Shown in pieces: positions 1 through 52,278 of a DNA stretch of 52,278 nt. The notes beneath the pieces were generated by a model, which saw only the letters and a program-made list of their open reading frames with translations, did no database searches and was not told the DNA's origin. The position numbers and the translations under genes were made by a program. The DNA is from an uncultured Eubacteriales bacterium (lineage in GTDB: Bacteria; Bacillota; Clostridia; Oscillospirales; Oscillospiraceae), in the NCBI GenBank assembly GCA_900319275.1, contig ONNS01000030.1, positions 1 through 52,278 of the forward strand, given 5' to 3'. The first letter of the stretch is position 1; every line of letters begins with the position of its first letter.

Positions 1-4
1 TTTG

Positions 5-94
5 CTGGCAAATATCTTTGCGCGCCGGGCGGCCGCAAGGGCCGCCCCTACGGCAAGACCATCGTTTTTACAACTCCGGTGCATTTTTGCAACA
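5..94 (-). repeat. REP/MITE-like palindromic repeat, left copy
   Basis: Read on the minus strand this segment runs tgttgcaaaa, then a short variable stretch, then gatggtcttgccgtagggg, a GC palindrome (gggcggcc..ggccgccc) and cgcgcaaagatat. The same order of blocks recurs on the plus strand at 52149-52230, and the gatgg..ccgtaggg module recurs near 37598-37625 on the minus strand. It is non-coding and is most likely a small dispersed palindromic element of this genome. Confidence 0.55.
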
Positions 95-116
95 CGCCCA
101 TTTTGTTTTACAGGTT

Positions 117-362
117 TTACAGATAATAGGGATCGCGGACATAATACATTTCAGGTTTGGAAGGCCTGTACTGGAGATAGATCGTCATGCCCGGCTCAAA
201 ACGCTTTACCTGCTGCCCGGAAATGCTGGTGCGCCCTTCGTAGCGCTGTCCGTTGACCGTATAGACAAAGCGGATATAGTAGCTGTGCGGGCTATAATCG
301 ATTTTGATGACAGTTCCGCTTGTATGCTCGGTACAGGCAGCCTGTTTTATTACGCGGCTCAA
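117..362 (-). CDS. Small DUF3592-like hypothetical protein, probably 5'-truncated
   Basis: An 81-residue product rich in beta-strand-type sequence (GTVIKIDYSP, FVYTVNGQRYEG, MTIYLQYRPSKPEMYYV), which resembles the soluble part of DUF3592-like small membrane-associated proteins. Family members normally start with a membrane helix, and none is present here. The only in-frame start is TTG with no clear ribosome binding site, preceded closely by an in-frame stop. A candidate promoter (TTGGTA-N17-TATAAT on the minus strand, about 395-420) lies upstream. It could be a decayed gene. Function is unknown. Confidence 0.45.
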   Translation of the reverse strand: MSRVIKQAACTEHTSGTVIKIDYSPHSYYIRFVYTVNGQRYEGRTSISGQQVKRFEPGMTIYLQYRPSKPEMYYVRDPYYL

Positions 363-434
363 ATACTATAAGCCTTGACGGGCGGGCTACAGAGTGACCG
401 ATTATAATATGTTTTATTATACCTACCAAAATGC

Positions 435-466
435 AAAAAACAAGCACCCGTTTTCGCGGGTGCTTG
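435..466 (-). terminator. Intrinsic terminator
   Basis: A 10-bp perfect stem (caagcacccg / cgggtgcttg, 441-450 with 457-466) is followed on the minus strand by TTTTTTGC. It is placed to end transcription coming from the 633-1520 gene. Confidence 0.75.
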
Positions 467-632
467 CGTGAAGCTTTTGATTACCGCATCATCAAAAATG
501 AAGAGGGGCTGTTGTTTTTCTGATAGTGTCAGTATTGTTACTCACGGAAGCCCCCCTTTTGCGGTATTATAAGCTGTATGCCGGACTACTGTCAATCGCA
601 GCAAGATCATGAAATCCTGCTGCTTTGCCCTA

Positions 633-1520
633 TCATTGCACCGATCTCGTAAGCTCCTGTTTTTCATAAACGAAAAAACCTTTGAGTCCAAACGGATCTT
701 GCACGATCTCCCGCTTTATACGCAAATCCCCGTCATGGTTCGGTATCTGCTCCCTCCTCAAAGGGTGTTCCTCCCATTCACGGAGCCTGTCAGACAGATC
801 GCTCTCGTTGCTGCTGAGAAATGAAAACTGTATCAGACAATAGCTTTGGAATTCTTCAAAGTCTTCCTCGTTCAGATCTAACGTAAACCCATAGATATTC
901 TCTTCCCAGGAATACGAGACTTCCAAAGACAAACAGTCGGGTTCTTCACGATAGGTGCAGAATTCATCCTGAGGAAAGTCGCCCGGATACGTGCCGGAAG
1001 AGAGGATCAGCGCATTGTCTTCCTGGAAAGCCTTGATGTTTTTGCGATAATCATGAAAGAAGCGGACGCCATCTCTTCGGTCTTCCCCCAGCATGGACTC
1101 GAAGAACCTGGCAATCAGTTCAAGGCTGTCCCTGCAGTCATCTCCGCCATGTGCATTCAGGAGCGGATGGGTTGTGAAGCCTTCGCATTCATGAACAAAA
1201 TGATACTCCAGCAATTTCGAAGCTCTCATATACTCCCAGTTATAAGGCTGCTGAAACAAAACATGCCATGTTCTCAGGGGGTCTGTCTTCGTTCCTTTCG
1301 CTTCCGGAAGGATCTCATACACCGTCCCGCAGATCCGGCAAACATAAAGTTTCTGCCCTTCATACCGAAACGGAAGCAAATCCTCTTTTTCTCGTCCGTG
1401 TACCCGACAATGAAAAAACCTGGGATCTATCCCATCAGGCACATGATAATCCGCCTGATCCACCGTCCACTTCCACGTTTTGACCACCTTATCCGGAAAA
1501 TCCGTATTCTTGCTCAGCAT
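633..1520 (-). CDS. Hypothetical protein with N-terminal zinc-ribbon-like cysteines
   Basis: A 295-residue soluble protein that I do not recognise. Near residues 37-68 it has a C-x2-H ... C-x2-C pattern (FHCRVHG and YVCRICGTVYE), which looks like a zinc-binding ribbon. The rest is acidic and aromatic-rich with no transmembrane segment or signal peptide. The start is well supported: AAAGGAG lies about six bases before the ATG. It stands alone, with a terminator on each side, just outside the island boundary at 1729, so it is likely part of the resident chromosome. Confidence 0.6.
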   Translation of the reverse strand: MLSKNTDFPDKVVKTWKWTVDQADYHVPDGIDPRFFHCRVHGREKEDLLPFRYEGQKLYVCRICGTVYEILPEAKGTKTDPLRTWHVLFQQPYNWEYMRASKLLEYHFVHECEGFTTHPLLNAHGGDDCRDSLELIARFFESMLGEDRRDGVRFFHDYRKNIKAFQEDNALILSSGTYPGDFPQDEFCTYREEPDCLSLEVSYSWEENIYGFTLDLNEEDFEEFQSYCLIQFSFLSSNESDLSDRLREWEEHPLRREQIPNHDGDLRIKREIVQDPFGLKGFFVYEKQELTRSVQ

Positions 1521-1673
1521 ACCATTCTCCTTTGCTCCATATCGATCCTGAAAAAAATCGTTTGTTCAAGATAAGGCTATTATACTCAGACTCCGGAAAA
1601 CATCAAGGAATAAGCGAAAAAAGCCCTCCGTCCTGCTCAAACGCAGTCATTTCGTGGGAGTGGGCAGAGCATG

Positions 1674-1710
1674 AAAAAACCCCGGAAACGTTGAGTTTCC
1701 AGGGTTTTTT
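1674..1710 (-). terminator. Bidirectional intrinsic terminator, probably the original rpsI terminator
   Basis: Symmetrical A-run / stem / T-run: aaaaaacccc-ggaaac, loop, gtttcc-agggtttttt. Read on the minus strand it follows the att core copy at 1729-1748 by about 20 bases, exactly where the terminator of an rpsI gene ending at that core would sit. I infer that this is the native rpsI terminator separated from its gene by the island. Confidence 0.7.
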
Positions 1711-1728
1711 GCATGTCTCTCGGTCTCG

Positions 1729-1748
1729 ATCAGCGCTTGCTGAACTGA
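1729..1748 (-). repeat. att core copy 3 (left island boundary)
   Basis: The plus strand reads atcagcgcttgctgaactga, identical over 20 bases to 20906-20925, which is the last codons and stop of rpsI plus one base. No ribosomal gene precedes it here, so it is a detached copy of the rpsI 3' end and fits the distal attachment site of an integrated element. Confidence 0.75.
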
Positions 1749-1970
1749 AAACGCTTCCAAAATGAAAAGCGGAAACTGGATTGATTTTGCGTTTACCATC
1801 CTGTTCTCCGCTAGATTCTGCAATTCCTCACAAACAGCAAAAAAGGTTTTGGGGAATTATGTGATTTTGTCATGTCCCAGCTGTCGATTAATGATAATCA
1901 ACAGAGAGGCCGCCGTAATGGTGACCTCTCTAAATCGTTTTACAGGTTTCAATTGTTCACGGCTTCTCGT

Positions 1971-2168
1971 TTATGACGCATTGGGGAGTTCTTCCGGCTC
2001 CGTATAGAGGTAGATATACTCCTTCGCCAGTTCGTCGATGCGGCCGGAGGCTATTTCTTCCTCAAGAAAACCATTGACCTATGAAAGCAGATCATCGCTG
2101 CACCTCGGCATCAGTACACCAAGTTCTCCGTGAGTAAAAGGCTCATAGACGAGCGGCGCTGTCAGTAT
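1971..2168 (-). pseudogene. Remnant of ABC transporter substrate-binding protein (amino-acid type)
   Basis: Translating the minus strand gives PLVYEPFTHGELGVLMPR..SDDLLS, an in-frame TAG, then VNGFLEEEIASGRIDELAKE and a tail ending in TEPEELPNAS and a stop. This order matches the C-terminal end of solute-binding protein family 3 (EPFT-x-E-LG-V..PKGSD.LL..VN.FL). Only the last 60 or so codons survive, interrupted by the stop, and no transporter partner genes are near. Confidence 0.6.
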
Positions 2169-2190
2169 TTACGCAGCTGCCCCGTAAAGA

Positions 2191-3158
2191 TTATGCTGAG
2201 CGCTCCAAACAGCGGTGCGCATTGCGACGTTCTCCTTCAGATTCAGCCCCTTCCGGGAAAACATCCAACCCGGGAGGATAATCCGCCGCCGTCACGTCGG
2301 TCACGATCAGCTCGCCTTTCTCGCCGATATAGGCTCCGCAAAGCTCGGGAACGGGTTCGCCGCCGGCTTCAAAAACAGCTCCGTGGTTCAGCGATTTATC
2401 CGCCGGCGTACTGTCGGTTTTCCAGTTCAGCGGATTGATGGACAGGGCTTTCATCCCAGCCGGGATGATAATGGTCTCCGTCACATTGCCGTCCTCGCAG
2501 TCGAAACAGATGACGGTACCGGTGTCCGTCTCGCCCGCGGCAGGAACGATCTGCGGATAGCTTGAAGTCATCTCTTCCGTGACCATCCAGCCGATGGAAT
2601 AGACCGCGATCAGCTGTTCGCGCAGCGCCTGGGCCTCGGCGCTATCGCCGCCGTAATATTCCTTCAGCAGCTCCAGGCACATCTCGCCGCCTTGGGAGAA
2701 GCCGGCCAGAATGATCCCGCGCCCGTCGTTTTCGTTGTCCAGATACCAGCGAAAGGCGGCGGAAACGTCCGCCAGCGAAAGGCGGCGGAAACGTCCGAAT
2801 AGGCGATTTCTTTGGCCGTTTCGCGCTCAGTCTCCGGCAACATATAGGCATTGATGGACATCTGCCGGTAATAGGGAGAGAATAGCCGTCCCGTTTCCTC
2901 AAAGATACCTTTCTCCAGATCAAGCGCGTAGATAAAATTGCCCTTGAGCTTGTCGTTGAGGTCTAAGGCGTTCGTCTCACTCTGGGTATCCACTGTCGGG
3001 CAGATCAGGAAGACATCGACCGCGCGATCCTCGCCGAGCTCAAAATACGCCCAGTTGTCCGGCACACTGTAATCCAGAGTGTCCGGTGCCTGGGACTCTG
3101 TCGGCAGGAACATACTGTTCGTCAGCTTTTGTGATGCCGTCCGGATAGATCTGCGCAA
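2191..3158 (-). pseudogene. DUF3089 alpha/beta-hydrolase-like protein, frameshifted
   Basis: Two overlapping frames together form one DUF3089-type protein: an upstream part (DYSVPDNWAYFELGEDRAVD, FLICPTVDTQ) in 2664-3158 and a downstream part with the nucleophile elbow (GFSQGG) in 2191-2682 and beyond. Between them a 26-bp tandem duplication (2748-2797) shifts the frame; removing one copy gives an uninterrupted SAAFRWYLDNENDGRG. Near the 3' end another frame (MFSRKGLNLKENVAMRTAV, about 2170-2250) looks like the family's true C-terminus, which suggests a second lesion. No signal peptide is visible at the 5' end, which overlaps the preceding HAD gene; this may be a deletion junction. The product would have been a secreted hydrolase of unknown substrate. 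Confidence 0.7.
2748..2797. repeat. 26-bp tandem duplication
   Basis: The 24-base block agcgaaaggcggcggaaacg plus tccg occurs at 2748-2771 and again at 2774-2797, a period of 26. Because 26 is not a multiple of three, it breaks the DUF3089 frame. The two copies are identical, so the event looks recent. Confidence 0.9.
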
Positions 3159-4194
3159 AATCGGTTTTCATCGAGATCAGGATAAAGCCCTTGGCAAGAT
3201 AGTCGGCGGACTTTGCTTCCCAATCCTGCTGGCCCCATTCGCGCTCGCTGTCATCGGCGACAATCATATACGCCTGCGCGAGGTATGGATTCCGCTCATC
3301 GATGGCATAGTTCATCATGCTGGTGTCGCTGCCGCTGTTGCCAAAGGCAAGCACCGGACGTTTACCGATCTCGCGTTCCACATAGATTGACTTATTGCCG
3401 TTCAGATTTTTCTGGATGAAACCACCAGTCAGAACGAGCTCATCACCGTTTTCATACTTGAAGTCCATATTAGAGGGCTCGTCCTCATGCCCTCTCTGTT
3501 TTACCTCAAAATCGGTGCCGATCACATGCTCCGGCTCCACATAGTCCCTGATTGGGGAGTTGGCCACGATGGCGCGGGTAGTCGTGCGCTCCGTACCGCT
3601 GATGACCCAGATTTCAAAGTCGTTGTCGTAGAGATACTTCACAAGCTCCACCATCGGCAGATAGAAACCGTCTATGTAGCGCATGTTGTTGAAGCTCGCG
3701 TTCTTCTTCTGCCCGAACTCCACAACATAGTCGTAAAACTCTTCAACAGTCATGCCCGCATAGGCCTTTGCGAAGTTTCTCGCGAGCGTCTCGTCGGCCA
3801 CGTATCCGGGCCGGATCGACGCGGCGACTGCCTTGAGCTCATCCGAAACGCGTTCCGGGTGATCGTAGAGGCAGTATTCCATGAACATCATCGTGTCATA
3901 GTAGGTATAGAAGGTCTCGCAGGTGAGCGTACCGTCCATATCGAACACGGCGATGCGATCTTCGACAGGGATAAAGTCAGACCCGTCCTCTTGTGTGACA
4001 GCGCTGACGTAGTCGATCAGCTTATCCCTTGCACCGGTGCCTTCGTTCCAAAGCGCAAGCGCGTCGGTGCCGTTTATTGCAGGCTCGGATCTTTTAGTTC
4101 CAACGCCGAAGGCGAAAAGTACGCTGACAGTCAGCAGCGCGCAAAGGGCTATGATCGCGGTTGCGCGCCAAATCCTCAGTTTTCTTTCAGTCAT
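3040..4194 (-). CDS. Membrane-anchored HAD-family phosphatase
   Basis: A haloacid-dehalogenase superfamily hydrolase of the phosphoserine-phosphatase-like type. From the chosen start (ATG at 4194, GGAGAG six bases upstream) there is an N-terminal membrane or signal segment at residues 8-30, then motif I DMDGT at about 85-89, motif II in WVISGT and motif IV in GNSGSDTSMM, so the catalytic set looks complete. It probably acts outside the membrane on a phosphorylated substrate. The usual C-terminus seems to be near KTDFAQIYPDGITKA; the last 28 residues overlap the broken DUF3089 gene and are probably a read-on tail. A paralogue with the same layout is decayed at 7940-8298. Confidence 0.8.
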   Translation of the reverse strand: MTERKLRIWRATAIIALCALLTVSVLFAFGVGTKRSEPAINGTDALALWNEGTGARDKLIDYVSAVTQEDGSDFIPVEDRIAVFDMDGTLTCETFYTYYDTMMFMEYCLYDHPERVSDELKAVAASIRPGYVADETLARNFAKAYAGMTVEEFYDYVVEFGQKKNASFNNMRYIDGFYLPMVELVKYLYDNDFEIWVISGTERTTTRAIVANSPIRDYVEPEHVIGTDFEVKQRGHEDEPSNMDFKYENGDELVLTGGFIQKNLNGNKSIYVEREIGKRPVLAFGNSGSDTSMMNYAIDERNPYLAQAYMIVADDSEREWGQQDWEAKSADYLAKGFILISMKTDFAQIYPDGITKADEQYVPADRVPGTGHSGLQCAGQLGVF

Positions 4195-4205
4195 TTGGAT
4201 CTCTC

Positions 4206-4865
4206 CTATCGTTTCAGATATGCCGACGAGACCGGGAAAGTAAAATACGTGTCGGGGTACGGCTCGTTTTCGAGGCAGAAATGCCACCACTCGCAGTCGA
4301 TGGGCCGGAAACCATTTCGGACCATGACGCGCTGCAGGAGCATCCGGTTGGCGTACTGTTCTTCGGTGACGCCCCGATGATCCGGGTGGGACACCTCGCT
4401 GAAGAGATCGAAGGGGCTGCCCATATCCAGCTCCTTGCCCGTCTTCATGTCCAGCAGCGTCAGGTCAATGGCGCTGCCCCGGCTGTGACTGGAAAGCTTG
4501 GCGATATAACCCTTGACAAACAGCTCCTGCTTTTCCAGCTCCGGGTAAAAGTAGGGCTTCATGCGGACGTCCGTATCCTCGATGCCCCAGAGGACGAACT
4601 GCTTCACCGCGCAGGCCGGCCGGTAGGCGTCGAAGACCTTGAGCCGATAGCCCTGCACGAACAGCTCGTTGCTGACGACCTTCAGCGCCCGGGCAGCCTC
4701 CCTGGTCAGCAGCGCGCAGGGCTCCTCATAGCCGTCGATCCGCTCGCCGATGAAATTGTAGGTGGAATAGTAGCGGATCTCCTGCACGATGTGCGGGACA
4801 AAATCCGCCAGGAGGACGAATCCGGACGGATCCATGGTAATGTTGTTTTTATATACCGTTTTCAT
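4206..4865 (-). CDS. D-alanyl-D-alanine dipeptidase, VanX/DdpX family (M15D)
   Basis: A zinc-dependent dipeptidase that cleaves D-Ala-D-Ala and related peptidoglycan dipeptides. The 219-residue product has the M15 zinc motifs SSHSRGSAIDLTL (H and D ligands) and EWWHF (E and H), in the right order and at family length. There is no signal peptide, so it is probably cytoplasmic like VanX. It lies 12 bases upstream of the HAD gene and downstream of the YdcF-like lipoprotein. No vanH, vanA-type ligase or VanRS is near, so a glycopeptide-resistance role is not implied; D-Ala-D-Ala turnover is more likely. Confidence 0.85.
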   Translation of the reverse strand: MKTVYKNNITMDPSGFVLLADFVPHIVQEIRYYSTYNFIGERIDGYEEPCALLTREAARALKVVSNELFVQGYRLKVFDAYRPACAVKQFVLWGIEDTDVRMKPYFYPELEKQELFVKGYIAKLSSHSRGSAIDLTLLDMKTGKELDMGSPFDLFSEVSHPDHRGVTEEQYANRMLLQRVMVRNGFRPIDCEWWHFCLENEPYPDTYFTFPVSSAYLKR

Positions 4866-4892
4866 CGTTTGCTCCCAGTGGAAGGATCGCCT

Positions 4893-5759
4893 TTACTTCA
4901 AAGGCGGCAGCTCATGGATGTTGTAGGTCTCATAATAAATCTCAAAGGCCGTGTCCACATCTCCGGCCAGCTCGATCAGGGCTCCGGCCTGGAACATGGT
5001 GGAGAGCGTGCCGGAGGGCGCCTTCCAGGCGGCGTTGGAAACTACGTTTACCGTTTCCTCTCCCGCGCTTGAAGCGCGCAGGATCGCTTCCGCGCCGAAG
5101 AGCAGCGTCCCCGTGGCGATGTGATAATCGCTGGACACAATGACCAGCTCTCGGACCTGCGGATAACGCTCAGCGAGAATATCAAAGGTGTAGATCGCAT
5201 TCTGGGCCGTGGTGAGGGACTTGTCCTCCACGATCACGCGCTTGGGGGCGACGCCGTTTTCGATCAGCCACTCCGCCATACGCCCGGCCTCCGTAGCAGT
5301 CTCGTCTTCGGATGCCGTACCGCCGCCTGTACAAACGATCAGCGCGTTCGGATACCTCTCCGCGCAGCGCAGCGCGACCATAAGGCGCTCGATCAACTCG
5401 TCGCGCATGGTCCCGTCCGGGGCGAGCTGGAAGCCCAAAACGACAAAGCACAGCTCGTCGGTATCGGGAAGATCGGCAGTCGGCTCATCGTAGTGGATCG
5501 TCAACGCCGTGTTGGAGCTCTTCCACAGCTCCATGATGCGCTCCCAGCGCGAGGCGGCGTCCTTGTCCGCGGTTTTCATTTCCTTCAGAAGCGCCTTGAT
5601 TTTCTGATCGGCCTCTTCGCCGTAGCTGCCGTAATCGACGACCATCTCCTCGATGATCTCTTGCGTGCTCCGCTTTGTCGTTTTCTGTCCGCAGCCGGAG
5701 CACAGAAGCATCGCAAACACAAGCAGGAAAAGCAAGGCAATTCGAAGTTGCTTTTTCAT
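4893..5759 (-). CDS. YdcF/SanA-like (DUF218) lipoprotein
   Basis: The start at 5759 (MKKQLRIALLFLL) is preceded by GGAGG. A lipoprotein signal with LLCSGC near residue 23 is followed by a helical acidic stretch and then a DUF218 domain: VVLGFQLAPDGTM, CTGGGTASEDETATEAGRMA, VEDKSLTTAQNAIYTF, VIVSSDYHIATG. These are the conserved nucleotide-like-binding loops of the YdcF/SanA family, which is linked to cell-envelope functions. The precise activity is not known. It is the first of several exported proteins in the island and probably shares a transcript with the genes on either side. Confidence 0.75.
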   Translation of the reverse strand: MKKQLRIALLFLLVFAMLLCSGCGQKTTKRSTQEIIEEMVVDYGSYGEEADQKIKALLKEMKTADKDAASRWERIMELWKSSNTALTIHYDEPTADLPDTDELCFVVLGFQLAPDGTMRDELIERLMVALRCAERYPNALIVCTGGGTASEDETATEAGRMAEWLIENGVAPKRVIVEDKSLTTAQNAIYTFDILAERYPQVRELVIVSSDYHIATGTLLFGAEAILRASSAGEETVNVVSNAAWKAPSGTLSTMFQAGALIELAGDVDTAFEIYYETYNIHELPPLK

Positions 5760-5815
5760 GATACTACCTCCCAAAAGCGCACAGGCATTTGTATCAGGCC
5801 ACGTCCGTAAGCCTG

Positions 5816-7375
5816 TCACTGCAGGGCTGAGATGGTGTTGATCATGTAGTTGCAGCGCCTGGCAAAGCCTTCGGCGGCCTCAGTGGCGCAGTGCACCGTG
5901 GCAACAATGCAGCCGTCGGTCGTCGGGATGATATACACCATCTGCAGCTGATCGGCCATATTGTTGGTGCCCTTCAGCACAGACGCCTCAATGTAGAGGC
6001 ACTCGCCCGCACGGTTCAGCTCGCGTGTTTCCTCATAAAGATCATAGGTCTGGGAAAGCTCCTCCCGGACGGCTGCGGCGACGGTATCGGCATCCTCCGC
6101 GCTAAACGTCACCTCAAGAAAGTTCTCGGGGTTTCCGGGCCCATCCCAGACGGAGAGGAAGCTCTCAAGCTCCGGATCGCTGTACCGCTCAAAGGATTCA
6201 TAATCGTAATCCATCTCGAAGCCGAGATCCCCTCTGACGATGTGCTCGTACTGCACCGTCTCCTCCATGCCTTCGAGGATGATGACCGCTTCAAAACGCT
6301 CGCCGTCCTCCCTGGCAGTTTCCGAAGCCGCCGGGACCCACTCGAACAGCATATCGACCCCGTACTCGGACTGATCCTCGTGCCAGGTAAAGGTTCCGTC
6401 GTCATGGAAGGTGATGGTGCCGGTGCCGTCCGTATACACCTCTTCCGTACTTTCCTCGCCGCTGTCGTTCACGGTGATGACGGACTTGTTGCAGCCCTCA
6501 TACGCAATGGTCAGCGTGTCGGTATCCAGGCGGCCGGCGATGATCCAGCGGGCAAACTCCCAGGCGCTGCCGCCCCATTCGATGGTGATCCACGCCTCAT
6601 CAGCCCCGAAGCACTCGACCAGAGCGTGGGCGCGATCGCTCTGATAGTTGCCGACGAAGTTCATCACGGGGTTCTGCCAGCCGGGGTCTTCCTCAAACAC
6701 CGCGACGAATTCCGCGCTCTCGTCCAACAGTACGGTGATGACCGGCTCGGTGGAGAAGTCCTCGCCGTTCTTCGTCCATTTCACGAACAGGCTGCCCGTC
6801 TGCGGCCAGGCGACGAAGGTGTGCGTTTTGGGCTCGGCCAGACCGATATACGCAGACTGCATGGGATACTCGGTGTCGATCTCCGGAGCCTGGTCACCCT
6901 CGGCGTAGTCGATATTGCCCCAGCCCTCCGTGTTGACGGTAACGACGATCGTGGCCTCCGGCATGTCGTAGGGTTTGAAGTGATAGCTCTCGCCGCCCTC
7001 AAAGCTGAGCAGCAGGCCGTCCTCGCCCTCCTCGGACACGGTGACGATCAAGGGCTCGGCAGTCTCGTCCCAGGCGTTCAGATTGCCGTGCAGCGTGCCG
7101 TTTTCCTGCGGGAGCGTGCTGCCGCCCATGATCTCTCCGACCATCAGACCGACGTACCAGCCCGGCTCGTCGATATCCTCCATCCAGGTGACGGAGAGCA
7201 TATTTCCATTTTCATCCGTGAAATAGCCCTGGCGAGTCCACTCGAACGACGCCTGCGTTGCTTCAGACGCGGCTGCGGTCTGCTGCTCAGCACTGTTTGC
7301 CGGCTTTTCTGTGCCGCAGGCTGCGATCGTAAACAGCATGATTGTGCACAGAATAAAACAAATGTTTTTTTTCAT
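5816..7375 (-). CDS. Large lipoprotein with InlB B-repeat-like segment
   Basis: A 519-residue exported protein with a clear lipoprotein signal (FTIAAC, Cys20). After a low-complexity linker (about 23-42) there is a beta-rich domain, then at about 140-235 a stretch like divergent InlB B-repeats (TIVVTVNTEGWGNIDYAEGD ... FVKWTKNGEDFSTEP..FVAVFEE). This is followed by a lipocalin-like or binding-type region, and the C-terminal part resembles small lipoproteins with a predicted surface-binding fold. No catalytic motif is recognised. Its role is probably cell-surface binding. Its stop lies 57 bases from the YdcF-like start, in the same direction. Confidence 0.65.
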   Translation of the reverse strand: MKKNICFILCTIMLFTIAACGTEKPANSAEQQTAAASEATQASFEWTRQGYFTDENGNMLSVTWMEDIDEPGWYVGLMVGEIMGGSTLPQENGTLHGNLNAWDETAEPLIVTVSEEGEDGLLLSFEGGESYHFKPYDMPEATIVVTVNTEGWGNIDYAEGDQAPEIDTEYPMQSAYIGLAEPKTHTFVAWPQTGSLFVKWTKNGEDFSTEPVITVLLDESAEFVAVFEEDPGWQNPVMNFVGNYQSDRAHALVECFGADEAWITIEWGGSAWEFARWIIAGRLDTDTLTIAYEGCNKSVITVNDSGEESTEEVYTDGTGTITFHDDGTFTWHEDQSEYGVDMLFEWVPAASETAREDGERFEAVIILEGMEETVQYEHIVRGDLGFEMDYDYESFERYSDPELESFLSVWDGPGNPENFLEVTFSAEDADTVAAAVREELSQTYDLYEETRELNRAGECLYIEASVLKGTNNMADQLQMVYIIPTTDGCIVATVHCATEAAEGFARRCNYMINTISALQ

Positions 7376-7416
7376 TGCTCTATTATCCTCCTTTTGTTGC
7401 CCGCTTGACGATTCAG

Positions 7417-7866
7417 TTAATCCGCCAGGGAAAGCGTAAACCTTGCCACGATTGCTTCGATATCCGCTTTGTTTGCTGTAATGAGCACATAGGCGGAATC
7501 ATTCAACAAAGTGAGATAACCCATCTCATCCCCATTGTAGGTATAATAAACGCCTCCATCTGCTTCCTTGTGGTTTTCATCTGCCATGGCCGTCTCAAGA
7601 TCTTCTTCATAAACCTCTTTGTCGAGGGTAACCAGCATTGCAACGCCGTCGTTGGTCTCGGTGATCTCGCGGTCATAAAGATAAACAGCTCCTCTGACAA
7701 ATTCCACAGACCATCCGCCGTTCAGGTCTACAGTCACTTCGATGGCAGCGTCCGATTCCTGGTCCAGGTAGGCGGAGGCTGTCTGTTTTCCGCTGTTCGC
7801 GGTTCCGCAGGCTGCTAGGGAAAGCGCTATAAGGGCAGCTAGCAACGCACAGATCGTTCTTTTCAT
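7417..7866 (-). CDS. Small lipoprotein, unknown function
   Basis: A 149-residue product with lipoprotein signal MKRTICALLAALIALSLAAC followed by a beta-strand-rich domain (AIEVTVDLNGGWSVEFVRGA, GVYYTYNGDEMGYLTLLN). GGAGAAACCAAA precedes the ATG. It resembles the many short surface lipoproteins of Clostridia with a single beta-sandwich domain; I cannot assign a function. It precedes the larger lipoprotein gene. Confidence 0.65.
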   Translation of the reverse strand: MKRTICALLAALIALSLAACGTANSGKQTASAYLDQESDAAIEVTVDLNGGWSVEFVRGAVYLYDREITETNDGVAMLVTLDKEVYEEDLETAMADENHKEADGGVYYTYNGDEMGYLTLLNDSAYVLITANKADIEAIVARFTLSLAD

Positions 7867-7939
7867 TTTGGTTTCTCCTTTTTGTTTTGTTTATTCAATC
7901 TCCTGCTTTCGCACGGAAAGGAAGGTTGATTTCATTTCA

Positions 7940-8298
7940 TTACGCTGCTTGTCCTTGTGCAAACGCAGTCTTCACAGCGTCAGTCTTGTAGATCGTTTCA
8001 AACTCGTCGCGCATGGAGATCGTCTCAAACCCCAGCGCACGGCAGGTCTCCGCAAATAGGTAGGGAATCGTTCCCCGTACAGCGTGCCGTCCATATCAAA
8101 CACCGCGATTCGTTCTTCCTCCGGCACGAAGCTCTCGCTCCTTTCATCGCTGACCGCATGGACAAAGGAGACAAGAGAGGCCATGCCCGGAGAATCCGCT
8201 TTCCAATATGCTATGGCTTTCGATCCTTTCCCACCGCAGGCCGAAAAGGAGAACAGCATGGCCGCGCAGAGCAGGATCGCACATAGTTTTCGTTTCAT
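7940..8298 (-). pseudogene. HAD-family phosphatase lipoprotein with internal deletion
   Basis: It begins with a lipoprotein signal (LFSFSACGGKG) and continues into a region paralogous to the HAD protein at 3040-4194, including FVPEEERIAVFDMDGTLYGE. It then jumps after FPTYL, in another frame, to a tail reading AETCRALGFETISMRDEFET that matches the paralogue's C-terminus (LAKGFILISMKTDFAQIY). About 200 codons containing motifs II to IV are missing, so no active enzyme can be made. Confidence 0.75.
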
Positions 8299-8347
8299 GA
8301 AAAATCCTCAGCATCATGTTTTCCGGTTCGCTCGCCGAAACCGCACT

Positions 8348-10030
8348 TCAGGCAGCAGCCTCCTCGTTCAGGCAGAAGCCTCGCGGCGCGGTATCCACAG
8401 CGATATAACCCTCGTTGTCCCGCGCCTCTTCCCGCAGCAGGTCGATGATCGTCAGGTTGTCGATGGGCGCCTCCGTCTCCGGCACGAGCGGCTCCTTGCC
8501 GATGAACACACTGCCCTCCAGCGTGGCGCTGTAATTGGAGGTGACGACCCGGTACAGGGTCTCTTCATCGTGGACGTCCACCTCGGTGCCATCGTCCAGG
8601 GTGATGCTGACGATCTCGATGTCCGGCTCCTCCTCGGTCCCGTGATTCAAATACTCATAGGTCAGGCCGCTCATCTGATCGCCGTAGTTTTTCTCGATAA
8701 AGCCGTTCACGATCTGCTGGGCAATTTCCGCTCCGGTCAGCTCATAGATCAGCCAGGTATTATTGAACGGCGCGATGGTGTAAACGTCGCCCACCGTGAC
8801 GATACGCTGGGTCTCCCCCTCCGGGATCGTCAGGTTCGCCCGGACGCCGCCCGTGTTGTAGAAGGCTGCCACGACGCCCTGGTCGGACGTCTCCCGCAGC
8901 ATGAGTCCTGTGAACCAGTTTCCTCCGCTGGTCTCACGGTCGCCCACATAGCCTTTTTTCTCAATGGGGGTGTCGATGTAGCCCAGCACCTCACTCATCT
9001 CGTCGCTGATCTCCTCCCAGGCGGCGTGAGAGATGGCCAGGACCGTTTCGTCCAGGTGCTCCGCGTTCTCCGGCGTGTCAAAGAGGGCCTCCTTCTCCTC
9101 GGTTATGGGCGTATACATCGGCTCTTCGATGGAAACCGTTCCATCCGCCCCGATCACGATGATCGCCGAGGCGTAGCCCTGGGCGTAGCAGTTCGCCTGG
9201 ATGTAGGGCACGCCGCTTTCCGCCACGCCGTAGATCCCGTCGTGCTTGTGTCCGCCGGTGACGAGATCCACATCCGCCGGGCTCAGCGCCTCCGCCACCT
9301 CCACCGGCATGGCATGGGCCACCACGATGGTCACGTCCGGCTGCTCCGTCTCGTTTATCTCTTTCACCAGCGCCGACAGGGCGTCCAGATCGTCGTGGAT
9401 ATCATAGGGGGCGATCTTATCGGCCATGATCGACATCGTATAGTCGGGGATGTATCCGATCAGAGCGATGCGTTTGCCCGCCTTCTCCACGATCACATAG
9501 TCCTTCGTGAAGTCCACGCGCTCCCCCGTTTCCGCGTCGTACAGGTCCGAGGCCAGGATGGGGATATCCGGGTCACCCTTGAAATCTCCGATCCCGTATG
9601 CCGGCACTGTGGCGTCAGGGTCCGCGCAGTAGGCGGTCACGCCCCAGTCAAACTCGTGGTTGCCCAGGGCCACGGCGTCATAGTCCATAGCGTCCAGCGC
9701 TGCCCGCACGGCCGCCCCGGTGGTCAGGTTGGACACTGGCATCCCCTGATAGATGTCGCCGCCGTCCACCAGCAGCACATCGTCGTAGTCCCCGGAGGCC
9801 CGGGCCTCGTTCACCACTTGGGCGATATAGGCCAGCCGGTACTGGAACGCGGCTTCGTCGCCGCCGGAGGTATTCAGCAGATAGCCGTGGATATCGCTGG
9901 TCTCAAATACCCGGATGCGGACCTCGCCGTCCTCCGCGCCGAAGGCCGTCACACCCAGCCCCAGCAGCAGTGCCGCGCAACACAGGACCGCGAGCAGCCT
10001 CGGCATGATCTGTCCCTTACGCTTCTTCAT
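8348..10030 (-). CDS. Secreted 5'-nucleotidase / 2',3'-cyclic phosphodiesterase (UshA family)
   Basis: A 560-residue exported metallophosphatase. A signal peptide (about residues 10-31) is followed by a calcineurin-like domain with SDIHG (45-49), DGGDIYQG, GNHEFDWG and VTGGHKHDG, the usual dimetal ligands. A 5_nucleotid_C domain begins at about residue 325 (GYIDTPIEKKGYVGDRETSG, FYNTGGVRANL, APFNNTWLIYELTG). It should hydrolyse extracellular nucleotides to nucleosides and phosphate. No sortase signal or C-terminal anchor is visible. It lies between two small exported proteins and fits a phosphate- or nucleoside-salvage theme together with the HAD and PAP2 genes of the island. Confidence 0.88.
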   Translation of the reverse strand: MKKRKGQIMPRLLAVLCCAALLLGLGVTAFGAEDGEVRIRVFETSDIHGYLLNTSGGDEAAFQYRLAYIAQVVNEARASGDYDDVLLVDGGDIYQGMPVSNLTTGAAVRAALDAMDYDAVALGNHEFDWGVTAYCADPDATVPAYGIGDFKGDPDIPILASDLYDAETGERVDFTKDYVIVEKAGKRIALIGYIPDYTMSIMADKIAPYDIHDDLDALSALVKEINETEQPDVTIVVAHAMPVEVAEALSPADVDLVTGGHKHDGIYGVAESGVPYIQANCYAQGYASAIIVIGADGTVSIEEPMYTPITEEKEALFDTPENAEHLDETVLAISHAAWEEISDEMSEVLGYIDTPIEKKGYVGDRETSGGNWFTGLMLRETSDQGVVAAFYNTGGVRANLTIPEGETQRIVTVGDVYTIAPFNNTWLIYELTGAEIAQQIVNGFIEKNYGDQMSGLTYEYLNHGTEEEPDIEIVSITLDDGTEVDVHDEETLYRVVTSNYSATLEGSVFIGKEPLVPETEAPIDNLTIIDLLREEARDNEGYIAVDTAPRGFCLNEEAAA

Positions 10031-10065
10031 ACGGTAACTCTCTCCATTTCGATATGCTGCTGTTC

Positions 10066-10473
10066 TCAGCCGTTGCCGAACTCCGCGATCTCCCAGAAGA
10101 TGTCGGCAGAGGAAAGCCGCGTCATGACGCAGGTATAGTCATCATAGGTGTGATTGGGCTCCAGGCCGTTCCCGTGATCCTCGCCGTCAGTCTCAAAGGC
10201 GGTGGTCAGCACGATGACCTGCTCAGGCGCAAGGCCCTGGGCCTCCGCCTCCTCCTTCACGACCTTATCGCCGGCGTATCCGACCTTTTTCAAGGTGCAG
10301 CCCTCAAAGTTGGCCATGCTCTCAAATTCGGCCATGAACTGCCGGACGGCCTCGTCGTAATGATCGCTGTCGATGTACTTGGACGAGAACCCGCCCACCG
10401 AAACACCGCCGCTGCAGCCGACGAGACCCAGCAGAAGAATAAAGAATACGGTAAATGCAATGACTCTTTTCAT
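10066..10473 (-). CDS. Small lipoprotein, unknown function
   Basis: The start at 10473 is chosen because AAGGAGG precedes it; a longer upstream reading lacks a good site. The lipoprotein signal LLGLVGCSGG is followed by about 110 residues (SSKYIDSDHYDEAVRQFMAE, KVVKEEAEAQGLAPEQVIVL) with alternating helix and strand. It resembles short surface lipoproteins of Clostridia of unknown role. It is upstream of, and in the same direction as, the 5'-nucleotidase, with a 36-base gap, so the two are probably co-expressed. Confidence 0.65.
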   Translation of the reverse strand: MKRVIAFTVFFILLLGLVGCSGGVSVGGFSSKYIDSDHYDEAVRQFMAEFESMANFEGCTLKKVGYAGDKVVKEEAEAQGLAPEQVIVLTTAFETDGEDHGNGLEPNHTYDDYTCVMTRLSSADIFWEIAEFGNG

Positions 10474-10504
10474 GATGTGATCCTCCTTGATAATTAATTT
10501 GTGT

Positions 10505-10568
10505 ATTATTACTTCGGCAACTAAACAAACGCCAATAATGCACCACGGGGTGTTGCCGAAGTAATAAT
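10505..10568. repeat. 17-bp perfect inverted repeat in structured intergenic region
   Basis: attattacttcggcaac (10505-10521) and its exact complement gttgccgaagtaataat (10552-10568) are 30 bases apart. Immediately to the right is a second imperfect pair (gcggcattgaattaaat near 10609-10625 and atttaattgccgc near 10650-10667). The region is non-coding and could be a small palindromic element or an RNA hairpin upstream of the 10066-10473 gene. Confidence 0.6.
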
Positions 10569-10729
10569 TGCCATGCCTTGCGGTTGCCGCAATCGCGGCG
10601 AGCAAGGCGGCATTGAATTAAATGTTATTTATGCGGCTTTCTTTACGATTATTTAATTGCCGCATTAATAATATGCCGACACCCGACGGGAGCCGGACAA
10701 GGCTGTTGTATCCGGTTTTTCCACGGCAG

Positions 10730-10882
10730 TCATCCCGCGGTGATCGCGGCAAGATATTCATCCTTCGACATGACTGTCGTGTGGATCGGCGTAAAGATCT
10801 CCGCCAGGCCCCGGATCTCCGCCTCGGATCCCAGCCCGCGCTGTGGAATCTCTGAACGCCTGATAAAATACCTATCTTTACT
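10730..10882 (-). pseudogene. Unidentified gene remnant (C-terminal fragment)
   Basis: The minus-strand frame reads SKDRYFIRRSEIPQRGLGSE then AEIRGLAEIFTPIHTTVMSK and ends DEYLAAITAG before TGA. There is no start codon, and an in-frame stop lies just upstream. The composition is protein-like, which suggests the tail of a lost gene. I do not recognise the family. Confidence 0.3.
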
Positions 10883-10909
10883 TCACTTCCTTCTTGATCG
10901 GATTTGTTT

Positions 10910-11983
10910 TTATACTTTTTCCAGTCGTTTCCGCTCCGTCCACCTTTTGGCGATCCAGGCGGCCAGGACGGTCAGGACGATCCCGAACAGATAGATGACC
11001 GCCCAGGGAAAGACGACGCCCAGCAGATAGCAGAAGATCGAATCCACGAACCCGAGGATGCACCAGTGGATGCAATAGATCTGCTTGACATTCCGGCTCA
11101 TTGTGATGAACACGGAAAAGCGGGGCACATCCGCCTTTTTCAGCAGAAAGTGGAACGCGCCCAAGAGCGTCAGATCGATGGACAGAAGCCCCGCTGCCTC
11201 CGGAAGACTCACCGCATAATACCAGCCGTTCTTTGTCAGAAAAAGAGGACCAACGGCAGCGCTCAGGACGATGTAGAGCGCCATGACCGGACCCGCGGCG
11301 CACAGCAGTCTGCCATAAAGCCGATCCCGATCCTCCGTCCTCCGGAGGATCGCTCCGAACAGAAGCCCGGCGCCCACAAAGAAATACCAGTTAAAGAAGA
11401 CGAAGCAGGAGCATTCTTCTGTGGTCGTGATGAAATGGCCCAGGAGATAATTGGCGACATAGCTTCCCTGCACGGCAAAAGCCAGGGGCCCGCCGATCGC
11501 GGACAGGATCACGCCGATGATAAAGATATGCTTCTCCTTCAGCTTCAGCCGTTTGAAAAGCCCCGTGGCGATCAGCGCGAGCCCCGCGAAGTGGAGGATA
11601 TCCTGGACGATCAGGGCATAGACGGTCTCCGCCATGAACTCTCCCTCGATGAGTCCGTCGATGAGCGCGTAGATCCCGTAGCGGAAGAAGTTGAGGACAA
11701 ACCCGAGGACATAGAGCCGGATGCCCCGGCGGATGAGATCGGCGGGGCTGCTCTTCCGCGAGTAGACGATCCCCACGCCCATGGCAAACATAAAGGCATG
11801 GGCCACGGCCATGTAGACCCCGAAGAAGTAATCGCCGATCCAGTAGCGGACGTCCTGCTCATAACCGGGCTGATGCAATCCCAGCCGGATGACGCAGTGG
11901 CAGAGGATCATGCAGATGATCGCCAGCGCCTTCAAAAGGTCCAGCTCGTACAGGCGGGCAGGCTGTATCTCAGCATTCTTCAT
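10910..11983 (-). CDS. Multi-spanning membrane acyltransferase-like protein
   Basis: A polytopic membrane protein of 357 residues with about ten hydrophobic segments. Near the N-terminus, ARLYELDLLKALAIICMILCH has the R-x-x-x-x-D-x-x-x-x-x-I pattern and histidine of the acyltransferase-3 / heparan-alpha-glucosaminide-acetyltransferase-like families, which modify surface polysaccharides or lipids. Start 11983 gives MKNAEIQPARL; a GTG at 12016 is an alternative. It follows a precursor-like gene (12047-12316) on the same strand, so a link with the peptide cluster is possible but not shown. Confidence 0.7.
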   Translation of the reverse strand: MKNAEIQPARLYELDLLKALAIICMILCHCVIRLGLHQPGYEQDVRYWIGDYFFGVYMAVAHAFMFAMGVGIVYSRKSSPADLIRRGIRLYVLGFVLNFFRYGIYALIDGLIEGEFMAETVYALIVQDILHFAGLALIATGLFKRLKLKEKHIFIIGVILSAIGGPLAFAVQGSYVANYLLGHFITTTEECSCFVFFNWYFFVGAGLLFGAILRRTEDRDRLYGRLLCAAGPVMALYIVLSAAVGPLFLTKNGWYYAVSLPEAAGLLSIDLTLLGAFHFLLKKADVPRFSVFITMSRNVKQIYCIHWCILGFVDSIFCYLLGVVFPWAVIYLFGIVLTVLAAWIAKRWTERKRLEKV

Positions 11984-12046
11984 GTTCTGCGTACCCGCTC
12001 CTTTTGTCGAAAGCACCGTTGCTCCGTCCCGTCGATCACTTGCCCG

Positions 12047-12316
12047 TCACACAAGATCCCAATACTTATCGATGAACGCCATCACCGCCTGGGAGAAGGG
12101 CATAATGTCCAGGTCGATCATGGCATATTCAACGATGATCATAAGCGCGTCCTGCCTGGAGGTCCCCTTTCGCTTTTCCTCCCCCAGTCTGGACTTCAGC
12201 GCTTCGAAACAGGAGGCGTTTTCCAGATCCTCCAGGGTAACGTGCGAGCAGCCGGAGCCGCCGGAGACAGCGTCCAGCTGTTCCGGGCGCAGTTCGATGT
12301 TTTTTTGTTCACTCAT
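12047..12316 (-). CDS. RiPP-like precursor (P6) with double-glycine leader
   Basis: The start at 12316 is supported by AAAGGAGAAA. The 89-residue product begins MSEQKNIELRPEQLDAVSGG, the shared leader motif of this cluster, followed by a 69-residue region (SGCSHVTLEDLENASCFEAL ... IMPFSQAVMAFIDKYWDLV) with two cysteines. Unlike the other precursors the post-GG part looks helical, so it may be an accessory or a bacteriocin-like helical peptide. It lies between the PAP2 gene and the acyltransferase on the same strand. Confidence 0.65.
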   Translation of the reverse strand: MSEQKNIELRPEQLDAVSGGSGCSHVTLEDLENASCFEALKSRLGEEKRKGTSRQDALMIIVEYAMIDLDIMPFSQAVMAFIDKYWDLV

Positions 12317-12460
12317 AAGTCGTTTCTCCTTTTTCACATATTTGTGTACCGTCAATTCGGGTACAGATGGCTTGCAGGTTCAAAATCGTAAGTCCCATCC
12401 CGCCAGATATGCTTCTGTTCGTTGATTCGATGTTCGCCGTATCTCGCAGCGCCGTTTTCG

Positions 12461-13378
12461 TTATTCAGCCGATTCCGTGTCGACCGGAACCGGTGATAAT
12501 GCCGAGAATACAAACCGATAAGTCAATGCATATATCGAATATGTAATTAGTACGCCAAAACATACATCCGTCAAAAAGTGTGCATTCATATGAATCCTGT
12601 TATATCCCAAAAGAAGAATCCATATGACAGCAAAACCGAAGCCGACATATTTCCACCATTCTTTTTTATTCTTCAAAACAGTTGTAAGCATCGGCAACGC
12701 GAACATAATCGTCGCCTTCGTCATATGGCCGCTCGGCCAACTTCTGAATGAGCTCTCATCTTTCAAATATGGTGTCATTTCCCACCAATTCTTAAACTCA
12801 CTGATTGGATCATCCAAAGTAACCAGATATCTGTATCTCGGTCTGCATCCAACTACTTTTAACCATTCATTTATATATTCGCTGAACATACCGGCAATCA
12901 ATATGACCGAACCGATTGCTATTAATCGATCCGCTTCCTTATCATCAATTATTTTATAAGCGATGAAAGTGACCAAAGCAATCAGGGCAAGCCATGTTAA
13001 ACATGTTAAAGCAAGTGGAAACGCACTGCTTTCCCCTGCAACATACCCATAATCCTTACGAAGGTATTTACCGCCTGTATCCAGAAAACTGTAAAAAGTC
13101 CAAAACAGTGAGAAAACCAATACTCCGTTTGACAGCAAATGGAATCTCTTTCCTTTTCTCCTTATTCCTTTAAAAATACACACACCCGCTATTGGATACA
13201 TAAAGTGAGAAACTATATTGCCGTAGTGTTGAAAAAAATCGCCAACGGCCGTTTGGCTTGACAGAGTTTTTGATATATTGAAATCGCAAAAACTCCCTAT
13301 AATTATTCCTATAGCCAAAAACGCACAAACGGTATAAAAGTATTTTGACGGCATTCCTAAAATGCTTTTCTTTGACAT
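12461..13378 (-). CDS. PAP2-superfamily membrane phosphatase
   Basis: An integral membrane phosphatase, probably acting on lipid phosphates or pyrophosphates. Signature blocks are K-x6-RP in KVVGCRPRYRY, PSGH in SWPSGHMTKA, and R-x5-H-x3-D in YNRIHMNAHFLTD. Several hydrophobic helices surround them. The start is uncertain (13378 or 13399; neither has a strong ribosome binding site). Base composition is distinctly more AT-rich than the neighbours, with codons such as ATA, AAT and TTT frequent, which suggests a separate origin inside the island. Confidence 0.8.
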   Translation of the reverse strand: MSKKSILGMPSKYFYTVCAFLAIGIIIGSFCDFNISKTLSSQTAVGDFFQHYGNIVSHFMYPIAGVCIFKGIRRKGKRFHLLSNGVLVFSLFWTFYSFLDTGGKYLRKDYGYVAGESSAFPLALTCLTWLALIALVTFIAYKIIDDKEADRLIAIGSVILIAGMFSEYINEWLKVVGCRPRYRYLVTLDDPISEFKNWWEMTPYLKDESSFRSWPSGHMTKATIMFALPMLTTVLKNKKEWWKYVGFGFAVIWILLLGYNRIHMNAHFLTDVCFGVLITYSIYALTYRFVFSALSPVPVDTESAE

Positions 13379-13479
13379 AATATGCATCACCCGAATCATT
13401 AAATTATTAAACAGACCAAAGCATATCCTCTGCTGTTAACAGCTCTTTTCAGCAGTCATGCCGCAGTATATTTTTGTTT

Positions 13480-13700
13480 TATAACTGCCCGATACTTTTC
13501 AGCACCGCGTCCTTTCTGTCCTTCCAGCCGCCCTTGAAGTACTCGCAGGCGATCAGGTCTTTTGCAAGATAGTCCGTGGGATGGTCCCGCACCGCGATGG
13601 CCCGGCAGCCGCCGCAGCAAGCCGTCCGGTACTCTCGATCTCCGCGGGGCCTTTTGCCGCCGCAAGCTTCTTTTCAGTTCTTTTCTGTTGTTTTCCACCT
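13480..13700 (-). pseudogene. C-terminal remnant of a second SPASM radical SAM maturase
   Basis: The minus strand reads RGDREYRTACCGGCRAIAVR then TDYLAKDLIACEYFKGGWKD and ends KSIGQL. This parallels the end of the intact maturase at 15671-17143 (CRDCEYRLACGAGCRACACG, TDYLGIDEDACRFFKGGW). Two iron-sulfur cysteines of the C-x2-C-E-Y-R block are replaced by R, and everything upstream is missing. It is a relic of a duplicated maturase. Confidence 0.7.
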
Positions 13701-13707
13701 ACTTTGT

Positions 13708-14154
13708 TTATGTTCCGATGATCGGCCCGGTGATATAATCGGTCAAACGATACCCTTTACGGCAGGCCTGGCATGTGACATAGTGATTTGGGCCGCTTTC
13801 ATAGCAGTAAACGCCGCAATCCGGGCATTTGAAATCGATCGGTCCGGGAATATAGGAAATGTTCCCGATCCAACAGTTTCCGTCGGTCCCCCAGCAATCG
13901 CTGCCCGGCTCGACGGTGGCGGTGCAGCCCTCCGTCGAATAGTCCCGGACCCAAACTCCATTGCCCCATTTCTGACCGCCGCTGACGGCCTCCAGCTAGT
14001 CCAGAGATAATTCTTTTTCTGCCCGGTGGCTGCTGATCTCGTTCCAAATCTGGCCGACTTTGCTCTCATCCATGCCTACGTTTTTCAGCAGTCCGGCAAC
14101 TTCTTCTGCGCTTTGCGCCAGAAGCAGTTTGGACTTAAACTCTTCTGTCATCAT
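13708..14154 (-). pseudogene. RiPP-like precursor (P5) interrupted by an in-frame amber codon
   Basis: From ATG at 14154 (AGGA upstream) the frame reads MMTEEFKSKLLLAQSAEEVA, continues to EKELSLD, then TAG at 13996-13998, then LEAVSGG and a cysteine-rich part with WGTDGNCWIGN, CPDCGVYC and YVTCQACRKG, ending GPIIGT and TAA at 13708. The TAG sits where the other leaders have E or Q (SLD-E-LEAVSGG); a single GAG to TAG change explains it. The frame is otherwise open for 148 codons on both sides, so the mutation is recent or the stop is read through. The two C-x2-C pairs near the end look like a zinc ribbon. Confidence 0.7.
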
Positions 14155-14240
14155 TGATTCGCTGTTCCTAACGCACTCTCCTTATGTGATTGTTTTTAAA
14201 TATCCGTCATAATGATGCGTTGCTTTCTGACGGCCGCCTC

Positions 14241-14495
14241 TTACTTAACAGGCCTTTTGGCGTAGAGGTCCACATATTCCTTGGAACGATATACGCCGTC
14301 TTCCCCCAGATAATAGACAGCTCCCTTGAGCGTAGTGAACGTAGTGCCGTCTCCCTGTGAGATCAGGATCTCCGTATTCCCGTCTTCATAATAAGCAATG
14401 ACGGTTTCGCCCGCTTTTCCGGCTCCGCCGGAAACAGTGTCCAGCTCCTCGGAGGACAGGACCTTTTCTTCGTTCGTTTCAAATGCTTTTGCCAT
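14241..14495 (-). CDS. RiPP-like precursor (P4) with double-glycine leader
   Basis: An 84-residue product starting MAKAFETNEEKVLSSEELDT then VSGG, the leader motif of the cluster. The post-GG part (60 residues: AGKAGETVIAYYEDGNTEIL ... EYVDLYAKRPVK) has no cysteine and is rich in tyrosine, glycine and threonine with beta-strand character. AAAAGGAG precedes the ATG. It lies between the broken precursor P5 and the 14519-14770 fragment. Confidence 0.7.
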   Translation of the reverse strand: MAKAFETNEEKVLSSEELDTVSGGAGKAGETVIAYYEDGNTEILISQGDGTTFTTLKGAVYYLGEDGVYRSKEYVDLYAKRPVK

Positions 14496-14518
14496 GATGT
14501 TTTTTCTCCTTTTTGCTT

Positions 14519-14770
14519 TTATTTTTTTGTTTTCATCAGCGCCGGGATCAGGGCGAAGGGCTCCGCCCCTGCCAGCGCGTCAATGACTGTTTCCATGCGA
14601 TCGAGCTCTGCGCTGACCGGACCGGCCTGCTTGTCCGGCGCATCGGTGTAGTTCTCCAGCCGTCCGCCGATGTAATGCCCGTCCCGGACGCCGAGGAACA
14701 GTTTTTCCTTCTCCGGGTCAAAGCGTCCGAAGGCCGCGTACAGACCCACCGCGTCGGCGATCAGCTCGTC
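14519..14770 (-). pseudogene. Gene fragment of unknown family between precursors
   Basis: An open frame with no good start reads GAEDELIADAVGLYAAFGRF, then DPEKEKLFLGVRDGHYIGGR, LENYTDAP and a helical tail ending ALIPALMKTKK. It abuts the stop of precursor P3 in a different frame, with only a GTG inside it as a possible start (14749). The strong motif-like content suggests the C-terminal part of an enzyme or immunity-type protein whose 5' part was deleted at the junction with P3. I do not recognise the family. Confidence 0.45.
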
Positions 14771-14771
14771 C

Positions 14772-15197
14772 TCAGCGCCAGGCCTTATTGCATTCTACCA
14801 AAATATAATAACCGACCATACTGTGGTAGCATGCGTCGTTTGAGCTGCAAAAGCTGCCATCCTCCACGGTCGCAGCGCAGTTAGGGAAACCGCCGAGGTA
14901 GATATTCCGCTCGGAATACCTGACGCAGTTTTTGAGGTCGTCATCCTGATCGCCGCCGGAAACCGCTTCCAGCTCCTCCGGAGACAGCGGCTGCGTCAAA
15001 ACCTCGTCTTCCTTCTCTGCGGCGACGGCTTTGAGGTATTGCGCAAACTTGCCCTCATCCACGCCGCCCAGCTTTTCAAAGAGTTCCCTGTCGGAAATCG
15101 GTTTCTCCAGCGCCTCGGTCAGCGCCGCCTTCTGCTCGTCGGTCAGGTTTCCCAAAATGCCCATCAAATGTTCCAGTTTTTCCTCGTTCAGCATCAT
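14772..15197 (-). CDS. RiPP-like precursor (P3), Cys-rich core paralogous to P2
   Basis: 141 residues. A long helical leader (EEKLEHLMGILGNLTDEQKA ... GKFAQYLKAVAAEKEDE) ends in PLSPEELEAVSGG at about residue 82. The 59-residue core holds five cysteines and the block IYLGGFPNCAATVEDGSFCS followed by SNDAC and a final CNKAWR. Precursor P2 shares this block almost unchanged. AAGGAG lies upstream of the ATG. It directly follows P2 (22-base gap) and was probably made on one transcript with the maturase. Confidence 0.8.
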   Translation of the reverse strand: MMLNEEKLEHLMGILGNLTDEQKAALTEALEKPISDRELFEKLGGVDEGKFAQYLKAVAAEKEDEVLTQPLSPEELEAVSGGDQDDDLKNCVRYSERNIYLGGFPNCAATVEDGSFCSSNDACYHSMVGYYILVECNKAWR

Positions 15198-15218
15198 TCT
15201 TAGCTCCTTACATTCTGT

Positions 15219-15677
15219 TCAGCGCCAGGCCTTCCCGCAATCGTTCATGCCCTGATAATTGACTGCCACCTTCACACAGGCGTCATTTGTCGAACACCAG
15301 CTTCCGTCCTCCACGGTTGCCGCGCAGTTCGGGAAAGCGCCGAGATAGATGCTGCGCTTTTCCTCACGGAAACAGTTCGCCTGCTGCGTTTGAGAGCAGC
15401 TATGACCATCATTTGCAAGGGAATCATTCTTTCCCCCTCCCGCAACCGCTTCCAACTCGTCCGGAGACAGCGGCTGCGCCAAGACCTCGTCTTCCAGCTC
15501 TGCGGTGACAGCTTTCAGAAATTCCTCAAACTTTCCTTCATCCACGTCGTCCAGCTTCTCAAAGAGTTCCTTCTCACGGATCGGACCGCTCAGTGCTTCG
15601 GTCAGAAATGCCCTCTGTCCCTCGGTCAGTTCACCCAGAATCGCCATAAGCTGCTCCAGCTTCTCCTTGTTCAGCAT
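15219..15677 (-). CDS. RiPP-like precursor (P2), Cys-rich core
   Basis: 152 residues. The leader (NKEKLEQLMAILGELTEGQR ... ELEDEVLAQPLSPDELEAVAGG overall) is homologous to that of P3 and ends in a double glycine at about residue 80. The core has six cysteines and the block IYLGAFPNCAATVEDGSWCS then TNDAC, ending CGKAWR. Its ATG overlaps the last codons of the radical SAM gene by seven bases and has its own GGGAGG, so translation is probably coupled to the maturase. This is the strongest candidate substrate of that enzyme. Confidence 0.82.
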   Translation of the reverse strand: MLNKEKLEQLMAILGELTEGQRAFLTEALSGPIREKELFEKLDDVDEGKFEEFLKAVTAELEDEVLAQPLSPDELEAVAGGGKNDSLANDGHSCSQTQQANCFREEKRSIYLGAFPNCAATVEDGSWCSTNDACVKVAVNYQGMNDCGKAWR

Positions 15678-17143
15678 GTTTCCATCCTCCCTGTATGATT
15701 TGTATTCTCCACAGCGGCTATGCCGCTGTCTGGTTCTGTGTCCGGAGCGGGCGGAAAGCTATCCTTGTAGCGCTCGATCAGCGCCTGCGCCCTTTCGTAC
15801 CAGCCGCCTTTGAAAAAGCGACAGGCATCTTCGTCGATGCCGAGGTAGTCCGTGCCTGTCTCTCCGCAGGCGCAGGCCCGGCAGCCCGCGCCGCAGGCGA
15901 GGCGGTATTCGCAGTCCCGGCATTTTTCGTTATGGTCGATGCAGTCGCCCATCTTTACGAGGCACATGTCCCGATAGTGGGAATCCGACAGGATCTCGGA
16001 AAGCGGCTTCTCCAGCGCGGATTCAAACATGGGGTCGATGGCCGTGCCGCCCAGCGTCATGCAGGGCAGGATCTTCCCCGTGGGGGAGATGTACATGCCG
16101 TTCTTCACCGCGCCGCAGGCGAAGGCCCGGTTGCCGCCCTCCGCGCCGGAAAACTTCTGATAGGGGATCATAATCCGGCGCGTCTCTTTGTTGAAGTCGA
16201 TGAAGCCGCAGAACTGCGCCGAGACGGGCATACCGTCCGCCACGTACTGCGGCAGATAGGCTTCGATCGCCTCGAACGCCTCATCCTGCGAGATGAAGTG
16301 CTCTGACTCATTTTTCCAGCGTCCCGTGGGAGAAGCAATGTTCATCTTGACGTGGGACACCCCCTCGGCGGCCAGCAGGTCGATGCTATCCTTCAATACG
16401 CCGATGTTGTGACGGTGAAGGCACATGGATGTGCTGGTCTGAAAGCCACGCTCGTGCAGCAGCCGAAAGGCCCGGATCACCGCCTTCTCCGCGCCATCCA
16501 CGCCGCGCAGCCAGTCGTGCCAGCCCGCGCCGTCGTAGCTGAGATGGAAAGCAGGGTGCATCCTGCGCTTCTCCAGCTCGTCCAGCAGATGCCCGTCCAC
16601 CAACTCGCCGTTGGTGTACAGAGTCTCCAGCACGAGGCCCCGATCCGCGATCTCGTCCAGGATGTCGTAAAACCGGGGGTGCACCAGCGCCTCGCCGCCA
16701 GTCAGCGACACACAGCGGATCCCGCATTCCACCAGACCGTCCAGAATGCGGAGGATCTGCTCCATCGTCAGGTCCTCGCCCCTGTAGTCCGGCGCGGACA
16801 TGAAGCAGTGGCGGCAGTTGTAGTTGCACCGTCCCGTGATCGACCACTGCACGCTGTTCTTGTACATGGCGGGATAGCTTTTGTATGCCTGTGACGGCGC
16901 AAGCGTCCGGGTACCGTCGCTGGGAACGGCAATGCCCCGCTCGATGAGCTTCTCCAGCAGCTTTTTCTGGGAGTCTGTCAGGCTTTCCGCTTCGATATCG
17001 TGTTTTCCGTCGAGCCGATACACCAGGCGGTAATCCTCCCGGTCGAAAAAGTCCGCAAAGCGAGGGTTGGGATAGCGCAGAGCGAAGGGAAGCCCCTTCC
17101 ACCCGCACAGTTCAAATCCGTTCTGTAAGATATAGTAAGCCAT
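15671..17143 (-). CDS. Radical SAM/SPASM peptide maturase
   Basis: 490 residues. The radical SAM cluster motif is C-x3-C-x2-C at Cys106/110/113 (GRCNYNCRHCF), followed by SLTGGEALVHP (SAM-binding GGE). The C-terminal SPASM region (about 340-455) has CGAVKNGMYISPTGKILPC, DHNEKCRDCEYRLACGAGCR and DEDACRFFKGGW, enough cysteines for two auxiliary iron-sulfur clusters. The N-terminal 90 residues resemble a PqqD/RRE-type recognition region only loosely. SPASM enzymes of this layout install thioether or carbon-carbon links in RiPP precursors. It sits between precursor P1 (13-base gap) and P2 (overlap), which makes them the likely substrates. Confidence 0.9.
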   Translation of the reverse strand: MAYYILQNGFELCGWKGLPFALRYPNPRFADFFDREDYRLVYRLDGKHDIEAESLTDSQKKLLEKLIERGIAVPSDGTRTLAPSQAYKSYPAMYKNSVQWSITGRCNYNCRHCFMSAPDYRGEDLTMEQILRILDGLVECGIRCVSLTGGEALVHPRFYDILDEIADRGLVLETLYTNGELVDGHLLDELEKRRMHPAFHLSYDGAGWHDWLRGVDGAEKAVIRAFRLLHERGFQTSTSMCLHRHNIGVLKDSIDLLAAEGVSHVKMNIASPTGRWKNESEHFISQDEAFEAIEAYLPQYVADGMPVSAQFCGFIDFNKETRRIMIPYQKFSGAEGGNRAFACGAVKNGMYISPTGKILPCMTLGGTAIDPMFESALEKPLSEILSDSHYRDMCLVKMGDCIDHNEKCRDCEYRLACGAGCRACACGETGTDYLGIDEDACRFFKGGWYERAQALIERYKDSFPPAPDTEPDSGIAAVENTNHTGRMETC

Positions 17144-17156
17144 TTGTTCTTCCTCT

Positions 17157-17444
17157 TCACTGCTCCGGGAACCCGTCCAGGGAGCCGAATTCCTCGATCC
17201 ACACGAACTTTTCCCACTCTTTCTGGTTCAAAAACGCCCTGGCAACCGCATAATGATGCTCACGTCCGGCGTCGCTGTTCATGGCGAGCTGATAGGTTTC
17301 TTCGCCGACACAGTGTCTGAAGAAATCAAGCGACTCTTGCTTATACTGAAATCCCGGCCTGTAAACGCCGAGGGCACCGGTACCGCCGCTGACCGATTCC
17401 AGCTGATCCGGGCTTAATGAGTGTACTTGTTCGTGAACTGCCAT
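17157..17444 (-). CDS. RiPP-like precursor (P1), first gene of the peptide operon
   Basis: 95 residues starting MAVHEQVHSLSPDQLESVSGG in overall form, the cluster's leader motif. The 74-residue post-GG part (TGALGVYRPGFQYKQESLDF ... FVWIEEFGSLDGFPEQ) has a single cysteine and is charged and aromatic. AAAAGGAG precedes the ATG. Its stop is 13 bases from the radical SAM start, so the two are co-translated. The intergenic space upstream ends in the terminator of the regulatory operon, so P1 must have its own promoter, which I could not place. Confidence 0.75.
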   Translation of the reverse strand: MAVHEQVHSLSPDQLESVSGGTGALGVYRPGFQYKQESLDFFRHCVGEETYQLAMNSDAGREHHYAVARAFLNQKEWEKFVWIEEFGSLDGFPEQ

Positions 17445-17550
17445 TGTCGTTCTCCTTTTTCCCCGTGTTTCTGCTGTTATGTAAACCTTCCTGCTTTCTA
17501 CTCTTCATTTTTTATTATTTTAGCAAACCCTGTCCTAAGGATGTCCAAAG

Positions 17551-17592
17551 AAAAACCGCCCTTTCTCAAAAAACTTTGAAAAAGGGCGGTAT
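17551..17592 (-). terminator. Intrinsic terminator of the regulatory operon
   Basis: accgcccttt (17555-17564) pairs with aaagggcggt (17581-17590), with an inner tcaaa/tttga pair. On the minus strand it is followed by TTTTTC. It separates the response-regulator gene from the peptide genes. Confidence 0.8.
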
Positions 17593-17613
17593 TATTGTAT
17601 GTTGTTTCAGAAT

Positions 17614-18414
17614 CTATCGATTCGTTGTTCTCCAGTATAGGATCGCCTCTGTCATGCTGGCCCAGGAATAGGAGCTCATATACTCTCCCCGATAGGAGTT
17701 GATCACATCGCTGTCGCCGGAAAAGAAAAGGTAGGCATCGCAGATAAATGTGTCCGTCCTGACGCGAAGAACACCCTTTTCCATCTCCATGATTTCTGAG
17801 ATGCCGTATTCCTGCAATGTTTCCCGGAGAGACCGGATGTAAACGTCCAATTGCTTCTGCATCCGTCGGTCATATTGGAGATCCTCCCATACAGCGGCGA
17901 AAATTTCAGCTCGTGTGACGCCCGAGCCCTGCTTATCAACAAGATAGGCAAGAATCTCCTTGGCTTTTGCCAGCTTAAAGCTGATTGGCCTGTCGTCCAC
18001 AAAGACATCAAATGCTCCAAAGGTTTTGATATGGATACGGGCAGACATTGACGGATGCTTCTCCCTGCTTGCATAGGCTATCTCTGCCGCCAGTTTTTCC
18101 TGAGACACCGGCTTGAGCAGATACCCTGTCGGATGCACCGCGTAAGCGTCGAAAGCGTACTCTTTGTACGCGGTCAGGAACAGGATGGCAGTCTGCGGAT
18201 GGGCTTCCTTGATCCGGGCGGCAAGGGTGATGCCGTCGATCTCCGGCATGTTGATATCCAGGATCGCCACGTCCGCCGGATGGCTCCTGCAATCGTCCAG
18301 CGCTTCCTGCGCGCTCGTAAACCCCTTCACTTCGTCGGCCCGGGGCAGCAGTCGGCACTGTCCGACAGTATATTCCATCGCCAGCGGTTCATCGTCCACA
18401 CAGATGATTCTCAT
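17614..18414 (-). CDS. Response regulator, REC plus winged-helix (BTAD-like) output
   Basis: 266 residues from the start at 18414, which overlaps the kinase stop in ATGA. The receiver domain has D7/D8 (CVDDEP), the phospho-acceptor D53 (ILDINMPEIDG), T/S at LFLTAY and K101 (LLKPVS). After about residue 125 the output region (IHIKTFGAFDVFVDDRPISF, KAKEILAYLVDKQGSGVTRA) has the winged-helix pattern seen in SARP/BTAD-type regulators rather than LytTR. It is partnered with the adjacent kinase and probably controls the peptide cluster that lies directly downstream. Confidence 0.85.
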   Translation of the reverse strand: MRIICVDDEPLAMEYTVGQCRLLPRADEVKGFTSAQEALDDCRSHPADVAILDINMPEIDGITLAARIKEAHPQTAILFLTAYKEYAFDAYAVHPTGYLLKPVSQEKLAAEIAYASREKHPSMSARIHIKTFGAFDVFVDDRPISFKLAKAKEILAYLVDKQGSGVTRAEIFAAVWEDLQYDRRMQKQLDVYIRSLRETLQEYGISEIMEMEKGVLRVRTDTFICDAYLFFSGDSDVINSYRGEYMSSYSWASMTEAILYWRTTNR

Positions 18415-19688
18415 TTCCGCTGTCCCCCTTTCTCTTTTCCGGGTACGTCGGGAATACGGATCGTGACGCTGGTGCCTTCCCCGACGGCGCTTTTCAGGAT
18501 CATCGTCCCGCCGCACATCTGTTCCACGCGTCTTTTCACGTTTTCCAATCCAATGTGCGTCTCCTCAATTGTTCTCTTTTGTTCGGGGTCGAACCCTGCG
18601 CCGTTATCTTCAATCGTGACCCGATGCGCACCGGCTTCGCGGAACGTGGAAACAGTCACCAGGCCGTCCTTCCGGCTGCGCACGCCGTGGCGAATCGCGT
18701 TTTCCACCAGCGGTTGGATCGTCAGCGCGGGAATCGTAAAACTTTCATCATCGATCCGGTATTCCACACGGACGTTTGGGAATCGCAGCATTTCGATCTC
18801 TGCATACAGCCGGGTGTGCTCCAATTCTTTGGTGATCGGGATCAAATCGGTCTGGCCCAGCGACTCCAGGTTTTGCCGCAGATAGGTGCTGAAATTCTCC
18901 AGCGTCCGGTCCGCAAGCGGCGGGTCCTTGGCATACAAAGCTCGGATGGTGTTGAGGGCGTTGAACAAAAAGTGGGGCTGGATCTGCGTCATCATGATCT
19001 GAATACGCTGCGCCGCCATCAGGTCTTTTTCGTGCTCGCGGACGAACTGCAGGTGCAGCCAGATGTAATAGAACACGCTGCCGATTACGATCGCCATGGT
19101 CAGAAATGAAATCGGTTGTTGCGCCATTCCCACGCTCATGTCCAAAGCGACGGAAGCAGCGATGATCAGGGCCACAGAGACCGGGATCAACTGTTCCAGT
19201 CTCCGCGTCTCCCGGTAACGGAGGATCGTCCGTATTATGAGCTCAAGAAGCAGGAGCCCGCTGATCAGAAAGCAAGTAAAATACAGCGGTCCCCGCAGGG
19301 CGGCAAAGTCAAATTCCCGGATCTCAAAGCAGAGCTTTGTATAGGGAGAGGTGAAATAAAGCAATGCGTTGATGCCCGCCAGCGTCCAATGGAGCCACAT
19401 TTTCCCCTCTGGCCAGATGATATAAAGAAACAGGATCATAATCACTGGCCGTACGGAGTAGCCATAGGCGGACAGGATGTTTTTCAGCGCCAGATTGGCG
19501 TGATGAACGAACAGCGAATTCTCTCCCAGATTCTGCCCGATTAGGCTGAGACACAGCACGACGATGAAGAGCATGATCCGCCGCTGTTTCTGCTGGATAT
19601 AAGGATCGATCACCACTGTGAACCCAAGCCCAAGCAGCAAGAACAGCATTGGGAAAAGTATGGCAAGCGTTCCTAAATCCATCGTCAT
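18411..19688 (-). CDS. LytS/AlgZ-type sensor histidine kinase
   Basis: 425 residues. Six or seven hydrophobic helices fill residues 1-220 with no large extracellular loop, which suits sensing of a membrane or small peptide signal. A HisKA_7TM/His_kinase motif follows: QIQPHFLFNALNTI with phospho-acceptor His239. The ATPase domain has IQPLVENAIRHG (N box) and EDNGAGFD (G1). It overlaps the upstream HTH gene and the downstream response regulator by four bases each, a translationally coupled three-gene unit. Confidence 0.88.
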   Translation of the reverse strand: MTMDLGTLAILFPMLFLLLGLGFTVVIDPYIQQKQRRIMLFIVVLCLSLIGQNLGENSLFVHHANLALKNILSAYGYSVRPVIMILFLYIIWPEGKMWLHWTLAGINALLYFTSPYTKLCFEIREFDFAALRGPLYFTCFLISGLLLLELIIRTILRYRETRRLEQLIPVSVALIIAASVALDMSVGMAQQPISFLTMAIVIGSVFYYIWLHLQFVREHEKDLMAAQRIQIMMTQIQPHFLFNALNTIRALYAKDPPLADRTLENFSTYLRQNLESLGQTDLIPITKELEHTRLYAEIEMLRFPNVRVEYRIDDESFTIPALTIQPLVENAIRHGVRSRKDGLVTVSTFREAGAHRVTIEDNGAGFDPEQKRTIEETHIGLENVKRRVEQMCGGTMILKSAVGEGTSVTIRIPDVPGKEKGGQRK

Positions 19689-19900
19689 AAGTGAACATCC
19701 TCCATACCTTCCACGCCTTGTTTTACTTTCTTTCGGGTTTGTCGGGGATCGCCGGGCTTAACAGCGTCCGCAGGAATTGCCCAGGAACGTCCGAACCGCT
19801 CCACGCCGGGAATGCGTCCCTCCGTGACATACTGATTGACGCTGCGCCCGGAGACGCCCCATTGATACGATGCCTCCCGGACGGAAAGATAGCCCTTCAT
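19685..19900 (-). CDS. Small HTH (MerR/excisionase-like) DNA-binding protein
   Basis: A 71-residue protein with an N-terminal winged-helix of the excisionase/MerR kind: YLSVREASYQWGVSGRSVNQ then YVTEGRIPGVERFGRSWAIP, followed by a basic tail. Such proteins are DNA-bending excisionases or small regulators. The four-base overlap with the kinase gene argues for a regulatory role in this operon, while the position 300 bases from the integrase relic would suit an old excisionase. Both readings are open. Confidence 0.7.
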   Translation of the reverse strand: MKGYLSVREASYQWGVSGRSVNQYVTEGRIPGVERFGRSWAIPADAVKPGDPRQTRKKVKQGVEGMEDVHL

Positions 19901-19988
19901 GTTTAAACCTCGCAGATAGATTATTACAATAAGACATTATACATTATATATGGATATTCGAAGCTTTTCAAGAGAATAGGCGCGGATA

Positions 19989-20363
19989 TCACCGCTCCCA
20001 CCCACGATCCTTTTGCTTTTTTCTTTCCGGCTGCCTCGCCAGATTGATCCGTTCCTTCTCCCGTTCTTTGCGTCTCATCCGTTCTATGATGGATCGGGGT
20101 TCTTCCTCACCCAGCGTTTTCTCCACTTCCCGCTTTGCGCCGATCATCGTCCAGAAGTCATACTTATCCCCGTAAGTAGCCTGCACCCGACTTTCAGCGG
20201 ATGCTTCCTTCTGAGGACGGATCTCAAGCTGCGCCATAGCAAGCTCATCGGGGTCGAAGCCTACAGCCTGGGCTTTCAGTCCGTTGTATTTCGCAAGGGC
20301 GGCGTTCAGCTCTGCGGTGTACTTCTGCTCCTGCTGCTCCAGCTTTGCAAGATTGGCCTCCAT
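19989..20363 (-). pseudogene. C-terminal fragment of a conjugative-element protein (relaxase-like tail)
   Basis: From about 20363 the minus strand reads MEANLAKLEQQEQKYTAELN, a coiled coil, then DELAMAQLEIRPQKEASAES, GDKYDFWTMIGAKREVEKTL and a basic tail ending KKQKDRGWER. This resembles the end of large mobilisation or YodL/DUF4316-type proteins on Clostridia elements, though I cannot name the family surely. Protein-like sequence stops exactly at 20363, where the integrase fragment starts on the other strand. Confidence 0.5.
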
Positions 20364-20531
20364 AAGCCGCACGACACCCGGCATACATGTATCTCTATGC
20401 TGGCGGAGGCTCATGTAGATCAGACGATGATCAAGAAGATCGTGGGGCATTCCGGCGCCATGACGCTCACCGAGCGTGTGTATACCCACCTTGATACTGA
20501 GGCATTGGTAGCGGCCATCAATAAGATTTAA
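20364..20531 (+). pseudogene. int: Tyrosine integrase, C-terminal fragment
   Basis: 55 codons read KPHDTRHTCISMLAEAHVDQ then TMIKKIVGHSGAMTLTERVY and THLDTEALVAAINKI. This holds the H-x-x-R (HDTRH), the second histidine in VGHSG and the catalytic tyrosine in VYTH of phage-type integrases. The N-terminal core-binding domain and first arginine are absent. The gene points at the att copy 250 bases to the right, the usual place for an integrase. It cannot be active. Confidence 0.85.
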
Positions 20532-20780
20532 GGATAGGGCTTGAAAATGGCGAAAATGAAAAACAGGAGATGCTCTCCTGATGGAAAACATCTCCTGTAA
20601 AATTCAGTTTCTATGCTGTGATTTTTGTTGCCTACCTGCTTCCTACTTGCTCCCTATTCAACGAAACAGGTGGCTACGCAGGACAGCTCACAACATCAAA
20701 ACAAGCGACTTTTCTGCGAATAAACGTCCAAAAACGTACTGAAACGCGGTGAAAAGTACACTCAAAACAGCTGAGGTTAA

Positions 20781-20810
20781 CGCTTGCTGAACTGAGGAGC
20801 GCGGCGGGCG
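20781..20810 (-). repeat. att core copy 2 (detached rpsI 3' end)
   Basis: Thirty bases identical to 20911-20940 inside rpsI, 130 bases away. Translated on the minus strand it gives [10 protein letters not shown] followed by a TAA, exactly the S9 C-terminus with a different stop. It is a former rpsI end, left behind when a further insertion supplied the present one. Confidence 0.85.
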
Positions 20811-20861
20811 AAGCGCCCTTCGGGCCGCTTCGCGGCGCTGATTGAAAATAGCCGCCCGCCG

Positions 20862-20891
20862 ATAAAAAACAGACGCTCCAAGGAACGTCTG
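20862..20891 (-). terminator. Intrinsic terminator of rplM-rpsI
   Basis: cagacg-ctcc (20870-20879) pairs with ggaa-cgtctg (20882-20891), and TTTTTTATC follows on the minus strand. It lies 16 bases after the rpsI stop, between att copies 1 and 2, and was therefore probably brought by an element. A second GC hairpin (gaagcgccc..gggccgcttc) occupies 20810-20840. Confidence 0.8.
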
Positions 20892-20905
20892 TTGTGCTTT
20901 TTTGA

Positions 20906-21317
<412 letters not shown>

Positions 21318-21333
21318 ATTCATTTACCTCCTC

Positions 21334-21762
21334 TTAGCGGTCCCAGACTTCGGGCTTCTGGGCGGCGTGGGTGTGCTCGGCGCCGGCGAAGACGCGCAGA
21401 CGGTTGAGCTGCCACTGAGCGATGGTGTTCTTCTGCAGCATGCCGCGGACAGCCAGACGCATGGCCAGCTCGGGCTTCTTGCTCATGAGGGTCTTGTAGT
21501 TGGTCTCTTTCAGGCCGCCGGGATAACCGGAGTGGGTGCGATAGAACTTCTGTTCCAGCTTCTTGCCGGTCAGAACAGCGTCCTTGGCGTTGATGATGAT
21601 GACATAGTCGCCGCAGTCGACGTGCGGGGTGTAGTCGGTCTTCAGCTTGCCGCGCAGCAGATCGGCGGCCAGAGCAGCGGTCTTGCCCATGGGCTTGCCG
21701 GCTGCGTCAAGGATGTACCACTTGCGGGTAACGGTCTCCTTGGTGAGCATGGTGGTGGACAT
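21334..21762 (-). CDS. rplM: Ribosomal protein L13
   Basis: Large-subunit protein, 142 residues, full length. Recognised by KWYILDAAGKPMGKTAALAA, DCGDYVIIINA, KFYRTHSGYPGG and the C-terminal EHTHAAQKPE. It is first in the two-gene rplM-rpsI operon, with a ribosome binding site GGAGG and a consensus promoter 86 bases further up. Confidence 0.97.
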   Translation of the reverse strand: MSTTMLTKETVTRKWYILDAAGKPMGKTAALAADLLRGKLKTDYTPHVDCGDYVIIINAKDAVLTGKKLEQKFYRTHSGYPGGLKETNYKTLMSKKPELAMRLAVRGMLQKNTIAQWQLNRLRVFAGAEHTHAAQKPEVWDR

Positions 21763-21811
21763 GTTTGCTTGCCTCCAATAGTGTTTTCACAATTTTTGTG
21801 TACATTTTCAG

Positions 21812-21842
21812 GCGCTTTGGGGCTTATCCCCTCAAGAGCGCT
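21812..21842 (-). promoter_or_regulatory. 5' leader hairpin of rplM (candidate L13 autoregulatory leader)
   Basis: On the minus strand the leader folds as gcgct..gagggg loop cccc..aagcgc shortly after the transcription start and about 50 bases before rplM. Firmicutes are known to have an L13-binding leader in this place; whether this hairpin belongs to that family cannot be told by eye. Confidence 0.4.
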
Positions 21843-21847
21843 TTATC

Positions 21848-21876
21848 TTTATACCACAGGCGTGTCCGTCTGTCAA
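21848..21876 (-). promoter_or_regulatory. Sigma-A promoter of rplM-rpsI
   Basis: On the minus strand: TTGACA (21876-21871), 17-base spacer, TATAAA (21853-21848). Near-consensus and correctly placed upstream of rplM. Confidence 0.85.
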
Positions 21877-22498
21877 CGGTAAATTTAAAATAGATTTTCG
21901 AATCTCTTGATTTCTCGCGAATTCTCGTGAATTCTTACGAATCCTCGATTCGCAATTTGTTTTTCTCCGCGCATGCCGGGAAAAAGCAAGCCCTCCCGGG
22001 TGGGAAGGCTTGCCGTAGCTGTACTTGCGATAAAGGTTTTGTATACAATCAGGAGAGACTATTCAGTCCATCCTGATTGGGGGGCGTTCAGAGGGGGAAC
22101 CCCGCCCCCCTTTTGTCTGCTACGCAGACATTTCCCCCGCCGGGGGAATCTTCCTCTGATTTTCCCGTCGCAACGGGAAAAGAGGCAACGGGAAAAGAGA
22201 TCCAATCTGTTTTTTCCGGGGACATGTGCCTCGGAAAAAACTCTTCTCACGGTGCGCGTCCTCGCAAGTTCCGTATCGTCTCGCTTCCGTGTTTGAGACA
22301 CGAAAGCTCGCTCACTCCACTGCTCGTCCTTTACAAATTCAAAGCAACTGCTTTGAATTTGAGAGGAAAACGGAAGGAGCGTATAGGGAGCTTTCCCGGC
22401 TCCTACGGAAACCGGGGAAGCGGACTGGAGCGAGTTTCGTTTGACGATGCGAGGCGTCCCCCGCAAGCCGAGTGCGCGCAGCACCGTGCTTCCCCTCT
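21877..22498. other. Non-coding, repeat-rich interval
   Basis: No convincing gene. Visible structures are a run of related cgaattctcgtgaattc-like words (21895-21955), GC-rich palindromes (tttcccccgccgggggaa near 22131-22149), a short tandem aacgggaaaagag (about 22169-22200), and a perfect 13-bp inverted repeat caaattcaaagca / tgctttgaatttg (22334-22346 with 22349-22361). Open frames here on both strands have no family content. Confidence 0.55.
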
Positions 22499-22530
22499 AA
22501 CTGTTTAGTCCCGTCAGGGACTGAACAGTT
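22499..22530. terminator. Hairpin downstream of pnp
   Basis: aactgtttagtccc pairs with gggactgaacagtt (one mismatch) around a gtca loop, four bases after the pnp stop on the minus strand. There is no T-tract, so it may be a 3'-end stabilising hairpin more than a classical terminator. Confidence 0.5.
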
Positions 22531-22533
22531 ACT

Positions 22534-24651
22534 TTAGGCCTCGCCGCGCTCGCGCAGCGCGTCCTTGCGGCTCAGATCGATGCCGCGCGGGCCGATATTC
22601 ATGACCTTGACCCAGGTCATATCGCCGACGTGCAGCACGTCCTCGACCTTCTCGGTGCGCTTGAACTCGAGATCCTTGATCTTCACAAGGCCGTCCTTGC
22701 CGGGCACGAGCTCGACCCAGGCGCCGAAGTCCGAGCGGATGTTGGAGACCTTGCCATAGTACAGGGCGCCGACCTCGGGCTCGAAGACGATGTTCTCGAT
22801 CGTCTTGCGGGCAGTGCGGCAGGCTTCGATATCGCTGGAGGCGATGAAGATGGAGCCGTCGTCGTTGATGTCGATCTTGCAGCCGGTGTCGGCCGTGATC
22901 TTCTGGATGACCTTGCCGCCGGAGCCGATGACTTCGCGGATCTTGTCGGGGTTGATCTTCATCTGGATCATCTTCGGGGCGGACTTGGCCAGCTCACGGC
23001 GGGGCTCGGGGATCGCCTTGAGCATGATCTCGTCGAGGATCTGGAAGCGGGCCTCACGGGTGATTTTGAAGGCTTCCTTCACGATCTCGTGCTTGAGACC
23101 GTCGTTCTTCAGGTCCATCTGGATCGCGGTGATACCGGCCTTGGTGCCGGCCACCTTGAAGTCCATCTCGCCGTGGAAGTCCTCGACACCCTGGATGTCG
23201 ATAAAGGTGGTGAAGTTGTCGCCGTCCTGGATCAATCCGCAGGAGATGCCGGCCACGGGGGCCTTCAGCGGCACGCCGGCGTCCATCAGGGCGAGAGTGC
23301 TGCCGCAGATCGAGCCCTGGGAGGTGGAGCCGTTGGAGCTCAGCACTTCAGAGACCACGCGGATCGCATAGGGGAAGTCCTCGACATCGGGGATGACGCA
23401 CTGCAGGGCCTTCTCGACCAGAGCGCCGTGGCCGTACTCGCGGCGGCCGGTGGAGCGGCTCGCACGGGCCTCGCCGGTGGAGTAAGAGGGCATGTTGTAG
23501 TGGTGCATGAAGCGCTTCTCTTCCTCTTCCCAGATCGTGTCGAGCTTCTGGGAGTCGCCAAGCGTGGCGAGCGTGGCGATCGAGAGCACCTGGGTCTGGC
23601 CGCGGGTGAACAGGCCGGAGCCGTGCACCAGCGGGATCACGCCGACCTCGGCGGCCAGCGGACGGATCTCGTTCATCTTGCGGCCGTCGACGCGCTTGCC
23701 GGCCAGCAGCCACTTCTTGACGACCTTCTTCTGCAGCTTGTAGAGGATCTCGTCCATGAACTGCATCATGTCGGGGTGCTCTTCGCCGTACTTCTCCTGG
23801 ACCATCGTGATCCAGTCGTTGACGCGGGCCTCGCGGACGTTCTTGTCGTCGGTGTCCATGCAGTACTCCATGGACTCGAACTCGTTGGCAACCAGCGTGT
23901 TGAACAGTTCTTCGTCGAAGGAGGCGTGCTCATACTCGAACTTCGGCTTGCCGATCTCGGCGACCATCTTGTCGATCAGGTCGAGAACGGGCTGCAGATG
24001 CTCGTGGGCCTGCACGATGCCCTCGTACATGACCTCGTCGGGGACCTGGTCGGCCTCGGACTCGATCATGACGATCTTCTTGTGGGTGGCGGCGATCGTG
24101 GTGGTCATGCGGTTGGTGGCGCGCTCGGCCTTGGTGGGGTTGAAGAGATACCGCTCACCGTCCCAGCCGAGGACGATGCCGGCGATGGGGCCGTTGAAGG
24201 GGACGTCGGAGATGCTGACAGCGGCGGAGGCGCCGATCATGGCGGTGATCTCGGGGCTGCAGTCGCGGTCGACGCTCAGGACCTCGCAGGCGATGACGAC
24301 GTCATTGCGCAGGTCGGAGGGGAAGAGCGGACGCATGGGGCGGTCGATCAGACGGGAGGCCAGCACGGCGGGCAGGCTGGGCTTGCCCTCACGGCGCATG
24401 AAGCTGCCGGGGATACGGCCGACGGCGTAGAGCTTCTCGTTAAAGTCGACAGCCAAGGGGAAGTAGTCGATGCCGTCCTTGGGACGGGCGGAGGCGGTGC
24501 AGGTGACGAGAACCGTGGTCTCGCCGTACTTGACGAGAACTGCCGCGTTGCAGAGCTCGGCCATCTTGCCCACTTCCATGGACAGGGGGCGGCCTTCGTA
24601 CATCATCTCATACTTGCGGTAGTTCGGGAATTCCTTGTGAGTAATAATCAT
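22534..24651 (-). CDS. pnp: Polyribonucleotide nucleotidyltransferase (PNPase)
   Basis: A phosphorolytic 3'-5' exoribonuclease that degrades RNA to nucleoside diphosphates, normally a trimer. Start 24651 (MIITHKEFPNYRKYEM) follows AAAGGAG. It has two RNase PH domains (FFLAVDFNEKLYA-like block near 70, and FTRGQTQVLSIATL, MHHYNMPSYSTGEARASR near 360-400), a helical linker, a KH domain (KIREVIGSGGKVIQKI) and an S1 domain (GALYYGKVSNIRSDFGAWVE). At 705 residues it is full length. It lies downstream of rpsO, the classic rpsO-pnp arrangement, separated by a terminator. Confidence 0.97.
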   Translation of the reverse strand: MIITHKEFPNYRKYEMMYEGRPLSMEVGKMAELCNAAVLVKYGETTVLVTCTASARPKDGIDYFPLAVDFNEKLYAVGRIPGSFMRREGKPSLPAVLASRLIDRPMRPLFPSDLRNDVVIACEVLSVDRDCSPEITAMIGASAAVSISDVPFNGPIAGIVLGWDGERYLFNPTKAERATNRMTTTIAATHKKIVMIESEADQVPDEVMYEGIVQAHEHLQPVLDLIDKMVAEIGKPKFEYEHASFDEELFNTLVANEFESMEYCMDTDDKNVREARVNDWITMVQEKYGEEHPDMMQFMDEILYKLQKKVVKKWLLAGKRVDGRKMNEIRPLAAEVGVIPLVHGSGLFTRGQTQVLSIATLATLGDSQKLDTIWEEEEKRFMHHYNMPSYSTGEARASRSTGRREYGHGALVEKALQCVIPDVEDFPYAIRVVSEVLSSNGSTSQGSICGSTLALMDAGVPLKAPVAGISCGLIQDGDNFTTFIDIQGVEDFHGEMDFKVAGTKAGITAIQMDLKNDGLKHEIVKEAFKITREARFQILDEIMLKAIPEPRRELAKSAPKMIQMKINPDKIREVIGSGGKVIQKITADTGCKIDINDDGSIFIASSDIEACRTARKTIENIVFEPEVGALYYGKVSNIRSDFGAWVELVPGKDGLVKIKDLEFKRTEKVEDVLHVGDMTWVKVMNIGPRGIDLSRKDALRERGEA

Positions 24652-24751
24652 GTGTTTTTCTCCTTTTCTTCTTTTCACAGCACGCGCAGCACTTGGAAAA
24701 ACGGCCTCAACGCTTTTCCAAATACTGAACGGACTGCGGCGGATAAAAAGC

Positions 24752-24782
24752 AGGGGAAGACAGTATTCACTTGTCTTCCCCT
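24752..24782 (-). terminator. Intrinsic terminator between rpsO and pnp
   Basis: aggggaagaca (24752-24762) and tgtcttcccct (24772-24782) form an 11-bp perfect stem; on the minus strand GCTTTTTAT follows. It would limit read-through from rpsO into pnp. Confidence 0.75.
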
Positions 24783-24829
24783 CGCATTAAACCTTCATAC
24801 CCTTCAGATGCCGGGCTGAATAGCGGCAA

Positions 24830-25096
24830 TTACTTGCGGATGTTCAGCTTGGCAATGATTGCGCGGTAACGCTCGATATCCTTCTTGGCCAGGTAGTCGA
24901 GCAGACGGCGGCGCTTACCGACCATCTTGTACATGCCCAGACGGCTGTGGTCGTCGTTGGGATGCTGCTTGAGGTGCGCGGTGAGCTCGAGGATACGCTC
25001 GGACAGAATGGCGATCTGGACCTCGGGAGAACCGGTGTCGCCCTCGTGGGTGGCGTTATCGGCGATGACGGAAGTCTTCTTTTCTTTGGTGATCAT
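24830..25096 (-). CDS. rpsO: Ribosomal protein S15
   Basis: 88 residues, complete. Blocks: [37 protein letters not shown] and [15 protein letters not shown], which bind the 16S central domain. GAAAGGGG lies 12 bases before the ATG. It has its own promoter at 25212-25240. Confidence 0.97.
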
Positions 25097-25211
25097 TGGA
25101 ATCTTACCCCTTTCTTATTGTTGCTATACCCTGCGTCCAGGCGGTAGGCTTGAAAGGCGGCCGCATCGGCGGCACAGTCCCACCGCGTAGTGCGCGGGCG
25201 CGTACTTTAGG

Positions 25212-25240
25212 ATTGTACCATCCCCGCAGCGGGAAGTCAA
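25212..25240 (-). promoter_or_regulatory. Sigma-A promoter of rpsO
   Basis: On the minus strand: TTGACT (25240-25235), 17 bases, TACAAT (25217-25212). The leader of about 110 bases before rpsO is GC-rich and could carry the S15 leader, but I see no decisive fold. Confidence 0.8.
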
Positions 25241-25280
25241 GAAAAATTGATGAAAAAAACGGCATACTTTTATGGATTGA

Positions 25281-25309
25281 TTGCATTTTATCCCACTATA
25301 TGCTATTAT
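25281..25309 (+). promoter_or_regulatory. Sigma-A promoter of the yfbR-like gene
   Basis: TTGCAT (25281-25286), 17-base spacer, TATTAT (25304-25309), about 38 bases before the ATG. It is divergent from the rpsO promoter. Confidence 0.7.
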
Positions 25310-25347
25310 ATTTTTGAGAAAAGAGCAGATACTGATAAGGAGTACCC

Positions 25348-25935
25348 ATGAGTGACAACTTTTTTGCCTATATTTCGCGCATGCGCTACATCGAACGCTG
25401 GGCGCTGATGCGCAACGCCCTGCCGGAGAACATCCAGGAGCACAGCCACATGGTGGCAGTGCTGGCCCACGCGCTGGGCGTGATCCGCCGCGATGTTTTC
25501 GGCGTTCCCTGCGATCCGAACGAGGCCGCCATCGTGGCACTGTTCCACGACAGCAGCGAGATCCTCACCGGCGACCTGCCGACACCGATCAAATATCACA
25601 GTCCGGCGATCTCGAACGCCTATCGGGAAGTGGAGCACATCGCCAACGAGCAGCTGCTCGGCACGCTGCCCGAGGCGCTGCGCGGCGCCTATGCGCCGAT
25701 CCTTGACGGCGAGGTGCACGAGCGCTGCTATGATCTTGTCAAGGCGGCGGACAAGCTCTCGGCTTATCTCAAATGCGTGGAGGAGCGCAAGGCCGGCAAC
25801 CATGAATTCCTCTCGGCCGAGCGGCAGACGCTCGCGTGGCTGCAAGCGCAGCACATGCAGGAGATCGATTATTTCCTTGAACACTTTGCTCCGGCCTTCG
25901 AGCTGGATCTCGACGAGCTCGGCAGTATACAGTAA
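25348..25935 (+). CDS. yfbR: HD-domain 5'-deoxynucleotidase (YfbR family)
   Basis: A metal-dependent phosphohydrolase that removes the phosphate from deoxyribonucleoside 5'-monophosphates. 195 residues with the HD motifs EHSHMVAVLAH (about 31-41), FHDSSEILTGDLPTPIKY (about 66-83) and KAADKLSAYLKC (about 131), all in family order. AAGGAG lies upstream of the ATG. It forms a short operon with the DUF896 gene 15 bases downstream. Confidence 0.9.
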   Translation: MSDNFFAYISRMRYIERWALMRNALPENIQEHSHMVAVLAHALGVIRRDVFGVPCDPNEAAIVALFHDSSEILTGDLPTPIKYHSPAISNAYREVEHIANEQLLGTLPEALRGAYAPILDGEVHERCYDLVKAADKLSAYLKCVEERKAGNHEFLSAERQTLAWLQAQHMQEIDYFLEHFAPAFELDLDELGSIQ

Positions 25936-25950
25936 GGGGGCGCATCACCG

Positions 25951-26154
25951 ATGGAACAGAGCAAGATGGACCGCATCAGCGAGCTGACACGTCTCTCGCG
26001 CGAACGTGTGCTCACAGAGGCCGAGCAGGTCGAGCGCGCCGCGCTTCGCAGCGAATATCTGGCCGACTGGCGCCGCAGCACGATTGCCGTGCTGGAAAAT
26101 ACCTACATCCAGACTCCCGACGGAAAGAAGCACAAGCTGCAGCGGATAAAATAA
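25951..26154 (+). CDS. DUF896 (YnzC-type) small protein
   Basis: 67 residues, matching DUF896: KMDRISELTRLSRERVLTEA followed by EQVERAALRSEYLADWRRST and DGKKHKLQRIK. The family forms a helical hairpin; a B. subtilis member is part of an SOS-related operon, but no LexA site is evident here. AAGGGGG lies nine bases before the start. Confidence 0.85.
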   Translation: MEQSKMDRISELTRLSRERVLTEAEQVERAALRSEYLADWRRSTIAVLENTYIQTPDGKKHKLQRIK

Positions 26155-26339
26155 CGGAATCGGTTTTTGAATCATTTATCGTTTTCCGTTGATTTTATGT
26201 CAAAGTTACTTGAAAATCGCACAAAAATAGTCCCAAAACGGTCTCAACTTTCGTTACGAATCCCACAAGCTGAAACTTTTGTGTTAAGATGACAACACAA
26301 AGAAGGCAGGAAATATTAGCAACTGAGGGGCTGAGACTT

Positions 26340-26687
26340 ATGGATGACATCCGGCAAGAGTTTGAAGCCTGCGCGGACCTGCTGAATGCCATCGGAGATC
26401 GGCAGCGCCAACATATCATCACCAAAATGTTGGACGAGAGCGTTTCCGGCAGCCGCGTCGTTGAGATTGCAAAACTCACCAACCTCTCTCGACCGGCCGC
26501 CTCACGACACATGCAGATTCTTCGAAAAGCCGGCATCGTCACCGCCAGGAAAGACGGGACCCGAATTCGGTATTATCTGAATCCGGATCCGGAGGAGCTG
26601 CACCGGTTGGAAATTCTGGTACAGCGTGTGCAGGAGATCATGAAAACAAGAGTATTTGAGCCGGAAGGCGAAGCTCTTGACGATTGA
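26340..26687 (+). CDS. ArsR-family winged-helix transcriptional regulator
   Basis: 115 residues from ATG 26340 (GAGGGG upstream). The winged HTH is clear: LLNAIGDRQRQHIITKMLDE, GSRVVEIAKLTNLSRPAASR, HMQILRKAGIVTARKDGTRI and RYYL. The metal-binding cysteines of arsenic or zinc sensors are missing (only one Cys, near the N-terminus), so it probably senses something other than a metal, or uses other ligands. There is no adjacent transporter or enzyme gene for it to control; it stands between DUF896 and typA. Confidence 0.85.
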   Translation: MDDIRQEFEACADLLNAIGDRQRQHIITKMLDESVSGSRVVEIAKLTNLSRPAASRHMQILRKAGIVTARKDGTRIRYYLNPDPEELHRLEILVQRVQEIMKTRVFEPEGEALDD

Positions 26688-26715
26688 CTTCGGTGCTGTT
26701 CACAACTAAATGCCA

Positions 26716-26759
26716 CGAAAGGCCCGGAGGGAAGATGCGTTTCCCGTCCGGGCCTTTCG
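26716..26759. terminator. Long hairpin after the ArsR gene
   Basis: cgaaaggcccgga (26716-26728) pairs with tccgggcctttcg (26747-26759), and gggaa/ttccc extends the stem inward. No T-tract follows, so its role as a terminator is a guess. Confidence 0.5.
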
Positions 26760-26808
26760 CGTCGTCAAACGAAACTCGCACCTTTCGCTGTTTTTCTTCG
26801 GAAAATAC

Positions 26809-26837
26809 TTGCATTCCGTGTCGGTCAATGGTAATAT
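26809..26837 (+). promoter_or_regulatory. Sigma-A promoter of typA
   Basis: TTGCAT (26809-26814), 17 bases, TAATAT (26832-26837), 48 bases before the typA start. Confidence 0.7.
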
Positions 26838-26885
26838 CTCTGATTGTGTTAAAATTATTCTATTGTTACCCCAAGGAGGGGCATT

Positions 26886-28706
26886 ATGGACAAACTTAGA
26901 AACATTGCCATCATCGCGCATGTCGACCACGGCAAAACCACACTCGTGGACGAGATGCTCAAGCAGTCCGGCGTCTACCGGGAAAACCAGGAGGTCGTGG
27001 ATCGCGTCATGGACTCCAACGATCTCGAGCGTGAGCGCGGCATCACGATCATGGCCAAGAATACCGCCGTATGGTACGGCGATACCAAGATCAATATCGT
27101 CGATACACCGGGCCACGCCGATTTCGGCGGCGAGGTCGAGCGTATCCTGAAAATGGTCAACGGCGTCATCCTGCTGGTCGATGCGGCCGAGGGACCGATG
27201 CCGCAGACGCGCTTCGTGCTCAGCCGTGCGCTGGAGCTCGGCCACCGGGTAATCGTCGTCGTCAACAAAATCGACCGCCCCGACCAGCGCATCCACGAGG
27301 TCGTGGACGAGGTGCTGGAGCTGCTGATGGATCTCGACGCCACCGACGAACAGCTCGACTCGCCGATGCTGTTCTGCTCCGGCCGCAACGGTACCGCGAG
27401 CTACTCCCCCGATGTCCCCGGCACTGATCTGAAGCCGCTCTTTGATACGATCCTCGAATATATCCCGGCCCCCGAGATGGACGAGACCGCTCCCTTCCAG
27501 ATGCTCGTCAGCAGCATCGACTACAACGAGTATGTCGGCCGCATCGCGATCGGCCGCATCGAGCGCGGCGTCATCCACCAGAACGACGAGATCGAGGTCT
27601 GCAACTATCACGACCCCGACGCCATCAGCCGCAAGGCCAAGGCCGTCGCCCTGTTCCAGTTCGACGGGCTCAACCGCGTCCCGGTCACCGAGGCCGGCGC
27701 TGGCAATATCATCGCCATGAGCGGCATCGGCGACGTGACGATTGGCGACACCGTTTGTGCGCGCGGCCATGCCGAGGCGCTGCCCTTTGTCAAGATCAGC
27801 GCCCCGACCGTCGAAATGACCTTCTCGGTCAACGACAGCCCCTTTGCCGGCCAGGAGGGCAAGTTTGTCACCTCCCGCCAGATCAGCGAGCGCCTCAAGC
27901 GTGAAACGCTCAAAGACGTGTCGCTGCGCGTCTCCGACGTCGAGGGCAGCACCGACAGCTTCAACGTCGCCGGGCGCGGCGAGATGAGTCTCTCGATCCT
28001 GATCGAGACGATGCGCCGCGAGGGCTATGAGTTTCAGGTGTCTCCCCCGCGCGTGCTGTACCAGGAGATCGACGGCAAGCGCTGCGAGCCGATCGAGCGC
28101 GTCGTCGTCGACGTGCCGTCGGACAGCATGGGCTCGGTCATGGAAAAGCTCGGTCAGCGCAAGGGCGAATTCGTCGAGATGACGCCGGTCGGCAGCCGCG
28201 TCAAGCTGACCTTCCTGGTCCCCTCCCGCGGCCTGTTCGGCTATCGCAACGAATTCCTCACCGACACCAAGGGCGAGGGCATCCTGGCCTCGGTGTTCGA
28301 GCGCTACGAGCCCTACAAGGGCGATATCGCCCGCCGCTCCACCGGCTCGCTGATCGCGTTTGAGACCGGCGAGGCCGTGGCCTACGGCATCTGGAACGCG
28401 CAGGACCGCGGCATGATGTTCATCACGCCGGGCACGAAGGTCTACGGCGGTATGATCGTCGGCTTTACGAACAAGTCGGACGACGTACCGGTCAACGTCT
28501 GCCGTACCAAGCACCTGACCAATACGCGCGCCTCCGGCTCGGACGAGGCGCTGCGCCTGGTGCCGCCGCGCCAGATGAGTCTCGAGCAGTGCCTCGAATT
28601 TCTCGCCGACGACGAGCTTCTCGAGGTCACGCCGAAAAACCTGCGCCTGCGCAAGAGCATTCTCGACCACAGCCTGAGAATGAAGACGCTGATGCGCAAC
28701 AAGTAA
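26886..28706 (+). CDS. typA: Translational GTPase TypA/BipA
   Basis: A ribosome-associated GTPase of the EF-G family with roles in ribosome assembly and stress growth. 606 residues, full length. G-motifs: AHVDHGKTTLVDEML (G1), RGITIMAKN (G2), DTPGHADFGGEVER (G3), NKIDRPDQR (G4). EF-G-like domains II, III and V follow, and the TypA-specific C-terminal domain has NEFLTDTKGEG and FITPGTKVYGGMIVG. CAAGGAGG lies before the ATG. Monocistronic, with promoter and terminator in place. Confidence 0.97.
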   Translation: MDKLRNIAIIAHVDHGKTTLVDEMLKQSGVYRENQEVVDRVMDSNDLERERGITIMAKNTAVWYGDTKINIVDTPGHADFGGEVERILKMVNGVILLVDAAEGPMPQTRFVLSRALELGHRVIVVVNKIDRPDQRIHEVVDEVLELLMDLDATDEQLDSPMLFCSGRNGTASYSPDVPGTDLKPLFDTILEYIPAPEMDETAPFQMLVSSIDYNEYVGRIAIGRIERGVIHQNDEIEVCNYHDPDAISRKAKAVALFQFDGLNRVPVTEAGAGNIIAMSGIGDVTIGDTVCARGHAEALPFVKISAPTVEMTFSVNDSPFAGQEGKFVTSRQISERLKRETLKDVSLRVSDVEGSTDSFNVAGRGEMSLSILIETMRREGYEFQVSPPRVLYQEIDGKRCEPIERVVVDVPSDSMGSVMEKLGQRKGEFVEMTPVGSRVKLTFLVPSRGLFGYRNEFLTDTKGEGILASVFERYEPYKGDIARRSTGSLIAFETGEAVAYGIWNAQDRGMMFITPGTKVYGGMIVGFTNKSDDVPVNVCRTKHLTNTRASGSDEALRLVPPRQMSLEQCLEFLADDELLEVTPKNLRLRKSILDHSLRMKTLMRNK

Positions 28707-28716
28707 ATAAGCTCTA

Positions 28717-28756
28717 AGCGGCCGGTTCATTTCTGAACCGGCCGCTGCTGTTTTTT
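28717..28756 (+). terminator. Intrinsic terminator of typA
   Basis: agcggccggttca pairs with tgaaccggccgct (13-bp perfect stem, tttc loop), followed by gctgTTTTTT. Confidence 0.9.
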
Positions 28757-28810
28757 GACGACGTCGGGATATCTGTGGTTCTACCTCAGCTATTGACATA
28801 GAGCCAAAAT

Positions 28811-28840
28811 CCCTCCGCCTGCGGCGGAGGGATGATTTTT
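28811..28840 (-). terminator. Terminator after rplQ
   Basis: ccctccgcc / ggcggaggg with a TGC loop. On the minus strand ATTTTGG follows and on the plus strand ATGATTTTTAA, so it may work in both directions. It closes the ribosomal supercluster. Confidence 0.7.
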
Positions 28841-28843
28841 AAC

Positions 28844-29185
28844 TCAGACGAGCTCGATGACAGCCGTCTCAGCCGCGTCGCCGCGGCGATTGCCGGTGCG
28901 GGTCACGCGGGTGTAGCCGCCGTTGCGCTCGGCGTACTTGGGCGCGATCTCGTCGAAGACCTTCTTGGCGACGTCCTCGCGGGTGATGAAGGCCAGAGCC
29001 TGACGGTAAGCCGCCAGATCCTTCTTCTTGCCGAGAGTGATCATCTTTTCAGCCAGAGGGGCGACCTCCTTGGCGCGAGCCAGGGTGGTGTCCATACGGC
29101 CTTTATCCAGAAAATCCGTTACCTGCTGGCGGAGCATCGCCATGCGGGCCGCGGTCGCTTTGCCAAGCTTTCTTGTTCCGGGCAT
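28844..29185 (-). CDS. rplQ: Ribosomal protein L17
   Basis: 113 residues from ATG 29185 (GAAGGAGG upstream; [20 protein letters not shown]). Family blocks [20 protein letters not shown] and [20 protein letters not shown]. Last gene of the alpha operon, after rpoA. Confidence 0.95.
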
Positions 29186-29212
29186 AATAGCATTTCCTCC
29201 TTCTTGCGTGTT

Positions 29213-29356
29213 ACTATGCAAGCATTTGCTTGCATAGTACGATTTGAATCACGCGTTTTTCTCGCCCCTGACGGGGCAACCGAAAAACATGCGAAAATCC
29301 CCTTGCTTCTCTGTAATCCGTATTACGGGCGCACATCTGTGTGCGCAAGGGGATTT
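29213..29356 (-). terminator. Two consecutive hairpins between rpoA and rplQ
   Basis: The first, read from rpoA, is aaatccccttgc..gcaaggggattt (29345-29356 with 29295-29306); it contains the rpoA stop and is followed by TTTTCG. The second is a 12-bp perfect palindrome actatgcaagca/tgcttgcatagt (29213-29238). They may tune rplQ expression or protect the rpoA 3' end. Confidence 0.5.
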
Positions 29357-30305
29357 ATTGTTCGCTCTCGCTGGCCAGGGCCAGTCCCATCATCTGGAGC
29401 TTGTGCTCCACCTCTTCGAGGGACTTGCGGCCGAGGTTGCGAACCTTGATCATCTCATCCTGTGTCTTGCTGACGAGGTCAGCGACGGTGTTGATATTGG
29501 CGCGCTTGAGGCAGTTGAAGCTTCTCACGGACAGATCCAGCTCTTCAATCGTCATATTGAGCATGGTATCCGGCTCCTTCTCGACCTTCTCGACGACGGT
29601 CGAACCGTTGTTCGCCACGTCGGAGAGCTCGGTGAAGAGCTCAAAGTGGTCGCAGAGGATCTTGGCGCCGAGCGACACCGCATCGCGGGCCGTCATCGTG
29701 CCGTCCGTCCACACCTCGAGTGTCAGCTTATCATAGTCCGTCTGGTTGCCCACACGGGTGTTTTCCACCGTGTAGTTGACCTTGAGGACAGGCGTGTAGA
29801 TGGAGTCCACCGGAATCGTTCCGATGGGGGTATTGGCATCCTTGTTTTTATCCGCGGAAACATAGCCCCTGCCGTGGTCAAGGACGAGCTCCATGTTCAG
29901 AGCGCCGTCCGGCCCAAGGGTCGCAATGACCAGCTCGGGATTGAGGATTTCCACCTCGGCGTCGGCCTTGATGTCACCGGCGGTGACAACGCCTTCGCCG
30001 GAAGCCTCAATATACACGGTCTTCGGCTCATCGGAGTGAAGCTTGGCGATGATGCTCTTGACGTTCAGCACGATCTCTGTGACGTCTTCTTTGACGCCGG
30101 GGATCGTGGAGAACTCATGCTGCACACCGGCGATTTTGATGCTGGTGCAGGCCGTTCCGGGGAGAGAAGACAGGAGAACCCTGCGAAGAGAGTTACCAAG
30201 TGTAGTGCCGTAGCCGCGCTCCAGCGGCTCAATGACGAACTTGCCATTGGCGCTGCTGTTCGGGTTTTCAACGCACTCGATCCGCGGCTTCTTAATTTCA
30301 ATCAT
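29355..30305 (-). CDS. rpoA: RNA polymerase alpha subunit
   Basis: 316 residues. N-terminal assembly domain with [20 protein letters not shown] and [19 protein letters not shown], and the C-terminal domain that contacts promoters and activators ([37 protein letters not shown]). AGGAGG lies upstream. Between rpsD and rplQ as usual for the alpha operon. Confidence 0.97.
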
Positions 30306-30387
30306 TATGGTTCAGTACCCTCCTTTTCAGTTGTGCGCTTGCTGACGGCGCATTTTGATTCAGCTTACCAATGTGAGGGTCTCTAAA

Positions 30388-30987
30388 TTACTTGGAGTAC
30401 AACTCAACGATGAGGTGCTCTTCCACAGGCAGATCGATGTCCTCTCTGGTGGGGGCGGCAACAACCTTGCCGACCAGGTTATCCTTGTCGAAGTCGAGCC
30501 ACTTGGGAATCACATGATAGGCGTTGTTCTCAACATTGATCTTGAAACGCTCAATGCTGCGGCTGGACTCCTTCAGAGCGATGACCATGCCGGGCTTGAC
30601 CTGATAGCTGGGAATGCTGACCTTCTTGCCGTTCACGGTGAAGTGGCCGTGGTTGACAAGCTGACGGGCCTCGCGGCGGGTGGCAGCATAGCCGAGACGG
30701 AAGACAACGTTGTCCAGACGGCTCTCAAGCTGGATGAGCAGGTTGTCGCCGGCCTTGCCGGGCATACGGACGGCATTCTCATAATAGCCGCGGAACTGCT
30801 TCTCCAGAACGCCATAGACAAACTTGACCTTCTGCTTCTCCTGCAGCTGGGTGGCATACTCGGATTTCTTTTTGCGCACCTGGCTGTTGCTGTTGCGGGT
30901 GGTATTCTTCTTATAATAGCCCATTGCGGCGGGGCTGATGCCCAGCGCCTTGCAACGTTTGGCAATAGGCTGTCTGTTCTTTGCCAT
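30388..30987 (-). CDS. rpsD: Ribosomal protein S4
   Basis: 199 residues. The zinc-free form: the N-terminal part (MAKNRQPIAKRCKALGISPA) has one cysteine instead of the four of the zinc-binding type. The S4 RNA-binding fold is at RLDNVVFRLGYAATRREARQ and LVNHGHFTVNGKKVSIPSYQ. S4 is a common repressor of its own operon in bacteria; no target structure was identified here. Confidence 0.97.
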   Translation of the reverse strand: MAKNRQPIAKRCKALGISPAAMGYYKKNTTRNSNSQVRKKKSEYATQLQEKQKVKFVYGVLEKQFRGYYENAVRMPGKAGDNLLIQLESRLDNVVFRLGYAATRREARQLVNHGHFTVNGKKVSIPSYQVKPGMVIALKESSRSIERFKINVENNAYHVIPKWLDFDKDNLVGKVVAAPTREDIDLPVEEHLIVELYSK

Positions 30988-31006
30988 TACGTCAAACCTC
31001 CTTCAA

Positions 31007-31411
31007 TTACACGCGACGACGCTTCGGAGGACGGCAGCCATTGTGGGGGATGGGGGTGACGTCCTTGATCATCGTAACTTCCAGACCGGCCGTCTGCAGG
31101 GCACGGATCGCAGCCTCACGGCCCGAGCCGGGACCCTTGACGAAGACCTCGACGGTCTTCAGGCCGTGCTCCATGGCAGCCTTAGCGGCCGTCTCGGCAG
31201 CGGTCTGAGCAGCAAAGGGGGTAGACTTCTTGCTTCCACGGAAGCCAAGTCCGCCGGCGGAGGCCCAGGACAGGGCGTTTCCGGCCGTATCGGTGATGGT
31301 GACCATGGTGTTATTGAAGGAAGAGCTGATATGAACCTGGCCCTTTTCGATGTTCTTACGCTCTCTTCTGCGGGTGCGAACGACCTTTTTGTTGTTCTTA
31401 GCGGTAGCCAT
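31007..31411 (-). CDS. rpsK: Ribosomal protein S11
   Basis: 134 residues with family blocks [40 protein letters not shown] and the C-terminal [18 protein letters not shown] that lines the mRNA exit. Nineteen bases upstream of rpsD, in operon order. Confidence 0.97.
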
Positions 31412-31426
31412 ACTTCATATCCCTCC

Positions 31427-31795
31427 TTACTTCTTCTTATTTGCGATGGTGTGCTTCGGGCCCTTGCGGGTACGGGCATTGGTCTTGCTGCGCTGTCCGC
31501 GCACGGGCAGGCCGCGGCGATGACGCATGCCGCGATAGCTGCCGATCTCGGTCAGGCGCTTAATATCAAGCGCGGTCTGACGGCGCAGATCGCCCTCGAC
31601 GACATAGTGGTGGTCGATGCACTCACGCAGCTTGGATTCTTCCTCGTCGGTGAGATCCTTCACACGGGTATCAGGGTTGATCCCGGTCATCTCCAGGATC
31701 TTGAGTGCGCTGGTTCTGCCGATACCGTAGACATAGGTGAGACCGATCTCGATTCTCTTGTCCTTGGGCAGGTCAACGCCGGCTATACGTGCCAT
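31427..31795 (-). CDS. rpsM: Ribosomal protein S13
   Basis: 122 residues: [56 protein letters not shown] and [15 protein letters not shown]. The upstream interval to rpmJ is unusually long (234 bases) and contains GC-rich stems (ggcggatttctccgcc) but no gene. Confidence 0.97.
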
Positions 31796-32029
31796 ATTTC
31801 TTGATCATCCTTTCTCGAATGTTTGCCTGTCTTACGAGGTCGGGAGCTTAATCCCGCCGGAGGGAGCTCGCGCCCCAACAGGCATGTTTTTATTAAGGAC
31901 AGGCGATTACTATTTCCCCCGCGCCCCTGTGGCGCGTGTGGGATTGACAATAAACAACCTCGTCGCTTCAAATGATTGCTTCGGCGGATTTCTCCGCCTG
32001 TTTCGGAGCGGCGGCTCCTGTTGCTGCGA

Positions 32030-32143
32030 TCAGCCCTGGCGCTGCTTGTGCTTCGGGTTCTCGCAGATGACCATGACTTTGCCCTTGCGCTTGATGATCT
32101 TGCACTTCTCGCACATGGGCTTCACGGAAGGTCTGACTTTCAT
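32030..32143 (-). CDS. rpmJ: Ribosomal protein L36 (zinc type)
   Basis: A 37-residue product: [20 protein letters not shown] then [18 protein letters not shown]-x2-C and C-x4-H mark the zinc-binding form. GGAGG precedes the ATG and it lies 14 bases after infA. Confidence 0.96.
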
Positions 32144-32157
32144 TGGTAAAATACCTC

Positions 32158-32376
32158 CTACTTGGTTCTCCACGTAATCCTGCCGCGGGTCACGTCGTAC
32201 GGCGACATCTGCACCGTGACCTTATCCCCGGGGAGGATCCTGATAAAGTTCATCCGGAGCTTTCCGGAAATATGCGCCAGAATGATGTGGCCTTGGCCAA
32301 TATCTACCTGGAACATGGTATTGGGCAGGGCTTCAACGACCGTGCCCTCGAGTTCGATTACATCGTCTTTTGCCAA
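32158..32376 (-). CDS. infA: Translation initiation factor IF-1
   Basis: 72 residues with the S1-like fold: [60 protein letters not shown]. It blocks the ribosomal A site during initiation. It follows adk with a 160-base gap; the methionine aminopeptidase gene that normally lies between them is absent. Confidence 0.97.
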
Positions 32377-32536
32377 AGTAAAATTCCTCCAAAGTCGGTG
32401 TTGACCCTACTTGCCATGTCCCGGCACACCGGCACGAGACTGGCGGGCGACAGCCCCCTCGCGCGCCGGGGTTTTCCCGGCACGCTGCGGGGATTGTCTG
32501 AGTCCGGATTCGCAGTTGATGCTGTACGGCATTCGC

Positions 32537-33169
32537 TTACTTCTCCAGAGCTTTCCGGATCGCGGCGGTCGTGGCCTCGATGGTGGGCTGTCCCTCCACA
32601 GAGATCAGCTTGCCGCGCTGTTCATAGAAGGCCTTCAGAGGCTCGGTCTCCTTGTGGTAGACGTCCAGACGATTCTTCACGGTCTCGGGAGCATCGTCCT
32701 TGCGGATCGTCAGCTCGCCGCCGCAGAAGTCGCAGACGCCCTCCTGCTTTGGAGGATTGAAGAGCACATGGAAGGTCTGGCTGCAGTTCTTGCAGGTACG
32801 CCGACCGGACATACGGTCGATGATGGTCTGATCCGCGACCTCGATCGAGAGGGCGCAGTCAACCGCGATGCCCTTTTCCTCCATGGCCTCGGCCTGGGGG
32901 ATCGTGCGGGGGACGCCGTCGAGAATGTAGCCGTTGGCACAGTCGCTCTGGGCCAGGCGCTCCTCGATGATGCCGATGATGACTTCGTCGGGGACAAGCT
33001 GGCCGGCCTCGACAAAGGCCTTGGCCTTGAGTCCGACAGGTGTGCCGTTTTTCATTGCCGCGCGCAGGATATTGCCGGTGGAGATCGTCGGGATGTTGTA
33101 CTCCCGGCTCAGGATCTCAGCCTGGGTGCCTTTGCCGGCGCCGGGTGCGCCCAAAAGAATCAGTTTCAT
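32537..33169 (-). CDS. adk: Adenylate kinase, zinc-lid type
   Basis: 210 residues. P-loop LGAPGAGKGTQAEIL, NMP-binding segment STGNILRAAMKNGTPVG, and DGVPRTIPQAEAM in place of the usual DGFPR. The lid carries CKNCSQTFHV and CDFCGGEL, a four-cysteine zinc site typical of Gram-positives. Converts AMP and ATP to two ADP. Nineteen bases after secY. Confidence 0.96.
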   Translation of the reverse strand: MKLILLGAPGAGKGTQAEILSREYNIPTISTGNILRAAMKNGTPVGLKAKAFVEAGQLVPDEVIIGIIEERLAQSDCANGYILDGVPRTIPQAEAMEEKGIAVDCALSIEVADQTIIDRMSGRRTCKNCSQTFHVLFNPPKQEGVCDFCGGELTIRKDDAPETVKNRLDVYHKETEPLKAFYEQRGKLISVEGQPTIEATTAAIRKALEK

Positions 33170-33188
33170 GTCGTATCCCCTCCAAGGA

Positions 33189-34478
33189 TCAGGACAGGAA
33201 GCCCTTGTAGTTGCGCATCAGCAGCTGGGCCTCCAGAGCACGAACGGTTTCAAGAGCGACGCCGACAGCGATGATGATGCTGGTGCCGCCCAGGGACAGG
33301 CCGGTGAGGGCCGGTGCCGTGGTGAAGTGCGAGACGATGATGGGAACGCAGGCGATGATGCCGAGATAGAGAGCGCCGAACAGGGTGATCCTGTTGAGTA
33401 CCTTGCGGATAAAATCGCTGGTGGGCTTGCCCTGACGGATGCCGGGGATACTGCCGCCGTTGTTCTTCAGGTTGTTCGACACCTCGATCGGATCAAACTG
33501 GATCGTGGAGTAGAAGTACGCGAAGAAGATGATCAGCAGGAAGTACACCAGCGCGTAGAGCAGGGAGTTCGTGCCGAAGACGGTGTTGATCCAGCTGTCC
33601 TGACCGGCTCCGGTAAAGGCACCGATCGTGGCGGGCAGCGCGGCGATGGTCTGGGCAAAGATGATCGGCATAACGCCGCTCATGTTCACCTTCATGGGAA
33701 GGTGCGTGCTCTGTCCGCCGTACATCTTGCGGCCGACCACGCGCTTGGCGTAGACGACGGGGATGCGGCGCTCGGCGTCGTTGACGAAGACGATCAGGAT
33801 AATGATCGCGAGCGCGCCGAGGAACACCAGCAGCGCGGCCCACCAGGCCAGATTGCCGGCGGCGACGTTGCGGATAGAGTTGATGATGGCGTTCGGCAGG
33901 CGGGAGACGATCGAGACAAAGAGGATGATCGAAATGCCGTTGCCGATGCCGAACTCGTTGATCTGCTCGCCGAGCCACATGACCAGCGCAGAGCCGGACG
34001 TGAAGGTCAGGATGATAACGATCGCAGCGAGAACATTGGTGGAGTAGCCGCTGACAAGGATGCCGTTGGCGCGCATGATCATGTAGTAGCCGAAGCCCTG
34101 CAGAAGACCGATGCCGACCGTGGCGTAACGGGTGATGGAGGCGATTTTCTTACGGCCTTCCTCGCCCTCATCCTTGCTCATGCGCTCAAGCGCGGGGATT
34201 GCGATGCACAGCAGCTGAATAATGATGCTGGCGTTGATGTACGGCTGGATGGACAGTGCGAAGATCGTGGCGGTGGAGAACGCGCCGCCGGACATCATAT
34301 CCATCATGCCGAACACGGTGTTCCGCATGGCCGTGAAGTAATTGGTCAGCGTGGCGACGTCCACAAACGGGACGGGGACAGCGTTGCCCAGACGGTACAG
34401 CAGAACAATGGCGAGCGTGAAGAGGAGTTTCTTGCGGATCTCCTCCACTCTCCAGGCGTTACGCAGAGTCTGAAGCAC
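33189..34478 (-). CDS. secY: Protein translocase channel subunit SecY
   Basis: 429 residues with ten transmembrane helices. Recognised by the plug and pore-lining regions GNAVPVPFVD, FALSIQPYINASIIIQLL, RMSKDEGEEGRKKIA, NGISIILFVSIVSRLP and the cytoplasmic loop PGIRQGKPTSDFI. Its start directly abuts the rplO stop, so translation is coupled. Confidence 0.97.
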   Translation of the reverse strand: MLQTLRNAWRVEEIRKKLLFTLAIVLLYRLGNAVPVPFVDVATLTNYFTAMRNTVFGMMDMMSGGAFSTATIFALSIQPYINASIIIQLLCIAIPALERMSKDEGEEGRKKIASITRYATVGIGLLQGFGYYMIMRANGILVSGYSTNVLAAIVIILTFTSGSALVMWLGEQINEFGIGNGISIILFVSIVSRLPNAIINSIRNVAAGNLAWWAALLVFLGALAIIILIVFVNDAERRIPVVYAKRVVGRKMYGGQSTHLPMKVNMSGVMPIIFAQTIAALPATIGAFTGAGQDSWINTVFGTNSLLYALVYFLLIIFFAYFYSTIQFDPIEVSNNLKNNGGSIPGIRQGKPTSDFIRKVLNRITLFGALYLGIIACVPIIVSHFTTAPALTGLSLGGTSIIIAVGVALETVRALEAQLLMRNYKGFLS

Positions 34479-34919
34479 TTAGACCACCTCTGCCTTTCCG
34501 CCGGCCGCCTCGATTTTCTCTTTCGCGGTTTCGGAGAAAGCAGAAGCCTTGACAGTCAGCTTCTTGGTAATATCGCCATTACCAAGAACTTTCACTCCAT
34601 ACTTGCAGTCAGAGAGGATACCGGCCTCGAGCATCGCCTTTTCATCGACCTCAGCGCCGTCTTCAAAACGGTTGAGCATGTCGACATTGACGAAGTCCAG
34701 GGGCTTGGCAAAGATGTTGTTGAAGCCTCTCTTGGGGATACGGCGGGCCAGAGGCATCTGGCCGCCTTCAAAGCCGATGCGGGTGCCGCCGCCGCTGCGG
34801 GCCTTCTGGCCCTTGTGGCCGCGGCCGGCAGTCTTGCCATTGCCGGTGGCATGGCCTCTGCCCTTGCGCTTGTCCACATGGGTGGAGCCGGGCACGGGAG
34901 ACAGATCGTGAATATACAT
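34479..34919 (-). CDS. rplO: Ribosomal protein L15
   Basis: 146 residues: basic N-terminal extension ([40 protein letters not shown]) and globular C-terminus with [17 protein letters not shown]. Complete and in operon order between rpmD and secY. Confidence 0.97.
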
Positions 34920-34933
34920 TGCTGTTGCCCTCC

Positions 34934-35113
34934 TTATTCTTCGGTGACCTTCAGCAGATAGCCGATCTTGGCGATCTTGCCGCGGGTCTGGGGATTGTCG
35001 GGCTGTACGGTCTCGTTGCCGATCTTGTGCAGGCCGAGGGACTGGGCGGTCGCAATGTGGCTGTCCAGTCTGCCGTTGAGGCTCTTGACGAGCTTGATCT
35101 TCAGATTAGCCAT
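34934..35113 (-). CDS. rpmD: Ribosomal protein L30
   Basis: A 59-residue product reading [20 protein letters not shown] then [39 protein letters not shown]. Good GGAGGG before the ATG. Between rpsE and rplO as expected. Confidence 0.96.
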
Positions 35114-35124
35114 GGTAGCCCTCC

Positions 35125-35664
35125 TTAACCCTGAACATCTTCAGGAGCCAGGCCTCTGACCGCAGCGACCTGCTGGGCGTTGCGCAGAGACTTCAGGCCG
35201 GCCATCGTGGCAGCGACCACGTTGGCGGGGTTGTTGGTACGCAGGCACTTGGTACGGATGTTCTGGATGCCGGCGCACTCGACAACGGCACGGACAGCAC
35301 CGCCGGCGATAACGCCGGTGCCTTCGGGTGCGGGCTTGAGCAGGACACGGCCGGCTCCGGCAGCACCGATGACCTCGTGAGGAATCGTGGTTCCCTCGAG
35401 CGTGATGTTGACGATGTTCTTCTTGGCGTCTTCCAGGCCCTTGCGGATGGCCTCGGAAACTTCGTTGGCCTTGCCGGTGCCGAAGCCGACGCGGCCCTTG
35501 CCGTCGCCGATGACGCACAGAGCGCTGAACTTGGCGACACGGCCGCCCTTAACAGTCTTGCTGACGCGGTTGAGGGACACTACCTTCTCGATGAACTCAG
35601 AGGGCGCCTCTTCTCTCTTGCCGCGGCGTTCTCTGCGGTCATTTCTGTTATTCTCATAAGCCAT
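35125..35664 (-). CDS. rpsE: Ribosomal protein S5
   Basis: 179 residues. The double-stranded-RNA-binding N-terminal domain ([35 protein letters not shown]) and the S5 C-terminal domain ([32 protein letters not shown]). The first 20 residues are a charged Asn/Arg-rich extension. Confidence 0.97.
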
Positions 35665-35683
35665 AGTACGTGATCCCCCTTCC

Positions 35684-36043
35684 TTAGAATGTCAGGCCGC
35701 CCTCGCGGGCGCCGTCGGCCAGAGCCTTCACACGGCCGTGGAAAATGTAGCCGCCGCGGTCGAAAACGACCTCGTCGATGCCCTTTTCCTTGGCGCGCTC
35801 GGCAACCTTCTTGCCGACCTTCTTGGCAGCCTCGCAGTTGGAGCCAAGGCCTTCAAAGCCCTTCTCGACGCTGGACGCGGAAACGAGGGTGTTGCCGGCG
35901 ACGTCGTCGATCACCTGGGCGTAGATGTTGTTTTCGCTGCGGAAAACACAGAGACGGGGACGATCAGCCGTGCCGGAGATCTTGCCGCGTACTCTCTTGT
36001 GGCGCTTGATGCGCTGTCCTCTGGTATCAGGTCTCTTAATCAT
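35684..36043 (-). CDS. rplR: Ribosomal protein L18
   Basis: 119 residues; [20 protein letters not shown] and [20 protein letters not shown] are diagnostic. Binds 5S rRNA. Complete. Confidence 0.97.
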
Positions 36044-36059
36044 TCAGTCACACCTCCGA

Positions 36060-36602
36060 TTACTTGGCGCCGGTCTTGCCTTCTTTGCGGCGGATGACTT
36101 CGTAGTCGTACTTGATGCCCTTGCCCTTGTAAGGCTCGGGAGGTCTCTTACCACGAACTTCTGCGGCAAACTGGCCGACCTTCTGCTTGTCGATACCCTT
36201 GATAACAATGTGGTTGGCGTCCGGAACGTCGATCTGGATGTCCTCGGTCTCGGGGACGACGACGTTGTGGGAGTAGCCCAGGTTCATGACCAGGTTCTTG
36301 CCCTCTTTGCTGGCACGGTAGCCGACGCCGTTGATCTCGAGCTTCTTCTCGAAGCCGTCGACAACACCGACAACCATGTTGTGGATGAGGGTTCTGGTCA
36401 GACCGTGCAGAGAGCGGTTCTCCTTGGTGTCATCCGGGCGGGAGACAGTCAGGACGCCGTCCTTCACTTCGACCTTCATCTGGGGGACCACAGTGCGCTC
36501 GAGGGTGCCCTTCGGGCCCTTCACGGTGATGTGGTTGTTCTCGCTGACGGTGACTTCGACACCGGCGGGAACGGTAATGGGTGCTCTACCGATTCTAGAC
36601 AT
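36060..36602 (-). CDS. rplF: Ribosomal protein L6
   Basis: 180 residues: MSRIGRAPITVPAGVEVTVS, VKGPKGTLERTV and the C-terminal signature GKRPPEPYKGKGIKYDYEVI. Complete, 13 bases after rpsH. Confidence 0.97.
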   Translation of the reverse strand: MSRIGRAPITVPAGVEVTVSENNHITVKGPKGTLERTVVPQMKVEVKDGVLTVSRPDDTKENRSLHGLTRTLIHNMVVGVVDGFEKKLEINGVGYRASKEGKNLVMNLGYSHNVVVPETEDIQIDVPDANHIVIKGIDKQKVGQFAAEVRGKRPPEPYKGKGIKYDYEVIRRKEGKTGAK

Positions 36603-36614
36603 GTTGCTACCTCC

Positions 36615-37013
36615 TTACCATACGAACGCCAGGACTTCGCCGCCGACGTGCTCCTTGCGAGCCTGCTTGTCGGTCATGACGCCCTTGGAGGTGGAGATGA
36701 TGGCAATGCCCAGTCCCTTCAGGACACGGGGGAGCTCGTCAGCACCGGCATAGACGCGGAGACCGGGCTTGCTGACGCGGCGGAGGCCCTGGATGGCCTT
36801 CTGCTTGCCGGGGAGATACTTGAGGGTGATGCGGATGATGCCCTGGGTGCCGTCATCAACAACCTGGAAGTTCTTGATGTAGCCTTCCTGCTGAAGAATC
36901 TCCGCAATGGACTTCTTCATCTTGGAAGCCGGGACATCGACAGTCTCATGCTTCGCGGTTCCGGCGTTGCGGATGCGAGTGAGCATGTCTGCAATGGGGT
37001 CGGTGATCTGCAT
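36615..37013 (-). CDS. rpsH: Ribosomal protein S8
   Basis: 132 residues: [20 protein letters not shown] and the C-terminal [21 protein letters not shown]8 binds 16S helix 21 and in some bacteria regulates the spc operon. Here it is the first gene after the Fic insertion and is served by a new promoter at 37270-37298. Confidence 0.97.
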
Positions 37014-37269
37014 GTGGTTTATCCTCCTATTTTAGAGTTACCGCCTTGCGCGGTACGGGCGGCGAGGTTCCAAGCCAATACTTGATTGGCCTTGGCCTTT
37101 CGCCGCTTTGATGGATGGCGCAGCGCCGCTCCCTCCCCCACCGTCGTGAGATCGGCAGATCTGGGGGCTTTGCTGCCATATTATAACGGAGCTGATCGGA
37201 CTCCGGTATAATCGGTGCTGTCTGCGTGAAGGCGTAATACGCCCGCAATGCGCAGTCTCGCAACATAGA

Positions 37270-37298
37270 ATTTTAGCAGAAAGTTCAAGAGATTGCAA
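37270..37298 (-). promoter_or_regulatory. Sigma-A promoter driving rpsH and the distal spc genes
   Basis: On the minus strand: TTGCAA (37298-37293), 17 bases, TAAAAT (37275-37270), about 255 bases before rpsH. In the normal operon rpsH needs no such promoter; here the upstream rpsN transcript ends in a terminator, so this site is required. The leader carries an inverted repeat ccaagccaat..attggccttgg (37070-37096). Confidence 0.75.
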
Positions 37299-37486
37299 GC
37301 CTTTTTCTAAGAAAAATCTTACAAATTTGTGTCAGTTTCCGTCTCCGGGCTTGGACAAATAGTCTTGCAGCGGGTTATTTCTGTCTGAGCAAACACAGTA
37401 GGTCTTTCCTGACGCGCCGTCTTTGGATTTACGTCTGGCAACAGCATTGCAACAGCGCCTTTGAGAGATCAGCGGAGGCATCTGGG

Positions 37487-37625
37487 GAAACGGGACCTTC
37501 CCGCTGCCGGCGGCAGAGGAAGGGAAGGTTCCGTTTTAAGTAGCCGCGCCTTTGGCGGGCCGTCGCGTCAGCAGGCCCGGGAAAGGCATTCGCGGCAAGG
37601 CGGCCTGCCTCCCTACGGGCCATCC
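37487..37625. repeat. Palindromic region upstream of the Fic gene
   Basis: aaacgggaccttccc (about 37488-37502) pairs with gggaaggttccgttt (about 37521-37536) around a second GC stem (gctgccggcggc). On its right (37540-37625) lies a GC-rich module that on the minus strand reads gatggcccgtaggg..., like the dispersed repeats at the window ends. No coding content. Confidence 0.5.
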
Positions 37626-37712
37626 TGTTTTTGAAAACATTTTTATGAAAATCTCCCGCAAGGGCAAAATCTATGATATACTGCTTTCATCATGATTGGG
37701 AGGTGTGCGCGA

Positions 37713-38489
37713 ATGGACCGATATGAAACGGCTCTGGCCCTATGGCAGCGCAAACAGATCAAAACGGACGCCGAGCTGGCCGAGGCGCTCAACGGGCACA
37801 GCGTTTCCTTTGCCTATCATTCCGGCAACCTGGAAAACGACCGCATCACCTACAACGACACGCGCGAGATCTTCGATCACGACGGCGTGACCTCTTACAC
37901 CGGTGATCTGCGGACGCTGTTCGAGATCCGCAACGCGAAGGACGCCAATGAGCTGTTTTTACAGGCATTTCATGACAAGCGGGCGCTGGACGAAAGCCTT
38001 GTGAAAGAGTTTCAGCAGAGGCTTACGCAGAACACCTATGACACCCACCGCTATCAGCTGGGAGAGCGCCCCGGCGAATATAAGCGGCATGACTATGTGA
38101 CCGGCAAGAACGAGATCGGAGCAGCACCCGAGGATGTGGCCGACGAAATGGCTGAACTCCTCGACGAAATGCACAACATCCCCACCGACAGGCTCCTGCG
38201 CGCCGCGGCCTATTACCATGTCAAATTTGAGAACATCCACCCCTTCGCTGACGGGAACGGCAGGACCGGCCGCCTGACCATGAATTACTTTCTGGTCATG
38301 CATGGGCATCCGCCGATCACGATCCACCAGGAGGACCGCAAGGACTACTACGCCGCGCTGGAGGCCTGGGACGAGAGGCAGGAGCTCGCCCCGATGGAGA
38401 CTTTTCTGCGAGAGCAGACAGTGAAAACCTGGGAAAAGCAGATCGATCGCAGCGAGCGCGCTGTCGGCAAAAGGGAACTGAGCCACTAA
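37713..38489 (+). CDS. Fic-domain protein with inhibitory helix
   Basis: 258 residues from ATG 37713 (GGGAGGTG upstream; an extended -10, TGATATACT, lies at 37674-37682). The catalytic motif HPFADGNGRTGR (His176 to Arg187) is intact, so AMP or another nucleotide group could be transferred to a target protein. Near the N-terminus SGNLEN (37-42) fits the (S/T)-x3-E-(G/N) inhibitory motif of self-inhibited class II/III Fic proteins, so no separate antitoxin is needed. It is oppositely oriented to, and in the middle of, the ribosomal operon, convergent with rpsN. The target is unknown. Confidence 0.88.
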   Translation: MDRYETALALWQRKQIKTDAELAEALNGHSVSFAYHSGNLENDRITYNDTREIFDHDGVTSYTGDLRTLFEIRNAKDANELFLQAFHDKRALDESLVKEFQQRLTQNTYDTHRYQLGERPGEYKRHDYVTGKNEIGAAPEDVADEMAELLDEMHNIPTDRLLRAAAYYHVKFENIHPFADGNGRTGRLTMNYFLVMHGHPPITIHQEDRKDYYAALEAWDERQELAPMETFLREQTVKTWEKQIDRSERAVGKRELSH

Positions 38490-38579
38490 AGCATGTAGTA
38501 AGCTATTACCTGCGCTATATGATAGAGCATGTAATACTTTTCTCCCATTGAAACAGCCATTGCGGCTCTCGACAAAAAA

Positions 38580-38625
38580 GCAATCAGCCTCTGTCATGCA
38601 AGACATGACAGAGACTGATTGCATT
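38580..38625. terminator. Bidirectional terminator between rpsN and the Fic gene
   Basis: gcaatcagcctctgtcatg and catgacagagactgattgc form a 19-bp stem (one mismatch) with a caaga loop. TTTTTT follows on the minus strand and ATTTTT on the plus strand. It ends both the upstream ribosomal transcript and the Fic transcript. Confidence 0.9.
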
Positions 38626-38637
38626 TTTACGCGGAAC

Positions 38638-38823
38638 TTAGAAAGAAGCCTTTCTCACGCCGGGGATCTGGCCCTTATAAGCCAGTTCACGGAAGCAGAT
38701 ACGGCAGATGCCGTAGTTGCGCAGATAGGCATGGGGACGGCCGCAGATCTTGCAGCGGTTGTACGCACGCGTGGAGAACTTCGCAGGAGCCTGCTGCTTG
38801 AGAATCATCGATTTCTTAGCCAT
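38638..38823 (-). CDS. rpsN: Ribosomal protein S14, zinc type
   Basis: 61 residues with [20 protein letters not shown], the four-cysteine zinc site of the short (type Z) S14. After it the ribosomal operon is broken by a terminator and the Fic gene. Confidence 0.96.
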
Positions 38824-38837
38824 TGTTCGTCTCCTCC

Positions 38838-39377
38838 TTAGTTCATGAACGGAGCGCCCATGAGCTTGAGCAGCTCGCGGCCCTCTTCGTCGGTCTTCGC
38901 GGTCGTGGTGATGGCGATGTTCATGCCGCGCAGCTTCTCGATCTTGTCATACTCGATCTCGGGGAAGATGATCTGCTCCTTCAGGCCCAGGCTGTAGTTG
39001 CCGCGGCCGTCGAAAGCGTCGGCGCTGATGCCGCGGAAGTCGCGGACACGGGGCAGAGCGACGTTGAACAGACGGTCCAGGAACTCCCACATGCGGTCCT
39101 GGCGAAGCGTGACCTTCACGCCGACCTTCATGCCCTCGCGGAGCTTGAAGTTAGCAACGCTCTTGCGGGCCACGGTGGCGACAGCGTGCTGACCGGTGAT
39201 CGCGGAGATCTCCTTGATGACGTTGTCAAGGGCCTTGGCGTTGTCCTTGCAGTCGCCGCAGCCGACGGAGACAACGATCTTCTCGATGCGGGGGATCTGC
39301 ATGGTGGACTTGTACTGGAATTTCTCCATCAGAGCAGGAGCAACTTCCTTGGTGTACTTATCTTTCATAGTAGGCAT
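38838..39377 (-). CDS. rplE: Ribosomal protein L5
   Basis: 179 residues: [40 protein letters not shown] and the C-terminal [15 protein letters not shown]. Binds 5S rRNA. Complete. Confidence 0.97.
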
Positions 39378-39398
39378 AAGTCAGTTATCTCCTTTCTC

Positions 39399-39704
39399 TC
39401 AGAATTCCGCGCCGCATTTCTTGCAGACGCGAACCTTTTTGCCGTCCGTCAGCTTGTAGCTGACGCGGATGGCCTTGCCGCACTTGGGGCAGAGAAGAGC
39501 AACCTTGGAGACATACATCGGGGTCTCGACCTTGATGATGCCGCCCTCTTCGCCCTGCTTGCGGGGCTTCTGGTGCTTGGTGGCGACGTTGGCCCCCTCG
39601 ACGGTGACCTTGCCAGCCTTGGGATCGGCAATCAGGACCTTGCCCTGCTTGCCCTTGTCCTTGCCGGACAGCACAACGACTTTGTCGTCCTTTTTAATCT
39701 TCAT
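39399..39704 (-). CDS. rplX: Ribosomal protein L24
   Basis: 101 residues. KOW motif [20 protein letters not shown] at the start. The C-terminal half has [12 protein letters not shown] and CKKCGAEF, two C-x2-C pairs as in the zinc-ribbon form. Assembly-initiating protein. Complete. Confidence 0.96.
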
Positions 39705-39719
39705 TCTCTGTACCCTCCA

Positions 39720-40091
39720 TCAAATCACTTCGGGAGCCAGGGACAGGATCTTCATGTATTCCTTGTCGCGGAGCTCACGAGCCACGGGTCCAAAGATACG
39801 GGTGCCGCGGGGGTTCTTGTCGCCGGTGTTGATCAGAACGGCAGCGTTCTCGTCGAAACGGACATAGGTGCCGTCGGCGCGGCGAACAGGCTTGACGGTG
39901 CGAACGATGACAGCCTTGACGACGTCGCCCTTCTTCACAGTGCCGCCGGGGGCAGCCTTGCGGACGGAGCAGACGACCACGTCACCGATGCTGGCATATC
40001 TGCGCTTGGAACCGCCAAGAACGCGAATGCACTTGAGCTCCTTGGCGCCGGTGTTGTCGGCGACCTTCAGATAACTTTCCTGCTGAATCAT
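39720..40091 (-). CDS. rplN: Ribosomal protein L14
   Basis: 123 residues: [60 protein letters not shown]. One residue longer than the usual 122. Complete. Confidence 0.97.
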
Positions 40092-40103
40092 CTTGACGCC
40101 TCC

Positions 40104-40367
40104 TTACTTAGCCTTCTCAACGATCTCGACCACGCGCCAGCGCTTGTCCTTGGACAGCGGACGGGTCTCCATCACGCGGACGATATCGCCTTCACGGCAC
40201 TCGTTGAGCTCGTCGTGCGCCTTGAGACGGTAGGTGCGGCCGATGATCTTCTTATAGACAGGGTGAGCGACGCGGTCAGAGACGGCGACGACCACGGTCT
40301 TGTCCATCTTGTCAGAAACAACCTTGCCAACGCGGGTCTTACGGGAAGTAGTTCTCTCAGTATTCAT
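40104..40367 (-). CDS. rpsQ: Ribosomal protein S17
   Basis: 87 residues: [60 protein letters not shown]. Complete, 12 bases before rplN. Confidence 0.97.
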
Positions 40368-40381
40368 TATTCCTTACCTCC

Positions 40382-40570
40382 TCAGTTCTGCTTCTCGCGC
40401 AGCACGGTCTTGACGCGGGCGATATCACGGCGGGTGGCCGCGATCTTGGTGGGATTGTCAAGATGATTGGTGGCATGCTGCATGCGGAGCATGAACAGGT
40501 CCTTCTTCAGGTCGGCCAGCTTGCTTTCCAGCTCGCTGACGGACAGGGAGCGAATTTCGTTTGCCTTCAT
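40382..40570 (-). CDS. rpmC: Ribosomal protein L29
   Basis: 62 residues from ATG 40570 ([20 protein letters not shown]). A longer reading overlaps rplP and is not plausible. [20 protein letters not shown] and the helix-hairpin form are typical. Confidence 0.95.
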
Positions 40571-40571
40571 C

Positions 40572-41003
40572 TTATTCACCACCGTTCTCAGAGTCGGTGC
40601 CCTTCGCAACGATCTTGGTCTTGATGGGCAGCTTGTGGCTGGCAAGGCGAAGCGCTTCGCGGGCGTCCGCTTCGGGCACGCCGGCGATCTCGAACATCAC
40701 TCTGCCGGGCTTGACGACAGCGACCCAGTACTCGGGAGCGCCTTTACCGGAACCCATACGGGTCTCGGCGGGCTTCGCCGTAACGGGCTTGTCGGGGAAA
40801 ATCTTGATCCAGACCTGACCGCCGCGCTTGGTGTAGCGGGTCATGGCGATACGGGCTGCTTCGATCTGATTGGACTTGATCCAGCCGGGCTCCTGAGCCT
40901 GGAGGCCAAACTCACCGTAGGTGACAGTGTTGCCGCGCAGGGCCTTGCCCTTCATACGGCCGCGCTGAACTCTGCGGTATTTTACACGTTTGGGCATTAA
41001 CAT
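40572..41003 (-). CDS. rplP: Ribosomal protein L16
   Basis: 143 residues starting [20 protein letters not shown], the usual L16 start, with GGAGG nine bases upstream. [20 protein letters not shown] and [20 protein letters not shown] are diagnostic. Its stop is one base from rpmC and its start overlaps the rpsC stop, so the three are coupled. Confidence 0.97.
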
Positions 41004-41881
41004 TAGTTGTTGCCTCCTTCCTTAGCGCCGGCAGCGCCGCGGGGAGCACGGTTGAAGCCGCCCTGGCCCTGGGGTCTGCTGCCATAGCCGCCCTGACGGC
41101 CGCCCTCGCGGTTGTCGCGATTGAAGCCACCCTGGCGATTGTCGCGGTTGAAGCCGCCCTGGCGACGCTCACCGCCGCGACGGTCATCTCTGCGGCGGCG
41201 CTCGCCGGCCGGCTTGGAGAGATCCATCGTACGGGGCGTGGTGCGCAGCGTCTGGCTGAGAACCTCGCCTTTGTAAATCCACACCTTGACGCCGATACGG
41301 CCGTAGGTCGTGTTGGCCTCGGCAAAGCCGTAGTCGATGTCGGCACGGATGGTCTGCAGGGGAACGGTGCCCTCGTGGAAGGCCTCGCTGCGGGCGATCT
41401 CAGCGCCGCCGAGACGGCCGCCGCACTTGACCTTGATGCCGCGGGCGCCCATGCGCATGGCGCGGCCGATGGCGTTCTTCATCGCACGGCGGAAGCCGAT
41501 GCGCTTCTCAAGCTGCTGGGCAATATTCTCGGCCACGAGCTGAGCATTGGTGTCGGGCGTGCGGACCTCGACGATGGAGATGGCGACACTCTTGCCGATC
41601 ATCTTCTCGACGTCCTGGCGCAGCTTCTCGATCTGCTCGCCGCCCTTGCCGATGATGACACCGGGACGGCTGCAGTGGATATAAATGCGGACCTTGGCGG
41701 AATCGCGCTCGATCTCGATGGTGGGAACACCGGCAGCGTACAGGGTCTTCTTCAGATATTCGCGGATCTTGCGGTCTTCGACCAGCAGATCGCCGACCTT
41801 TTCTTCGCGGGCATACCAACGGGAATCCCAGTCTTTGATAACACCGACGCGCAGGCCATGAGGATTGACTTTATGTCCCAT
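41003..41881 (-). CDS. rpsC: Ribosomal protein S3 with long RGG/Asn-rich tail
   Basis: 292 residues, about 70 more than usual. The core (residues 1 to about 217) is normal: [20 protein letters not shown], type-II KH domain at [21 protein letters not shown]-terminal domain with [12 protein letters not shown]. After that comes a low-complexity basic tail with repeated QGGFNRDNR-like units ([20 protein letters not shown] and more) and Gly/Gln/Arg stretches. The tail would extend at the mRNA entry side and could bind RNA. Confidence 0.95.
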
Positions 41882-41901
41882 AGTGATTCTGCCTCCTTCC
41901 C

Positions 41902-42252
41902 TTAGTCTCTCTCAGCCACGCCGATGACGATGTGGCTGGTGCGTTTGTTGATGCGGTACATACGGCCCTGGGCGCGGGGCATGCCGCGCTTGAGGATGGG
42001 ACCTGCGTTGGCGTAGGTCTCGGCGACGTACAGCTTCTCGGGGTCCATCTCGTACTTGGGGCCTTCGGCGTTGGCCATGGCGCTCTTGAGCACCTTGACC
42101 ATCAGCTCGCAGCCGGCCTTGGGGGTGTTCTCCATCAGGGCCAGGGCGACCTTCGCGTTCTTGCCGCGGATCATGTTGCAGATGATCTCAACCTTGCGGG
42201 GAGAAATACGAGCGTACTTGTGCTCCGCACGGGCAATTTTCTTTTCGTCCAT
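41902..42252 (-). CDS. rplV: Ribosomal protein L22
   Basis: 116 residues: [56 protein letters not shown]. The tunnel-lining loop is present. Complete. Confidence 0.97.
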
Positions 42253-42263
42253 GATTCTCCTCC

Positions 42264-42539
42264 TTACTTCGCGGCGGCTTTGCTGCCGGAGTGGCCGCGG
42301 AAGGTGCGGGTCGGGGCAAACTCGCCGAGCTTGTGGCCGACCATGTCTTCCGTGACATACACCGGAACATGACGGCGGCCGTCATGCACAGCGATGGTGT
42401 GTCCGACAAAGGACGGGAAAATGGTGGAGGAACGAGACCAGGTCTTGATGACCTGCTTGTTGCCGGTCTTGTTCATATCGTCGACCCTTTTCAGCAGCTC
42501 GGGAGCGGCATAGGGGCCTTTCTTGATGCTTCTGCTCAT
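42264..42539 (-). CDS. rpsS: Ribosomal protein S19
   Basis: 91 residues: [58 protein letters not shown]. Complete. Confidence 0.97.
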
Positions 42540-42553
42540 TACAGTTTCCCTCC

Positions 42554-43384
42554 TTACTTCGCGTTGCGGCGCTTGACGATGAACTTATCGGTGCGGTTCT
42601 TCGTCTTGCGGGTCTTGTAACCCAGTGCGGGCTTGCCCCACGGGGTGACAGGGCCGGGACGACCGATCGGGGACTTGCCTTCGCCGCCGCCATGGGGGTG
42701 GTCGTTCGGGTTCATGACAGAGCCGCGGACCGTGGGACGGATGCCCATGTGGCGTTTGCGGCCGGCCTTGCCGATGTGGATGTTGGCGTGGTCGATGTTG
42801 CCGACCTGGCCGATCGTGGCAAAGCAGTCCATGCGGACCTTGCGCATCTCACCGGAGGGGAGACGCACGGTGGCCATGTCTTCCTTGGCCATCAGCTGCG
42901 CGGCATCACCGGCGGAGCGGACCAGCTGGGCGCCCTTGCCGGGATAGAGCTCGATGTTGTGGATCACGGTGCCCACGGGGATATTCGCCAGCGGCAGCGC
43001 GTTGCCCGGCTTGATGTCGGCCGCGGCGGAGGCCAGCACGGTGTCACCCGGCTTCAGGCCCACAGGGGCGAGAATGTAGCGGCGCTCCTCGGGATACTCG
43101 ACCAGCGCGATATAGGCGCTGCGGTTGGGGTCGTACTCAAGACGGACAACCTTGCCCTCGACCTCGCGCAGATCGCGCTTGAAGTCGATGACGCGGTACT
43201 TCTGGCGGTTGCCGCCGCCCTGGTGGCGGACGGTGATGCGGCCATAGCTGTTGCGGCCGGCATTCTTCTTCAGGACTTCGACGAGGGCCTTCTCGGGTCT
43301 GGCGTGCTTGTCAACACCGTCAAAGCCGGAGGTGGTCATGTGACGGCGGGAAGGAGTCGTCGGTCTGTAGGTTTTAATAGACAT
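42554..43384 (-). CDS. rplB: Ribosomal protein L2
   Basis: 276 residues: [20 protein letters not shown] and the C-terminal peptidyl-transferase-associated block [20 protein letters not shown], including the conserved histidine. Complete. Confidence 0.97.
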
Positions 43385-43398
43385 TCTTTAATCCTCCC

Positions 43399-43695
43399 TT
43401 AAACCATGCCCTCAAAGAGCTCGATGTTCTTGGAATCGGCGCTGAGCTTGACAACGGCCTTTTTCCAGGAAGCGGTCTTGCCCTGGGGATAAGCGCCCTG
43501 GCGTTTGGACTTGCCGCGGACGTTCTCGGTGGTCACCTTGATGACCTTGACGCCGAAGACCTTCTCGACGGCCTGGGCGATCTCGACCTTGTTGGCGTCC
43601 TTGGCGACCTCAAAGGCATACTTTTTGATGTCCAGGTCTTCCATGGACTGCTCGGTAATGATGGGGCGGATGATGACATCGTATGCGCTCTTCAT
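43399..43695 (-). CDS. rplW: Ribosomal protein L23
   Basis: 98 residues: [41 protein letters not shown]23 forms the docking site for SRP and trigger factor at the exit tunnel. Its start overlaps the rplD stop by one base. Confidence 0.96.
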
Positions 43696-44318
43696 TAGGC
43701 GTACACCTCCTCGATCTTGGCGAGGGCGGCCTTGTCGACCACCATGACGCCGTTGGTAAGGATCATATAGGGGCTGAGGATGGTGGAGATGGTGGTGAAC
43801 ACGCCGTCGATGTTGCGGGCGGACTTGTAAACCTTCTCGTCGACATTCTCAGTGACGATAAGGGCCTTGCCCTCAACGCCGACCTTCTTGAGGAACTGGG
43901 CGAAAGCCTTGGTCTTGATCTCGTCCATCTTCAGACCGTCAACGACGAGAACCTCGTTCTCGGCAGCCTTGGCGGACAGGGCGGACTTGAGAGCCAGACG
44001 GCGGACCTTCTTGTTGAGCGTGTAGCTGTAGTCCCGGGGCTTGGGAGCGAAGGCTACGCCGCCGTGGGTCCACACCGGAGATCCGGCGTAGCCGGCGCGG
44101 GCGCGGCCGGTGCCCTTCTGACGCCAGGGCTTCTTCGTGGTGAAGGAAACCTCACCCTTGGTGAGAGCGCTCTGGGTGCCCTGGCGGCAATTGGCCAGGT
44201 GATTCTTAACGGAATCGTGCAGCACGCTCTTATTCGGCTCGATGCCGAAGATGGCCTCGGAGAGCTCGATCTCGCCGATCTTCTCGCCTGCCATGTTGAA
44301 AACGTTAGCTTTAGGCAT
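43695..44318 (-). CDS. rplD: Ribosomal protein L4
   Basis: 207 residues: tunnel-extension loop [20 protein letters not shown] and [23 protein letters not shown] 44318 is preceded by GGAGAG and directly by TAA in another frame. The upstream rplC frame runs open across its first 265 bases. Confidence 0.97.
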
Positions 44319-44992
44319 TTATGCTGCTCTCCGCCTGCCGTCTCGCCCTTCTTGACGATCTGGGTCTTGGCAGTGCTCTTGATGTACACGATGCCGCCCT
44401 TGGGGCCGGGGATGGCGCCGCGGATAGCGATCATGTTCAGTTCGGGATCGACCTTGACAATGTCGAGGTTCTCCACAGTGACCTGGTCAACGCCCATGTG
44501 GCCGGCCTGATGCTTGCCCGGCATGATGCGGGAAGGATCGGTGCTCGAGCCCATGGAGCCCGCGTGACGGTGGACAGGGCCGCCGCCGTGGGTGGTGGGG
44601 GTGCGGCCCTGGCCGTAACGCTTGATCGTGCCGGCATAGCCCTTGCCCTTGCTGACGCCGGTGACGTCGACCTTCTCGCCCTCGGCGAAGACGTCGGCCT
44701 TCACGGTGTCGCCCACTTCCAGCTTGCTGCTGTCTTCCAGGCGGAATTCTTTGAGGTGCTTGAGGTTGGCAACGCCGGCCTTCTTCAGGTGGCCCTGCTC
44801 GGGCTTGGAGAGCTTGCGCTCGGCGACTTCCTCAAAGCCGAACTGGACGGCTTCATAGCCTTCCTTTTCCTTGGTCATCTTCTGGACGACCACACAGGGG
44901 CCGGCCTCGATGACGGTGACGGGGATGACACGGCCAGCCTCGTCGAAGATCTGCGTCATGCCGACCTTCTTGCCAATAATGGCTTTTTTCAT
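44054..44992 (-). CDS. rplC: Ribosomal protein L3 with unusual open overlap into rplD
   Basis: The start at 44992 ([20 protein letters not shown]) is the usual L3 start. The normal protein body ends near [16 protein letters not shown], after about 215 residues, but the frame has no stop there and continues 88 codons inside rplD as a Ser/Arg/Ala/Pro-rich tail ([20 protein letters not shown]...). In the +1 frame a TAA directly precedes the rplD ATG, the arrangement expected of an intact rplC end. Either L3 carries an overlap-encoded tail or a one-base indel (real or sequencing) lies near the 3' end. Confidence 0.85.
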
Positions 44993-45113
44993 GTTTTTTC
45001 CTCCTTCGGTTATTGGTTGCCTCGCATGGCTCGCGGCCAGAGGCTGGCAACTTAACCCGCCCGCACACGCAAGCTGCGGGCTATGGGTCATTCAATTGGT
45101 ACGGTGCAGGAAA

Positions 45114-45428
45114 TCAGAGCTTGATCTCGATCTCGACACCGGCGGGGACTTCGACATTCATCAGGGCCTCGACGGTTTTCTGGGTGGGGCTCATGATGTC
45201 GATCAGGCGCTTGTGGGTGCGGCGCTCGAACTGCTCACGGCTGTCCTTGTACTTGTGGACGGCGCGCAGGATCGTGACGATCTCGGTCTTGGTGGGCAGG
45301 GGGATGGGGCCGGACACCTTGGCGTCCGTGCGCTTGGCAGCCTCGACGATGGTCTCGGCGGCCTTGTCGATGAGCTGATGATCGTAAGCCTTGAGGCGGA
45401 TACGGATCATGTTCTTGTTGTTTGCCAT
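45114..45428 (-). CDS. rpsJ: Ribosomal protein S10 (NusE)
   Basis: 104 residues: [60 protein letters not shown]. It is first in the supercluster and its second role is in transcription antitermination complexes with NusB. A long leader precedes it. Confidence 0.97.
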
Positions 45429-45702
45429 GTTGGTATTTCTCCTTTTCGTACGATTTCGGCGGCATTGGCTCCGCCATTGTTGATACTGAAATCCAACAGG
45501 AGATCAGACGATCTTTGCGGCCGGCTTCGCGCCATGCTTCGTTGCTTCCCTTGCAAATATATTTCCATTATTCGCTGCGGGAAGCGCCTCGCCTGGCACA
45601 AATCCATCTCGCAAATCTTTGTCTTCTTCCTATTAGCTTTCAGTATTATCGTACGGATGAAACCGACTTTTTCTGTACACACGGCCGTGCGTATCAAGCC
45701 AG

Positions 45703-45733
45703 GTCCGAAAACAAAACCGGCTGTGGAGCCGGT
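45703..45733 (-). promoter_or_regulatory. Intrinsic terminator (attenuator) in the S10 operon leader
   Basis: On the minus strand accggct-ccac-agccggt (45733-45716) is followed by TTTGTTTTCGG. It lies about 165 bases after the start of transcription and 275 bases before rpsJ, inside the 465-base leader. No reading frame separates it from rpsJ, so the whole ribosomal transcript must pass it. This points to attenuation control. Confidence 0.65.
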
Positions 45734-45900
45734 CTGATCGCCGTCCCTGCGATATACGCCTGGGCCCGGATCGGTTTCAGCCGCCCGATTGCGCATCGGG
45801 AATGCACCCGGTGCCGGACATACTCCACGGAAGTTACCTCGCTTCACGAGCAATCTCCCGCTTCAACGCATACACTCGCCTTTGTAGCGCGTGCTTTGAC

Positions 45901-45929
45901 AGTATAGCAGTCTGTAACCGTCTTGTCAA
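45901..45929 (-). promoter_or_regulatory. Sigma-A promoter of the S10-spc-alpha cluster
   Basis: On the minus strand: TTGACA (45929-45924), 17-base spacer, TATACT (45906-45901). A near-consensus promoter upstream of the long rpsJ leader. Confidence 0.85.
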
Positions 45930-45988
45930 TAGTTTTTTCAGCAGAAATGCAGAAAATACGGATTATTTTTTGTGAAGTGTTCCAAACT

Positions 45989-47389
45989 TCAGTTTGTGCG
46001 CAGTTTGTCCAAAGGATTCCAGCGACCCTTATTATAATAGAAGACATACATCGCAAACACCAGCAGGTTGTGCCCGATCATGCAGCCCCAGGCCGAGACA
46101 AGACCCATGCCGAGCCGCTGCGTGCAGATGAAGGTGCCGACGATGCGCACGCCCCACATGCCGATAATATTAAATAAGAAGGGCACGCGGGTCTCGCCCG
46201 CGCCCTGGAGCATGCCCTCGATGACGATGGAGACGCCGTAGAAGGGTTCGGAGCAGGCCACCATACGCAGCACCGTGCTGCCGAGCGCGATCACGGCCGC
46301 GTCCCGGCTGAAAACTGACACCATGGCCGGCGCGAAGGCAAACAGCAGCGCGCCGGAGAGCAGCATCATCGTGACCTCCGCGGCCAGGATCACACCGGCC
46401 AGGTCTCCGAGACGCTTTTTGTCCCGCGCGCCGATGGCGTTGCCGGTCAGCGTGGCGGCGGCCGTCATCATGCCGTAGCCGGGGATGTAGAAGGCCGATT
46501 CGACCGTGTTGGCGATCGTATGGGCGGCCGTGGCCGTCTCGCCGAGCGAGTTGATCATCGCGGCGAAGAACACATAGCCGAGCGAGGCGCCGAAGCGCTG
46601 CAGCATATTCGGGAACGCAACGCGCAGGCAGGGCCGGAGGATCTCAGGATCGGGGCGCAGTGTCTCGCCCTTCGGCGAGATCGTCGGATGGCGGAAGAAG
46701 GCGATCGTAATCGCAACGCCGCCGTAGACAAAACTGACAGCGCTGGCCGCCGCGGCGCCGACCACGCCCCAGCCCGCGCCCCAGACGGGCAGCTGCGCGC
46801 CGAAGAGCGAGAGCGTGCGGCTCGGATAGATCAGCAGAAAGTTCAAAACAACATTGATGAGGTTGACCGCGATGCCGGTGCGCATCGGCGTGCGGGTATC
46901 TCCGGCGGCGCGCAGCACGGTGCCGAAGATGACGCTGGCCGCGCGAGCGAGCATCGGCAGGTAGAGGATGCGGAAATAGCGCGCGGCGAGCGGCTGCACC
47001 GCTGTGTCCGTGCGCATCCAGACCGGGACACAGGGGCTTAAGGAGACCGTCAGCACCGTGAAGAGCAGCCCCGTCACGAGCACGGCCAGCACGCTCTGTC
47101 CGGCGGCGCGGCGGGCGCGTTTCAATTCCCCGGCCCCGATCGCCTGGGCGATATAGGCCAGAAAGCCCACGCCGAAGGCCGAGACCGTGCTGCCGACCAG
47201 CCAGTTGACCGTCGTTGTGGAGCCGACGGCCGCCGTGGCCCGGGTGCCGAGCGAGCCGACCATGGCCGTGTCGATGTACTGCACGGCCGTCTGCATCAGC
47301 TGCTCGAGCATCGTGGGCCAGGCCAGGCCGAAGACAACCGGCAGGAGGCTCCAGGCGATATGCGGTTTTCTCTCTGACAGAGCGGGCAT
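45989..47389 (-). CDS. MATE-family multidrug/cation efflux transporter
   Basis: 466 residues with twelve transmembrane helices in two matched halves, the MATE fold; it exports drugs or metabolites in exchange for sodium or protons. Typical blocks are LAWPTMLEQLMQTAVQYIDT, MVGSLGTRATAAVG and, in the second half, FPNMLQRFGASLGYVFFAAM. GGAGGAAG precedes the start. It follows the zinc-ribbon gene on the same strand but a strong hairpin lies between, so it is likely transcribed separately or partly. Confidence 0.9.
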   Translation of the reverse strand: MPALSERKPHIAWSLLPVVFGLAWPTMLEQLMQTAVQYIDTAMVGSLGTRATAAVGSTTTVNWLVGSTVSAFGVGFLAYIAQAIGAGELKRARRAAGQSVLAVLVTGLLFTVLTVSLSPCVPVWMRTDTAVQPLAARYFRILYLPMLARAASVIFGTVLRAAGDTRTPMRTGIAVNLINVVLNFLLIYPSRTLSLFGAQLPVWGAGWGVVGAAAASAVSFVYGGVAITIAFFRHPTISPKGETLRPDPEILRPCLRVAFPNMLQRFGASLGYVFFAAMINSLGETATAAHTIANTVESAFYIPGYGMMTAAATLTGNAIGARDKKRLGDLAGVILAAEVTMMLLSGALLFAFAPAMVSVFSRDAAVIALGSTVLRMVACSEPFYGVSIVIEGMLQGAGETRVPFLFNIIGMWGVRIVGTFICTQRLGMGLVSAWGCMIGHNLLVFAMYVFYYNKGRWNPLDKLRTN

Positions 47390-47416
47390 GAACTTCCTCC
47401 GGGATCCTTTTCACGC

Positions 47417-47464
47417 GCAGCTCCCGCCAGTCGGCAGATCGCTCTGCCGACTGACGGGAGCTGC
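47417..47464. terminator. Long hairpin between the zinc-ribbon and MATE genes
   Basis: gcagctcccgccagtcggca and its near-complement tgccgactgacgggagctgc form a stem of about 22 bp with one mismatch. It lacks a T-tract on the minus strand, so it may be a weak terminator or processing site. Confidence 0.55.
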
Positions 47465-47493
47465 ATTTCCTATCTGCTGTTATAAAACGGCTT

Positions 47494-48177
47494 TCAGTCC
47501 TTGTCCGGGTCCAGTCTGGGGACGATCGGTTCGAGCGGCTCGTCCTCGTCAGCTTCCGTCTCGTCATCCTCTGCATCGTCTTCGCCGCTGTCCTCCGACA
47601 TGTCGAACTCCAGCAGCTCGCCGCAGATCGGGCACACGGTCGAGCCCTGGCGCAGCAGCTCCTCGTCGAGTGTGATCTCCTCGCCGCAGCTGGGGCAGAT
47701 CACGTCATAGAGGACGCCGTTGTAGCTCAGCTTATCGAGCGGCAGCAGCTGCGAAGGATCGTCCTTGTCGCCCTCCGGCTCCTCCTCTTCCTCGTAGAAG
47801 TCGTGCATTTCCTCGTCGTCATACGGCGAAGGCTTCTGCCCGGGCTTCAGGATGCCGTCGCGGGAGTTGAAACGGATCACATCATCGTCGTCCGTGTCGT
47901 CCTCATCCTCGTTGCCGTCCTCGTCTTCCCAATCGTCCTCTTCGTCGAGCGGCTCCATATCGAAGCCGTATTCCTCGAGCGCGTCGAGTTCATCGCTCAG
48001 ATCGTCCACAAGGTCGCCAAGCTCGTCGTGGCTGGTCTTCAGTTCCTCGATCTGGTGGGCCATGTCGCCGAGCAGGCCGTTGAGCGCCGTCCAGAACGAG
48101 CCCATCTTCCCATCCTTTTTCAGACCGAGTCCGTCGCTCAGTCCGTCCAGATACGCCGCTTTTTCAGAAAGATTCAT
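47494..48177 (-). CDS. CD1247-type acidic zinc-ribbon protein
   Basis: 227 residues from ATG 48177 (AAAGGA upstream). The N-terminal domain (MNLSEKAAYLDGLSDGLGLK, MAHQIEELKTSHDELGDLVD) matches the CD1247 N-terminal domain of Clostridia. A very acidic middle (DEEDDWEDEDGNEDEDDTDD) leads to a zinc ribbon (CPSCGEEITLDEELLRQGST and CPICGELLEF) and an acidic tail. The function is unknown; these genes often sit beside efp and the M24 peptidase gene, as here. Confidence 0.8.
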   Translation of the reverse strand: MNLSEKAAYLDGLSDGLGLKKDGKMGSFWTALNGLLGDMAHQIEELKTSHDELGDLVDDLSDELDALEEYGFDMEPLDEEDDWEDEDGNEDEDDTDDDDVIRFNSRDGILKPGQKPSPYDDEEMHDFYEEEEEPEGDKDDPSQLLPLDKLSYNGVLYDVICPSCGEEITLDEELLRQGSTVCPICGELLEFDMSEDSGEDDAEDDETEADEDEPLEPIVPRLDPDKD

Positions 48178-48214
48178 GGTAAGCCGTCCTTTCATAAATC
48201 AATGTGAAAGTGAA

Positions 48215-48417
48215 AAACAGGGGAGAGCAGTTTTCTCTCCCCTGTTTCTTGGTCTGATCTCATACTGTTCTCAAATTAAAATCCTTGATTTTAATTTGAG
48301 CTTTTGCAAAGCCTAAGTGCCGCACAAGTGCGGTTGGCTTTGCAAAAGTCATCTCATACGAACTCTACGCCGCCTCGGCGGCTATCAAAAGCTTGAAAGG
48401 CTTTTCAAGCTTTTGAT
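48215..48417 (-). repeat. Array of four perfect hairpins between efp and the zinc-ribbon gene
   Basis: In order on the plus strand: aaacaggggagag/ctctcccctgttt (48215-48247, followed on the minus strand by TTTTTC, a terminator); ctcaaattaaaatc/gattttaatttgag (48270-48300); cttttgcaaagcc/ggctttgcaaaag with an inner ccgcac/gtgcgg (48301-48348); atcaaaagcttgaaa/tttcaagcttttgat (48384-48417). All stems of 13 to 15 bp are perfect. The first ends efp; the other three have no T-tract and no obvious purpose. Confidence 0.75.
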
Positions 48418-48429
48418 CAGAGTTCTGTA

Positions 48430-48987
48430 TCAGGCGCGGCTGAGATACTCGCCGGTACGGGTGTCGACCTTGATCTTTTCGCCCCGGTCGATAAACAGGG
48501 GAACCTTGATCTCAGCGCCAGTCTCGAGCGTGGCGGGCTTGGTAGCGTTGGTGGCGGTGTTGCCGGCAAAGCCGGGATCGGTATCGGTGACCTCGAGCTC
48601 CACAAAGAAGGGAGGCTCGACATTGAACACGCTGCCCTTGTAGGAGTAGATCGTGCACTCCATGTTCTCTTTGACGAACTTGAAGTTGTCGCCGAGGACG
48701 CTGCTGTTGATGGGGACCTGGTCATAGGACTCGGGATCCATGAAATAATAGAGATCGCCGTCGTTGTACAGATACTCCATGGTTCTGCGATCGACCGTGG
48801 CATTCTCGAACTTGGCGGTGGGGTTGAACGAGGTTTCGGTGACAGCGCCGGTGATGACGTTCTTCATCTTGGTGCGGACGAAGGCCGCGCCCTTGCCGGG
48901 CTTGACGTGCTGGAATTCGACGACCTGCATAACCTGGCCGTCCATCTCAAAGGTGACACCGTTTCTGAAATCGCCTGCAGTGATCAT
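48430..48987 (-). CDS. efp: Elongation factor P
   Basis: 185 residues. Promotes peptide-bond formation at polyproline stretches. Three beta domains; domain I loop VKPGKGAAF carries Lys32, the position that is modified in many bacteria. [15 protein letters not shown]-like block and C-terminal [17 protein letters not shown] are typical. GGGAGGAA lies before the ATG and a promoter at 49039-49067. Confidence 0.97.
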
Positions 48988-49038
48988 ATAAGGGTTCCTC
49001 CCGATAAAGAATTGGACAATATCCTGACTTGCCTATAT

Positions 49039-49067
49039 ATTTTACCGTATCAGCGCCTATATTGCAA
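49039..49067 (-). promoter_or_regulatory. Sigma-A promoter of efp
   Basis: On the minus strand: TTGCAA (49067-49062), 17 bases, TAAAAT (49044-49039), about 50 bases before efp. It means efp can be expressed apart from the upstream peptidase gene. Confidence 0.75.
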
Positions 49068-49121
49068 GAAAAATTTTCCCCGCTCGCGGGATTTGGCGCG
49101 ATTTTCGGTCTATTTCCTCTA

Positions 49122-50198
49122 TTACAATATGATAAGCTCCATTTTGGGCGCTTTGGTGATGACCTCGGCGTGGTCGGCGCGCAGTATCATGACGTCCTCG
49201 ATGCGCACGCCGAATTTGCCGGGCAGGTAGATGCCGGGCTCGGCCGAGGAGGCACAGTTGAGCGGCATCGGCACCTCGCCGCGCGCGCCGGCGAAGGGGG
49301 GCTCGTGGATATCGAGACCCAGGCAGTGGCCGAAGCCGTGGCCGAAGTATTCGCCGTAGCCGGCGTCGGTGATGACCTTGCGCGCCGCGCCGTCGATCTC
49401 CTTGCCGAGCACGCCGGCGCGGGCGGCCGCGATCCCGGCCAGCTGCGCCTTCAGAACGGTCTCATAGACGTTCTTCATCTCGTCCGTGGCCGAGCCGACG
49501 GCGACCGTGCGGGTCATGTCGGAGCAGTAGCCGTGCTTGAGAGAGCCGAAGTCCATCGTGATAAAGTCACCCGGCTGAATGATCTTGTCGCCGGGCACAC
49601 CGTGGGGCATGCTGGTCTTGCTGCCGGTGACGACGATCGGATCGAAGGAGTTGCCCTCGCTGCCGTGGCGGAGCATGCGGTAGACGAGCTCGGCGGCGAC
49701 CTCACGCTCGGTCATGCCGGGCTTGATGATGTGCAGCGTCTCCTCGAGCGCAGCCTCGCTGATGCGCTGCGCCTCGATCAGATAGCCGATCTCCTCCTCG
49801 GTCTTGGAGGCGCGCAGCTCGCTCAAAATACTCTGCGCCGGGTGGAGCGTCAGGCCGGTCAGCTTTTCGATCGCCAGATATTCGCCGTGGTTCAGCTTTT
49901 CCTCCTCGGCGCCGAGCTTTTCGACGCGCGCCTCGGCGAGATCTTCTTTCAGCAGGTCATTGCGGTTCTTGCCCATGCCGAAGAGCTGCAGCGTGACAAG
50001 CTCGCTGTCCACAGTGGCCTCGGCCGCCTCGATATAGCGGGAGTCGGTGATCAGCCAGGCGCGGTCACGCGCCACAAGCACGAAGCCGTCGGTAAAGGGG
50101 AAGCCCGCGGCGTAGCGCTGATTCTTCTCATCGGTGATGAGAATGGCGTCCAGCCCCTTCTCGATCAGCTTCTCCTGAATTCTTCTGATGTTGTTCAT
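49122..50198 (-). CDS. M24-family Xaa-Pro peptidase
   Basis: 358 residues with the creatinase-like N-terminal domain (LDAILITDEKNQRYAAGFPF, WLITDSRYIEAAEATV) and the pita-bread catalytic domain. Dimetal ligands are visible in MDFGSLKHGYCSDMTRT (two Asp), GHGFGHCLGLDIHE (His), EPGIYLPGKFGVRIEDV (two Glu). It removes N-terminal residues next to proline and is often encoded beside efp. CAGGAGGAAA precedes the ATG. A divergent promoter with the next gene may lie at about 50275-50305 (TTGTTC-N17-TATTCA). Confidence 0.92.
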   Translation of the reverse strand: MNNIRRIQEKLIEKGLDAILITDEKNQRYAAGFPFTDGFVLVARDRAWLITDSRYIEAAEATVDSELVTLQLFGMGKNRNDLLKEDLAEARVEKLGAEEEKLNHGEYLAIEKLTGLTLHPAQSILSELRASKTEEEIGYLIEAQRISEAALEETLHIIKPGMTEREVAAELVYRMLRHGSEGNSFDPIVVTGSKTSMPHGVPGDKIIQPGDFITMDFGSLKHGYCSDMTRTVAVGSATDEMKNVYETVLKAQLAGIAAARAGVLGKEIDGAARKVITDAGYGEYFGHGFGHCLGLDIHEPPFAGARGEVPMPLNCASSAEPGIYLPGKFGVRIEDVMILRADHAEVITKAPKMELIIL

Positions 50199-50265
50199 TT
50201 CCTGTTTCCTCCTGTTTTTTCTGTCCCCTCGGCACGCGCTCGACAGCCTTCGACATTTTTACCTG

Positions 50266-50294
50266 TTGCAATTGAATACGAAATTATATATAAT
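50266..50294 (+). promoter_or_regulatory. Sigma-A promoter of the D,D-carboxypeptidase gene
   Basis: TTGCAA (50266-50271), 17 bases, TATAAT (50289-50294). The transcript would have a leader of about 105 bases containing gagg-ttcgaat-cctc, a small hairpin that mimics a tRNA T-arm. Confidence 0.8.
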
Positions 50295-50403
50295 AGAACA
50301 ATCTTTTCGGATCCGTGATGCCCTGTTGGCGTGAATCGACGAGGTTCGAATCCTCTAAGTGCAATCAGTATACCATAACCCTGAATAAAACGGGAGACCT
50401 AAA

Positions 50404-52137
50404 ATGAAAAAATTCCGTGTTTTTCCTCTGCTGCTTCTGCTGTGCCTGGCGATGAGTCTGATCGCGCCGGCGGCCGCGGCACTGGACGATCCGCTCGTGG
50501 CCGCGCAGGCTGTGATATTGCTCAACGAAGAGACCGGCGAGATCCTGTATGAAAAGAACGCCGACGAGCGCCGCACCCCCGCGAGCCTGACCAAGATGAT
50601 GACGGGTCTGCTGCTGTGCGAGGCGGTGGAGAGCGGCCGGGTCAATCTCGACGACGCCGTCGCCGCCGGGCTCGACTGCCAGAACGGCCTGGTAGAGGGA
50701 GCCACCAACGCCAGCATCGTCTCCGGCGAGGTCATGACGCTCAAGGATCTGTTCTACTGCGCGATGGTCGCCTCGGCCAACGACGCCTGCAACGTCATCG
50801 GCAGTTACCTCTCCGGGAGCATCGACGCGTTTGTGGACGAGATGAACGACCGGGCCGCCGCGCTCGGCTGCCGGGACACCCACTTTGTCGACCCCAACGG
50901 ACTGAGCAGCATGGACGTCGGCCACTACACCACGGCCCGCGACCTCTCGCTGATCGCGCGTGAGGCCATGAGCCATCATCTTTTTGCCGACGCCGTCAAC
51001 ACCGCGACCTATTCGATCGCCGCCACCAACGCCACGCCGGAGCGGCATCTTGCAAACTCGAACGCCCTGATCAGCATCGAGGGCATCTACGGCAGCGGCT
51101 ATATCTACGAGGGCGCCAGCGGCATCAAGACCGGCTACACCCGCGCCGCGGGCTACTGCCTGGCCTCCTGCGTCGAGCGCAACGACATCCGCCTGCTGGC
51201 GATCGTCATGGGCTGCGACGGCCCCAACAACTCCAACTCCACTCAGGTCGGCAGCTTTGTCGCCACCAAGGGGCTGTACGACTGGGTCTACAACAATTTC
51301 TCGCGGCAGCTCGTGCTTGCCGCCTCCGAGCCCGTGCAGCAGGTGACCGTTGAAAACGGCCAGGAGGACTCCATCATCCTCCATCCCGAGCACGATGTGA
51401 CGCTGCTGCTGCCGAACGACACCGATCTCGCCACGCGCGAGATGCAGGTCTCGATCGATACCTCCCGTCTGGTTGCGCCGATCGCCGCCGGAGCGGATCT
51501 CGGCTCGGTGACGATCACCGTCGGCGGCAAGGCCTACGGTCCGATCCCGCTGGTGACCAACACCGGCGTGGAGCTCTCCCGCAGCGTCTACATCCGCGCG
51601 CGCATTGGCGACTTCTTTAATAACCGCTGGGTCCGCGCGCTGATCTGGGGCCTGGTGATCTTCGCCGTGCTCTACATCATCCTGGTCCTGCGCTACCGTG
51701 CGCTGCGCCGGCGCCATCTGCGCGAGCAGAAGGCCCGCATCGAGCGCCGCCGCCGGCAGCAGGAGGCAAAGGAGCGCCGCGCTGCGCAGCCCCCTTCCCG
51801 GACACAGCGCTTTGCCGCCGCATCCGGTGAGAGCCGGGAGATCGATCTGGAAGAGCTGCGAAAGTACTTCGGCACCGAGCAGCCCGCCGAGCCCGTCGCC
51901 CCCGCCGACAGCGAGAAGATCGAGCGGATGGTGAGCGACGTCAGCGCCGAGCAGTCCGCCGCGCGAGAGCGTGCGCAGGACGCTGCCCGCTCCGAAGTCC
52001 GCCGCATTGAGCAGAGCAGCGGCGCGGAGAACTCGATCGACGAGGCCTTTGCCGAGGCCGTGCGCCAGTTCGGCTCCGACAAGCCGCAGTCCCGCCCCGC
52101 CTCGACCGTCAAGGTCAAAAAGCGCAATATCGAATAA
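50404..52137 (+). CDS. D-alanyl-D-alanine carboxypeptidase (PBP5/DacF family) with cytoplasmic tail
   Basis: 577 residues. Signal peptide 1-25, then a serine D,D-peptidase domain with SLTK (Ser61/Lys64), SAN (124-126) and KTG in ASGIKTGYTRAAGYC (about 236). It trims the terminal D-Ala from peptidoglycan stem peptides. A PBP5-type beta domain follows (about 300-390), then a membrane helix (ALIWGLVIFAVLYIILVLRY, about 405-425). Unlike usual family members a charged tail of about 150 residues extends into the cytoplasm, with an Arg-rich stretch (RRHLREQKARIERRRRQQEA) and helical acidic segments. GGGAG lies upstream. Confidence 0.9.
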   Translation: MKKFRVFPLLLLLCLAMSLIAPAAAALDDPLVAAQAVILLNEETGEILYEKNADERRTPASLTKMMTGLLLCEAVESGRVNLDDAVAAGLDCQNGLVEGATNASIVSGEVMTLKDLFYCAMVASANDACNVIGSYLSGSIDAFVDEMNDRAAALGCRDTHFVDPNGLSSMDVGHYTTARDLSLIAREAMSHHLFADAVNTATYSIAATNATPERHLANSNALISIEGIYGSGYIYEGASGIKTGYTRAAGYCLASCVERNDIRLLAIVMGCDGPNNSNSTQVGSFVATKGLYDWVYNNFSRQLVLAASEPVQQVTVENGQEDSIILHPEHDVTLLLPNDTDLATREMQVSIDTSRLVAPIAAGADLGSVTITVGGKAYGPIPLVTNTGVELSRSVYIRARIGDFFNNRWVRALIWGLVIFAVLYIILVLRYRALRRRHLREQKARIERRRRQQEAKERRAAQPPSRTQRFAAASGESREIDLEELRKYFGTEQPAEPVAPADSEKIERMVSDVSAEQSAARERAQDAARSEVRRIEQSSGAENSIDEAFAEAVRQFGSDKPQSRPASTVKVKKRNIE

Positions 52138-52148
52138 AAAAACGGGGC

Positions 52149-52230
52149 TGTTGCAAAATTCGGATTAGCTGCACAAATGATGGTTCTGCCGTAGGGGAGG
52201 GGCTTGCCCCTCCCGCGCACGCAAATGTAT
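52149..52230 (+). repeat. REP/MITE-like palindromic repeat, right copy
   Basis: Reads tgttgcaaaa, variable stretch, atgatggttctgccgtagggg, GC palindrome (gaggggc..gcccctc) and gcacgcaaatgtat. It parallels the minus-strand reading of 5-94. It follows the carboxypeptidase stop by 12 bases. A further inverted repeat cgcaatcgca/tgcgattgcg ends the window. Confidence 0.55.
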
Positions 52231-52278
52231 AAATTCGCAAATAATGTACGGCGCAATCGCAAAATTGCTGCGATTGCG

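Follow-up and report, generated by a model that had tools for sequence, protein, structure and literature searches.

The six small genes with double-glycine (GG) leaders that surround one SPASM radical SAM gene in this uncultured bacterium seem to be united by an export tag and not by a common chemistry. Our overall explanation, to which we assign a probability of roughly 0.7, is that the 52,278-nucleotide stretch of DNA analyzed here (the window) carries a variable maturase block amid genes for the cargo of a general exporter of GG-leader proteins. The SPASM radical SAM enzyme (rSAM) would act on two of the six proteins, P2 and P3, and form with them a small RiPP unit, and in P1 and P4, and probably in P6, the GG leader would serve solely as an export tag. 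At the level of sequence comparison, the leader motif, the link between a core motif and one maturase clade, the occurrence of P1 without a maturase, the presence of the P4 domain elsewhere, the exporter in the same genome and a site that lacks the block are all established.

Six leaders of one kind on four kinds of protein

P1 to P6 all lie on the minus strand, and all carry the leader pattern L(-12)-x4-L(-7)-[DE]-x-V(-4)-[SA]-G-G, the motif starting at 17417 (P1), 15470 (P2), 14987 (P3), 14459 (P4), 14010 (P5) and 12292 (P6). The strict pattern, which was composed after inspection of the six genes themselves, occurs six times in the window and never in 60 dinucleotide shuffles, and a chance origin of the motif was rejected; a looser pattern occurs seven times against a shuffle mean of 0.47 and a maximum of 2. 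Hydrophobic residues at -12, -7 and -4 and GG at -2/-1 are present in all six leaders (in P5 a stop interrupts the motif) and resemble the recognition positions stated for C39 peptidase-containing ABC transporters in the available text of PMC10885120, a fit that supports assigning these leaders to the GG kind that such transporters cut. The initial annotation had described six open frames with a common leader end; the six leaders are there, but P5 is not open, having an in-frame TAG. Its four or more unrelated kinds of post-GG part come to four ({P2, P3, P5}, P1, P4 and P6), since P2 and P3 are paralogues and P5 has the same cysteine core.

Pfam returned nothing at E up to 1 for P1, P2 and P6 and only sub-threshold lantibiotic or bacteriocin matches for P3 and P4; P2, P3, P4 and P6 reached 16-18 bits with the CTB family bacteriocin model NF038167, below its curated cut-off of 32 bits, and P2 reached 21.8 bits with a fulvocin C-related bacteriocin model whose cut-off is 35.

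A core family paired with one maturase clade

The maturase (490 aa, 15671..17143, minus strand), characterized by domain models, alignment and a tree, exceeds the cut-offs of both the radical SAM (PF04055, 74 bits) and SPASM (PF13186, 26.7 bits) models, as the initial annotation had proposed, and all 18 aligned maturase rows keep its CX3CX2C triplet and its seven SPASM cysteines unchanged. The best 25 of 70 curated families listed for it all fall far under cut-off, with no characterized ranthipeptide maturase model among them. A search of solved structures gave 10 sequences, general SPASM/radical SAM enzymes with SkfB the best, and eight phage records matched, none reaching 80% query coverage.

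The claim that a radical SAM enzyme modifies peptides here is supported. P2 (152 aa, 15219..15677, minus strand; core CAATVEDGSWCSTNDAC), the probable cognate substrate, does overlap the rSAM gene, by 7 bases, and P3 (141 aa, 14772..15197, minus strand; core CAATVEDGSFCSSNDAC) is a paralogue with 61% identity to P2. Alignment, a motif scan and precursor searches define a core common to P2, P3 and the broken P5, C-x2-T-x6-C-x3-D-x1-2-C. Across 11 aligned precursors picked from beside maturases, P2 residues C118, T121, C128, D132, C134, Y141 and C147 are invariant, C-x3-D being retained in all 11 and most other positions being variable. The collected loci contain 18 distinct open reading frames (ORFs) with the motif, in which C-x3-D holds by construction of the pattern, and none with the reversed motif; GG upstream is missing in 2 of the 18.

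All 18 have a maturase from a single clade nearby among the collected loci, most of which were obtained via the maturase, so that adjacency counts are biased except in the two precursor-led searches. On a 21-row maturase tree, which omits L025, L026, L027, L037, L074 and the second G057 locus copy (L081), the core-motif label requires a single change, against a mean of 7.3 for shuffled labels and with 0 of 500 shuffles as low; the label of L020 reflects its precursor leader alone, since its core runs past the contig end. In the precursor-led searches a maturase adjoins the matches in all six genomes whose best match exceeds 100 bits, namely G000, G004, G148 and G267 of 400, and G346 and G308, besides the bacterium's own genome, of 61. 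Weaker matches of 19-27 bits in the search of 61 genomes, which as far as read are other GG-leader proteins, were kept out of the count of C-x3-D precursors. The exception is G340, where a C-x3-D-like stretch follows GG (33 bits, no clear start) and no relative of the maturase occurs in 18 kb. The rule that the precursor is not found without the maturase holds for the P2/P3/P5 kind, G340 excepted, and fails for P1 and P4. From these sequence patterns P2 and P3, both intact, look like the likely substrates of the neighboring radical SAM enzyme.

A putative Cys-Asp thioether in P2 and P3

The most likely modification of P2 and P3 would be a Cys-Asp thioether crosslink within C-x3-D, as PapB makes in the ranthipeptide freyrasin, and is suggested because the spacing is that of freyrasin. 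PapB joins Cys to Asp in CX3D (PMC9413430, available in part), and the short PapA substrate ends in CSANDA, as compared with CSTNDA in P2 and CSSNDA in P3; in both systems, moreover, a radical SAM/SPASM enzyme adjoins its precursor. In contrast, PapA carries six CX3D motifs (PMC9413430), whereas the shared core here has one C-x3-D, set in a long region in which Cys, Thr and Tyr residues outside that motif are invariant as well, and, unlike in ranthipeptides, the family listings of P2 and P3 at E up to 1 include no SCIFF precursor model. This analogy, which suggests a putative ranthipeptide-like thioether to a non-alpha carbon, is drawn from the precursor motif and the gene arrangement.

A maturase confined to P2 and P3 might instead form another bond: a carbon-carbon crosslink, a thioether to an alpha carbon as in sactipeptides, or a link through another core cysteine. 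Possible sites are the Thr and the other cysteines that do not vary among the aligned precursors, and the absence of any curated maturase family over cut-off would fit such a chemistry, but the retention of C-x3-D in every aligned precursor while most else varies speaks against it, and we hold this alternative as a tentative one, at a probability of about a third. In the literature searched, we found no group of thioether peptides with a C-x2-T-x6-C-x3-D core.

A probable decayed second unit

P5 (13707..14154, minus strand) belongs to the C-x3-D precursors, and its tail resembles a zinc ribbon at sub-threshold scores. Its TAG at 13996-13998 falls within the leader motif; intact relatives exist. 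Recoding of TAG was considered and rejected, as TAG is the stop codon of 2 of the 32 window genes checked and the neighboring maturase copy is a remnant. This remnant, the C-terminal part of a second maturase (13491..13643, minus strand), was missing from the initial annotation and emerged from sequence comparison, with 91% identity to its counterpart in G308, 72% to those in G004 and G267 and 50% to the window's own maturase. The counterparts in these three genomes adjoin P5-like precursors. We propose that a second unit, P5 with its own maturase, once adjoined the first and has since decayed.

A further remnant absent from the initial annotation (14519..14779, minus strand) is the C-terminal part of a DUF7005 protein, without the HExxH part. 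Its score is 26.9 bits where the cut-off is 27, and it was found again in a separate search; extension of the match back into the stretch of P3 was taken as chance, and the start was set at about 14779. For DUF7005 we found no solved structure at E up to 1, no NCBIfam family at E up to 0.1 and no literature. With no such family, and by comparison with the available part of PMC12636437, identity with a known alpha-ketoglutarate HEXXH hydroxylase was rejected, and a distant kinship to these enzymes may exist.

The P5 stop and the two remnants all fall inside 1.3 kb, and this clustering, together with strong variation of the region between relatives, could indicate that the region in its entirety is made up of decaying cargo genes and yields no product. 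We consider this unlikely, since rSAM, P2 and P3 are open and the rSAM and P2 share 94% and 89% identity, respectively, with their orthologues in L019.

Small proteins that probably share the tag but not the maturase

P1 (95 aa, 17157..17444, minus strand) has a conserved post-GG part, as homologue searches and neighborhoods show, and is separated from the rSAM gene by 13 bases (17144-17156), exactly as annotated. This adjacency is not conserved, because the content upstream of the orthologous rSAM differs each time in L019, L020 and L021. Homologues of P1 occur in five genomes of the genus (a count that excludes G336, with 24 residues inside a 617-residue frame), and none of their five neighborhoods, of which L103 and L105 stop at the contig end (L103 just 0.9 kb past P1), contains a maturase relative or a generic radical SAM pattern. 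One homologue, identical across 94 residues, lies at a site without the maturase block, and another, in G267:C1, retains its leader intact and lies 0.5 kb upstream of two paired exporter genes. In the relative G395, 37 bases replace positions 10479..17130, which comprise rSAM, P2-P6, a PAP2 gene and an acyltransferase gene (PF01757); P1 lies outside this block and is common to genomes showing no maturase there. Judged by sequence, the difference may represent gain here or loss there. The PAP2-family membrane phosphatase (12461..13399, minus strand), identified by its domain model, gave no sign of being part of the system.

The post-GG part of P4 (84 aa, 14241..14495, minus strand) is a recurring domain found within larger proteins in 16 other genomes. 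Seven of nine larger ORFs read have a lipoprotein-like start; no domain model passed for P4 itself, and one of the five larger relatives scanned passes, matching a choline-binding repeat. P6 (89 aa, 12047..12316, minus strand; start best placed at ATG 12316) has no relatives in the genomes searched. By comparison with relatives, at least two small genes besides P2 and P3 look like small secreted proteins with the same tag.

These results bear on the earlier proposal that one leader-guided, substrate-tolerant maturase modifies all six proteins to give several products. The leader motif common to all six favors that proposal, as do the tolerance of PapB for varied core sequence (PMC9413430) and the recurrence of stretches in which several unlike GG proteins gather around one rSAM, for example at G004:C32 and on contig C70 of the bacterium's own genome. 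However, P1 lacks a radical SAM neighbor in 5 of 5 neighborhoods, larger proteins carry the domain of P4, the C-x3-D core motif is absent from P1, P4 and P6, and at exporter loci in which we found no rSAM, ordinary domains bear GG leaders. The two outcomes that the initial annotation had named as refuting it have both been obtained, the homologues without a radical SAM neighbor for P1 and the post-GG part shared with larger proteins for P4. A single maturase with six substrates is hence, in our judgment, unlikely, and under the preferred reading P1, P4 and P6 would stay unmodified.

A candidate exporter and its cargo in related genomes

Export by another locus, as the initial annotation had anticipated, is supported by a candidate C39-peptidase ABC exporter pair on contig C70 of the same genome (TIGR03796, 911.5 bits, cut-off 853.3; partner TIGR03797, 727.8 bits, cut-off 709.4); the 11 places listed for this genome, of 38 matches, include none on the window's contig. 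Both parts also exceed their cut-offs next to the rSAM orthologue of L020. All GG cargo would be taken by a C39-peptidase ABC transporter whose genes lie at another place in the genome (C70, possibly also C24), and the C70 exporter would cut each cargo after GG and export it. Both exporter parts recall the Nif11/NHLP systems with NHLM exporters, and C70 also carries two Nif11 precursors over cut-off; unlike in those systems, a match to either Nif11 leader model (TIGR03798 or PF07862) at E up to 1 is missing from all six small proteins.

The leader positions and GG also resemble those of GG peptides of peptidase-containing ABC transporters such as pneumococcal Rtg, where one transporter serves a set of GG peptides (PMC7018657, available in part). 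In contrast to these, GG leaders in related genomes also precede folded domains of known families, each scoring over cut-off: LysM, CW_7, acyl-carrier and half a cold-shock domain. In the accessible literature, searched for a double-glycine leader with LysM, with or without C39, we found nothing on such cargo.

Implications

Genome mining tends to regard any GG-leader gene near a radical SAM enzyme as encoding a substrate whose post-GG part is the core. This locus suggests that the assumption can fail, as export tag and maturation substrate are separable only by comparing neighborhoods across relatives. It also offers a test set, comprising two probable substrates and two probable non-substrates whose leader ends are almost the same, which lets one ask how a maturase distinguishes between them. 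More broadly, we give even odds to a general small-protein secretion route in these uncultured Bacillota, in which the GG leader would have been attached repeatedly to small domains of an ordinary kind (LysM, CW_7, acyl-carrier, cold-shock, the P4 domain seen in lipoprotein-like proteins, and zinc-ribbon-like tails), one C39 exporter would serve a changing cargo, and rSAM units would be exchangeable modules that modify only cargo with C-x2-T-x6-C-x3-D.

Gene order around the maturase

The window comprises the whole of contig C96 from a 3.04-Mb genome in 161 contigs, and its minus strand carries, in order of transcription, a histidine kinase (PF06580), a response regulator (PF00072), P1, the radical SAM/SPASM maturase gene, P2, P3, the C-terminus of a DUF7005 gene (14519-14779), P4, the interrupted P5, a second-maturase remnant (13491-13643), a PAP2 phosphatase, P6 and an acyltransferase (PF01757). 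The pattern L-x4-L-[DE]-x-V-[SA]-G-G fits six leaders in the window and none in 60 shuffled windows; an internal stop interrupts this motif in P5.

P2-type precursors and one maturase clade

The radical SAM triplet and full SPASM cysteine set of the maturase are invariant in 18/18 aligned rows; of 70 curated models matched, the protein stays below the cut-off of each of the best 25. Orthologues at loci L019, L020 and L021 share 94%, 89% and 84% identity with it, and the aligned relatives at 27-43% identity come, in named records, from Bacillota and Synergistota. At L019 and L021 the maturase gene and a P2-type gene overlap at the former's end, and at L020 only 117 bases of a P2-type leader precede the contig end.

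The aligned precursors have in common the leader end, GG, C-x2-T-x6-C-x3-D-x1-2-C, then Y and C. Across 149 sequences (965,358 bases, many overlapping), the core motif occurs in 18 distinct ORFs, 16 with GG upstream, and the reversed motif in none. These ORFs (six at L072, three at L070, two each in the window, L107 and L021, and one each at L071, L108 and L022) all lie at loci that also have a maturase of the window's clade. In a maturase tree of 21 rows, the 11 with motif-bearing neighbours, L020 being counted by its precursor leader alone, are split from the rest by a single branch (support 94/97; present in 96% of 200 bootstrap trees), and none of 500 shuffles of the motif labels scored as low.

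A search by precursor picked out five genomes among 400 of the family (E up to 1e-5). Four of them match strongly, each with an adjoining maturase; the fifth, G057, matches at 27-32 bits, mainly across the leader. Within the genus, 10 of 61 genomes match (E up to 0.001): the strong matches, in the window's own genome, G346 and G308, all adjoin a maturase, and the other seven genomes match weakly, at 19-33 bits. One of these, G340, has a short C-x3-D-like stretch but no maturase relative in 18 kb of sequence. The P2-type precursors, judged from these sequence associations, are probably what the maturase works on.

Genome G148 has seven profile matches to the precursor, six fitting the core pattern; its row of C-x3-D precursors beside one maturase (L072:2-3113) forms a natural core library. 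A C-x3-D precursor at L021:5230-5694, adjoining an open maturase gene, has the leader end FSAEE in place of GG. Directly upstream of the maturase at both L070 (5636-6646) and L107 (5257-6267) lies a 336-residue protein of no known family, the L070 copy matching nothing in domain-model scans.

The remnant at 13491-13643 shares 91% identity with the maturase of G308 and 72% with the maturases of G004 and G267, against 50% with the window's own. The maturases of G308, G004 and G267 adjoin P5-like precursors, and therefore P5 and the remnant, both now broken, probably once formed a pair.

P1, P4 and P6

The initial annotation had placed all six genes in one maturation system. Among 395 other genomes, six match P1, all of the same genus and five across most of its length, and the five fetched neighbourhoods hold no maturase relative and no generic radical SAM pattern (L103 stops 0.9 kb past P1). 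G395 encodes a P1 identical over 94 residues; window segments 17131-20134 and 10064-10478 match that genome at 93.7% and 93.3%, and lie 37 bases apart there versus 6,652 in the window, a difference that may reflect either gain or loss of the block. Window matches to L019 and L020 also stop at 17157, the end of P1. By these comparisons, P1 is not a fixed partner of the maturase, nor is the acyltransferase-like gene tied to the maturase block, because it directly follows P1 in G347. A second stretch absent at this place in G395, window 8328-10063, carries a 5'-nucleotidase-type gene (PF02872).

Two P1 homologues lie near exporters. That of G321, lacking the GG leader end, is separated from an exporter pair by ~3 kb in which LysM and CW_7 GG proteins are encoded; that of G267, from another genus and found by reading the locus outside the P1 search matches, keeps an intact leader and has an exporter pair 0.5 kb downstream of it.

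The P4 tail recurs in 16 further genomes, none from outside the genus, within frames of 192-511 residues. Seven of nine larger ORFs read begin with what we take to be a lipoprotein-type signal, while no start is visible in the other two; the domain varies in position, with up to three copies in one protein. A choline-binding repeat model (PF01473) matches it in one of five scanned relatives (L142; 25.6 bits, cut-off 20.5), and the other four gave no model match there. P6 has no match among 395 other genomes.

Exporters and other GG-leader proteins

On contig C70 of the same genome, a C39 ABC transporter gene (TIGR03796, 911.5 bits) is paired with that of its partner (TIGR03797, 727.8 bits), each above cut-off. 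After this pair come GG-leader genes, a complete DUF7005 gene, a gene of rhodanese-like type, a maturase (34-35% identity) and two Nif11 precursors; a second exporter pair, on C24, is truncated by the contig end. We infer that the C70 transporter may export the window's proteins. In 16 genomes, 13 picked for their maturase match, a maturase relative lies within the fetched stretch (7-20 kb) at 4 of 12 exporter places above cut-off and at none of the other eight, three of which encode GG proteins that bear LysM or CW_7 domains.

LysM or tandem CW_7 domains stand behind GG leaders at L131:7080-7698, L132:12753-13073, L133:12641-13594 and L106:8948-9148 and 11462-11785, each locus lying beside a C39 exporter pair; the fetched stretches showed no radical SAM gene. 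Further CW_7 proteins with GG leaders, met by routes other than the exporter search, lie at L091:925-1251 and L093:1252-1584. The same routes led to L090:424-639, where a GG leader precedes a cold-shock domain represented by its first half (PF00313, 50 bits), and to L108:3955-4233, where one precedes an acyl carrier protein (PF00550, above cut-off); in the latter protein the CCRG-2 leader model matches the first 16 residues (29.1 versus a cut-off of 24 bits) and R occupies what we take to be the usual serine attachment position.

DUF7005 genes accompany GG-leader genes at L016:7611-8483 (on C70), L070:1946-2845, L107:1866-2732 and L075:8036-8911, all four keeping HExxH and a subsequent D-E...D; those at L076 and L080 have no GG gene seen alongside. 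The invariant residues H175, E176, H179, D195, E196 and D200 (five rows aligned, one partial) form a pattern resembling that of a zinc peptidase or HEXXH hydroxylase.

Novelty and proposed chemistry

SPASM maturases, C39 exporters and GG peptides are already known. The literature searched, with LysM as the one text term among these features and most subscription papers outside it, yielded neither the C-x2-T-x6-C-x3-D group nor any GG leader joined to a LysM, CW_7, acyl-carrier or cold-shock domain. The freyrasin maturase PapB links Cys to Asp in Cys-x3-Asp and tolerates many spacings (PMC9413430), and CSTNDA of P2 and CSSNDA of P3 resemble its short substrate CSANDA (PMC9413430). Because of this likeness, we propose that P2 and P3 may, by analogy with the PapB substrate, carry a thioether.
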